Program-made: the position numbers and the translations under genes
NCBI RefSeq assembly: GCF_030611305.1
Contig: NZ_JAUWQB010000024.1
Coordinates: forward strand, 1 to 44,448
DNA: 44,448 nucleotides
Origin: Desulfobacula sp.
GTDB lineage: Bacteria > Desulfobacterota > Desulfobacteria > Desulfobacterales > Desulfobacteraceae
Reading direction: 5' to 3'
In this document: positions 1 through 44,448 of the stretch, in pieces
How the letters are laid out: each line of letters starts with the position of its first letter
Numbering within the stretch: the first letter of the stretch is position 1
The notes under the pieces: model-generated
Databases searched by the model: none
What the model was told of the DNA's origin: nothing
Seen by the model: only the letters and a program-made list of their open reading frames with translations

Positions 1-906
1 TTTTCTTTTTTTATTGCCACGAGGATTTATATCAATTATTGGGACGTGTTCCAGAGATCGGCTGTGTTGTTTGATAATGGGTGAATCATATGCAGAATCC
101 ATCAAGTCATATAAATTGGTTACTCGCTGGCTGGTAAGCTCAGCCAATGGAAGTGCCGCCTGGCTGTCATGCAGCGAAGCTGAAGTCAGGACACAACTTA
201 TGGGGATATGCCCATCTGCTGCATCTATGTGCAGTTTATATCCGATCCAGGATTTCTTGTAACCCTTGCTGTTCCTTTTGGTCCCCACATCACAGACTTT
301 GGGCAACTCTTCAAGCATTTCTTTTGTCCCCATTGATTGTTGTCGTTCTAACCGGGTTGGCTCTTTTATTCGCACTTCACCTTTTCTGGGACGGCCTCTT
401 TTTTTCTTTTGTTTTGGCGGTTTGTTGTTTTTTCTCATAGGCTTCTCTCGGGCATCAATTGATGTGGAATCCCTTGATATGTGCCCGACAATTTTATCAC
501 CCATATACTGTTTAATGAGACGGCTATGGACAATCTGAGTTAATCCTGATTCTGAAAACTCTTTAAACGCACGGGAAAAAGATGACTCATGAGGAATATC
601 ACAGGCTTTTTCCCAACCACAAATCCTTCGTAAAGCCGGGCTGATCTTCAACCGGTCAATTAATTCCCTTGTCGTATCCATATTATAAATAGCCTTTGCT
701 ACGAATGCCCTTGCTATCTGTTTTCTGCTCTTTGGAGATTGACCCTGCCAGTATCCCGGTACCCGGACCATATCCTCAATCCTGATAAGCTCTAAAGTGG
801 TTACCAGGTGTTTTAATTTCTCTGTAAGCGGTTCTTCGACCTGTTTTTCGATAAAAGGGAAAAGAACCTCTTGTACTTCAAACCAAATCTGTGATAATTT
901 TCTCAT
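1..906 (-). CDS. DDE transposase, 3' end cut by the window edge
   Basis: The minus strand is open from an ATG at 906 to base 1, 302 codons with no stop, so the C-terminus lies outside the window. The N-terminal third (about residues 1-130) is the helical DNA-binding region of an IS4/IS5-superfamily transposase, with the recognisable stretches RIEDMVRVPGYWQG and SSFSRAFKEF. The first catalytic Asp is in SRDSTSID (about residue 157), a basic RGRPRKG linker follows, and the second Asp is in DSAYDSP (about residue 278). The final Glu lies beyond the edge. The start is supported by a purine-rich stretch just upstream and by loss of similarity beyond it. Nothing in the visible part is broken, so the element may be active. 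Family placement is from memory of similar proteins; the exact IS name cannot be given. Confidence 0.8.
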   Translation of the reverse strand, partial: MRKLSQIWFEVQEVLFPFIEKQVEEPLTEKLKHLVTTLELIRIEDMVRVPGYWQGQSPKSRKQIARAFVAKAIYNMDTTRELIDRLKISPALRRICGWEKACDIPHESSFSRAFKEFSESGLTQIVHSRLIKQYMGDKIVGHISRDSTSIDAREKPMRKNNKPPKQKKKRGRPRKGEVRIKEPTRLERQQSMGTKEMLEELPKVCDVGTKRNSKGYKKSWIGYKLHIDAADGHIPISCVLTSASLHDSQAALPLAELTSQRVTNLYDLMDSAYDSPIIKQHSRSLEHVPIIDINPRGNKKRK

Positions 907-1258
907 AAAGCTGCTTCTCTGGTTCAGTTGTTTTTTGTTGTGATTGAACTACTGAAATATACCACAGTTGCAGCTTTTCATCAATTATTAACCCTTGTTG
1001 ATTCAAAAAAATTGAATTGTTTTTTATCTCTGCAAGAGGCTCTATTACCAATTGTTTCTCCACCTATTATTCCTGATAATATAGGCCAAGGAAGCATAAA
1101 AGCCTTTTCCAAAAAAACCCCGAACTGAATAGGCTTATTACTTACTCTATCTCGGTATTTGTCAAGCTATTTCTGTTATTTGTTGGGAGCAAATGAATTG
1201 TCCGGATTTGTAGCACATAAACTGTTCGGTTATACTGGAGGCCATAAAGGAGGCTTTC
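907..1258. other. Intergenic stretch between two transposase loci
   Basis: I find no convincing gene here. Short open frames on both strands lack a ribosome binding site and any family resemblance. The stretch probably contains one end of the left-hand insertion element, but I could not pair terminal inverted repeats because the other end lies outside the window. Its right end carries the promoter of the decayed transposase. Confidence 0.5.
1208..1236 (+). promoter_or_regulatory. Putative sigma-70 promoter of the decayed transposase
   Basis: TTGTAG, a 17-bp spacer and TATACT stand about 22 bp before the ATG at 1259, which also has a good AAGGAGG ribosome binding site. The expression signals look better preserved than the gene they serve. 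Confidence 0.5.
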
Positions 1259-1660
1259 ATGAAACGGGCACAAATACTACAGGAGATTCGGAAAATGGAA
1301 TTTGAACGGATTTATACAGGTTGGAGAGCCAAAAAATTTACCCAAAAACAAGCAGCCAGGATTTTAGGTGTTTGCGAAAGGACTTTCAGGTGTTATATCA
1401 ATCAATATGATGATGAAAGCAGGGAGGGGCTTTATGATAAACGGCTTACATAAGCATATCACAGAAGGGCGCCACTTGATGAGGTACTGGATGTTTGTAT
1501 GCTTTATCAGGAAAAGTATTTTGATTTTAATGTAAAGCACTTTTATCGCTGGTATCAGCGGGAACATGATGGAGAGCGCAGATACAGTTAGGTCAAAAAC
1601 ACCTTATATAGAACAAACGACTGGTTCAGAAAGAGCATAAGAAACCTACAGTAGCTTGCC
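1259..1660 (+). pseudogene. Decayed ISNCY-like transposase, N-terminal part
   Basis: The first 64 codons encode a helix-turn-helix start typical of ISNCY-family transposases (MKRAQILQEI..., ARILGVCERTFRCYINQY, GLYDKRLT). A TAA at 1451-1453 interrupts the frame, yet similarity continues in the same frame with HRRAPLDEVL and NVKHFYRWYQ. A second in-frame stop (TAG) follows where the family normally has a Trp codon (about 1589). Beyond that, similarity (LVQKEHKK) resumes in another frame, implying a small indel near 1610. No catalytic DDE domain can be followed downstream. The gene is therefore a dead remnant, with at least two nonsense changes and one frameshift. Confidence 0.75.
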
Positions 1661-2453
1661 GGATATTTATTTGTTTCATCGGCCCCCTACCTTTCCATAA
1701 CATGATGTTTAGGTAATTGGCGGGTAAACTCAACGTTAAACTATATGAGCCAAAAACGGCTTCTGAAGCAATTCTTTCAGAACATATTTTATAATAAAAA
1801 AATACAGCAGCACTTCATTTTCAATGAAAAAGTCTCTGATTTTTCTTGAAGTACTATCGCTTATAGATGGTATAATCGCTTAGGAGTCAAATTCTACAAA
1901 TTACCGAGCGCTTCATCAACCAGTCCGGGCTTTTTAAATATTTCCAGAATACCACATCTGGTATAAACAAGATTTGTAGTCTTTGGTGTGAGATTCATCT
2001 ATATGGGAAACCGCATGACCAAATGAATCAAGATCCCATTACGTTTTATTGGAGAAAAAAAGTAATGGATATCCATTCTGATATGGTGTTGATTATGTCT
2101 ATACGTCCGGTATTTTTCGGAAAATTTTTGAACCTGATTTTAGCCAGTCCCCACCCAAAATTCTTTCGGTTATATCTGTCAAATCTTCAAATAATTTATC
2201 AAGAATTGAATTGATATCATTGATACTTTGAAAGCCATATAACAGTTTCCATAAGGATAATCATTGACTTGAGGGAGCCTCTTCGCCATTCCCGGAAGGT
2301 GATGTTTAAGTCAGAAACACCGCCTATCTTAGATAATTCCATTGACTAAAGTCTCTCCCAGGAATATTGGTATGAGAAGAAATAATTAATTACAATTATC
2401 AAAGCAAAATCTGAGAATTATATATTCATTCAAGCCTAATAGGGAGATGATCA
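1661..2453. other. Non-coding or heavily decayed DNA
   Basis: About 0.8 kb with no supportable gene. A 63-codon open frame at 2023-2214 has no ribosome binding site and no recognisable family. The stretch probably contains more decayed mobile DNA, but I cannot identify fragments with confidence. Confidence 0.5.
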
Positions 2454-2522
2454 ATGCGATTAATTGAATGGGAAGTTACAGAAGCTGTATGGGAAAGACA
2501 AATCAGGATCAGGTTAATTTAA
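2454..2522 (+). CDS. 22-codon mini-ORF abutting the ParB-methyltransferase gene
   Basis: ATG at 2454 follows an AGGGAGA ribosome binding site at about 2440. The 22-residue peptide begins MRLIEWEVTE and ends with TAA directly against the ATG at 2523 of the next gene, with no intervening base. The downstream gene has no obvious ribosome binding site of its own apart from AGGATCAGG inside this mini-ORF, so translational coupling or a leader-peptide role is possible. It could equally be the 3' remnant of a lost upstream gene. No homology is recognised. Confidence 0.4.
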   Translation: MRLIEWEVTEAVWERQIRIRLI

Positions 2523-3986
2523 ATGGCTATGCGCGAAGAAGTTAACGAAAGAGTTGCCACATCAGATGTCACATTGGATGAGTCTATCTATCCAAGAGAA
2601 AAAATTGACCATAAACGTGTCAGTATTTTTGCTGAAAATTTAAGGGATGGCTTTAAATTTGAACCGATTCAAGTTCAAATTCATCCTGAAAAAGAAGGGA
2701 AATACCGGATATTGGATGGAGTGCATAGATGGAACGCTCATAAAGAAGTTGGTTTAACTGATATACCGGTGATTATTAAAGATTTAAAAGGAATTGATCC
2801 TTTGCTTTATGCCGCTAAAATGGCAATTGGTCCAAAGCAGCTCACTGAAGAGGAAACCAGATCTACAGCTCGACGCGCTTTTCAAAATAATCCCCAGTTA
2901 ACCTCTTCTGAAATTGGCAAACTCATTGGCAGATCCCGACAGACAATTGACAATTATATTGCAGATCTAAGAGCAGTTCGACAAATTAAGATTGACCAAA
3001 AAATCTGGCGGATGAACCGGCTGGGAATTCCTCAAGAAAGAATTGCCAGGCGTTTAGGGGAGACCAGAGATGTTATCCGGAGCCATTTGGGGGAAATGCC
3101 AATTATGGCAAAATCCCCAAATAGCGATTTGTCCAAAGGATTAACTATTCCCCAGGTGGCTGCCAAACATGGGTGGAGCGAGCCCATGCTGTGGTCGCTG
3201 GTTTTAGAGGGAAAACCCGATCAAACCCGTTTTAAAAACTTAGGTTGGGGGTTGCGCACATGGGATTTGTGGAACTTCAATGATTGTGATCCCCGGTTCG
3301 GAGATGACTGGCCGGGACGTATTCCAGCCCAGATGATCGGACACATACTTTTTTATTTTTCCAATCCCGATGACTTGATTTTTGATCCAATGGCAGGTGG
3401 CGGTGTAACAGCAGATACGTGTCTGGCTTTAGGTAGAAGGTGCTGGAGTCTGGATATGGAAGACCGGGCAGACCTTCGCCCTGAAATTGAACACTATTAC
3501 TGGGATATGACGATTAAAAGCTGGGAAGATACGATTCTGGAAAGCAGGGAAAAGCCAGACCTGATTATTTTTGATCCTCCCTATTTTCAGAAAAAGGCCG
3601 CAAGCTACGGGGAAAACAGCATAGCCCGGCTGCCCCGCCTTGAATACCTGCATTTTCTGGAAAATTTTTTCAGGTTTCTCAAAACAACCGCCAAGAAAAC
3701 CACCAGGCTTGCCTTAATCAATTCTGACTGGCGTGATTTTCAAAGTTGTCCTGCTTTAAAAGAAGAAACGCAAAACGCAATCCTGCTGACGGATTATTAT
3801 AAAATATTGGAACCGGCAGGATGGGAATTGACCCATATCATTCAGGCACCATTGTCCTCGGAACGGTTTAACGCAATTATAGTAAGTGCAATGCAGGAGA
3901 AAAAAATCTTAGGCGTTACCAGCCGTTATATTCTTCTGCTGAAACTAAAAATGGATATAGAAAAAAATAATATATCAGGAAAATAG
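2523..3986 (+). CDS. ParB-like / DNA methyltransferase fusion protein
   Basis: This is a 487-residue protein with two joined modules. Residues about 15-90 form a ParB/Srx-type nuclease-like domain with the DGVHRW core (65-70). Helix-turn-helix-like segments follow at about 126-150 (SEIGKLIGRSRQTIDNYI), 166-189 and 207-225. The C-terminal half is an amino-methyltransferase: motif I DPMAGGG (288-294, AdoMet binding) and motif IV DPPY (351-354, catalytic), in the order I then IV. DPPY is most usual in N6-adenine enzymes, but N4-cytosine cannot be excluded. No restriction gene adjoins it, so it looks like an orphan or regulatory methylase, perhaps from a plasmid, phage or integrative element. It is intact between decayed transposase and integrase genes, which hints at selection or recent arrival. 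The target sequence is unknown. Confidence 0.85.
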   Translation: MAMREEVNERVATSDVTLDESIYPREKIDHKRVSIFAENLRDGFKFEPIQVQIHPEKEGKYRILDGVHRWNAHKEVGLTDIPVIIKDLKGIDPLLYAAKMAIGPKQLTEEETRSTARRAFQNNPQLTSSEIGKLIGRSRQTIDNYIADLRAVRQIKIDQKIWRMNRLGIPQERIARRLGETRDVIRSHLGEMPIMAKSPNSDLSKGLTIPQVAAKHGWSEPMLWSLVLEGKPDQTRFKNLGWGLRTWDLWNFNDCDPRFGDDWPGRIPAQMIGHILFYFSNPDDLIFDPMAGGGVTADTCLALGRRCWSLDMEDRADLRPEIEHYYWDMTIKSWEDTILESREKPDLIIFDPPYFQKKAASYGENSIARLPRLEYLHFLENFFRFLKTTAKKTTRLALINSDWRDFQSCPALKEETQNAILLTDYYKILEPAGWELTHIIQAPLSSERFNAIIVSAMQEKKILGVTSRYILLLKLKMDIEKNNISGK

Positions 3987-4425
3987 TAATCTTTTTGATT
4001 TTTGTTCCCAGTAATTCTCCTATCCTCATGCCCGTTCTTAAAAGAACCAGGATTAATGCTCGTTCCCGGGCAGTATTTATAACAGATAGAAAAAGCTTGA
4101 TATCGTCTGGATCAATCGCTTTTGGAAGTAAATCCGGAATTTTTAATCTAAATTTATTTTTAATGATATCTGAACTGATCACATCTTTTTCAGCCAGAAA
4201 TCCAAAAATCGCATACAGGCTTCTTAAGTATCCATTAATAGAAGATGCCATCAAATTATCGTCTTGTAAATATTCGATGAATGCACCTAAATGTTTTCTA
4301 TCAACAAATTCAAGCCCGTTTATATCCAATGATTTAAAAAACAGAAAAAATCTATTAAGTCCATGAAAATATTGTACCCTGCAAACAATTCTATCCAATC
4401 TCAGGAGCAAAAAAAACCTGGTCAT
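3916..4425 (-). pseudogene. Truncated tyrosine recombinase (phage-type integrase) remnant
   Basis: The minus-strand frame encodes an N-terminal core-binding domain (about residues 30-95, with LGAFIEYLQDDNLMASSINGYLRSLYAIF) and the start of the catalytic domain, including the first catalytic Arg in RTGMRIGELL. Similarity stops a few residues later; the remaining 20-odd residues read through the 3' end of the methyltransferase gene in antisense. The later H-x-x-R and catalytic Tyr motifs are absent, so the enzyme is dead. Its 5' end points at tRNA-Phe, about 120 bp away, the usual arrangement of an integrase at its attachment site. The break lies at about 3990-4005, just past the methyltransferase stop, and marks a deletion or insertion junction. 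Confidence 0.75.
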
Positions 4426-4501
4426 ATTTTGGCTGGGTTTTTTTATTGGGTGTGTCAGAATTAAAAAACCACGTTAAGAACCACAATAACGAACTGTATC
4501 A

Positions 4502-4540
4502 AATAAAAAAGCTTTCAGGTAAAAATCACCTAAAGCCTCT
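4502..4540 (-). terminator. Rho-independent terminator of tRNA-Phe
   Basis: Read on the minus strand, GGCTTTAGGT pairs with ACCTGAAAGC (one bulged base) around a 7-nt loop and is followed by a run of T. It begins about 10 bases after the encoded CCA end of the tRNA. Confidence 0.7.
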
Positions 4541-4547
4541 TATGTTG

Positions 4548-4623
4548 TGGTGCCCAGGGACAGAATTGAACTGCCGACACGGGGATTTTCAGTCCCCTGC
4601 TCTACCGACTGAGCTACCTGGGC
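4548..4623 (-). tRNA. tRNA-Phe (GAA), CCA encoded
   Basis: The 76-base minus-strand gene folds as a standard cloverleaf. The acceptor arms GCCCAGG and CCTGGGC pair, the D arm contains AGCTCAGTCGGTAGAGC, the anticodon loop CTGAAAA between GGGGA and TCCCC gives anticodon GAA, and the T arm contains GTTCAATTC. The CCA end is encoded. A strong promoter lies 17 bases upstream and a terminator directly downstream, so it is transcribed alone. A broken integrase lies downstream of its 3' end, so the gene is a likely former attachment site. Confidence 0.96.
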
Positions 4624-4639
4624 TCAAACAACAGAAGGG

Positions 4640-4668
4640 TTTATATTCTTTTTGACTATCTATGTCAA
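4640..4668 (-). promoter_or_regulatory. Sigma-70 promoter of tRNA-Phe
   Basis: On the minus strand TTGACA, a 17-bp spacer and TATAAA form a near-consensus promoter. The -10 box lies 17 bases before the tRNA 5' end. Confidence 0.8.
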
Positions 4669-4695
4669 GGAAAAATCTTTGATAAATTTATGCTT

Positions 4696-5427
4696 TTACA
4701 TATCACCGAGGATGTGTTGAACCAGGGTACAGCTTGAAATAGAGGCAGTTTCAGCCCTTAAAATTCTGGGGCCGAGGGAATAAGACAGGAACCCTTTTTC
4801 TTTTGCTAATTCCATTTCATTTTTTGAAAATCCCCCTTCAGGTCCGATAAGAATAAGTATTTTTCCATTGGAAGAGGTTTTTTTCAGTGTATTAAGCCGC
4901 TGGGTTGCCTTTTCCCAAAACGCAATTTTTAAATCATAGGATGCGGACTGGTTTAACAGTTTTTCAAAACTCAATGGCTTTGAAATATGGGGCAGCCTGC
5001 TTCTTTGGCATAGTTTCAAAGATCCTCTGGCAATAGTTTCCCACCGCTTTTTTCGGTTTTCCATTCTTTTTGCGTCAGGGGTGGGAATGGATCGTTCACA
5101 AAAAAAGGGAATCCATTTTTGGATGCCAAGCTGTGTCAGATGTTTGATCACAAGATCCATTTTTTTGTCTTTCAGCATGCCTGAACAAAGTGTGATATCA
5201 ATGGGAGACTCCGTTAAAGAGTCATGCTCATCAATAATATCAAGTTCTATGTTAGCAGGGGAGACAAAAGTAATTATTGCTGTAAAATCTTTTCCTTCAC
5301 CATTGGTAATTCCGATGTGGTCTCCTTTGTTTAACCGGAGAACTTTAGAAATATGTTTTGCATCCTGACCCTGGATGTTTGCTTTTGACGGTATAGTATT
5401 GATTTTTTGAATGATAAATTTTTGCAT
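4696..5427 (-). CDS. rsmE: 16S rRNA (uracil-1498-N3)-methyltransferase
   Basis: The 243-residue protein has the length and order of RsmE. An N-terminal PUA-like domain (about 1-70, with QDAKHISKVLRLNKGD) is followed by a SPOUT methyltransferase domain with a C-terminal trefoil knot. The family signature is clear: ILIGPEGGFS near 192-201 and LGPRILRAETA near 218-228, forming the AdoMet-binding knot. RsmE methylates U1498 of 16S rRNA in the assembled 30S subunit. It stands alone, convergent with nothing, upstream of the tRNA-Phe promoter on the same strand. The ATG at 5427 precedes the conserved N-terminus by few residues and was kept. Confidence 0.93.
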   Translation of the reverse strand: MQKFIIQKINTIPSKANIQGQDAKHISKVLRLNKGDHIGITNGEGKDFTAIITFVSPANIELDIIDEHDSLTESPIDITLCSGMLKDKKMDLVIKHLTQLGIQKWIPFFCERSIPTPDAKRMENRKKRWETIARGSLKLCQRSRLPHISKPLSFEKLLNQSASYDLKIAFWEKATQRLNTLKKTSSNGKILILIGPEGGFSKNEMELAKEKGFLSYSLGPRILRAETASISSCTLVQHILGDM

Positions 5428-5480
5428 TATGTGATTGTTTAAAACAAAGGATGGACATTGTAAATGGGTTTTTTAAATAG

Positions 5481-5509
5481 TTGACACTTTGATCTTGCTT
5501 TGGTATTTT
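5481..5509 (+). promoter_or_regulatory. Putative sigma-70 promoter for the acidic protein and valS
   Basis: TTGACA, a 17-bp spacer and TATTTT lie about 60 bp before the ATG at 5571. The -35 box is perfect and the -10 box matches four of six positions. Confidence 0.55.
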
Positions 5510-5570
5510 TTGACGTTCGCGGATATTGGACAGCACATTGTTTTTAATATCTTAATCAAGTGAGGACTTT

Positions 5571-6074
5571 ATGGCCGATACGACAGATTGGAATGATGAT
5601 ATTTCAGGTGAAGATGAGACAGATGACAGTATTATCGAACTGACGGATATTGTTAAGGAGAGTTCCGACCACACAACCAAAGAAGATGTCATTGAATTGA
5701 CGGGTATTGTTGAAGAAGGAAGTGCCGATCTCAATCTGGATATTGTTAAGGAAGAGAATGACGAACTTGAAGGAGATTTTGAACTGGAAGATGAAACCTC
5801 TTTCAACGAGGAGTTTGAGTTTGAAATAGATGAGCCAATGGAGGAGCCAATAGAGGATAGTTCGCTTGAACATGACCAAGAGATAGTTTCACCTCAAGAT
5901 TTGACTCTGAGTTCGGAACAATTAGAGGCTGCGTTGGAGCGGGTAATTGAAAAAAAGTTTGGCGATAAAATAGAAACTCTTCTGTTTGAGGTCATGGAAA
6001 AAGAAATTGAAAAAGAAATTGCCGAGATCAAGGAGAGGTTGAAAAAAGATCTTGACCCGGCAGGAAACGTCTAA
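5571..6074 (+). CDS. Acidic low-complexity protein with PopZ-like layout
   Basis: The 167-residue protein is extremely acidic and probably disordered over about residues 1-115. It contains repeated short motifs: IIELTDIVKES (about 21-31), VIELTGIVEEG (about 41-51) and a weaker LDIVKEE copy. The last 50 residues are predicted helical, with LEAALERVIEKKFGDKIETL followed by a second charged helix rich in EKEIEKEI. This acidic linker plus oligomerising C-terminal helices resembles the DUF2497/PopZ polar scaffold family of alphaproteobacteria, but the resemblance is in layout only and I do not claim homology. No signal peptide or membrane segment is present. It lies directly upstream of valS on the same strand, with a possible terminator between. 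Function unknown. Confidence 0.75.
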   Translation: MADTTDWNDDISGEDETDDSIIELTDIVKESSDHTTKEDVIELTGIVEEGSADLNLDIVKEENDELEGDFELEDETSFNEEFEFEIDEPMEEPIEDSSLEHDQEIVSPQDLTLSSEQLEAALERVIEKKFGDKIETLLFEVMEKEIEKEIAEIKERLKKDLDPAGNV

Positions 6075-6105
6075 ATTCAGGCGAATTATATATAAAAAAG
6101 GTTAT

Positions 6106-6132
6106 GGGGATTCATTAAAAGGTCCCCTTTTT
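6106..6132 (+). terminator. Putative terminator or attenuator before valS
   Basis: GGGGA and TCCCC pair around a 12-nt loop and are followed by five T residues. A-rich bases before the stem pair with the T run and may extend it. It lies between the acidic protein gene and valS and could attenuate read-through. A T-box was considered but no specifier arrangement was seen. Confidence 0.5.
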
Positions 6133-6161
6133 CATTAATAAAGGGTTTTAGGAGTTGATTT

Positions 6162-8819
6162 ATGGGTTCTGGTTCTATGGATAAAGGATATGAGCCATCG
6201 GGTATTGAAGAAAAATGGTATAAGTACTGGCTTGATAATGGATTTTTTAAGGCAGAGGATAAGAGTGATAAAAATGCCTTTTCTATTGTTATTCCACCGC
6301 CGAATGTCACTGGCGTACTTCACATGGGTCATGCTTTAAATAATGTTATTCAGGATATCATGTGCAGGTATAGAAGGCTTTTGGGATATAATGTCCTCTG
6401 GATGCCGGGAACAGACCATGCCGGAATTGCAACCCAGAATGTTGTTGAAAGAGACCTTGCCGCAAAAGGACAGACAAGAGATCAGATCGGCAGGGAGGAG
6501 TTTATAAAGCAGGTCTGGAAGTGGCGTGAGAAATCCGGCGGAGCTATTATCAACCAGCTTAAAAGACTGGGTGCTTCCTGTGACTGGGATCGTGAACGGT
6601 TTACCATGGATGAAGGTCTTTCCGATGCTGTCCGAAAGGTCTTTGTAAGGCTTTATAAAGAAGGACTGATTTACGAGGGTCAGTATATTATTAACTGGTG
6701 TCCCCGATGCAAAACAGCCCTTGCTGATCTTGAGGTTGAGTATGAAGAAGAAGACGCTTACCTATATTATATCAAGTATCCCTTTGTGAATAAAAAACAG
6801 GGACTTACCGTTGCAACCACTCGGCCTGAAACCATGTTTGGTGATACAGCAGTTGCAGTAAACCCTGATGATGAGCGATTTAAGAACCTTGAAGAGAAAG
6901 AGGTGATGCTTCCTTTGACGGACAGGGTTATTCCTATTATTAAAGATGATTATGTGGATATCCAGTTTGGAACCGGTGCATTAAAGGTTACCCCGGCCCA
7001 TGATCCCAATGATTTTCATCTGGGGGAAAAACATGGACTTCAAAAATTAAAGGTAATTGATGATGACGGACGGATGCTTGACGGTGCGGGGCAATTTAAA
7101 GGCCTGGATCGGTTTGAGTGCAGGATTAAGGCTGTTGAAGCGCTTACAGATCAGAGATTGCTGGTAAAAAAAGAACCGTTAAAACACAGTGTGGGTAATT
7201 GTTACCGGTGCAGGACAGTGGTTGAACCCATCATTTCAAAACAATGGTTTGTTAAAGTCGCCCCCCTTGCAAAAAAAGCATCAGATGCTGTTCGCAATGG
7301 AAGAACCCGGATTATCCCCGACAACTGGTCAAAAACCTATTTTGAATGGATGGACAATATCAGGGACTGGTGTATCTCAAGGCAGATCTGGTGGGGCCAC
7401 AGAATTCCGGTTTGGAAATGCCCGGCCTGTAAAGAGGTTATTGTTGAAGAGATTGATCCGACTCAATGTCCGGCCTGCGGCTCAAAAGAGATTGCGCAGG
7501 AGACAGATGTGTTGGATACCTGGTTCTCAAGTGCACTCTGGCCGTTTTCAACCATGGGATGGCCGGAAACTACGGATCTTTTAAAGACATTTTATCCCAC
7601 CAATGTGCTGGTAACCGGTTTTGATATTCTTTTTTTCTGGGTTGCCAGGATGATGATGATGGGCACCCATTTTATGGATGAGGTACCATTTGATGATGTC
7701 TATATCCATGCCCTTGTCAGGGATGAGCATGGTAAAAAGATGAGTAAATCAAAAGGAAACGTTATTGATCCGTTAAAAGTGATTGATGAATATGGTGCAG
7801 ATGCGTTCAGGTTTACTTTGGCTGCCTTTGCGGCACAAGGGCGTGATGTAAAGATGTCTGAATCAAGGGTGGAAGGATACCGCCATTTTGTCAACAAACT
7901 TTGGAATGCATCACGATTTTCCCTCATGCATATTACAGCAAAAGACACCCAAATTGATTATAAAAAACTTAATCTGGCTGAAAAATGGATACTTTCACGA
8001 TGTACCTACACATCCCTGGCTGTAAAAGAAGGCATTGAAAACTATAAGTTTAATGAAGCCGCATCTGCCGCTTACCAGTTTGTATGGCATGAATTCTGTG
8101 ACTGGTTTCTGGAAACAGCAAAGCCTGCGCTTTATGAAAAAGAGGGCGTTCAAAGAAGAGATTGTGCAAGAGGTGTTCTTTCAAAAATCATAGAAGACAT
8201 TATGATTATGCTTCATCCGTTTATGCCCTTTGTTACCGAGGAAATCTATCATATCCTTCCGGCAACCAAAGGATCTGTTATGGCCGCCTGTTTTCCATAT
8301 AGTGAAAAAGAATATGAAACCAACAGGAATGAAGCTGTTGAAAAGGAGATGGCCTTTGTATTTGATTTGATCTCCGGTATTCGGAATATCAGAAGCGAGA
8401 TGAATATTCAGCCGTCCATGAAAATAAAAGTGCTGGCACATACTATGGATGAAAAAGAAAAAATCAGTATTGCTGAAAATAAATCCATTATTGTAAATCT
8501 TGCAACGCTTGAAAGTTTTTATTTTTGTGAAGCGGATAATATCCCTTCATCCAGTGCATCCTCCGTCACCGGGAACACTATATGCTTTGTTTTGCTTGAG
8601 GGGGTTGTTGACTTTGATAAGGAGATTAAGCGGCTTGAAAAAGAACTTGAAAAAAACACCAAAGAGCTTTTGACTGTACAAAAAAGACTTCATAATGAAA
8701 GTTTTCTTGAAAAGGCTCCGGAAGAAGTGATCCGGAAAGTAAAAGGCCACCATGCCGATCTTGAGGAAAAGAATAACAAACTCAAGGAAAATCTTGAAAG
8801 AATACAGGAAATGAAGTGA
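6162..8819 (+). CDS. valS: Valine-tRNA ligase
   Basis: The 885-residue class I aminoacyl-tRNA synthetase attaches valine to tRNA-Val. The HIGH motif appears as HMGH at 54-57 within PPPNVTGVLHMGHAL, and the KMSKS motif is at 526-530. ATTRPETMFGDTAVAV marks the CP1 editing domain that removes mischarged threonine. Two CPxC-type zinc-binding pairs (CPAC) lie near residues 425 and 443. The C-terminal 70 residues form the coiled-coil arm typical of ValRS. The start at 6162 has TAGGAG nine bases upstream; an in-frame ATG at 6177 is an alternative. The nadC gene begins 6 bases after the stop, so the two are probably co-transcribed. Confidence 0.97.
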   Translation: MGSGSMDKGYEPSGIEEKWYKYWLDNGFFKAEDKSDKNAFSIVIPPPNVTGVLHMGHALNNVIQDIMCRYRRLLGYNVLWMPGTDHAGIATQNVVERDLAAKGQTRDQIGREEFIKQVWKWREKSGGAIINQLKRLGASCDWDRERFTMDEGLSDAVRKVFVRLYKEGLIYEGQYIINWCPRCKTALADLEVEYEEEDAYLYYIKYPFVNKKQGLTVATTRPETMFGDTAVAVNPDDERFKNLEEKEVMLPLTDRVIPIIKDDYVDIQFGTGALKVTPAHDPNDFHLGEKHGLQKLKVIDDDGRMLDGAGQFKGLDRFECRIKAVEALTDQRLLVKKEPLKHSVGNCYRCRTVVEPIISKQWFVKVAPLAKKASDAVRNGRTRIIPDNWSKTYFEWMDNIRDWCISRQIWWGHRIPVWKCPACKEVIVEEIDPTQCPACGSKEIAQETDVLDTWFSSALWPFSTMGWPETTDLLKTFYPTNVLVTGFDILFFWVARMMMMGTHFMDEVPFDDVYIHALVRDEHGKKMSKSKGNVIDPLKVIDEYGADAFRFTLAAFAAQGRDVKMSESRVEGYRHFVNKLWNASRFSLMHITAKDTQIDYKKLNLAEKWILSRCTYTSLAVKEGIENYKFNEAASAAYQFVWHEFCDWFLETAKPALYEKEGVQRRDCARGVLSKIIEDIMIMLHPFMPFVTEEIYHILPATKGSVMAACFPYSEKEYETNRNEAVEKEMAFVFDLISGIRNIRSEMNIQPSMKIKVLAHTMDEKEKISIAENKSIIVNLATLESFYFCEADNIPSSSASSVTGNTICFVLLEGVVDFDKEIKRLEKELEKNTKELLTVQKRLHNESFLEKAPEEVIRKVKGHHADLEEKNNKLKENLERIQEMK

Positions 8820-8825
8820 GCGATC

Positions 8826-9656
8826 ATGAACACAATTGAAAATATAATCAGGCTAGCCCTTTTTGAAGATTCAGGGCTTGGCGACATCACAACAGAATGT
8901 ATTTTATCTCAAAATTTTTCAGGCAAAGGTGTGGCCGTTGCCAAAGAGTCGTTTGTTCTTGCCGGAATTGGAGTGGCAAAAAAGGTATTTAAACTTTTGG
9001 ATTCTGATTGTGTGTTTTTTTCTTCATTTTCAGATGGTGATCCTATCAAGGAAGGGAAGATTATTTTTAAGGTTCAAGGAGATCTTTTATCTCTTTTAAA
9101 AGGAGAGAGGGTGGCCTTAAATTTTTTACAGCGACTCTCGGGAATCGCAACATTGACCCGTTCCTATGTGAAAGAACTAAGCTTTCCGAATGTCCGCCTG
9201 ACAGATACGAGAAAAACAACGCCCGGATTGCGCAGTCTTGAAAAAGAAGCGGTCAGAGCGGGAGGAGCGCATAACCACCGTATGTCTTTATATGACGGCA
9301 TTTTGATCAAGGATAATCATATTGCGATTGCAGGCTCCATCAAGAATGCGGTGAGGGCCGTTAAAAACAGAACATCCCATTTAATGAAAATAGAGGTTGA
9401 AGTTTCAAATCTTGATGAAGTCAAAGAGGCAATTGATGCGGGAGCCCACGTGATCATGCTGGATAATATGGATTATGACCAGATGACCGAGGCGGTAAAA
9501 CATATTAACGGCAGGGCCGTTGTGGAGGCCTCTGGAAATGTCTCTTTGGAAACATTGAACAAAATTGCAGCCACAGGTGTAGATGTAATTTCCTGTGGTG
9601 CGCTCACCCATCAGGCAAGGTCTGTGGACATAAGTATGCGGATCAATACAACCTGA
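8826..9656 (+). CDS. nadC: Nicotinate-nucleotide pyrophosphorylase (quinolinate phosphoribosyltransferase)
   Basis: The 276-residue enzyme converts quinolinate and PRPP to nicotinate mononucleotide, CO2 and pyrophosphate in de novo NAD synthesis. The family signatures are present: LNFLQRLSGIAT (about 99-110), TDTRKTTPGLRSLEK (about 127-141), GGAHNHRMSLYDGILIKDNH (about 147-166) and EVEVSNLDEVKEA near 191. The late glycine-rich segment EASGNVSLETL closes the barrel. Length is standard. It follows valS after 6 bases and ends 31 bp from the convergent diguanylate cyclase gene. No other nad gene is in the window. Confidence 0.95.
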   Translation: MNTIENIIRLALFEDSGLGDITTECILSQNFSGKGVAVAKESFVLAGIGVAKKVFKLLDSDCVFFSSFSDGDPIKEGKIIFKVQGDLLSLLKGERVALNFLQRLSGIATLTRSYVKELSFPNVRLTDTRKTTPGLRSLEKEAVRAGGAHNHRMSLYDGILIKDNHIAIAGSIKNAVRAVKNRTSHLMKIEVEVSNLDEVKEAIDAGAHVIMLDNMDYDQMTEAVKHINGRAVVEASGNVSLETLNKIAATGVDVISCGALTHQARSVDISMRINTT

Positions 9657-9687
9657 GTCCTGTCTGTAAAAAATACTTTGAGGAAAA

Positions 9688-10596
9688 TCAGGGTTCTGAG
9701 ACAAGATAGGTTAATTTGTTCCGGCCGGTATCCTTTGATTTATAGAGGGCTTTATCGGCCCGTCTGATAAATGATTTGGAATTTTCTCCTTCCACAAGTT
9801 CGGTGGCGCCGAGACTGACAGTGATTGATGTTTTGATGCCCGGTTCAGGCTCAAACATTTGAGCGGCGATGTTGTCTTTTATTCTTGCTCCAACCACACA
9901 GGCTTTTTGAAGCCCGGTTTCCGGCAAAAGAATGACAAACTCTTCTCCACCATATCGATAGGCCGTGTCCATGGATCTCATACAGGGTTTGATGGTTTTT
10001 CCAAGCCCCATGAGTACCTTGTCCCCGTCAAGATGCCCCCAGGTATCATTATACACTTTAAAGAAATCAATATCCAGGATCAGTAAAGAAAGGGCTCGTG
10101 AATATCGTTTGTATCGGTCGATTTCAATTTTTATCTGGGAAAAAAAATGCCGTGAGTTATAAAGTCCTGTTAATGCATCTGTAATGGCAAGTTTTCTAAG
10201 TCTCTTTAAGAGGTCGGCGCGTTCTTTTTTAAACGAAGCTTCCCTTAAAACTCTATGAATTCGTAAATTCAGTTCTTCAAAGCGAAATGGTTTGAAAATA
10301 AAGTCACTGGCCCCTGCCTGCACCGCCTTCTCATATGAGTATTTGGCACTGTAACCGGTCATGACCATGACATCAATATTATATAATTCTTTTATTTTGC
10401 GGGTGAGTTCCAGTCCGTCCATGCCCTGCATCATAATATCTGTCAGTACAACATCTGCTTTAAATGAATTGAGTATTTCCAGTGCTTCATATGCATTTAA
10501 AGCGGTTTTGACTTCATAATTCTGAATTTTCAGATATTTTTTTACGGATTCTTTAATTGCAGTATCGTCATCAACGATCAAAACAGAGTATGTCAC
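9688..10596 (-). CDS. Response regulator with GGDEF output (diguanylate cyclase)
   Basis: A receiver domain (about residues 4-118, phosphoacceptor Asp in VVLTDIMM, conserved Lys in FKPF) joins a GGDEF domain (about 135-298). The active-site loop reads GGEEF, so synthesis of cyclic-di-GMP from two GTP is likely. The inhibitory I-site RSMD lies five residues before it, so product feedback is expected. The family is similar to PleD/WspR-type enzymes, here with a single receiver. I chose GTG at 10596 because GGAGAAAAG lies just upstream; a TTG at 10611 would add five residues. No partner kinase adjoins it. It is transcribed divergently from lepA and converges on nadC. Confidence 0.92.
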   Translation of the reverse strand: MTYSVLIVDDDTAIKESVKKYLKIQNYEVKTALNAYEALEILNSFKADVVLTDIMMQGMDGLELTRKIKELYNIDVMVMTGYSAKYSYEKAVQAGASDFIFKPFRFEELNLRIHRVLREASFKKERADLLKRLRKLAITDALTGLYNSRHFFSQIKIEIDRYKRYSRALSLLILDIDFFKVYNDTWGHLDGDKVLMGLGKTIKPCMRSMDTAYRYGGEEFVILLPETGLQKACVVGARIKDNIAAQMFEPEPGIKTSITVSLGATELVEGENSKSFIRRADKALYKSKDTGRNKLTYLVSEP

Positions 10597-10657
10597 AAGT
10601 CTTTTCTCCAAAGTTATGTTTTACTGTATGAGCTTTTCTTGACTCTTTTCAACTCAA

Positions 10658-10686
10658 TTGATAGATATAATACTTAGTCGTATACT
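10658..10686 (+). promoter_or_regulatory. Sigma-70 promoter of lepA
   Basis: TTGATA, a 17-bp spacer and TATACT end about 34 bp before the lepA start. It is a near-consensus promoter within the 120-bp divergent region shared with the diguanylate cyclase gene. Confidence 0.7.
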
Positions 10687-10719
10687 TGGGTTTTGTCAAT
10701 ATATTAATTTGGAGTAGAA

Positions 10720-12522
10720 TTGAAGTTAAATATAAAGAATATTCGAAATTTCAGCATTATTGCCCATATCGATCATGGAAAGTCAACATTGTCTGACAGA
10801 CTGATTCAGCTTTCCGGTATTATCTCGGAAAGGGACATGAAAGATCAGATACTGGATTCCATGGACATTGAGAGGGAAAGGGGCATTACCATTAAAAGCC
10901 AGACTGTGTCTCTCCCCTATACAGCAGAGGATGGTACCCCATACCTTTTAAATCTGATAGATACACCGGGCCATGTGGATTTTTCATATGAAGTATCAAG
11001 AGCGCTGGCATCCTGTGAGGGAGCGCTGATACTGGTTGATGCAAGCCAGGGGGTTGAAGCCCAGACGCTGGCAAATTTATACCTTGCCGTGGAGCATGAT
11101 CTTTCAATCATACCGGTGATCAATAAAATAGATCTGCCGTCTGCTCAGATTGACTGGGCCAAAGATCAGATTGAAGAGGATCTGGGGCTTGATTCTGATG
11201 ATGCCTTAGCAGTTTCTGCAAAAGCAGGAACAGGCGTGGATAAAATCTTCCAGGCCGTTGTTGATGGAATTCCGGCACCTGTTTCAAAGGAAGATTCTGT
11301 TTTTAAGGCCCTGATATTTGATTCTCATTATGATGCATTCAGAGGGACCATCATTCATTTCAGAATTTTTGACGGCAGCATTAAAAAAGGAGATAAGATC
11401 CAGCTTATGTCCAATGATGCCCAGTACAAAGTTGAAGAGGTGGGACTGTTTCAAATAGAACGGCAACCTCAGAAAGAACTTATTGCAGGGCAGGTGGGAT
11501 ACTTTATTGCCGGCATTAAAAATATCAGTGATGTAAAAATTGGTGATACCGTTACCATGGCTGATAAACGGTGTGACAAACCCATGAAGGGCTTCAGGGA
11601 GCCGACACCGGTTGTGTTTTCTTCCATGTATCCTGTTGCCTCTGATGATTATGAGGAACTTACTGCTGCTTTGGAAAAGCTTAAACTCAATGATGCTTCT
11701 TTGATTTATGAGAAAGACAGTTCCATTGCCCTCGGGTTTGGATACCGATGCGGTTTTTTGGGCCTTTTACATCTCGAAGTAGTTCAGGAAAGGCTTGAAC
11801 GGGAATATGATGTCTCTCTGATTTTGACATCGCCTTCTGTTATGTATGAGATAACTTATACGGATGGGACGGTGAAAATTATTGATAACCCGGTCCAATA
11901 TCCTGACCCGGCCGAAATCATCCGGGTCAGAGAACCGTTTATAAACGCTTCCATCATTGTTCCGGATAAATATATGGGCAATGTCATGCAGGTCTGCCAT
12001 GAATTTCGGGGGGTCAGCAAAAATTACCAGTATTTAACCAGTAGCCGGATGGAAATGAAATTTGAACTGCCGCTGGCCGAGGTGGTATATGAGTTTTATG
12101 ACCGGCTCAAAAGTGTTACCCAGGGATACGGGTCATTTGACTATGAAATTGCCGGATACCAGGCGACAGACCTTGTAAAACTTGATTTTATTATTAATGG
12201 TGAACGGGTGGATGCTTTGTCCCAGCTTATTCACCGGGACAAGGCTGAAGCAAGGGCCAGAACGGCTTGTAAAAAATTGAGAGAAGAAATTCCCAGGCAG
12301 CAGTTTAAAATACCCATCCAGGGTGCTATCGGAGGGAAAATTATTTCCCGGGAAACCATATCTGCATTTAGAAAAGATGTGACTGCAAAATGTTATGGTG
12401 GTGATATTTCAAGAAAGCGAAAACTTCTTGAAAAACAGAAAAAAGGCAAAAAACGAATGAAAATGGTGGGTTCTGTTGAGATCCCTCAGTCTGCGTTTCT
12501 TTCTGTCCTGAAAACAGATTAA
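10720..12522 (+). CDS. lepA: Elongation factor 4 (LepA)
   Basis: The 600-residue translational GTPase back-translocates stalled ribosomes or helps 30S maturation. G1 is AHIDHGKST (about 15-23), G3 is DTPGHVDF (about 80-87), G4 is NKID (about 134-137). The LepA-specific C-terminus is present, with YQATDLVKLDFIINGERVDALS and a basic tail GDISRKRKLLEKQKKGKKR. The start is TTG at 10720, placed by GGAG at 10711 and by the conserved opening KNIRNFSIIAHIDHG; no ATG or GTG lies in frame between. The gene ends 15 bp from the convergent sigma-54 regulator gene, without an obvious terminator. Confidence 0.96.
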   Translation: MKLNIKNIRNFSIIAHIDHGKSTLSDRLIQLSGIISERDMKDQILDSMDIERERGITIKSQTVSLPYTAEDGTPYLLNLIDTPGHVDFSYEVSRALASCEGALILVDASQGVEAQTLANLYLAVEHDLSIIPVINKIDLPSAQIDWAKDQIEEDLGLDSDDALAVSAKAGTGVDKIFQAVVDGIPAPVSKEDSVFKALIFDSHYDAFRGTIIHFRIFDGSIKKGDKIQLMSNDAQYKVEEVGLFQIERQPQKELIAGQVGYFIAGIKNISDVKIGDTVTMADKRCDKPMKGFREPTPVVFSSMYPVASDDYEELTAALEKLKLNDASLIYEKDSSIALGFGYRCGFLGLLHLEVVQERLEREYDVSLILTSPSVMYEITYTDGTVKIIDNPVQYPDPAEIIRVREPFINASIIVPDKYMGNVMQVCHEFRGVSKNYQYLTSSRMEMKFELPLAEVVYEFYDRLKSVTQGYGSFDYEIAGYQATDLVKLDFIINGERVDALSQLIHRDKAEARARTACKKLREEIPRQQFKIPIQGAIGGKIISRETISAFRKDVTAKCYGGDISRKRKLLEKQKKGKKRMKMVGSVEIPQSAFLSVLKTD

Positions 12523-12537
12523 TGTAAAGCGGCCTTT

Positions 12538-13908
12538 TTATTCGTTCATTTTTTCAAGCCTGTACCGGAGTGTTGCCCGTGACAGGCCTAATAATCTGGC
12601 TGCCTTAGAAACATTGTTCTCTGAAGTTTTCATCGCATACTTGATACAATAGCCTTCCAGATTTTCCAGACTGAGCCCCTGCTCATCAATTATCCTGGGA
12701 ATCAGTGTGTTCATATTCATATGCTCAAATGATTTTTCCTGGGATTCATTGAGAATGAGATGGCTACTGGTGATTTGAGATCCCTTGCAAAGAATCATGG
12801 CACGCTCAAGAACATTTTTCAGCTCCCTGATATTTCCTTTCCAGGGATATTGGATCAGCTTTTTTATTGCTTTCTCTGAAAGTTCCGGCGGTTTCCTGCC
12901 AAATGCGTTTGAGAATTTCTGGATAAAATGATTGGATAGTTTCGGGATATCTACTTTTCTTTCTCTTAATGGTGGAATATGAATGGGGAACACATTGATT
13001 CGGTAAAAAAGATCTTCCCGGAATCGTTTTTCTTCAACCATTTCTTCAAGATCTTTATTGGTTGCCGCAATGACCCTGACATCCGCTTTAATAGTTTTGC
13101 CTCCACCAAGCCGCTCGTATTCCCCCGTTTCAAGTATGCGCAGAAGCTTTGCCTGGACATCAAGCTCCATATCTCCAATTTCATCTAAAAAGAGTGTACC
13201 ACCGGAAGCCAGTTCAAATTTCCCCATTGTTCTTTTGTGGGCACCGGTAAACGCTCCTTTTTCATATCCGAACAATTCGGCTTCCATGAGGGTAGAGGGA
13301 ATCGCTGCACAATTTACGGTTAAAAACGGGCCGCTGGAGCGGGGACTGTTGATATGAGTGGCACGGCTTAGAAGCTCCTTTCCGGTTCCGCTTTCTCCTG
13401 TTATCAGAACGCTTGTATCTGTGTTGGATACGGAGCCTGCAAGTTTAAGGACATCGCATATTCTGGGCGAATCACCCACTATATTTTTAAAGGTATACCG
13501 ATCCTCAATTTCCTGTCGAAGATACCGGACCTCATAGGTCAGGCGACTGATTTTTAATGCTTTTATAACGCTGGAACGCAATTTTTCTTCTTTAAAGGGT
13601 TTGGTAACATAGTCAAACGCTCCTTTTTGAATGGCCTTGACTGCATTTTCGATAGACCCATAGGCGGTAATGACAATCACCGGGATTTCAGGATCTTTTT
13701 CTTTGATGGTTTGAAGCACTTCCATTCCATTAACTTTGGGAAGTTTTAGATCCGTAATCACAAGGCTAATCGTTTCGTTTTCAAATATGTCGATTGCCTG
13801 TTCACCGTCAACGGCTTCATGGATGTGAAGATCCAAATCGGAAAGCTGCATCACAATAACCTGACGCATCCTTTCTTCATCTTCGACTAATAATACATTA
13901 GCTGCCAT
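12538..13908 (-). CDS. NtrC-family sigma-54 dependent response regulator
   Basis: The 456-residue protein has a receiver domain (about 3-118, phosphoacceptor Asp53 in ITDLKLP, Lys in TKPF), a sigma-54 activating AAA+ domain (about 142-375) and a Fis-type helix-turn-helix at the end (about 412-452, NNVSKAARLLGLSRATLRYRL). Walker A is GESGTGKE (171-178), the sigma-54 contact loop is GAFTGA (218-223), Walker B is LDEIGD (241-246). All residues needed to activate RpoN are present. The start ATG has AGGAG eight bases upstream. It follows its kinase by 2 bp, so the two form a pair. Putative -24/-12 promoters in the facing plus-strand units are its likely targets. Confidence 0.95.
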   Translation of the reverse strand: MAANVLLVEDEERMRQVIVMQLSDLDLHIHEAVDGEQAIDIFENETISLVITDLKLPKVNGMEVLQTIKEKDPEIPVIVITAYGSIENAVKAIQKGAFDYVTKPFKEEKLRSSVIKALKISRLTYEVRYLRQEIEDRYTFKNIVGDSPRICDVLKLAGSVSNTDTSVLITGESGTGKELLSRATHINSPRSSGPFLTVNCAAIPSTLMEAELFGYEKGAFTGAHKRTMGKFELASGGTLFLDEIGDMELDVQAKLLRILETGEYERLGGGKTIKADVRVIAATNKDLEEMVEEKRFREDLFYRINVFPIHIPPLRERKVDIPKLSNHFIQKFSNAFGRKPPELSEKAIKKLIQYPWKGNIRELKNVLERAMILCKGSQITSSHLILNESQEKSFEHMNMNTLIPRIIDEQGLSLENLEGYCIKYAMKTSENNVSKAARLLGLSRATLRYRLEKMNE

Positions 13909-13910
13909 GT

Positions 13911-15779
13911 TTATTCTCCTGATAATACCAGAGGGAACAATAGTTTAAACTGTGTTCCTTTTTTCGGTATGCTTTTGATTTTAATCTGACCTTTGTGGGA
14001 TTTGATAATCTGGGAAACAATAGACAACCCGAGCCCGATACCGTCATCCCGGAAACTGACAAAGGGATCCATGATTTTTTCCATTTGTTCATCGCTGATA
14101 CCACAACCCTGATCCATGATAGATACCGTCAGATAATCAGGGTTGTGCTGGATTAACCCCTTGATGGGAATTATTGCCGCATCAATGCTTTCTTTTCCTT
14201 TTTCAATATTGATCTTGACGGTAACGGTTCCGCCGTCGGGCATAGATTGTATTGCATTTAAAAAGATATTCCAGAACACTTCCTTTATCTGATCCGGATC
14301 AGCCAGAATAGTCGGGGCCATACTCGGAAAATCCCGGTCTATTCTGTACCCTTTTTCAACAAACCGTTCTTCTGTGGAGATAAGAATCTCTTCAAGAAGA
14401 TCAGTGATATCAATCCGCTGAAAATTGGGAGAAGCAGGTTTGGCAAAATCAAGGAATGCTGTCAGGGTTTTGTTAAGCCTCTCCACTTCTTTTATAATAA
14501 AATCGGCTGCCTTTTCCCTCATCTCCATGGGGCGATTAGAGTTTGATACCACCTGTGCGGATCCAAGGATGATTCCTAAAGGGTTTTTAATTTCATGGGC
14601 GATACCGGCGGTCATTTGCCCAACAGCTGCCAGCTTCTCCTTTTGAGCAAGCTCGGCATAGGTTTTTTCCAATTCACGGGTGCTCATCTCCAGTGAAGAT
14701 GCCATTTGATTAAAAGAACCGGCCAGGGCAGAAGCAATATCAGGATCAGTAATGTTCACTTTATATTCAAGATCTCCACTGGAAATTCTTTCAATTCCTT
14801 TTTTGAGAATATTCAAAGGTCTGACGATGGTCATGGCAATAAGATAGCTTAAGAGGCTGGAAAGAAGAATGCCTGCAATCACGAGAGTGATAATGCCCTT
14901 TTTAATGGCTTCAACATTTTCAAGAAAATCCGAGACCGGCAGGGTAACACCAACCGTCCAATCATTTCCGGGATAATCTGTATAGGCTGTAAAAAACTTG
15001 TCACCCTGAAATGTGGACATGCCGAATCTCATATTTTTTTGGTTCAGATCGGTCAGGCAGGTTCTTAAAAGATCAATATGATAGGGGTTCCAGGGAAGCT
15101 GAACAAGTGAGGGATGTGCTATAACCCGGCCTTGTTTATTTTCAAATATATAGGCAAATCCTTGTTTGCCGATTTTAATCCCTTTTAAAAATCTTGAAAA
15201 TGAGGATATATCAATATCGATTCCGCAGACAGCCCAGATAGAACCTGTTTTATCATAAATGGGAACGGATACGGTCATACCTGGTTTCTGTGTGGATGCA
15301 AACAGATAGACATTAGTCCAGTGGACATCTTTTGTCTGTATGGCACCCCGGTACCATGGCCTGACACGTGGGTCAAACGTCTTGTGAACTTCGGGGATCT
15401 GTGCCGGTGCCATTAAAAAACGACCTGTTTCATCCCCGAAATTGATGTTGAAAAATTCAGGATGTTCCTGTTGAAAAAGGTGAAGATATCTAAGAATTTC
15501 TTTGTCATCAGAATGGTTGATTAAATCATTTTCAAAAAAAGATTTAATCAGTTTTGCATTATAGGTATGGTGGGATAAGAAAGATTCCACCCGTTTTGAA
15601 ATCTGGACTGCTGTGCCAAGGGCATATTGCTGCATTTGCTTTTCTGCAACCCTTCTGGCCTGTAGGTAGCAAAAATAACCGGTTCCCGGAATCACAATGA
15701 CGATGATCAGAGTCAGCGCCAAGAATACCCTGACCTGAAAAGAGTGCCAGAAAATACTTAAGTTTTCTCTTAACCACAT
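13911..15779 (-). CDS. Membrane sensor histidine kinase with dCache domain
   Basis: The 622-residue protein has TM1 at about 18-40, a periplasmic double Cache domain (about 41-290), TM2 at about 296-319, HAMP (about 320-372), HisKA with phosphoacceptor His395 in AGIAHEIKNPLG, and an HATPase domain with the N box (NIFLNAIQSM), DQGCGIS and GIGLGLSI. The Cache pocket carries RPWYRGA near 141-147 and a GIDID strand near 186-190, features shared with dCache_1 sensors of small organic ligands. A canonical amino-acid-binding Tyr five residues before the Arg appears absent, so the ligand may be a carboxylate. It lies between the helical secreted-protein gene (6 bp away) and its regulator (2 bp), all on the minus strand. 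Confidence 0.94.
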   Translation of the reverse strand: MWLRENLSIFWHSFQVRVFLALTLIIVIVIPGTGYFCYLQARRVAEKQMQQYALGTAVQISKRVESFLSHHTYNAKLIKSFFENDLINHSDDKEILRYLHLFQQEHPEFFNINFGDETGRFLMAPAQIPEVHKTFDPRVRPWYRGAIQTKDVHWTNVYLFASTQKPGMTVSVPIYDKTGSIWAVCGIDIDISSFSRFLKGIKIGKQGFAYIFENKQGRVIAHPSLVQLPWNPYHIDLLRTCLTDLNQKNMRFGMSTFQGDKFFTAYTDYPGNDWTVGVTLPVSDFLENVEAIKKGIITLVIAGILLSSLLSYLIAMTIVRPLNILKKGIERISSGDLEYKVNITDPDIASALAGSFNQMASSLEMSTRELEKTYAELAQKEKLAAVGQMTAGIAHEIKNPLGIILGSAQVVSNSNRPMEMREKAADFIIKEVERLNKTLTAFLDFAKPASPNFQRIDITDLLEEILISTEERFVEKGYRIDRDFPSMAPTILADPDQIKEVFWNIFLNAIQSMPDGGTVTVKINIEKGKESIDAAIIPIKGLIQHNPDYLTVSIMDQGCGISDEQMEKIMDPFVSFRDDGIGLGLSIVSQIIKSHKGQIKIKSIPKKGTQFKLLFPLVLSGE

Positions 15780-15785
15780 AAAGGG

Positions 15786-16631
15786 CTAATACTCCTTTGC
15801 ATTGTTTCTTATCTCCCTGGCCAGGTATGGGTTGGCAATGTTAAGGGCCAAATATTTTTCAATATATGGCATTGCTATTTGAGCATATCTTTCATCCTGT
15901 AACAATAATTTGATGGCAAGCCCTGTCGGAACACTATTTTGATAGTTCTTCCACAAGAGATCAAAAGCGTTAAACACTTCGTTTCTGTTTGGGGCATGCC
16001 GAATGATTTCCAACAGCGCAAGGCTGGCCCATTGCTTGTTTGTTGTATCCTTTGTCGGTTGTTTTCCCGTGACGGTTAAGGGGTAAACCAGGCTGACCCA
16101 GGGAACCGGTGAAGATATCCCCATTTGCAAATCCGGATAAGTTTTTACAATATGCCGGAAATACGGAATCCCGATTTTTTTTTCTTTTAGCAGGTCACAG
16201 TGAATCCACCCAAGATACCAGTTTGCTTTTACAAGAATTTGCGGATATCCCTTAAAATTTTTAATCACATCACGATAATCTTTAATGGCATTGTAATAAG
16301 CCTGCCTTGCCGCAAACCTGTAATCATAGCCAAGATTCATATAAGCGAGATTAAGGGCGGCATTGCCGCATTGAAGCTTGGCTTCAGGGAAAAAGTTGAA
16401 CAGGATTTTTAAAGCTGCTTTTTTTTCTTCAGGATCAGGGAATACCGATTTGGCATAGTTTAACTGGCCCCGGGCTGTTGGAAATTGCGGAATTTTAAAT
16501 CCTTGAAAAGAGATGATTGGCGGATCAGATTTGGGTAATGAGAGAGACGTTGGTTTATCACTGCAGCAATCTGATGCCAGAGCAGCTAAGAACAGTAAAA
16601 GTATAATTATTATAGCCAGTGTTTTTTTCAT
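15786..16631 (-). CDS. Secreted or lipid-anchored helical-repeat protein, first gene of the kinase operon
   Basis: The 281-residue protein begins with a hydrophobic export signal (about 1-19) ending in ALASDCCSD. A Cys at 22 or 23 could be lipidated, but Asp just before it makes the lipobox unusual, so plain Sec cleavage is also possible. The mature part is helical with TPR/Sel1-like spacing: AALNLAYMNLGYDYRFAARQ, LVKANWYLGWIHCDLLKE, WASLALLEIIRH, with aromatic and small residues at repeating positions. I do not recognise a named family. As the first gene before the kinase and regulator, six bases upstream of the kinase gene, it may act as a periplasmic co-sensor or adaptor. This is inference from position only. 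Confidence 0.75.
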   Translation of the reverse strand: MKKTLAIIIILLLFLAALASDCCSDKPTSLSLPKSDPPIISFQGFKIPQFPTARGQLNYAKSVFPDPEEKKAALKILFNFFPEAKLQCGNAALNLAYMNLGYDYRFAARQAYYNAIKDYRDVIKNFKGYPQILVKANWYLGWIHCDLLKEKKIGIPYFRHIVKTYPDLQMGISSPVPWVSLVYPLTVTGKQPTKDTTNKQWASLALLEIIRHAPNRNEVFNAFDLLWKNYQNSVPTGLAIKLLLQDERYAQIAMPYIEKYLALNIANPYLAREIRNNAKEY

Positions 16632-16912
16632 TCAATTCAATCTAATAATTCTGGACAAATTAACCTGTCAGACAAATATCACAGAGTCCAATAGATATAC
16701 AAGTTTTTGTATTTGCAAGAATACTGCCAAATAGTATCAGGTGAGCAATCGACGGAGATCAAAGCTTTGGTGAAATCGTTGCTTGTTGTGTATTTCTAAA
16801 CATTTCTTGACTTTATTATGATAGTTTATTTAAAATATAAAAACGCATGAAAAAATCAAAGTAAGCATAGTATGTTTCATTCAAGATAATTTTTATATCA
16901 GGGAGAACTATT
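16632..16912. promoter_or_regulatory. Divergent control region between the kinase operon and the first TAXI gene
   Basis: This 281-bp region must hold the start signals of both units. A 6-bp inverted repeat ATACAA-GTTT-TTGTAT at 16697-16712 lies about 55 bp upstream of a -24/-12 element and is a candidate upstream activator site. A sigma-70-like pair, TTGACT and TTAAAA with a 17-bp spacer, lies at about 16808-16836. These are candidates read by eye. Confidence 0.4.
16768..16783 (+). promoter_or_regulatory. Putative sigma-54 promoter before the first TAXI gene
   Basis: TGGTGAAATCGTTGCT keeps the invariant GG and GC with exactly 10 bases between them and the TTGCT block at -12. The -24 block is weaker than in the two downstream copies (TGGTG against TGGCA). 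It lies 130 bp before the start codon. Confidence 0.45.
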
Positions 16913-17884
16913 ATGATCTCTTGCAAAATTATAAAATCAGTTTGGCTAATCTTGGTCATGTCAATGATCCTGGTTTTCTTTTCTGTTCCTGCCAGTGCCT
17001 TTGATGTTTTTATAGGAACATCAAACCCTGGAACATTTTCTCACTTTACCGGCCGACTACTTGAAAGGGTTATCAATAAACAGATTAAGGAGATAAACTG
17101 CAAGGCAGTGCCTGCATCAGGGGATATTCACAATCTTACAAATCTCTCGCAGGGATCATTGGATATCGCTTTGATCGATTCACGCATGCTGCATGATGCA
17201 ATAAACAAAACCGGAAATTTCAAATTCCTTGATATCAATTATCAAAACTTAAGTATTCTTGTCCCTCTTTATGATGTGCCATTCACCCTTATTGCGGGCG
17301 ATAATACCGGTATCACAAAACTTGACGATCTCAAAGGGAAACGGATAAATGTTGGTGCGCCTCTATCCCTTCAACGTCTTTCGGTTGAAACGATTTTAAC
17401 GGCAAAAACCTGGTCAAAAAATAATTTTAGCCTGGTGGCTGAAATTTCAGATTCCCAGTCACAGGACACCATGGCCTTTTGTCACGGCGACATAGATGCA
17501 ATGATCCATGTCGGTGTGCATCCTGATCCCTCATTGCAACAGCTATTCAAGCTCTGTAAAGCAAAAGCAGCAGACATGAATGATAATGATATTCAAAGCC
17601 TTGTTCACCGCCATCCAGCTTTTTCAAAATTCACCATTCCGGCGGGAACCTATCCTTCTCAGACAAGTGACATCATAACATTTGGAACACAGACCCTTCT
17701 GGTAGCGTCAAAAAACCTTGATGAAGAAACAGTATATGCCATGCTCAATGCCATATACAGAAGTCACAAAAGACTTTCCAATGCACATCCTTCATTAGCA
17801 TTAAAAAAACCGGACATAAAGCAAACGAGCTACGCCGGTATAAAACTGCATGCCGGAGCATTGAAATATTTTTCCGGGCAGTGA
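16913..17884 (+). CDS. TAXI-family TRAP solute-binding protein (divergent, without adjacent permease)
   Basis: The 323-residue periplasmic protein has a Sec signal peptide (about 1-29, cleavage after SASA or PASA-F). The mature domain follows the TAXI fold: IGTSNPGTFSHFTGRLLERV at the ligand-facing start, DIHNLTNLSQGSLDIALIDS, then PFTLIAGDNTGITKLDDLKGKRINVGAP. Compared with the second TAXI protein at 21389 it is divergent; the usual [10 protein letters not shown] stretch is altered. The start has GGGAGAA seven bases upstream. No permease follows; the next genes are an enoyl-CoA hydratase and an acyl-CoA synthetase. It may deliver ligand to the TRAP permease at 22499 or present it to the divergent dCache kinase. 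Confidence 0.88.
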   Translation: MISCKIIKSVWLILVMSMILVFFSVPASAFDVFIGTSNPGTFSHFTGRLLERVINKQIKEINCKAVPASGDIHNLTNLSQGSLDIALIDSRMLHDAINKTGNFKFLDINYQNLSILVPLYDVPFTLIAGDNTGITKLDDLKGKRINVGAPLSLQRLSVETILTAKTWSKNNFSLVAEISDSQSQDTMAFCHGDIDAMIHVGVHPDPSLQQLFKLCKAKAADMNDNDIQSLVHRHPAFSKFTIPAGTYPSQTSDIITFGTQTLLVASKNLDEETVYAMLNAIYRSHKRLSNAHPSLALKKPDIKQTSYAGIKLHAGALKYFSGQ

Positions 17885-17944
17885 TAAATTATTTACAAGT
17901 CCTGATGTTTGAATTTCTGTGGCTCACAAGGTTCTTACCGCTTA

Positions 17945-17960
17945 TGGCATGAAAATTGCT
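17945..17960 (+). promoter_or_regulatory. Putative sigma-54 promoter of the hydratase/synthetase unit
   Basis: TGGCATGAAAATTGCT matches the -24/-12 consensus (TGGCAcG-N4-TTGCt) at all key positions, with GG and GC ten bases apart. It lies 121 bp before the hydratase start. The TATGGCATGAA-ATTGCT core is shared, but for one base, with the element at 21234. Confidence 0.75.
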
Positions 17961-18081
17961 GTGGATTTTAGATTTAAAATTGGTTTTAATTTTAGATAAA
18001 GCGATTTACCCAAAATGATGAATACACAAAGATTCAATCGTTTTTTATTTCCATTAACTTCTTTCACAATAGGTGAATTCC

Positions 18082-18846
18082 ATGGATTATGAATGTATTA
18101 TTTATGAAAAAAAAGACAAGATCGGCCTGATCAAACTGAACAGGCCTAAAGTGCTTAATGCGATGAACCGGCAACTCTGGGTTGAGATGCAGGATGCCCT
18201 TGAGACTGTAAAACAGGACAATGATATCAAGGCGCTGATCATCACCGGTGAAGGCAGAGTATTTTCAACCGGGGCAGACCTTAAGGATTCAAAAGACAGA
18301 AGTATTGAAGATTACAGGATATATCTTGAATCTTTACAGGAAGCATCAAGAAAGATCATACGATTTGAAAAACCAACCATTGCAGCAATTAACGGTTATG
18401 CGCTGGGTTCCGGTTATGAACTTGCCCTGGCCTGTGATATCAGGATTGCTGCTAAAGAAGCTCTTATCGGGTCCCCTGAGGCAAGGGTAACTTCATCTGT
18501 AACCGGTGGTGCATTCCGTCTTGTTCAGGACCTGGTCGGCCCGGGCAAGGCAAGAGAACTTCTTTTTACTGCAGAAAATATTACCGGAGAAGAAGCTGAG
18601 CGTATTGGCTTGGTCAATAAAGCCGTACCTTTGGTTGAGTTGATGGATAAAGCAATTGCCATGGCCGAAAAGATTGTTGCCAATTCGTCTTTTTCCTTGA
18701 AACTCATTAAAAAGGGATTTCTCATGGCCCAGGGAGAAACTAGTCTTGAGGCATTAATGGATTATGAGATTGAGGCATGTCTCGCCTGTGTTTCAACAAA
18801 GGAAAGAGAACAGTCATTAGATAATTTTGAGCAGAGAAAAAAATAA
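18082..18846 (+). CDS. Enoyl-CoA hydratase/isomerase family protein
   Basis: The 254-residue crotonase-fold protein has the oxyanion-hole segment AAINGYALGSGYELALACD (about 101-119). Both catalytic glutamates of the hydratase class are in place, Glu133 (SPEAR) and Glu159 (GKARELLFT), so water addition to an enoyl-CoA is chemically plausible. The substrate is not evident. The start is set at ATG 18082 because AGGTGA lies six bases upstream; a GTG at 18073 would add three residues but overlaps that ribosome binding site. The acyl-CoA synthetase gene starts 16 bp after the stop, so the two are one unit behind the sigma-54 element at 17945. Confidence 0.92.
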   Translation: MDYECIIYEKKDKIGLIKLNRPKVLNAMNRQLWVEMQDALETVKQDNDIKALIITGEGRVFSTGADLKDSKDRSIEDYRIYLESLQEASRKIIRFEKPTIAAINGYALGSGYELALACDIRIAAKEALIGSPEARVTSSVTGGAFRLVQDLVGPGKARELLFTAENITGEEAERIGLVNKAVPLVELMDKAIAMAEKIVANSSFSLKLIKKGFLMAQGETSLEALMDYEIEACLACVSTKEREQSLDNFEQRKK

Positions 18847-18862
18847 CCAAAGGAAAAAAACA

Positions 18863-20995
18863 ATGTTAGAAAAAGTGCTCAATGCCAAATCAGTTGCCAT
18901 CATCGGCGCATCAAAAAATAAAACAAAGCGGGGATACCAGGCCATTAAAACCCTTAAAGCTGATGGTTTTGAAGGACAGATTTATCCGGTTAATCCAAAG
19001 GAGGATATGATCCTCGGGTTTCGCTGTTATAAAGATATTACGGATATTGAAGGTTCCGTAGATCTCGCTTTAATTACAACCCCTGCCAGAACGATTCCGG
19101 GTATTTTAAAAAGATGCGGTGAAAAGAATGTTGCCGGCGCTGTCATCATTGCCGGTGGTTTCAGGGAACTTGGAGACAAAGGAAAAAAACTTGAAGAAGA
19201 TCTTGTCGCTGCAGCAAAAGAAACCGGTGTCAGATTAATCGGACCCAATACTTCCGGCATGATTAATCTGAAAAGCAATATGAACCTTGTGGGAATCCAG
19301 AATGCCCCTAAAGGACACATAGCACTGCTCTGCCAGAGTGGCAACATGGCGCTGACACTGATTACAGAGGCCACAATCCGCAAGCACGAGGGGTTTACCT
19401 ATTATGTCGGGGTTGGGAATGAGTCAGACATCAAATTCCATGAGTATCTTGAATTTTTCAGAAATGACCCGGACACGAAATCCATCCTGATGTATGTCGA
19501 GGGAATGAGCGAGGGGCGCAAATTCTTGCAAGAAGCCCATAATACAAGCATTAAAAAGCCGATTATCCTCTTAAAGAGCGGCCGGTCAGCAACAGGAAAA
19601 AAATCAGCGGGGTCACATACCGGATCTCTGGCAGGGATGAGTGAAGTGGCAAATCGAGCCTATGAACGTGCCGGTATCATCGTGATTGAGAACTCAGATG
19701 AATTGTTTCCAGTGGCAGAGACTCTTTCCAGTCAGCCGTCGATTAAAAACAATTCCATTGCTATTCTTGCTGATGGCGGGGGACATGCAACCATTGCTGC
19801 GGATCTTTTGACGGATCACAATATTAATATGCCGGAATTATCTGATAAAACCAAGGAAAAATTAAGGAAAATTCTGCCTGAAGCAGCATCCCTTATCAAT
19901 CCTGTAGATGTGGCAGGGGGAACAGATTCTGATCCCAGCCTTTTTGCAGATTGTGCCAAAATTATTTTAAAAGATCCAAGTGTTGGCGGGCTTCTGGTTG
20001 TCGGCCTTTTTGGCGGATATGGCATCAGGTTTGAAGAAAGCCTTTCCATTGGAGAGGAAGCTGCAGCCCATCGATTCGGGGCAATGGTAAAAAAGAAAAG
20101 TAAACCGATTTTTGTGCATTCCCTTTACAGCTCATATGAGTCCCGGGCCCTGGATTTGCTGCGGCACTATGATATACCGGTTCACGATTCTCTGGATATC
20201 TCATGCAAGTGCGTAGCCTCGCTTTGTAAATATGGCAATTATTTAAAATCATATCATGCAAAAACCAATTTTATTTTTAACTGGCGGGCTATGGCAAGAA
20301 AAGAAGGGGTGCAGATTATTGAAAATGCCAGGAAAGAAGGCCGTCATGTGCTTTTAGAGCATGAGGCAAAACAATTGATCAAGCTTCATGGTGCTCCAAC
20401 CTCTATAGGTCAGGTGGCGAAAACTGAAGATGAGGCATGGGAAATTGCAAGTAAAATCAAAGCGAGCGTTGTATTAAAAATTGTTTCACCGGATATTCTG
20501 CATAAAAGTGATGCCAAGGGAGTTATGCTGAATCTGAGTTCTGAAAGTGATGTCAGGAAAGGATTTCGTCAGATTATTAAAAGCGCTAATGCCTATAACC
20601 CTGATGCTGACATCCGGGGTATCCTTGTTGCTCCAATGGCGCAAAAGGGTCTTGAAATCATCATTGGAACCAAGATAGATGAACAGTTCGGGCCGGTTAT
20701 CATGTATGGACTGGGAGGTATCATGGTTGAAATTATGAAAGATGTGACATTCTGGGTTTTGCCCATTAATCCTACTTCCTGTAAAAAAATGCTGGAAGAT
20801 ACCCGCTCTTCTATCCTTTTAGATGGCGTAAGGGGGCAGAAAGGGTATGATAAAAAATCATTAAAAAAACTGATATCCATGTGTTCAGAGCTGATCGAAT
20901 CCTACCCTGAAATTGAGGAGATGGATCTCAATCCGGTGATTCTTTATGAACAGGGGCTGGATGTTGTAGATGCAAGAATTATATTGAAAAAATAA
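18863..20995 (+). CDS. ADP-forming acyl-CoA synthetase (fused alpha-beta)
   Basis: The 710-residue protein belongs to the NDP-forming acyl-CoA synthetase superfamily. An N-terminal CoA-binding Rossmann domain (about 5-135, SVAIIGASKNKTKRG) is followed by ligase-CoA domains (about 145-460) with the phospho-histidine motif GSHTGSLAG (His252) and a C-terminal ATP-grasp domain (about 490-710, VVLKIVSPDILHKSDAKGV; GLGGIMVEIMKDV). It couples an organic acid, CoA and ATP to acyl-CoA, ADP and phosphate, reversibly. The chain length or aromaticity of the acid cannot be read from sequence. ATG 18863 is preceded by AAAGGA; an in-frame ATG 36 bases upstream lies inside the hydratase gene and is unlikely. 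Confidence 0.93.
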   Translation: MLEKVLNAKSVAIIGASKNKTKRGYQAIKTLKADGFEGQIYPVNPKEDMILGFRCYKDITDIEGSVDLALITTPARTIPGILKRCGEKNVAGAVIIAGGFRELGDKGKKLEEDLVAAAKETGVRLIGPNTSGMINLKSNMNLVGIQNAPKGHIALLCQSGNMALTLITEATIRKHEGFTYYVGVGNESDIKFHEYLEFFRNDPDTKSILMYVEGMSEGRKFLQEAHNTSIKKPIILLKSGRSATGKKSAGSHTGSLAGMSEVANRAYERAGIIVIENSDELFPVAETLSSQPSIKNNSIAILADGGGHATIAADLLTDHNINMPELSDKTKEKLRKILPEAASLINPVDVAGGTDSDPSLFADCAKIILKDPSVGGLLVVGLFGGYGIRFEESLSIGEEAAAHRFGAMVKKKSKPIFVHSLYSSYESRALDLLRHYDIPVHDSLDISCKCVASLCKYGNYLKSYHAKTNFIFNWRAMARKEGVQIIENARKEGRHVLLEHEAKQLIKLHGAPTSIGQVAKTEDEAWEIASKIKASVVLKIVSPDILHKSDAKGVMLNLSSESDVRKGFRQIIKSANAYNPDADIRGILVAPMAQKGLEIIIGTKIDEQFGPVIMYGLGGIMVEIMKDVTFWVLPINPTSCKKMLEDTRSSILLDGVRGQKGYDKKSLKKLISMCSELIESYPEIEEMDLNPVILYEQGLDVVDARIILKK

Positions 20996-21009
20996 CTTTA
21001 CAAATTATT

Positions 21010-21159
21010 ATGATAACGATAGGTTTTAAAGTATATTTCTGGCAGCAACAATGCAAAATAGTTGTTGATGAAATGATCAAACTTGATGAGATACTCAAAT
21101 TTTACTGTGGTCATCCTTCTGATTGCTATTTGACTGATTCTATAAGGATTCAAGCTTAA
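21010..21159 (+). CDS. Possible 49-residue protein
   Basis: A short frame starts 15 bases after the acyl-CoA synthetase stop and would encode 49 residues beginning MITIGFKVYFW and containing FYCGHPSDCYLTDS. Cys at 15, 32 and 38 and the CGHPSDC segment give it a non-random look, possibly metal binding. There is no clear ribosome binding site before the ATG, which counts against it; an internal ATG at 21073 is an alternative. I recognise no family. It may be expressed with the hydratase and synthetase genes. Confidence 0.35.
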   Translation: MITIGFKVYFWQQQCKIVVDEMIKLDEILKFYCGHPSDCYLTDSIRIQA

Positions 21160-21233
21160 TAATTGATCATATCATCAATCCTAAGAGAATGAATCATGTA
21201 TGGGAGTTTTGGTGTTTCATGTAAAAGTGGCTA

Positions 21234-21249
21234 TGGCATGAAGATTGCT
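21234..21249 (+). promoter_or_regulatory. Putative sigma-54 promoter of the TAXI-TRAP unit
   Basis: TGGCATGAAGATTGCT is a near-perfect -24/-12 element with GG-N10-GC spacing, 140 bp before the TAXI gene. It differs by one base from the element at 17945. A partial palindrome, TTGAT-N6-ATCAA, at about 21163-21178 could be an upstream activator site. The rest of the 393-bp gap between 20995 and 21389 shows only the possible small gene at 21010. Confidence 0.75.
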
Positions 21250-21388
21250 CTTTTGGTAACGTGATAACCTGACTATAATTGTAAATAAAAAAAGGAGGAG
21301 GTAAAGGCAAATAAAAAGTTTTGAAATTGAGGATTATTCTTTAGCATGACAGCAAAGATAATTAATTATTTAAATTTTGGAGGTTCAA

Positions 21389-22366
21389 ATGAAGAAGTTA
21401 TTTGTTTTTTGTATCGCAGCACTTTTTGGATTGGTTCTTTTCATGGGTTCAGCTCCTGTTCAGGCAGCTGACCAAACCTTTGTCACCATTGGAACCGGCG
21501 GTGTAACCGGTGTGTATTATCCAACCGGCGGTGCCATTTCGCGTTTGGTGAACAAGGGCAGAAAAGTTCATAATATCCGTTGCTCAGTGGAGAGTACGGG
21601 TGGGTCTGTATACAACCTTAATGCAATTAGAGCAGGCGAACTGGACATGGGTGTCTGCCAGTCAGACTGGCAGTATCATGCGTATCATGGAACCAGCAAG
21701 TTTGCTGCTAAAGGACCCAATAAAAATTTGAGAGCTGTTTTCAGTATTCATCCTGAGCCCTTTACAGTAGTTGCGCGTAAAGATTCCGGTATAAAAAATT
21801 TCGCAGACCTGAAAGGTAAACGGGTCAATATCGGGAATCCTGGTTCTGGCCAGCGCGGAACCATGGAAGTTGTCATGAAAGCCCTTGGCTGGACAAAAGC
21901 TGATTTCAAACTTGCTTCAGAACTTAAATCTGCTGAACAGTCATCTGCGCTTTGCGACAACAAAATTGATGCCATCGTATTTACGGTTGGTCATCCTTCA
22001 GGGTCTATCAAAGAAGCTACCACTTCCTGTGATTCTGTGCTGGTAAATGTGACAGGTCCTGCCATTGACAAACTTGTTAATGAAGCTGATTATTATAGAA
22101 CAGCATCAATTCCTGGCGGCATGTATCGAGGAACTGATACTGATACAGCAACTTTTGGTGTGGGTGCAACTTTTGTCAGCTCAACCAATACCCCTGAAAA
22201 TGTTATTTATCATATTGTAAAAGCAGTTTTTGAAAATTTTGATCAGTTCAAAAAACTCCATCCGGCATTTGCAAATCTGAAAAAAGAAGAGATGATCAAA
22301 GATGGTCTTTCCGCACCACTTCATGACGGTGCAAAGAAATACTACAAAGAAGCAGGGCTGTTGTAA
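21389..22366 (+). CDS. TAXI-family TRAP solute-binding protein
   Basis: The 325-residue periplasmic protein has a Sec signal peptide (about 1-26, ending PVQAAD). The canonical TAXI opening [20 protein letters not shown] (about 30-49) is followed by [20 protein letters not shown] and the hinge segment [27 protein letters not shown]. It captures an organic anion, by analogy glutamate or another carboxylate, for the fused permease downstream. The ATG at 21389 has GGAGG five bases upstream; a TTG at 21377 is not needed. A strong hairpin terminator separates it from the permease gene, as expected for a binding protein made in excess. Confidence 0.95.
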
Positions 22367-22389
22367 TCCTTTCCTTGGTTTGAATAAAG

Positions 22390-22441
22390 AAGTGTGCAGC
22401 CAAGACAATTATGATCGGGTGCTGCACACTTTGTTTTTTTT
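22390..22441 (+). terminator. Intra-operon terminator or attenuator between TAXI protein and permease
   Basis: AAGTGTGCAGC and GCTGCACACTT form a perfect 11-bp stem around a 20-nt loop, followed by TTGTTTTTTTT. It lies between the binding protein and permease genes. Partial read-through would give more binding protein than permease mRNA. Confidence 0.85.
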
Positions 22442-22498
22442 AAGAATTAAGTAATTGTCTGTCTAAACAACCCTTTTCCCCATGGAGGAATCATCAAA

Positions 22499-25075
22499 AT
22501 GACTGAAGCAAATAGCACTGCAGTCGATCAGGATGCACTCCAAGAGATGATTGCCGAGGCGGATACCGGAGCGAGAAATCCTGTCGGCGCATTTCCCAAG
22601 AAAGTCCTCTTTTTTATCCCCTTAATGTGGACACTCTTTCAATTATGGTATGCCTCTCCCTTGCCGTTTATTTTCAATATCCTGGTATTTAATTCCACAG
22701 AAGCAAGGGCCATCCACCTGGCATTTGCCATGTTTTTAGCCTATACTGCCTATCCCACGTTCAAATCATCTCCAAGAGATTATATCCCCCTTCAGGATTG
22801 GTTTTTGGCATTGGTCGGGGCATTCTGCGCAGCCTATCTATTCCTGTTTTATGCAGGGCTTTCAGAACGTCCGGGTGATCCCCTGACTATTGACCTTGTT
22901 GTTGCAGTGATTGGCTTGATTTTATTATTGGAAGCAACAAGACGTGCCTTAGGGCCACCGTTAATGGTGGTCGCTTCAGTCTTTATTTTTTATACCTTTG
23001 CCGGATCCTGGATGCCGGATGTGATTGCCCACAAAGGTGCAAGTCTTGTGAAAGGCATGTCTCACTACTGGCTGGGTACAGAAGGGGTTTATGGGGTGGC
23101 AATAGGAGTTTCAACAGGCATGGTTTTTATGTTTGTGCTGTTCGGATCTTTATTGGAATCAGCAGGTGCGGGTAATTACTTTATCAGGACAGCATTTGCA
23201 GGCCTGGGCCATATGAAAGGGGGGCCTGCCAAGGCAGCAGTCGTATCCTCCGGTATGACAGGGCTTGTATCAGGGTCTTCCATTGCCAATGTCGTTACCA
23301 CCGGAACCTTTACCATACCCTTGATGAGAAAAGTCGGGTTCTCGGCGGAAAAGGCAGGCGCAGTTGAGGTTGCCGCTTCCACCAATGGTCAGCTCACCCC
23401 GCCTGTTATGGGTGCCGCAGCCTTTTTAATGGTTGAATATGTGGGTATTTCCTATCTTGACGTTATAAAGCATGCGTTTTTACCGGCTATTATTTCTTAT
23501 ATTGCATTGGTTTATATTGTCCATCTTGAGTCATGTAAAATGGGGCTCAAGGGCATGAAAAGAACGGTTACAAAAACCGTAGCCCAAAAAGTATTCTCCT
23601 TTATTATGACCTTTCTTTTTATTATTATCATTGGTGGTGCGACCTATTACGGTCTTGGCTGGATAAAGGTTGCAGCCGGTAAGGCAACTATTTATATAGT
23701 AACCCTTTTGCTTGCAGCAGTATATTTTGCATTGGTCTGGCTTGCCTGCAGGGTGCCGGAACTCGAAGTCACACATGAAATTAACGAATTACCAAATCTT
23801 GGTGAGACAGCCCAGGCAGGCTATTATTTTTTGCTCCCTGTTGTTGTCCTGATGTGGTGCTTGACGGTAGAGAGGCTGTCACCATCTTTATCAGCCTATT
23901 GGGCAACCATGCTGCTCATGGTTATTGTATTGACTCAGCGGCCGCTAAAGGGATTTATAAGAAAAACAAAAGGGGATGAATTTTCTTTTAAAAAAGGATT
24001 TAATGAGTTTGTTAACGGCCTTGTGTCGGGTGCAAGAAACATGATCGGCATTGGTGTGGCAACGGCAGCCGCCGGTATTGTTGTCGGAACAGTAACCCTT
24101 ACCGGTATCGGTCTTGTCATGACCGAGTTTGTGGAGTTTATTTCCGGTGGAAATCTGCCGCTCATATTATTTTTTACGGCAATAATCAGCTTGCTCCTGG
24201 GCATGGGACTTCCCACGACAGCCAATTATATTGTCGTATCTACTTTGATGGCACCGGTTATAGTGGAACTGGGGGCACAAAACGGCTTGATTGTGCCTTT
24301 GATTGCAGTCCATCTTTTTGTGTTCTATTTTGGTATCCTGGCAGATGATACACCGCCTGTGGGGTTGGCTGCCTTTGCGGCAGCCGGGATATCCGGCGGT
24401 GATCCAATCCGCACGGGCATCCAGGGGTTTACCTATGATATCAGGACCGCTATTCTACCTTTTATGTTTATTTTTAATACAGAGCTTTTGATGATCGGGA
24501 TCGGTAGCTGGTTCCACCTGATCACTGTTGTGGTTTCCTCCGTGATTGCCATGCTGGCATTTGCCGCCGCTACCCAGGGCTTTTTCCTGACAAAGAGCCG
24601 GTTTTATGAAACCATTGCTCTGCTGCTGGTGACCTTTACCCTGTTCCGGCCCGGATTTTTCTGGGACAAGGTTTATCCGCCCTTTGAGGAAAAGCCCGGG
24701 ACCCAATTGGTTCAGATCGTTGAAAACCTGGAACCCGGTTCCATGCTTCGTCTGAAAATCAAAGGCGAGAATATTAAAGGCAAGGAGTATACAAAAGCCT
24801 TAATGTTTCCAGTGGGTAATGCCCAAAACGGTGTGGACAGGCTTAATGAGATCGGGTTTGAAACACGCATTGAAGATGGTAAGATCCTGGTGGATAATGT
24901 GGTTTTTTCAAGCAATGCTGAGAAAATGGGAATTGATTTTGATCAGGAAATATTAATGGTCAAAATTCCATCAAAGCGGCCGTCAAAACAACTAATGTTT
25001 ATTCCGGCACTGGGTTTGCTGGCATTGGTCTTTTTTGTGCAGCGAAAAAGAAGGGATAAACTTGCACCAACCTGA
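22499..25075 (+). CDS. TRAP transporter permease, 4TM/12TM fusion, with DUF3394-like C-terminus
   Basis: The 858-residue integral membrane protein joins the small DctQ-like module (about residues 30-170) and the large DctM-like module (about 175-720), as is usual in TAXI-type TRAP systems. Signature stretches include GSSIANVVTTGTFTIPLMRKVGFS and GQLTPPVMGAAAFLMVEY in the first half and LLGMGLPTTANYIVVSTL and GILADDTPPVGLAAFAAAGISGG in the second. Residues about 735-835 form a soluble PDZ-like DUF3394 domain (SMLRLKIKGENIKGKEY, NAEKMGIDFDQEI), ending in a last TM helix. Transport is ion-gradient driven, not ATP driven. GGAGG precedes the ATG. The Usp-like gene follows after 22 bp. Confidence 0.96.
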   Translation: MTEANSTAVDQDALQEMIAEADTGARNPVGAFPKKVLFFIPLMWTLFQLWYASPLPFIFNILVFNSTEARAIHLAFAMFLAYTAYPTFKSSPRDYIPLQDWFLALVGAFCAAYLFLFYAGLSERPGDPLTIDLVVAVIGLILLLEATRRALGPPLMVVASVFIFYTFAGSWMPDVIAHKGASLVKGMSHYWLGTEGVYGVAIGVSTGMVFMFVLFGSLLESAGAGNYFIRTAFAGLGHMKGGPAKAAVVSSGMTGLVSGSSIANVVTTGTFTIPLMRKVGFSAEKAGAVEVAASTNGQLTPPVMGAAAFLMVEYVGISYLDVIKHAFLPAIISYIALVYIVHLESCKMGLKGMKRTVTKTVAQKVFSFIMTFLFIIIIGGATYYGLGWIKVAAGKATIYIVTLLLAAVYFALVWLACRVPELEVTHEINELPNLGETAQAGYYFLLPVVVLMWCLTVERLSPSLSAYWATMLLMVIVLTQRPLKGFIRKTKGDEFSFKKGFNEFVNGLVSGARNMIGIGVATAAAGIVVGTVTLTGIGLVMTEFVEFISGGNLPLILFFTAIISLLLGMGLPTTANYIVVSTLMAPVIVELGAQNGLIVPLIAVHLFVFYFGILADDTPPVGLAAFAAAGISGGDPIRTGIQGFTYDIRTAILPFMFIFNTELLMIGIGSWFHLITVVVSSVIAMLAFAAATQGFFLTKSRFYETIALLLVTFTLFRPGFFWDKVYPPFEEKPGTQLVQIVENLEPGSMLRLKIKGENIKGKEYTKALMFPVGNAQNGVDRLNEIGFETRIEDGKILVDNVVFSSNAEKMGIDFDQEILMVKIPSKRPSKQLMFIPALGLLALVFFVQRKRRDKLAPT

Positions 25076-25097
25076 TTTTTTTTTACAGGAGTAACTT

Positions 25098-25532
25098 ATG
25101 TTTAAAAAAATACTAGTACCCATTGATGTGGATTATCCAAAAACATCAAAGGCAGTATATGATAATGCAGCAGATATTGCCAGATTGAGTGGTGCCGATA
25201 TTCATTTGGTTAGCGTGATGCCGGGATTTGGTATGCCCATAGTGGCCTCTTTTGTTACAGATGAAATGAAAAACGAAGCCAAAAAAGAATTTGCAAAAGC
25301 ATTAAAAGAATTCATGGATAAAAACTGTGGGGACAATGTCACCGCCAAAGTGCTGGTTGGCAAGCATCATGAGGTGATTCTGGAAATGGCAGATAAATGG
25401 GGGGCAGATTTAATTGTGGTTTATCATAACCACAGGCGCAAGGTTAATGAGGCGTTTTCACAGACCTGTGCCCAGAAGATCGTTAAGAATGCCAATTGTT
25501 CTGTTTTAAGGTTACGCAATGTTTTAAGCTGA
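25098..25532 (+). CDS. Universal stress protein family, nucleotide-binding motif lost
   Basis: The 144-residue protein starts KKILVPIDVDYPKTSKAVYDNAADIARLSGADIHLVSV, the usual UspA beginning with the early Asp. It closes with a CSVLRL strand. In ATP-binding Usps the region after ADLIVV carries G-x2-G-x9-G-S/T. Here it reads YHNHRRKVNEAFSQTCAQ, with all the glycines gone, so ATP binding is doubtful. TeaD, a Usp encoded with the TeaABC TRAP transporter in Halomonas, binds ATP and restrains transport, so a regulatory role here is a fair guess though by another mechanism. The gene is 22 bp behind the permease gene with CAGGAGT before ATG. Confidence 0.9.
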   Translation: MFKKILVPIDVDYPKTSKAVYDNAADIARLSGADIHLVSVMPGFGMPIVASFVTDEMKNEAKKEFAKALKEFMDKNCGDNVTAKVLVGKHHEVILEMADKWGADLIVVYHNHRRKVNEAFSQTCAQKIVKNANCSVLRLRNVLS

Positions 25533-25548
25533 TATTTAAGTATTTATT

Positions 25549-25605
25549 GACAGAAACCAAGGCTTTAGCTACACAAACATTTTATGTGGTTAAAGCCTTG
25601 CTGTC
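25549..25605 (+). other. Long hairpin after the Usp gene
   Basis: CAAGGCTTTA (25558-25567) and TAAAGCCTTG (25591-25600) pair perfectly, and flanking GACAG/CTGTC extends the stem past a 4-nt asymmetric bulge. There is no T run behind it, so it is not a standard terminator. It may be an mRNA 3'-end stabilising structure or a bidirectional element. The remaining bases to 25726 show no gene. Confidence 0.5.
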
Positions 25606-25726
25606 TGTGTCGTTCTACAGGGATGAAGTTTTTTAATAGCTTAACAAGAAATAAAATGGTATTTTTAAGGCTGTTTTTCTGCTCCTCTGAAAATTGAATT
25701 AATGAGAAGACGGGTAAAATTAAACC

Positions 25727-26623
25727 ATGAAAATCAGCAATCGTATGAAAAGACCCACTCCTTTAAAATCCGGGGATATATTAGGTGTCTGTGCTCCGTC
25801 CGCACGCTTTGATACTGAAAAATTAAACAAGGGGATTCATGTTCTTAAAAATTTGGGTTTTGAGGTTAAAGTCCCCGAAGAGATTTTTAAAAAGAAGAGA
25901 TATCTTGCAGGAGATGATGTACTTCGGGCAAATGTGATCAACAAACTTTTTTCAGATTCGGATATAGATGGAATTATTTGTGCCAGGGGTGGTTTTGGCG
26001 CGATGAGAATCCTGAATCACTTAAACTGGAACTGTATCAAACAAAATCCCAAACCGTTTATCGGGTTCTCTGACAATACGGCAATATTGTTGTCTATCAT
26101 TGGTGAAACAGGAAATTCAGTTATTCACGGGCCCAATGTGGTTTCATTTGCCAGTGCCCCTGAAAAAACCATTGATTCGTTTTACAAAACACTAATGGGC
26201 TCTTTGGATAAAATCGAAGTGATGGACGGGCAAATTATCAAACCCGGTAAGTGTACAGGCGTATTAAAGGGAGGGAACATCTCAACCATATCCCATCTCC
26301 TGGGTACAAAATTCCAACCGGACTTTAAGAACACTGTTCTATTTCTGGAGGACATCGGAGAGCCAGCCTATAAAATTGACCGGATGCTGACACAGATGAA
26401 AATGGCAGGTCTGTTTAACGGGATACGGGGAGTGATTACCGGGGCCTTTAAAAAATGTGACAATGATGAGTATATAGAAGAGATACTGTCTGAAATATTT
26501 GAGGAATACAATGTTCCGATTCTTTCAGGGTTGGATTCCGGCCACGGAAAGGTTAATTTATCTTTATGCATGGGAGCTTATATTAAGATGGATACAATAT
26601 CTTCAAGAATTCACTGGATTTAA
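25727..26623 (+). CDS. LD-carboxypeptidase (peptidase family S66)
   Basis: The 298-residue enzyme belongs to the LdcA/MccF family, which removes the terminal D-Ala from murein tetrapeptides during cytoplasmic peptidoglycan recycling, or cleaves related amide bonds. The nucleophile Ser115 lies in FIGFSDNTA. The Glu of the Ser-Glu-His triad is in FLEDIGEPAYKIDRM and the His in SGLDSGHGKVN. The early GDILGVCAPSA and ICARGGFGAMRIL stretches are typical. No signal peptide, so it is cytoplasmic. The ATG at 25727 has a weak ribosome binding site; ATG 25745 is possible. The serine hydrolase gene follows after 6 bp. Confidence 0.92.
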   Translation: MKISNRMKRPTPLKSGDILGVCAPSARFDTEKLNKGIHVLKNLGFEVKVPEEIFKKKRYLAGDDVLRANVINKLFSDSDIDGIICARGGFGAMRILNHLNWNCIKQNPKPFIGFSDNTAILLSIIGETGNSVIHGPNVVSFASAPEKTIDSFYKTLMGSLDKIEVMDGQIIKPGKCTGVLKGGNISTISHLLGTKFQPDFKNTVLFLEDIGEPAYKIDRMLTQMKMAGLFNGIRGVITGAFKKCDNDEYIEEILSEIFEEYNVPILSGLDSGHGKVNLSLCMGAYIKMDTISSRIHWI

Positions 26624-26629
26624 TTTTTT

Positions 26630-27712
26630 ATGGACAAAGACAGAATCTCCAAAGAGATGGAACAGGCCATTTTAAAAGGTGTTTTCCCCGGGGCAGTTCT
26701 ATTATGTGCCGCAAACCAGAAAATTGTCTTTCATGAATCTTATGGGATGGCTGATATTTTTGAAAAAAGAAAAATGAGAAAAGATAGTATTTTCGATCTT
26801 GCTTCCTTGACAAAACCCCTGGCAACAACACTGGCCTTATCTAAGCTCATTGAAAGACATCAGGTTTTTTTGGACCAGAAGACAGGATCAATTCTGAAAG
26901 AATTTAAAACATCCCCCAAAGCAGACATTACCATTGATATGCTGCTCAGACATACTTCAGGGTTTCCCGCCCTTCGTGAGTATTTTAGAAAAATTATAAA
27001 AACAGATGAAAATCCAAGGCAATATCTTAGGCATCTTCTTGTCCATGAACCACTTGAGAATAATATTGGCGAACGCCAGATATATAGTGATTTAGGCTTT
27101 ATGGTCCTGTCATGGATAATTGAAAAAATAGCCGGCCAAAGACTGGATCGGTTTGTTTCAGAGCAAATTTATTATCCCCTTGAAATAGATGATCTGTTTT
27201 TTATAGATCTGAATCTAAAAAATGAAAAATTTAACAAGTATCGACAAAAAATTGTGGCCACTCAGAAATGTCCCTGGAGAAAAAAAGTTTTGAAAGGTGA
27301 AGTAGACGATGATAATGCCTGGGCTGTTGGAGGGATAGAAGGGCATGCCGGACTTTTCGGAGATGCCGGCTCAATATATAAACTTTGCTGTGAAATATTG
27401 AATGCATTGCTAAATAAATCAACAAAGGTATTGGCACCGGATATTATAAAAACCTTTGTTCAAAAGAACAATCAATATGATATGGTTGCAGGATTTGATA
27501 CTCCCTCAAAAAAGAATTCTTCTTCCGGCCAATTTTTTTCAGCCTCATCTGTGGGCCATCTTGGGTTTACAGGCACCTCTTTCTGGATTGATCCTGAAAC
27601 ATCATTGATAATTATTTTTTTAACCAATAGAGTACACCCTTTAAGATCAAACGAGGGGATAAAAAAATTCCGTCCGCAAATACATGATTTAATATATTCT
27701 GAATTAATATGA
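26630..27712 (+). CDS. Serine beta-lactamase-fold hydrolase (class C/esterase type)
   Basis: The 360-residue protein has the penicillin-binding fold active site: SLTK (Ser59, Lys62) with the start FDLASLTKPLATT, YSDLGF in the place of the second Y-x-N motif, and HLGFTGTSFWIDP for the third (K/H-T/S-G). Such proteins are D-aminopeptidases, esterases or peptidoglycan carboxypeptidases; a true beta-lactamase is unlikely, and no signal peptide is visible. Position 6 bp after an LD-carboxypeptidase and just before mreB suggests muropeptide metabolism. The ribosome binding site is weak, which fits translational coupling to the preceding gene. Confidence 0.88.
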   Translation: MDKDRISKEMEQAILKGVFPGAVLLCAANQKIVFHESYGMADIFEKRKMRKDSIFDLASLTKPLATTLALSKLIERHQVFLDQKTGSILKEFKTSPKADITIDMLLRHTSGFPALREYFRKIIKTDENPRQYLRHLLVHEPLENNIGERQIYSDLGFMVLSWIIEKIAGQRLDRFVSEQIYYPLEIDDLFFIDLNLKNEKFNKYRQKIVATQKCPWRKKVLKGEVDDDNAWAVGGIEGHAGLFGDAGSIYKLCCEILNALLNKSTKVLAPDIIKTFVQKNNQYDMVAGFDTPSKKNSSSGQFFSASSVGHLGFTGTSFWIDPETSLIIIFLTNRVHPLRSNEGIKKFRPQIHDLIYSELI

Positions 27713-27776
27713 AATATTGTGGTGCTAAGGCTTTTTGGACTTGTAAAAAACTGTTAAGTTTGTTAGCAAATAATCT

Positions 27777-28882
<1,106 letters not shown>

Positions 28883-28886
28883 TTTA

Positions 28887-29699
28887 ATGTTTTCACAAAA
28901 ATTGCTTATCTTTGTTGGAGTTGCTCTCTTTATTGCTATCAATTTTATCGTAATGACCATGAGCAGCAGGGAATCAATACCGACCAGCGGCATTGAGCGA
29001 TTATTCATTACCATTACTTCTCCAGTTCAACAGGCAGTCACCACGACCATTCATTTTACCCAGAATGTCTGGGACACTTACTTTATGTCGGTCCTTGCCG
29101 TTAAAGAGAATATTGAACTTAAAAAACAGCTTGGGAAAGCAATAGAAATCAAAAATCGGTATGAAGAGCTGGAACTTGAAAACACCCGGCTTAAAAAATT
29201 TGTTAATTTTACGGGCCAGGTTCTGGACACTTATGTGGCAGCTCAAATTATTGCAAGGGACCCATCTCCATGGTTTAAAACCATTATAATCGATAAGGGC
29301 GCAAAAGATGGTCTTGTGAAAGGAAGTCCTGTGGTTGTTTCCGAAGGAATTGTCGGACAAACAATCAAAGTTGCAAACGATTATTCCAGAGTTCTTTTGA
29401 TTACGGACAGAAACTCTGCTGTTGATGCTCTTGTCCAGAATTCCCGTGTTCGCGGTATTGTAAAAGGGAACAATGAGGACAATTGTTCTTTTGTATATGC
29501 ATTAAGAAAAGATGAGATGAAAGAGGGTGAAATGATTATCTCCTCCGGATTGGATCAAGTGTTTCCCAAAGGGCTTAAAATCGGCAGAATTTTAAAAGTG
29601 ACAAAGGTCCATTCTCAACTTTTTCAGGATATCACTATAGAGACCAGCGTTGATTTTGACAGAATAGAAGAAGTCCTAGTGTTTAAAAACGATAGATGA
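28887..29699 (+). CDS. mreC: Rod-shape protein MreC
   Basis: The 270-residue bitopic membrane protein has a TM helix at about 5-26 and a coiled coil at about 68-108 (VKENIELKKQLGKAIEIKNRYEEL region). The periplasmic beta-barrel pair follows with the family signatures ARDPSPWFKTIIIDKGAKDGL, GSPVVVSEGIVGQ and LITDRNSAVDALVQNSRVRGI. It links cytoplasmic MreB to PBP2 and RodA. ATG lies 4 bases after the mreB stop, with mreD 22 bases behind. Confidence 0.95.
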   Translation: MFSQKLLIFVGVALFIAINFIVMTMSSRESIPTSGIERLFITITSPVQQAVTTTIHFTQNVWDTYFMSVLAVKENIELKKQLGKAIEIKNRYEELELENTRLKKFVNFTGQVLDTYVAAQIIARDPSPWFKTIIIDKGAKDGLVKGSPVVVSEGIVGQTIKVANDYSRVLLITDRNSAVDALVQNSRVRGIVKGNNEDNCSFVYALRKDEMKEGEMIISSGLDQVFPKGLKIGRILKVTKVHSQLFQDITIETSVDFDRIEEVLVFKNDR

Positions 29700-29721
29700 A
29701 TTATTTTGAAATGGTCCAATA

Positions 29722-30270
29722 ATGAATACATTGTTTTTCATCATTCTCACGATTTTTTTAATTATCCTTCAAACGATTGTCCTGCCATCTTTTTCCTGGT
29801 TTGATCAGTGTTTTGATCTGCTTATCATCGATGTTCTTTTTTTAAGCCTTATTTCATCCCACTATTCAATGGTTGCCGCTATCATTATTATTGGATGCAT
29901 CATGGACAGTATCTCCGGTGTTCCATTCTACTACCATATTTTTTCGTATTTATGGATTTATATAATCGTGTCCTTGGTTAAACAATTACTTTTTCAAAAA
30001 AGCATCATTTTTATTTTTATTATCAGCTTTGTATCCGTATTCATCCAGCATGGATTGTTGTTGTTTTCAGTCTTTATCAATCAAGGCAGCAACACCATCT
30101 GGACATTCGATTTCGGCCTTCTGATAAGACAGGCATTTTGGGGTTTTATTTTTATCCCACCCAGTATCTGGTTGGTAAATATTTGCTGGCAGAATTGGAT
30201 TTTTGTAACAAAATTTTTGCGAAACAGATTACTTAAAAAGATAGAGGGCAGGATTGACCGAATTCAATAA
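29722..30270 (+). CDS. mreD: Rod-shape protein MreD
   Basis: The 182-residue, highly hydrophobic protein has about five or six TM helices and an early acidic loop. Sequence conservation in MreD is always low; identity rests on length, topology, the segment GCIMDSISGVPFYYHIFSYLWIY (about 72-94) and position between mreC and mrdA. The last 17 bases overlap the TTG start of mrdA. Confidence 0.88.
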   Translation: MNTLFFIILTIFLIILQTIVLPSFSWFDQCFDLLIIDVLFLSLISSHYSMVAAIIIIGCIMDSISGVPFYYHIFSYLWIYIIVSLVKQLLFQKSIIFIFIISFVSVFIQHGLLLFSVFINQGSNTIWTFDFGLLIRQAFWGFIFIPPSIWLVNICWQNWIFVTKFLRNRLLKKIEGRIDRIQ

Positions 30271-32098
30271 AAATCCAGATAGAGAATGGATAAAGCAAAG
30301 ACTTATCGGCGCAAGTGTATGCGTTCTGTTTGTTTTTGCCAGCTTGTTTTTTCGGTTGATATATCTTCAAATTATCAAAGGTGAGGAATACAGACTTTTA
30401 TCTGAAAAAAATGCCGTGCGTCTTAAAAGTATTAAGCCCTCTCGCGGTCTTGTATTTGACAGAAATAAAAGACTGATGGTTGATAACAGACCTTCTTTTA
30501 ACCTTAAAATAGTTCGTGAAGATGCAGGCGATGTTAAAAAGACTGTTAAAAAGGTTGCCGAATTGATCCAAGTCCCTTTTCAGGAACTCATGGACAGTAT
30601 CGCCCGGGCAGGGAAGGGAACCTTTTACAAATCTGTAACATTAAAAAGTGATATCTCAAGAGAGCAGCTTGCCATAGTTGAAGCTCATAAATTTGATCTG
30701 CCAGGAATTCATATCGATATAGAGCCCACAAGACATTATATATATAAAAAAACTGCCTCCCATATTTTAGGGTATATAGGACAAATAAACAGGAAGGAAC
30801 TGAAAAGTGGTAAATATCCCAATGTTAGGTCAGGAGACTTAATCGGCAGATATGGTATTGAAAAAAGTTTTGAAAAATATTTACAGGGGAAACGGGGCGG
30901 AAGACAAATAGAAGTTGATGCCAACGGTAGAACGATTAAGATTTTGAGAACTATTGATCCTGTCGCAGGACTCGATTTAAATCTTACATTAGATCTTGAT
31001 TTGCAAAAGACAGCTCAAAAATTGCTTGAAAATAAGGATGGGGCTGTCGTGGCCATTGATCCTGACAATGGGGATGTTCTTGTGATGGCAAGCAGTCCAA
31101 ATTTTGATCAAAACGATTTTATCGGTGGCATCAGCAGCAAAAAATGGAAAGTGCTGATTACTGATCCGGGTAAACCAATGATCAACAAGGCGATTCAGGC
31201 AGAATATCCTCCGGCATCCACGTATAAAATAATTACCTCATTTGCAGCACTTGAAGAAAAACATATTGATATAAACACCACTACATATTGTCCGGGGTTT
31301 TTCAAATATGGCAATAGAGTTTATCGTTGCTGGAATAAACGTGGGCACGGTGAGCTAAGTATTATTGACGCTCTTGCACAATCCTGTGATGTCTTTTATT
31401 ATCAGGCAGGAGTCACAACAGGGGTGGATGCACTGGCACAGTATGCAAGGGGTAGCGGACTTGGGAAAAAAACAGGTATTATGCTTGGAAACGAAAAAAA
31501 AGGACTCATCCCAACCTCGGCCTGGAAAAAGAAACGATACAATGAATCCTGGCAAGGTGGTGAAACACTTTCAGTGGCAATAGGGCAGAGTTACGATCTG
31601 GTTACACCTTTGCAAATGGCGGTCTTGATGGCTGCTGTGGGAAATGGCGGCACCTTGTACAGGCCCAGAATTGTCAAAACTATTGAGGACAGCCATGGAA
31701 AAATTGTTAAGAAAATTGAGCCTCAAATTACAGGCGGCCTGCCTGCAAGCAAAGAGACACTGCATATAGTTAGAACCGCGCTTTTAAAAGTTGTTCAGGG
31801 TAAGAGGGGGACAGCAAGAGGAATTAGACTGAAAAATGTTGAAATAGCAGGGAAAACAGGAACTGCCCAGGTTTTTAGTATTAAAAAAGATGAGAAAATA
31901 AAAACAGAAGATCTGAAATATTCATTACGGGATCATGCCTGGTTTGTAAGTTATGCCCCTGCTGAAAACCCTGTTATCGCAATAGCTGTGATTATTGAGC
32001 ATGGAGAGCATGGATCAACCACGGCAGCACCTATAGCAGGCGCTTTAATTGAGCAGTATACGCAAGACTTTTCAACAGAAGAAATATTAACGGAGTAG
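30254..32098 (+). CDS. mrdA: Penicillin-binding protein 2 (elongasome transpeptidase)
   Basis: The 614-residue class B PBP crosslinks peptidoglycan in the elongation complex with RodA. A cytoplasmic N-terminus and one TM (about 18-38) precede the pedestal domain with R-G-x-x-x-D-R-N (SRGLVFDRNKRLM). The transpeptidase domain starts near 250; its motifs are SxxK in YPPASTYKI, SxN as SCD within LAQSCDVFYY, and KTG in VEIAGKTGTAQV. The start is TTG at 30254, preceded by GAGGGCAGG, and overlaps mreD. No ATG lies in frame before the conserved KQRLIGAS segment. The rodA gene follows after 3 bp. Confidence 0.95.
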   Translation: MTEFNKNPDREWIKQRLIGASVCVLFVFASLFFRLIYLQIIKGEEYRLLSEKNAVRLKSIKPSRGLVFDRNKRLMVDNRPSFNLKIVREDAGDVKKTVKKVAELIQVPFQELMDSIARAGKGTFYKSVTLKSDISREQLAIVEAHKFDLPGIHIDIEPTRHYIYKKTASHILGYIGQINRKELKSGKYPNVRSGDLIGRYGIEKSFEKYLQGKRGGRQIEVDANGRTIKILRTIDPVAGLDLNLTLDLDLQKTAQKLLENKDGAVVAIDPDNGDVLVMASSPNFDQNDFIGGISSKKWKVLITDPGKPMINKAIQAEYPPASTYKIITSFAALEEKHIDINTTTYCPGFFKYGNRVYRCWNKRGHGELSIIDALAQSCDVFYYQAGVTTGVDALAQYARGSGLGKKTGIMLGNEKKGLIPTSAWKKKRYNESWQGGETLSVAIGQSYDLVTPLQMAVLMAAVGNGGTLYRPRIVKTIEDSHGKIVKKIEPQITGGLPASKETLHIVRTALLKVVQGKRGTARGIRLKNVEIAGKTGTAQVFSIKKDEKIKTEDLKYSLRDHAWFVSYAPAENPVIAIAVIIEHGEHGSTTAAPIAGALIEQYTQDFSTEEILTE

Positions 32099-32101
32099 CC
32101 C

Positions 32102-33208
32102 ATGTTTGACAGGAGGCTGATAGAGAATTTTGACTGGGGATTTATTGTATTAATCCTTTTGATCGGCTCTATGGGTCTTGTGATTTTATACAGTGCCCTG
32201 GCTGCCGGACAAGACGCAGGTGTTGTCCACATCCTTTTTAAAAAGCAAATGATCTGGATGGGTGCGGGTTTCACTATAATGATGATCACACTGCTGATTG
32301 ATTTTAGAGATCTGGATAAATTGAATCTGTTTATTTATGCGTTCTGTGTTGGACTTTTGATAAGTGTTATTCTTTTTGGACAGATTGGCGGTGGATCTAG
32401 ACGATGGCTTCTTCTTGGTTTTGTCCGGATTCAGCCGTCTGAATTGATGAAAATAGCCTTGATTATAAGCCTTTCATCTGTCTATTCAACTTCGGCTTCC
32501 CAGGCCGGACTCAATTTCAGAAAACTGATCAAACCGGTAATCTTATGTGCAATCCCATTTGTTTTAATAGTGAAGCAGCCGGATCTTGGAACAGGACTGC
32601 TTTTACTTTTAATCGCAGGCTCAATTACCCTGTTTGTCAAGGTGGAACGAAAGGTATTCTTTACATTATCAGGCATCTGTTTTGCTGCCGTCCCTTTGGT
32701 CTGGTTTGTATTAAAAGACTATCAAAAATTAAGAATATTGACATTTTTGAATCCTGACAGAGATCCCCTTGGGGCGGGATACCATATCATTCAATCAAAA
32801 ATAGCCATTGGATCGGGGATGCTGACAGGCAAGGGGTTTTTAAAAGGAACCCAGAGTGCCTTGTCCTTTTTACCGGAACAGCATACGGATTTTATCGCAT
32901 CTGTTCTTGCCGAAGAATGGGGACTTGTGGGATGCAGCATCCTTTTAATCCTCTATTTTTTTCTTTTATTATGGGGGGTGAACATTGCATATAATTGCCG
33001 GAACATGTTTGGCTCTATTCTTGCGTTTGGTGTTACAATCATGATTTTCTGGCAGGTATTTATTAATATCGGAATGGTCATGGGACTCATGCCCGTTGTC
33101 GGTGTTCCCTTGCCCCTTGTATCCTATGGAGGTTCATCAGTCGTCACCAACATGGTGGGATTTGGCATTCTTTTAAATATCAGTATGCGGAAATTTTCAT
33201 CCGGTTAA
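32102..33208 (+). CDS. rodA: Peptidoglycan glycosyltransferase RodA (SEDS family)
   Basis: The 368-residue SEDS protein polymerises lipid II together with PBP2. It has about ten TM helices and family motifs: GGGSRRWLLLGFVRIQPSEL (about 98-117), VKQPDLGTGLLLLL (about 158-171), QSALSFLPEQHTDFIASVLAEEWG (about 256-279, with the catalytic Asp in QHTDF) and GVPLPLVSYGGSSVVTNM near the C-terminus. GGAG lies ten bases before the ATG. It closes the shape operon. Confidence 0.97.
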   Translation: MFDRRLIENFDWGFIVLILLIGSMGLVILYSALAAGQDAGVVHILFKKQMIWMGAGFTIMMITLLIDFRDLDKLNLFIYAFCVGLLISVILFGQIGGGSRRWLLLGFVRIQPSELMKIALIISLSSVYSTSASQAGLNFRKLIKPVILCAIPFVLIVKQPDLGTGLLLLLIAGSITLFVKVERKVFFTLSGICFAAVPLVWFVLKDYQKLRILTFLNPDRDPLGAGYHIIQSKIAIGSGMLTGKGFLKGTQSALSFLPEQHTDFIASVLAEEWGLVGCSILLILYFFLLLWGVNIAYNCRNMFGSILAFGVTIMIFWQVFINIGMVMGLMPVVGVPLPLVSYGGSSVVTNMVGFGILLNISMRKFSSG

Positions 33209-33239
33209 TCATAAAACTATCGGAATAAAAACTCTTTTT

Positions 33240-33276
33240 GGGTAAGCCCTGATTGTGAAAAAAAATTACCCTTTTA
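33240..33276 (+). terminator. Possible terminator behind rodA
   Basis: GGGTAA and TTACCC pair around a 20-nt loop and are followed by TTTTAGCTTTTTG. The stem is short, so efficiency is uncertain. Confidence 0.45.
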
Positions 33277-33398
33277 GCTTTTTGTTCAACAGAAACTTCT
33301 TAAAAAGATTACTTAGCAAAGCCTGAAATATTTTGTTTTTCAATGTTGACAAATGATTTTCTGGATGGTACTCAAGTCACGATTTGATTCGAATTTAG

Positions 33399-33420
33399 AC
33401 TGTTTTTGCGTAAAAACAGT
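33399..33420. promoter_or_regulatory. Perfect inverted repeat upstream of the ATP synthase operon
   Basis: ACTGTTTTT and AAAAACAGT are exact complements separated by GCGT. The repeat lies about 58 bp before the first gene, in a 269-bp gap. Upstream at 33344 a TTGACA box is present but its partner at 17 bp is poor (TACTCA). The repeat could be an operator or a 5' UTR hairpin. Confidence 0.5.
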
Positions 33421-33477
33421 TAATTAGGTATAAGTAGCTGATTTTTTTTATAATTCTTAACTGGCGGAGGGAATTTT

Positions 33478-33909
33478 ATGATAACTGTGATTCCTGATAT
33501 ATCGGCGATATATCAGATGATCAATTTCCTGGTTCTGCTTTTTGTGCTCAATCTGGTTCTGTACAAACCAATCCGTAATGTTCTTCTCGAAAGAAAGGCG
33601 AAAATTGAAGGTATGCAAATTGGGGCTCAAAAAGCCTCAAAAGACCTTGTCGCCGGAGAAGATGCATATAAAGATGGATTGAAACAAGCCAGAACAGAAG
33701 GTTTGAAAGAGAAAGAAACCTTTATAGAAGAAGCATCTCAAGAAGAAAAGGAAATAATCGACAAAATTAACAAGAAAGCTCAGGCCAACCTTGTCGAAAT
33801 TAAAAAACAGGTGGCAGATGAGACTGAGCAGGCCCGCAAAGCGCTTGAAGGTGAAGTGGAGGCATATGCCAAAGCCATAGGCGAAAAGATTTTGAGGAGG
33901 GCTTGCTAA
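33478..33909 (+). CDS. ATP synthase subunit b' (second stator b)
   Basis: The 143-residue protein has one N-terminal membrane helix (about 10-27, MINFLVLLFVLNLVLYKPI) and a long charged coiled coil to the end. It is the b'-type stator chain of the F0 peripheral stalk. GGAGGG precedes the ATG. The stop TAA shares its last base with the ATG of the next gene, a stop-start overlap that couples translation of the two b chains. Subunits a and c are not here and must be encoded elsewhere. Confidence 0.9.
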   Translation: MITVIPDISAIYQMINFLVLLFVLNLVLYKPIRNVLLERKAKIEGMQIGAQKASKDLVAGEDAYKDGLKQARTEGLKEKETFIEEASQEEKEIIDKINKKAQANLVEIKKQVADETEQARKALEGEVEAYAKAIGEKILRRAC

Positions 33910-34499
33910 TGAAAAAATTAGGATTAAAAAAGAAACAACTTCAAGTTATGGGTTTTGTGGCAATACTTGTTTTTGTTTTAACCGGTATTGCTTTTGCAGC
34001 TTCCGGAGGCGGTGGAGTGCACAATGCGTGGCTTAAAGTCGATACCTGGAAAGTATTGAATTTTGGGGTTCTTGCTGTTGCTGGATTTTTTCTTGCAAGA
34101 AAACCTGTTGCCCAGTTTTTCTCATCCCGTGCAAAAAGTATTAAAGATGAGATTAATGAGCTTGAATTAAAAAAAGCAAATGCTGAAAAGAAACTTGCCG
34201 AATATCAAACCAAGTTTAAAAATCTTGATCAGGAATCGAAACAGATTGTTGAAGATTATATTAAACAGGGTGAAGAAGCTAAAAAGAGAATTATTACTGA
34301 AGCAGGGGAACAGGCAGAAAAACTTGAAGATATGGCCAAACGCAATATCGAACAGGAATTCAAGTCTGCAAGAGCCAGACTGCAGCAACAAATTGTTGAA
34401 AAAGCCATGGAAAAGGCTGAAGAAGTGATTATTGCCTCCATTTCATCCGATGATCAGGACAAACTTGTTGATGAATATTTGAAAAAGGTGGTGGCATAA
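33909..34499 (+). CDS. atpF: ATP synthase subunit b
   Basis: The 196-residue chain pairs with b' in the peripheral stalk. Unusually it begins with what looks like a cleavable leader: basic MKKLGLKKKQ, a hydrophobic run (about 14-28) and AFAASGGGG, then a second membrane helix (about 46-64) ending FFLARKPV and a coiled coil. Similar leaders occur in deltaproteobacterial b subunits. The start is ATG 33909, with GGAGG nine bases upstream; the TTG at 33903 would overlap further and is not needed. The stop overlaps the atpH start by one base. Confidence 0.92.
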   Translation: MKKLGLKKKQLQVMGFVAILVFVLTGIAFAASGGGGVHNAWLKVDTWKVLNFGVLAVAGFFLARKPVAQFFSSRAKSIKDEINELELKKANAEKKLAEYQTKFKNLDQESKQIVEDYIKQGEEAKKRIITEAGEQAEKLEDMAKRNIEQEFKSARARLQQQIVEKAMEKAEEVIIASISSDDQDKLVDEYLKKVVA

Positions 34500-35050
34500 T
34501 GAAAAATTTAGCGGTTTCCAGGCGTTATGCCAAAGCATTGATTCTAATCGGCCAGGAAGACGGCCAGGCAGAACAATACAATGCAGAGCTTGATTCTATT
34601 GTCGGGCTCTTTGATACACAGGAAGGTTTTGAAAAGGCATTAACAAATCCTTTGTTCAACAAAAATGATAGAAAAAATGTTCTGGAGGCAGTTTTAGCTG
34701 CCACTGATTTGTCAGCCATCATGAAATCATTCCTGATTCTTTTGTTTGATAAAAATAGAATCGGTTTTTTAAGAGAAATTGCTTCATATTATAAAGATCT
34801 GGCAGATGAGCTTAAGGGTGTTGTCAAAGCCAGCATCGTTTCTGCAACCCAGTTGTCATCGGAAGCAGTTGAAAAGATTAAAGAATCTTTATCAAAAAAG
34901 ACCGGAAAAACGATTGTTCTGAATGTTCAGCAGGATCCAAGCCTCATTGGTGGTGTGGTAACTAAAATAGGTGATCTTGTTATGGATGGCAGCGTAAAAA
35001 CTCAGCTGATGAATATGAGAGAAACTTTAAAAAAAGGTGAGAGTGTCTAA
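34499..35050 (+). CDS. atpH: ATP synthase subunit delta
   Basis: The 183-residue F1 delta (OSCP-type) subunit joins the stator to the top of F1. The N-terminal helical domain starts [16 protein letters not shown] and the C-terminal segment [24 protein letters not shown] (about 147-170) is the family signature. Stop and start codons overlap by one base on both sides with atpF and atpA. Confidence 0.95.
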
Positions 35051-36564
35051 TGGAAATTAAAGCAGAAGAAATAAGCCAAATAATAAAAGACCAGATCAAA
35101 GGGTTTGATGCAGAGGTCGACCTGAGTGAAACTGGTGTTGTTCTTTCTGCGGGTGACGGTATTGCCCGCGTATATGGTCTTGAAAAAGTAAAAGCAATGG
35201 AGCTTGTTGAATTCCCAGGTGGGATTTTAGGGCTTGCATTGAACCTTGAAGCCGATAATGTCGGTGTTGCTATCCTTGGTGATGATAAAGAAATTAAAGA
35301 GGGTGATATTGTTAAAAGAACTGAACGCATTGCATCGGTTCCAGTTGGTGAAGCGCTTTTGGGACGCGTTGTAACCACAACCGGAGAACCGGTTGACGGA
35401 AAAGGTCCTATTAACGCTGAAACTGTTATGAATGTGGAATTGGTTGCTCCCGGTGTTATTGCCAGACAATCGGTTCATGAACCCTGTTACACCGGTGCAA
35501 AAGCAGTTGACGGCATGACCCCGGTTGGAAGAGGTCAGCGTGAACTTATCATTGGTGACCGCCAGATCGGTAAAACCGCTATTGCCGTTGACGCCATTAT
35601 TGCACAAAAAGAAACCGATATGAAATGTATCTATGTTGCCTGCGGTCAGAAAAAATCAACGGTTGCCCAGGTGGTTGCAGCCCTTGAAGAGCATGGAGCA
35701 ATGGAATACACAACAGTTGTTATTGCATCTGCTTCTGAAGCTGCGGCCATGCAGTATCTTGCTCCCTATGCTGGTTGTGCAATGGGTGAATACTTCAGGG
35801 ATAAGGGCGAGCATGCCCTGATTGTCTATGATGATCTTTCAAAGCAGGCAGCAGCTTATCGTCAGGTATCTTTGCTCCTAAGGCGTCCTCCGGGACGAGA
35901 AGCTTTCCCGGGTGATATTTTCTATAACCATTCAAGACTTCTCGAAAGATCTGCGAAACTCAGTGATGCAGAGGGTGCCGGTTCTTTGACCGCACTTCCG
36001 ATTATTGAAACCCAGGAAGGTGATGTGTCTGCATTTATTCCAACCAATGTTATTTCCATTACAGACGGTCAGATCTTTCTTGATAAAGATCTTTTCTTTG
36101 CCGGTATTCGTCCTGCTGTTGATGTTGGATTATCTGTATCACGAGTAGGTGGTGCAGCCCAGGTAAAGGCAATGAAGCAGGTTGCAGGTACCCTGCGTCT
36201 TGATCTTGCCCAGTTCCGTGAGCTTGAAGCATTTGCTGCATTTGGCTCTGACCTTGACGAAGCAACGCAAAAACAGCTGACCCGTGGTGAGAGACTGGTT
36301 GAACTTTTGAAACAACCTCAGTTTAAACCGCTTCCAATGCACAAAATGGTAACTGCCCTTTATGCTGGAACCAAAGGCTATATTGATAAATATCCAAGAG
36401 AAGCCGTTGCTAAATATGAAGAAGGTCTTTATCCGTTTGTTGAAAATCGTTTCCCTGAAATTTTTTCTGGTTTAAAAGAAAAAGAAGAGATTACAGAAGA
36501 AATAGAAGGCAAATTAAAACAATGCCTTGAAGCCTATGACGAAGAATTCAAGGATGCAGTATAG
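35050..36564 (+). CDS. atpA: ATP synthase subunit alpha
   Basis: The 504-residue non-catalytic F1 subunit has the Walker A GDRQIGKT (about 169-176), the arginine-finger region ISVSR-like segment [18 protein letters not shown] (about 361-378) and the standard N-terminal crown. Length is typical. Its ATG overlaps the atpH stop by one base. A 59-bp gap with a small hairpin separates it from atpG. Confidence 0.98.
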
Positions 36565-36623
36565 GCACTTGGAATTTTTTGTGAAATAATTCACTAACTT
36601 ATAGGCAAAAAAGGCAGGATCAT

Positions 36624-37517
36624 ATGGCAACTTTAAAAGAAGTAAAATCAAAAATAGTCAGCGTAAAAAAGACTAGACAGATTACCTCTGCCATGAAAAT
36701 GGTCGCCACTTCACGATTACGCGGTGCTCAGAACAGCATGGAGCAGTTTAAGCCCTATGCCGGCAAATTCGCCGAGGTTCTGGGAAGTATTGCCGGCAAA
36801 GCAGGTGACAATGCGAGTCCTTTGCTTGTTCCCCGTGATGAGGTAAAAAAAGTGGCGCTCATCCTCTGTACATCCGACAGGGGGCTTTGTGGCGGTTTTA
36901 ATGTACATTTAATTACAAAAGCTCAAAAATTAATTGTATCGGAATTTGAAGGCAAGGATGTCTCTTTTATCTGTTTTGGTAAAAGAGGAAGAGACTGGGC
37001 AAAAAAACAACCCCAGCCCATTGATGATGAATTCATCGGTGTTGTGGGTGGAAATATTGAGTTCAGCGTGGCATCCTCTTCAGGACAAAAATTGATAGAC
37101 TCTTTCCTTGAAGGAGCTGTTGATGAAGTATATTTGATTTATTCTGACTTCGTAAATCTGGCAAGACAAGAGGCGACAATAAAGCAAATTCTTCCCATTC
37201 CTTCTCTTGAAGATGTGGCAGAAGAAAAAGAAAAGGACAAAGAGGGTGAATTCCTTCCGGAACACATCTGTGAACCTTCTTCTGATGCTTTACTGGGTCA
37301 GATGCTGCCAAAGAATATTTTTATTCAGATATATGATGCACTGCTTCAGACGTCTACCAGTGAGCATGCCGCTCGCATGCGTGCTATGGATAATGCAACC
37401 AGCGCATGTGATGATATTGTTTCAGAACTTCAGACAATATACAATAAAACAAGGCAGGCAGGCATTACATCTGACCTTATGGATATTGTCGGTGGTGCGG
37501 AAGCACTTAAGGGATAA
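36624..37517 (+). CDS. atpG: ATP synthase subunit gamma
   Basis: The 297-residue central-stalk subunit starts ATLKEVKSKIVSVKKTRQITSAMKMVA and ends MRAMDNATSACDDIVSELQTIYNKTRQAGIT, the two coiled-coil helices that rotate inside the alpha-beta ring. The middle Rossmann-like domain has LCTSDRGLCGGFN. GGCAGGA precedes the ATG. A charged loop EEKEKDKEGE near residue 200 is slightly longer than in many homologues. Confidence 0.96.
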   Translation: MATLKEVKSKIVSVKKTRQITSAMKMVATSRLRGAQNSMEQFKPYAGKFAEVLGSIAGKAGDNASPLLVPRDEVKKVALILCTSDRGLCGGFNVHLITKAQKLIVSEFEGKDVSFICFGKRGRDWAKKQPQPIDDEFIGVVGGNIEFSVASSSGQKLIDSFLEGAVDEVYLIYSDFVNLARQEATIKQILPIPSLEDVAEEKEKDKEGEFLPEHICEPSSDALLGQMLPKNIFIQIYDALLQTSTSEHAARMRAMDNATSACDDIVSELQTIYNKTRQAGITSDLMDIVGGAEALKG

Positions 37518-37534
37518 ATTTAAAATAGACTTAA

Positions 37535-38968
<1,434 letters not shown>

Positions 38969-38985
38969 ACATCTGGAGGGATATC

Positions 38986-39393
38986 ATGGCTGAGAAATTA
39001 TTTCTTGAAGTCGTTACGCCGCAGAAAGCAATTGTCAGTGAAGAAGTTGAAATTGTGGTTGCTCCAGGTTCAGAAGGTGAGTTTGGTGCGCTTAAGGGGC
39101 ATACTACATTCCTCACATCACTGAAGGTTGGAACACTTCGGTACAAAGACGCCAAAGGAAAGGAAAGATATCTTTTCATTAACGGCGGATTTGCGGAAGT
39201 TTTACCGGACAAGGTGACCATCCTTGCGGAGTCTGCTGAGTATAGAAAGGATATTGATATTGATAGGGCAACAAAGGCTAAAGAAAGAGCTGAGAACCGC
39301 CTTGCAGCCAAGGCTGCTGATACGGATCTTGTAAGAGCTGAAGTAGCTTTGAAACGTGCAGTACACAGGCTTAGAATTAAAGAGACAAAATAA
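38986..39393 (+). CDS. atpC: ATP synthase subunit epsilon
   Basis: The 135-residue central-stalk subunit has the N-terminal beta-sandwich (LFLEVVTPQKAIVSEEVEIV, GEFGALKGHTTFLTSLKVG, FINGGFAEVLPDKVTILAESAE) and the C-terminal helical hairpin that can inhibit rotation. GGAGGG precedes the ATG. It ends the operon; a strong terminator follows within 60 bases. Confidence 0.96.
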   Translation: MAEKLFLEVVTPQKAIVSEEVEIVVAPGSEGEFGALKGHTTFLTSLKVGTLRYKDAKGKERYLFINGGFAEVLPDKVTILAESAEYRKDIDIDRATKAKERAENRLAAKAADTDLVRAEVALKRAVHRLRIKETK

Positions 39394-39445
39394 GGTGACC
39401 TTTAGTTAAACGTATAACAGTATCCGGAAAACGGATTGGTAAATA

Positions 39446-39487
39446 AAAAAAGGGAGGGCTTCTGTGGTTTGGAGCACTCCCTTTTTT
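39446..39487 (+). terminator. Rho-independent terminator of the ATP synthase operon
   Basis: AAAAAAGGGAG pairs with CTCCCTTTTTT around a 20-nt loop that itself contains a GCTTC/GGAGC mini-stem. The T run completes a classic terminator; the A run makes it work in both directions. Confidence 0.88.
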
Positions 39488-39540
39488 GAATTGTGTGCAT
39501 AAGGTTTTTCTTAAAGAAAGTATAATTTACGGGTATAGTG

Positions 39541-40290
39541 ATGGCTTATAACGATGTTGGGGTTGTTATTCTTGCTGCAGGCAAGGGAACCAGGATGAAT
39601 TCAGATATTGCCAAGGTACTTCACAGGGTTGCCAGTAAAAGTATGGTTGTCCACGTGGTTGAGTGTGCAATAAAAATTGCTCGGGATAATGTGGTCGTTG
39701 TTGTCGGTTATCAGGCTCAGAAAGTGAAAGATGAAGTCGGTAAGTTTTTTAAGGTAGATTATGCCGTACAAGAAGAGCTTCTCGGAACAGGGGATGCGGT
39801 TAAAGTTGCAATTCCAGGATTGAAGCCCGGTATTAAAGATGTTCTGGTATTATGCGGAGATGTGCCATTGATACAGGAGAGTACTCTTCGGAATCTGATG
39901 GATGGACACAAACAGAATCAGGCCAAAGTATCCGTTCTTGCAACTGATGTAGATGATCCGACCGGTTATGGACGCATTGTTCTTGACCAGCAGAATAATA
40001 TGCTTTGTATTAAAGAAGAGGCGGATGCCAGCGAAAATGAAAAAAAAATCAAAAAAGTGAATGCAGGAATATATTGTTTTGATAAGGAGCTCCTCATATC
40101 TGTAATTGATGAAATAAAACCCGATAATAATCAGAAAGAGTACTATTTGACAGATGTTGTCGAGATAGCGCAAAAAAGACACGAAAAAATGGCTGTAATC
40201 ACTATGGATGATCCAAAACAAGTTATAGGTGTGAATACGCTTGAAGAGCTTGGCAAAGCTGAATACCTGATCCAACAACTTGGCAAATGA
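39541..40290 (+). CDS. GlmU-like sugar-1-phosphate uridylyltransferase, single domain
   Basis: The 249-residue protein is the pyrophosphorylase half of GlmU: VVILAAGKGTRMNSDIAKVLH (about 7-27) binds UTP, GTGDAVKVA and LVLCGDVPLI follow, then DPTGYGRIVLD, IKEEADASENEKKIKKVNAGIYCF and GVNTLEELGKAEYL. It should make UDP-GlcNAc from UTP and GlcNAc-1-phosphate. Bifunctional GlmU is about 450 residues; the left-handed beta-helix acetyltransferase half is missing, and no hexapeptide repeats occur downstream in any frame. The stop comes right where the helix would start. GTG 39538 directly precedes the chosen ATG. Position after atpC is usual for glmU. The acetyl transfer must be done elsewhere. Confidence 0.88.
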   Translation: MAYNDVGVVILAAGKGTRMNSDIAKVLHRVASKSMVVHVVECAIKIARDNVVVVVGYQAQKVKDEVGKFFKVDYAVQEELLGTGDAVKVAIPGLKPGIKDVLVLCGDVPLIQESTLRNLMDGHKQNQAKVSVLATDVDDPTGYGRIVLDQQNNMLCIKEEADASENEKKIKKVNAGIYCFDKELLISVIDEIKPDNNQKEYYLTDVVEIAQKRHEKMAVITMDDPKQVIGVNTLEELGKAEYLIQQLGK

Positions 40291-40296
40291 ATTGCC

Positions 40297-40326
40297 TTGA
40301 CTTTATGAAATATTTTGAATTATACT
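40297..40326 (+). promoter_or_regulatory. Sigma-70 promoter of the zapB-like/zapA unit
   Basis: TTGACT, an 18-bp spacer and TATACT end 26 bp before the ATG at 40352. A strong, near-consensus promoter starting right behind the uridylyltransferase stop. Confidence 0.75.
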
Positions 40327-40351
40327 GAACTTCAATAAGCTTTGTGAGAGT

Positions 40352-40612
40352 ATGAATTTGGGTAATGATCTTATTAAAAAAAAGTTTGATGATATCGATG
40401 GGAAAATCGATTCTATGAGAGAACTTTGCCATACGCTTCAGCAGGAAAATAAAGGCTTGATCTTAAAAATTAAGGATCTTGAAGCAGAACTTGATAAGAA
40501 AAATGAAACTGAAGAACAATTTTCAGAACAAGAGGCTTTGGTTCAATCTAAAATTGATGGGCTTTTGAAAAAACTGAACTATTTTTCAAATAGCGCTCCA
40601 GGCGATTATTAA
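40352..40612 (+). CDS. Small coiled-coil protein, ZapB-like
   Basis: The 86-residue protein is almost entirely a heptad-patterned coiled coil (about residues 8-75; IDGKIDSMRELCHTLQQENK, LKIKDLEAELDKK). No membrane segment or signal. Size, coiled coil and position directly before zapA suggest a ZapB-type partner of the division ring, a common arrangement in proteobacteria. Direct sequence homology to E. coli ZapB cannot be claimed, since coiled coils look alike. GAGAG lies before the ATG. Confidence 0.75.
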   Translation: MNLGNDLIKKKFDDIDGKIDSMRELCHTLQQENKGLILKIKDLEAELDKKNETEEQFSEQEALVQSKIDGLLKKLNYFSNSAPGDY

Positions 40613-40652
40613 TCAAACATGTGACCGAAATGGGTTCGCAAAAGGGATTACA

Positions 40653-40970
40653 TTGGATGAAATTGTTGTAATTGATCTTTTCGGAGAGGAGTTTAGGTTT
40701 AAGCCTGATGATCAGGTTAAAAATCCGGAACAAATTGCACAATATTTAAAAAAATATATAAAAGAAGCTGAAAAACTGTTTCAAAACAAGGCTTCAGGGA
40801 AAAATAAAATTGCAATATTGTTATTGGCAGCCATGAATTTGTCAAAGGATTTTCATGAGCTTAAATTGCAACACTCTGAACTTGAAAAAGAGATAGACAA
40901 CAGAATTTCATCCTTGATAAAAAAAATTGATACGGGAATTGAAAAAAACGAAAAGTGTTTATTATTATAA
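40653..40970 (+). CDS. zapA: Cell division protein ZapA
   Basis: The 105-residue protein has the ZapA layout: an N-terminal beta-strand module (VVIDLFGEEFRFKP), a helix with IAQYLKKYIKEAEKLFQNKA, the conserved IAILLLAAMNLSKDFHELK segment (about 50-68) and a C-terminal coiled coil. ZapA crosslinks FtsZ filaments. The start is TTG at 40653, with AAAGGG six bases upstream; no ATG or GTG lies suitably in frame. The gap to the previous gene is 40 bp. The 6S RNA gene follows directly, a conserved neighbour of zapA, and its promoter lies in the zapA 3' end. Confidence 0.9.
   Translation: MDEIVVIDLFGEEFRFKPDDQVKNPEQIAQYLKKYIKEAEKLFQNKASGKNKIAILLLAAMNLSKDFHELKLQHSELEKEIDNRISSLIKKIDTGIEKNEKCLLL
40939..40968 (+). 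promoter_or_regulatory. Promoter of 6S RNA inside the zapA 3' end
   Basis: TTGAAA, an 18-bp spacer and TATTAT place transcription start near 40975, exactly where the closing stem of the 6S RNA begins. Confidence 0.6.
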
Positions 40971-40974
40971 ATTT

Positions 40975-41161
40975 TTACCCCTGCAATGTGCGTGATTGTA
41001 TGACAGTCTTTGTCCTAACGCATAGTAAAAAGGGAGTCCACACTTTTACTGGTGTGCTAAGTTCCTCCTGGTAAGGAAAAGCCTAAAGGTAATATTGGAC
41101 GCCCACTTTTGGACCTTTGGTTCAAAGCCTTAACAAGCAACACGGCAGTCTGTGGGGGTAA
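40975..41161 (+). ncRNA. ssrS: 6S RNA
   Basis: The roughly 187-base segment starts TTACCCC and ends GGGGTAA, which pair as a closing stem. The interior contains the GGACCTTTGGTTCAAAGCC hairpin near the 3' side, like the CTTGAACCAAGGGTTCAAGG part of E. coli 6S RNA, and a large central bubble flanked by GGGAGTCCACACTTTTACTGGTGTG and CCTCCTGG...GGAC elements. 6S RNA mimics an open promoter and binds sigma-70 RNA polymerase in stationary phase. The location immediately after zapA is the conserved place for this gene. No protein frame explains the stretch. Exact ends are approximate. Confidence 0.82.
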
Positions 41162-41328
41162 TTGTAACAATTAATACGTTTTAGTTTTGTCCTTCCTCAA
41201 GCCTTTGTCCCATTTCATATTTTTATAAGCATCTTTTTATAAAGGCAAGCTTTTATGAAAACAGGGAATAAAATCAGACAATTACAACATGATGTGTTGC
41301 TATTAATATACTTTAGGAGAATTGTTTA
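41162..41328. other. Gap between 6S RNA and rny
   Basis: No gene is seen. A weak inverted repeat, TAATTG-TAA-CAATTA, directly behind the 6S RNA followed by T-rich DNA may help end it. The rny ribosome binding site TAGGAG lies at 41312. Confidence 0.4.
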
Positions 41329-42894
41329 ATGGAATATACGGTTATGCTCTCATCAATTGCTGTTGTTTTGTTGGGATTGGGAGTCGTCGCCTTTTTTATT
41401 CTTAAAAAAAAGGTGGTTCAGGATAACCTGAATATTGAAGAAGAGCAGGTGCGTTTAATCGGAGAGGCTAAAACTAAAGCAGCAACTTTACTAAAAGAAG
41501 CCAAGCTGGAAGCAAAATCAAGGCTTCTTGAAATGAAGAGTAATTTTGATTCTGAAACTGAGGAAACCCGTTCTGAATTTAAAAAGGAAGAACGAAGGCT
41601 GTCTAAAAAAAGTGAGAAGTTTGATAAGCTTGAAGATCAGTTGGCAAAACGGGAACAGAGTGTCCAAAAAAAAGAAAGCGAAGCCCAGAAAAGATTTGAT
41701 TCTGCCACTAAAAAGGAAGACCACTATAAAGAGTTATTAGAAAAAACGAAAAAAGAACTTGAAAAGGTGTCAGGACTTACACTGGAGGAAGCAAAGGATC
41801 TTTTGCTTAAGGTCATGGAAGAAGAAGCCAGGCATGAAGGGGCCAAGTTGATTAAAAAGATCACCAGTGAAGCCAAAGAGACTGCAGACAAAGAAGCCAA
41901 AAAGATCATCTCTACTTCCATTCAAAGATATGCTGGTGAATATGTGGTAGAACGGACGGTCTCAGTTGTTCATCTTCCAGGGGATGAAATGAAAGGAAGA
42001 ATTATTGGCCGGGAAGGAAGAAATATCAGGGCACTTGAAGCTGCTACGGGGATTGACCTGATTATTGATGATACACCGGAAGCTGTCATATTATCAGGAT
42101 TTAATCCGGTCCGAAGAGAAGTTGCCAGGCTTTCACTTGAAAAATTAATATCTGACGGCAGAATTCATCCTGCACGCATTGAAGATGTGGTCGAACGTGC
42201 GACAGAAGAAGTAGATGTTGCCATTAAAGAAGCTGGAGAACAGGCTGCTTTTGATTTGGGTGTACATGGGATTGATCCCGAACTGATTAAAGTGATTGGC
42301 AAACTCAAGTTTAGAACTAGTTATGCCCAGAATGTGTTACAGCATTCTGTTGAAGTTGCTTTTCTGTCTGGTGCTATTGCTGCTGAACTGGGGTTGGATT
42401 TTAAGCTGGCCAAACGCATGGGATTATTGCATGATATTGGGAAAGCGGTGGATCATGAGGTGGATGGTGCCCATGCTATCATCGGTGCAAAACTTGCCAA
42501 GAGGTATGGTGAGATTGAAAGCGTGGTAAAAGCCATTGCGGCTCATCACGAAGATCAAATCCCGGAATCTGTCTATGATTACATTGTTCAGGCAGCCGAC
42601 GCATTGTCCGGTGCACGACCGGGTGCTAGAAAAGAGAGTTTGGAAAATTATATCAAACGGTTGGAGGATTTGGAAAACATTGCCAATTCTTTTAACGGGG
42701 TTGTCAATACGTATGCTATACAGGCTGGCCGTGAAATCCGGGTCATCGTAGAGAGTGAAAAGATTACCGATGAAAGCGCTGTGCTTCTATCCAGAGATAT
42801 TGCCCGCCAAATTGAAGAAAATCTAACATTCCCGGGGCAGGTTAAGGTCGTTGTAATTCGGGAAACAAGGGCAGTGGAATATACTAAAAAGTAA
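41329..42894 (+). CDS. rny: Ribonuclease Y
   Basis: The 521-residue membrane-anchored endoribonuclease starts mRNA decay. An N-terminal TM helix (about 5-25) leads to a long charged coiled coil (about 35-190). The KH domain carries [26 protein letters not shown] (about 222-247), and the HD phosphodiesterase domain carries [10 protein letters not shown] and the metal-binding [17 protein letters not shown] (about 365-381). Standard length. TAGGAG precedes the ATG. The gene tyrS follows after 14 bp. Confidence 0.97.
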
Positions 42895-42908
42895 AGGGTG
42901 ACGAGCAC

Positions 42909-44192
42909 ATGAGTGTCCTGTCGATATTAAAAGAACGGGGATTTATTGAAGATCTCACCAATACGGAAGAACTAGAAGATTATTTAACCAATAACAGGGC
43001 AACCTGTTATATTGGATTTGATCCAACTGCAGCAAGTCTTCATGTTGGAAGTCTTGTCTGTATAATGGCTTTAGTCCATATGCAAAGACATGGACACAGG
43101 CCCATTGCACTGGTTGGCGGTGGAACAGGTTTAATCGGAGATCCGTCCGGAAAAACCGAACTTCGTAAAATCATTACCCAGAAACAGATTGACGGAAACA
43201 AAAAAGGAATTAGAAATCAACTGGCCCGCTTCCTTGATTTTTCAGATGACAAAGCGCTTCTTTTGGACAATGCTCAATGGCTCACAAAACTTGGATATAT
43301 TCCGTTCTTAAGAGATATTGGCAGGCATTTCAGTATCAATCGCATGATTAAGGCTGAAAGTTATAAAGCCCGGATGGATTCTGAAGATGGACTGACTTTT
43401 ATCGAATTTAATTATATGCTGCTTCAGGCGTATGATTTCATGCAGCTTAGTAAATCATATGACTGTTTTTTGCAGATGGGGGGTTCTGATCAGTGGGGCA
43501 ATATTGTTGCCGGCATTGATTTGATTCGAAGAACATTGGGAAAACAAGCCTTTGGGATTACGTTTCCTTTGATCACAACTGCCAGTGGTATAAAAATGGG
43601 TAAAACCCATAAGGGAGCAGTCTGGCTTGATGCCGAAAAATTTTCTCCTTACGAGTACTATCAGTTCTGGGTAAATGCTGACGATGCAGATGTTGCAAGA
43701 TTTCTTGCTTTGTTTACTTTTCTTCCCATGGAAGAGATGAATCAGGTAAAACATCTGAAAGGTGCTGATCTGAATAAAGCCAAGGCAATTCTGGCATATG
43801 AAGCTACCAAAATTTGTCATGGAGAAGATGCGGCTATCAAGGCCTTGCAGGCATCTGTGTCAATGTTTGGATCCATAGTGATCTCCAAGGATCTTTTGCC
43901 AGGCAGCAGTATCCCAAGAGGAACTCATTGTGCTGCCAGTGATAATTCTGTACCATCTTCATCCTACACTAAAAATGATATAGGTAAAATACCTGTGGTT
44001 GACTTATTCATGAACGTTGGTTTGTGTAAATCCAAATCAGATGCCAGAAGACTTGTCAAACAGGGCGGGGCTTATATTAATGGTAACAGGATAGCAGTTT
44101 TTGACCAAATGATCTTAGAAGATGATATCAAAGATAATGAAATCCTTTTGAGAGCCGGAAAGAAAAAATACCATAAAATTATTGTCAATTAA
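42909..44192 (+). CDS. tyrS: Tyrosine-tRNA ligase
   Basis: The 427-residue class I synthetase charges tRNA-Tyr. Tyrosine and ATP pocket: YIGFDPTAASLHVGSL (HIGH-like HVGS, about 47-50), LQAYDFMQL, QMGGSDQWGNIVAGIDLIRR (about 191-210) and KMSKS-like KMGKT (about 230-234). An S4 RNA-binding domain ends the protein (CKSKSDARRLVKQGGAYINGNRI). GGGTGACGAG lies before the ATG. The final codons and stop form the left arm of a 13-bp inverted repeat that runs into the rRNA promoter. Confidence 0.97.
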   Translation: MSVLSILKERGFIEDLTNTEELEDYLTNNRATCYIGFDPTAASLHVGSLVCIMALVHMQRHGHRPIALVGGGTGLIGDPSGKTELRKIITQKQIDGNKKGIRNQLARFLDFSDDKALLLDNAQWLTKLGYIPFLRDIGRHFSINRMIKAESYKARMDSEDGLTFIEFNYMLLQAYDFMQLSKSYDCFLQMGGSDQWGNIVAGIDLIRRTLGKQAFGITFPLITTASGIKMGKTHKGAVWLDAEKFSPYEYYQFWVNADDADVARFLALFTFLPMEEMNQVKHLKGADLNKAKAILAYEATKICHGEDAAIKALQASVSMFGSIVISKDLLPGSSIPRGTHCAASDNSVPSSSYTKNDIGKIPVVDLFMNVGLCKSKSDARRLVKQGGAYINGNRIAVFDQMILEDDIKDNEILLRAGKKKYHKIIVN

Positions 44193-44213
44193 TTATAAAA
44201 ATTAATTGACAAT
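44181..44213. repeat. Perfect 13-bp inverted repeat spanning the tyrS stop and the rRNA -35 box
   Basis: ATTGTCAATTAAT (44181-44193) and ATTAATTGACAAT (44201-44213) are exact reverse complements separated by TATAAAA. The left arm holds the last tyrS codons and stop. The right arm contains the TTGACA of the rRNA promoter. There is no T run, so it is a poor terminator; it may be an operator, a read-through barrier or chance in AT-rich DNA. Confidence 0.8.
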
Positions 44214-44234
44214 AAATCACACCTCGTGTATGTT
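44206..44234 (+). promoter_or_regulatory. Promoter of the rRNA operon
   Basis: Consensus TTGACA, a 17-bp spacer and TATGTT lie about 130 bp before the mature 16S end. A GC-rich discriminator is not evident. Confidence 0.75.
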
Positions 44235-44366
44235 ATTTAGGTTTTTGTCGATCATATAAAGAGTGATCACGAACATGTAAGTTTTGATCTTTGAAAATTG
44301 GTCAGTGAGAAATTTTGAAGCGGGTCTTAAAACAAGACCATAAAGAGTTTAGTAAGTATAGGATTA
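44235..44366 (+). other. rRNA leader region
   Basis: The untranslated leader has two small hairpins, GATCA/TGATC (44250-44268) and GGTCTT-AAAAC-AAGACC (44323-44339), and a segment TGATCTTTGAAAATTGG (about 44285-44301) of the type often found before 16S genes, possibly part of the antitermination and processing signals. Confidence 0.5.
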
Positions 44367-44448
44367 TAACTGGAGAGTTTGATCCTGGCTCAGAATGAAC
44401 GCTGGCGGCGTGCTTAACACATGCAAGTCGAACGAGAAAGCCTTTGCT
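44367..44448 (+). rRNA. 16S ribosomal RNA, 5' end only
   Basis: The segment contains GAGAGTTTGATCCTGGCTCAG and GAACGCTGGCGGCGTGCTTAACACATGCAAGTCGAACG-type sequence, diagnostic of the bacterial 16S 5' domain. Mature position 1 was placed by alignment to the E. coli start. The gene runs off the right edge after about 82 bases. The sequence AACGAGAAAG after the V1 start fits Desulfobacterales but is too short to assign a genus. Confidence 0.97.

Follow-up and report, generated by a model that had tools for sequence, protein, structure and literature searches.

Introduction

The closest described relatives of the gene examined here are fusions of the ParB-CTPase fold to an N6_N4 methyltransferase (Kaljevic et al. 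2025, PMC12704722), which have the same two Pfam domains per chain and keep the same GxxR motif. In the part of that article available to us, NTP was bound by 11 of 28 purified members of the ParB fold, ATP or GTP binding was found in some members, and ATP was the nucleotide bound by bacterial fusions to SAM-dependent methyltransferases. In the proteins examined there, nucleotide binding depended on GxxR and was lost when its arginine was mutated; Box III was often missing in orphan members of the fold. ParB-N6_N4 fusions were also commoner in phages and enriched in prophage regions. The same part of the article treats these fusions as classes, with no mention of a multicopy spread in sulfate reducers, of the small partner gene here called S, or of a CRISPR locus.

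Other known systems resemble the gene in one respect each. Chromosomal ParB, Noc and KorB share its N-terminal fold (Z up to 15.0) followed by a helix-turn-helix (HTH), whereas the protein studied here has no ENxxR box and carries a methylase in place of their C-terminal part. Orphan amino-methyltransferases, represented by the type II methyltransferase models of PADLOC, have motifs I and IV in common with it (partial profile matches, best 8.1e-12), but in our protein motif I comes before motif IV and a ParB head serves as the target part. Type III-A (Csm) CRISPR-Cas systems with Csx1 and Csx20 enter the comparison through a relative, locus L168, where Cas10, Csm3-Csm5, Csx20, an array, Csx1 and Cas1 surround S and the methyltransferase gene; compared with Csx1 loci that lack the methyltransferase, this pair is extra.

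The DNA analysed is a 44,448-nucleotide stretch from Desulfobacula sp. (the window), the whole of contig C121 in a genome of 3.57 Mb and 159 contigs; G, C and L numbers are our handles for genomes, contigs and loci. A preliminary description of it had presented a ParB-methylase link as unusual. Because ParB/N6_N4-methyltransferase fusions are a published architecture in the available part of PMC12704722, the fusion itself is not new. What is new here is a multicopy family in Desulfobacterales, the recognition of a mini-ORF as a remnant of S, and the placement of two family members in type III CRISPR loci. We favour, with moderate confidence, the reading that the window gene encodes an orphan amino-methyltransferase guided by its ParB part and left behind by a type III CRISPR locus now lost.

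The methyltransferase gene and its domains

The preliminary description placed the gene correctly and was right to call it an intact fusion. It is a single open frame from an ATG at 2523 to a TAG at 3984-3986 with both methylase motifs kept, and a ParB domain, an HTH and an amino-methyltransferase all score above their Pfam cut-offs in the one protein (Table 1). ParB_N (PF02195) reaches 31.2 bits against a cut-off of 26.3. N6_N4_Mtase (PF01555) reaches 49.2 bits (8.5e-13) against 26.7 over residues 244-314, the best methylase stretch, which fits profile positions 138-213 of 221. Further HTH families in the Pfam list were all below their own cut-offs. The best named matches of the gene are Desulfobacula MAGs, including Desulfobacula sp. 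SI073_bin145 and Candidatus Desulfobacula maris (order Desulfobacterales).

Table 1. Features of the window around the methyltransferase gene.
Feature	Position	Strand	Basis
Putative transposase remnant	1259-1453		Preliminary description
Degenerate terminal CRISPR repeat, collinear with last repeat of L047 array	2310..2345	+	Alignment
Leader shared with L047 (flank of type III CRISPR array)	2310..2453	+	Alignment
22-codon mini-ORF, internally deleted remnant of S	2454..2522	+	Ends match intact S
ParB-HTH-amino-methyltransferase, subfamily B	2523..3986	+	Open frame of 487 codons, Pfam, model
ParB_N domain, aa 20-89	2580..2789	+	Pfam 2.3e-7; KorB Z 15.0, CTP-bound ParB 7bm8 Z 14.7
GxxR phosphate motif, GVHR, aa 66-69	2718-2729	+	Alignment with Noc
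Helix-turn-helix, aa 121-153	2883..2981	+	HTH_11, Pfam 2.2e-6
Methyltransferase motif I, DPMAGGG, aa 288-294	3384..3404	+	Kept in relatives
Methyltransferase motif IV, DPPY, aa 351-354	3573..3584	+	Kept in relatives
Broken putative tyrosine-recombinase gene, abuts methyltransferase 3' end	3987..4425	-	Read from sequence

Three subfamilies were distinguished: B, to which the window gene belongs, A (about 40% identical), and C, whose full copies have about 590-630 codons and a canonical ParB domain. The AdoMet motif I and the catalytic motif [DNS]PP[YFW] are both present in the window protein, and among copies of more than 380 codons each of them is kept in 31 of the 32 from subfamily B and in all 12 from subfamily A. 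Since DPPY comes after the best-fitting methylase stretch, motif I stands before motif IV; N6_N4 methylases have the reverse order.

An AlphaFold2 model of the window protein, built from 15 sequences (the window, three MAG loci and eleven viral loci), has a pLDDT of 85.0 and a pTM of 0.78; a first model from 4 sequences was unusable at pLDDT 44. Residues 6-150 of the model resemble KorB (Z 15.0, 3.1 A, 139 aligned) and residues 6-105 resemble CTP-bound Caulobacter ParB (Z 14.7, 2.0 A, 99 aligned). Fold comparison was also run with Foldseek.

It had been proposed that the ParB part might lend the methylase a CTP switch, and that its residues be checked by alignment. The alignment sets GERRWRA of Noc against GVHRWNA in the window protein, and LDGxHR is found in 31 of 32 B copies and DGxHR in 12 of 12 A copies. 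The ENxxR box (Box III) of ParB and Noc is missing, the aligned place reading AIGPKQL. The idea thus keeps its phosphate motif but loses the box that a canonical CTP switch would have. Because GxxR is kept and other members of the fold bind nucleotides (in the available part of PMC12704722), it is plausible that the ParB part binds a nucleotide; this does not predict CTP specifically, and CTP is not favoured. As a separate observation, subfamily C (L089, L090, L092, L041) occurs in these genomes too and fuses a canonical-looking ParB domain to the same methylase, and the subfamily C protein examined has both GERR and ENILRQDL.

Distribution and dispersal of the family

The genome of the window contains 12 protein matches at E <= 1e-3. 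Two of them (C137, C139) cover the ParB or ParB-HTH part alone, and the remaining ten pieces lie at nine places. The window copy and the C46 copy are full and open, the C6 copy is open with its first residues lost next to a repeat, the C59 copy is split by a frame change, the C11 copy is cut by the contig end, and the others are pieces. Genomes of the same genus have up to 25 (G004), 30 (G014) and 32 (G011) matches, many of them pieces and the weakest including some unrelated ParBs. Of 389 genomes sampled across the class, 43 (in 16 of 148 genera) contain the family by a ten-row profile at E <= 1e-25, and all 43 are in the same order, Desulfobacterales; copy numbers in this survey are lower bounds because at most four candidates were scored per genome. 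The family is therefore both patchy and multicopy in Desulfobacterales. Fifteen relatives were found in viral contigs, the best at 48% over most of the protein, together with two partial matches in annotated phages and four in plasmids.

When 61 oriented loci were compared, the DNA common to two or more was mostly the gene, and the flanks otherwise differed, with the exception of a few orthologous pairs and dispersed repeats. Close pairs have in common the ORF, 14-213 bp upstream of it and at most 30 bp past the stop; no recombinase lies inside this shared unit, unlike in an insertion sequence. Three copies in G004 (86-88% DNA identity) share 14-127 bp before the start and match to within a few bases of the stop codon, and they adjoin cas genes (Cas1) and, as read from the sequences, thiamine genes and a gene resembling trimethylamine methyltransferase. 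In a tree of 41 rows (46 were prepared, and five dropped for a stop in the aligned stretch or fewer than 380 codons) the copies of most genomes are scattered, and weak clustering is seen in G004 and G217 alone (24 and 23 of 500 shuffles as low).

Gene-sized copies dispersed among different flanks, the existence of viral relatives, and the prophage enrichment of such fusions given in the available part of PMC12704722 are what might be expected of a mobile or selfish orphan methyltransferase that lands by chance in immunity and other regions, protecting itself or its carrier from restriction as phage ParB-methyltransferases may. We take this to be a serious possibility, if not a probable one. 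It is opposed by the lack of any recombinase travelling with the unit among the loci examined, and no recent jump was caught, since the most similar copies observed within one genome have 88-92% DNA identity. Nor do defence genes beside B show a clear excess, at 13 of 30 neighbours against 4 of 20 controls (the 30 drawn from 35 B neighbours within 400 bp, 47 being listed, and the 20 from 85 controls; of the four hits among the controls, two are cas genes that belong to these B-bearing loci themselves).

Several apparent signs of mobility were set aside. The "identical" copies in G217, which would have been a recent jump, are one 10.8-kb region assembled twice at contig ends (99.97%). The identical internal deletions in G014:C312 and G004:C6, considered as a mobile deleted form, belong to an orthologous pair with 2.9 kb of shared flank. 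Variable 5' ends had suggested retrotransposition, but fragments from every part of the gene occur.

Some repeats were recorded along the way. A repeat of about 112 bp (TTTTTGACCCC...CTTATCGGGGTCAGACCCC) recurs in a single orientation at spacings of 0.5-4 kb, like a cassette array, in G004:C86 at 25-40 kb (L129, L130), G007:C1 at 962-977 kb, G014:C281, G025:C93, G000:C69 and G000:C86. It separates genes read as toxin-antitoxin, PIN and ATPase genes, inside or beside polysaccharide loci, and no integron integrase was seen by eye near these arrays. Subfamily A copies are often at or in them (5 of 6 Desulfobacula A loci), and at L184 (6574-8760) part of the methylase portion of a subfamily A gene is repeated in tandem behind the gene. 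An inverted repeat, CTTGA-N14-TCAAG, with constant arms and a differing loop, stands 109-112 bp before the start in four B copies, L048, L049, L050 and L172. The window lacks this repeat, which may serve as an operator or as a target site.

Genomic neighbourhood and selection

The surroundings of the window gene agree with the preliminary description, which put it among broken mobile genes with no restriction partner. The integrase gene flanking it is broken; over 3987-4378 its DNA is 90% identical to an open gene of 365 codons that this genome also contains. The other half of this integrase is absent from window 1-6000, which rules out a clean insertion of the methyltransferase into it. A 120-bp stretch (1181-1300) overlapping the start of the putative transposase remnant recurs at 89% in another genome. 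No intact gene lies within 0.7 kb downstream, and 2.5 kb of contig remain upstream. No cognate nuclease was found by eye among the ORFs of 1-9000, ORF 4696-5427 being judged in this way, or among 11 window ORFs scanned as controls against PADLOC. Farther along, the protein encoded at 12541-13908 matches RtcR/PspF CARF_AAA_HTH profiles (3e-112) and is probably an ordinary sigma-54 enhancer-binding regulator.

Pairwise dN/dS of the gene is 0.15-0.18 against five relatives. Against the closest, L047, it is 0.160 overall and 0.368, 0.131 and 0.097 for the ParB, HTH and methylase parts, so that the ParB part is the least constrained portion of the protein. Judged from these ratios, which average over its whole history, the gene is under purifying selection across the history of the family, and together with a pLDDT of 85 they make it more than a chance ORF. 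The window copy could still have been silenced recently and be decaying like most of its paralogues, its open frame merely temporary: two of the nine places in the genome are full and open (one of the nine being cut by the contig end), its neighbours are wreckage, and any Csx1 match is gone. Because the frame is open and dN/dS is low, albeit as a long-term average, we think this rather unlikely.

Relatives in type III CRISPR loci

Our preferred reading, that the gene was stranded from a CRISPR locus, draws on its relatives. The closest of these, L047 (88%), and also L168 (61%) lie inside type III CRISPR loci. L047 (G021) has the order CRISPR array, 22-codon S remnant, B, Csx1, TPR, AEP primase, Cas1. 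L168 (G217, another genus of the same family) begins with Cas10, a 135-codon ORF (by position a candidate Csm2), Csm3, Csm4, Csm5 and Csx20, and continues with array, S, B, Csx1, TPR, primase, an opposite-strand gene and Cas1. The Csx1-type CARF_HEPN profile matches at 9e-167 in L047 and 9e-193 in L168. Other profile matches are to TPR, AEP-TOTE (7.7e-37) and Cas1 (8.6e-88) in L047, and to Cas10 palm (2.7e-33), Csm4 (4e-100), Csm3 (4.3e-64), Csm5 (2.5e-18) and Csx20 (7.5e-47) in L168, where TPR, primase and Cas1 were named from matches to their L047 counterparts. Between the two loci B is 61% identical, which lies within the 54-71% of its neighbours (Csx1 64%, TPR 59%, primase 54%, Cas1 71%) and is as expected under joint inheritance. 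In a third locus, G315:C109, a fragment of Csx1 comes after B, whose profile match contains one stop. The CRISPR link of B thus consists of two intact loci and one fragmentary one, the other B copies being elsewhere. No ParB-methyltransferase in a type III CRISPR locus was found in the titles and abstract openings of the papers retrieved, a scope that stops short of subscription papers and supplements.

The window itself retains a trace of such a locus. Its flank at 2310-2440 aligns to L047, beginning exactly where the last repeat of the L047 array starts. The alignment has 133 columns, 79% of them identical (E 4e-26), and scores 111, whereas 100 shuffles give no more than 28. The terminal-repeat call rests on this collinearity, because the 36-nt repeat by itself (21 of 36 nt) is no better than in shuffled windows. 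An origin of the window gene in a type III CRISPR locus is therefore likely.

It is a further step to regard S and B as working parts of a type III CRISPR system, with the window as a stranded copy of the module and B methylating DNA (the host's or the array's, for example) in concert with Csx1 signalling. That array, S, B and Csx1 follow one another closely in two genera speaks for this, as do the overlap of S and B in L168, the gap of 12 nt there between the B stop and the Csx1 start (71 nt in L047), and the divergence of B along with its locus. Against it, B is missing from the stretch covered in each of 12 further strong Csx1 loci (L190-L201, E <= 1e-86); the upstream side is included for 11 of them, L201 being cut there. 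Most examined B copies, moreover, are away from CRISPR loci, and the genome of the window keeps B with no Csx1 match at E <= 1e-20. We judge the proposal unlikely. In 7 of the 11 covered loci a Csx20-type ORF lies directly ahead of Csx1 (by eye; that of L190 was confirmed by profile). An impression that the array adjoins Csx1 in the B-less loci proved wrong, as it follows Csx1 in L192 and L194.

The mini-ORF and its partner gene

As had been noted, the mini-ORF (ATG at 2454) ends directly against the methyltransferase, its TAA at 2520-2522 being followed by the ATG at 2523. Beside other family copies stands an 86-codon gene, S (MKLIEWEV...IRIQLV), and the mini-ORF matches it at both ends, beginning with MRLIEWEV and finishing with IRIRLI, but lacks everything between. 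The mini-ORF is thus a deletion remnant of S. Intact S adjoins B in L038, L168 and L182 and A in L070 and L181, lies 2.6 kb from B in L053, and is interrupted or cut in L067, L176 and L185. A match to S was found in 6 of 58 genomes; S has no Pfam match at E 0.01 and no relatives in the viral contigs.

Whether the mini-ORF controls translation of the methylase, as first suggested, depends on position rather than product. L047 has an S remnant of the same length with its stop likewise against the start, B in L059 and L171 is likewise preceded by S remnants with in-frame deletions of this type, and in L168 the S stop overlaps the B start (ATGA), which fits translational coupling. The proposed check of conservation, run against L047, went the other way for the peptide (dN 0.435, dS 0.125; 17.5 amino-acid changes on 53 sites and 1.5 silent changes on 13), so at most the position matters. 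The frame is also broken in L052 and L065, and L048-L051 and L172 have no such ORF; in these loci each B gene is directly preceded by its own AGG-type site. The idea of a leader ORF is weakened, and a functional leader now seems improbable.

Substrate of the methyltransferase

The model indicates a ParB head joined to a Rossmann methyltransferase, a fold from which DNA and RNA substrates are indistinguishable. The structures nearest to residues 234-476 are the tRNA guanine methyltransferases TrmN (Z 14.8, 2.3 A, 163 aligned), then Trm14 and Trm11 (Z 13.5-14.8), which keeps RNA a possible substrate, and motif I is ahead of motif IV in these enzymes as in ours; even so, methylation of RNA (m2G type) instead of DNA is very improbable, for the best-matching Pfam and PADLOC profiles are DNA methylases, and DPPY and a DNA-binding head suit DNA.

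Conclusions

Under the reading that we prefer, the window gene would encode an orphan amino-methyltransferase, most likely for adenine-N6 or cytosine-N4 of DNA, that the ParB fold and HTH helices would bring to its sites and that a nucleotide at the GxxR motif may gate. It would belong to a phage-related ParB-methyltransferase family whose gene-sized units, in some cases accompanied by S, multiplied in Desulfobacterales. The window copy would derive from a type III locus of the order array, S, B, Csx1, TPR, primase, Cas1, from which the array, Csx1 and the rest were lost and S shrank to 22 codons, leaving the methyltransferase alone open and under selection. We infer both the order of these losses and the present activity of the enzyme.

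A CRISPR-linked function of the gene is possible. In its most specific form, S and the ParB-methyltransferase would be an epigenetic module of type III-A loci, co-translated between array and Csx1 and nucleotide-gated at the ParB fold, marking DNA so that adaptation or effector signalling tells self from non-self, with solo copies outlasting the locus; we offer this as a speculation with little probability.

The puzzling stop-to-start mini-ORF is explained as a gene remnant, and the family shows that, without having its own recombinase, a ParB-methyltransferase can come to number tens of pieces in one genome, most of them partial. Should the methylase act together with Csx1 or in spacer uptake, DNA methylation would be joined to RNA-triggered CRISPR immunity.
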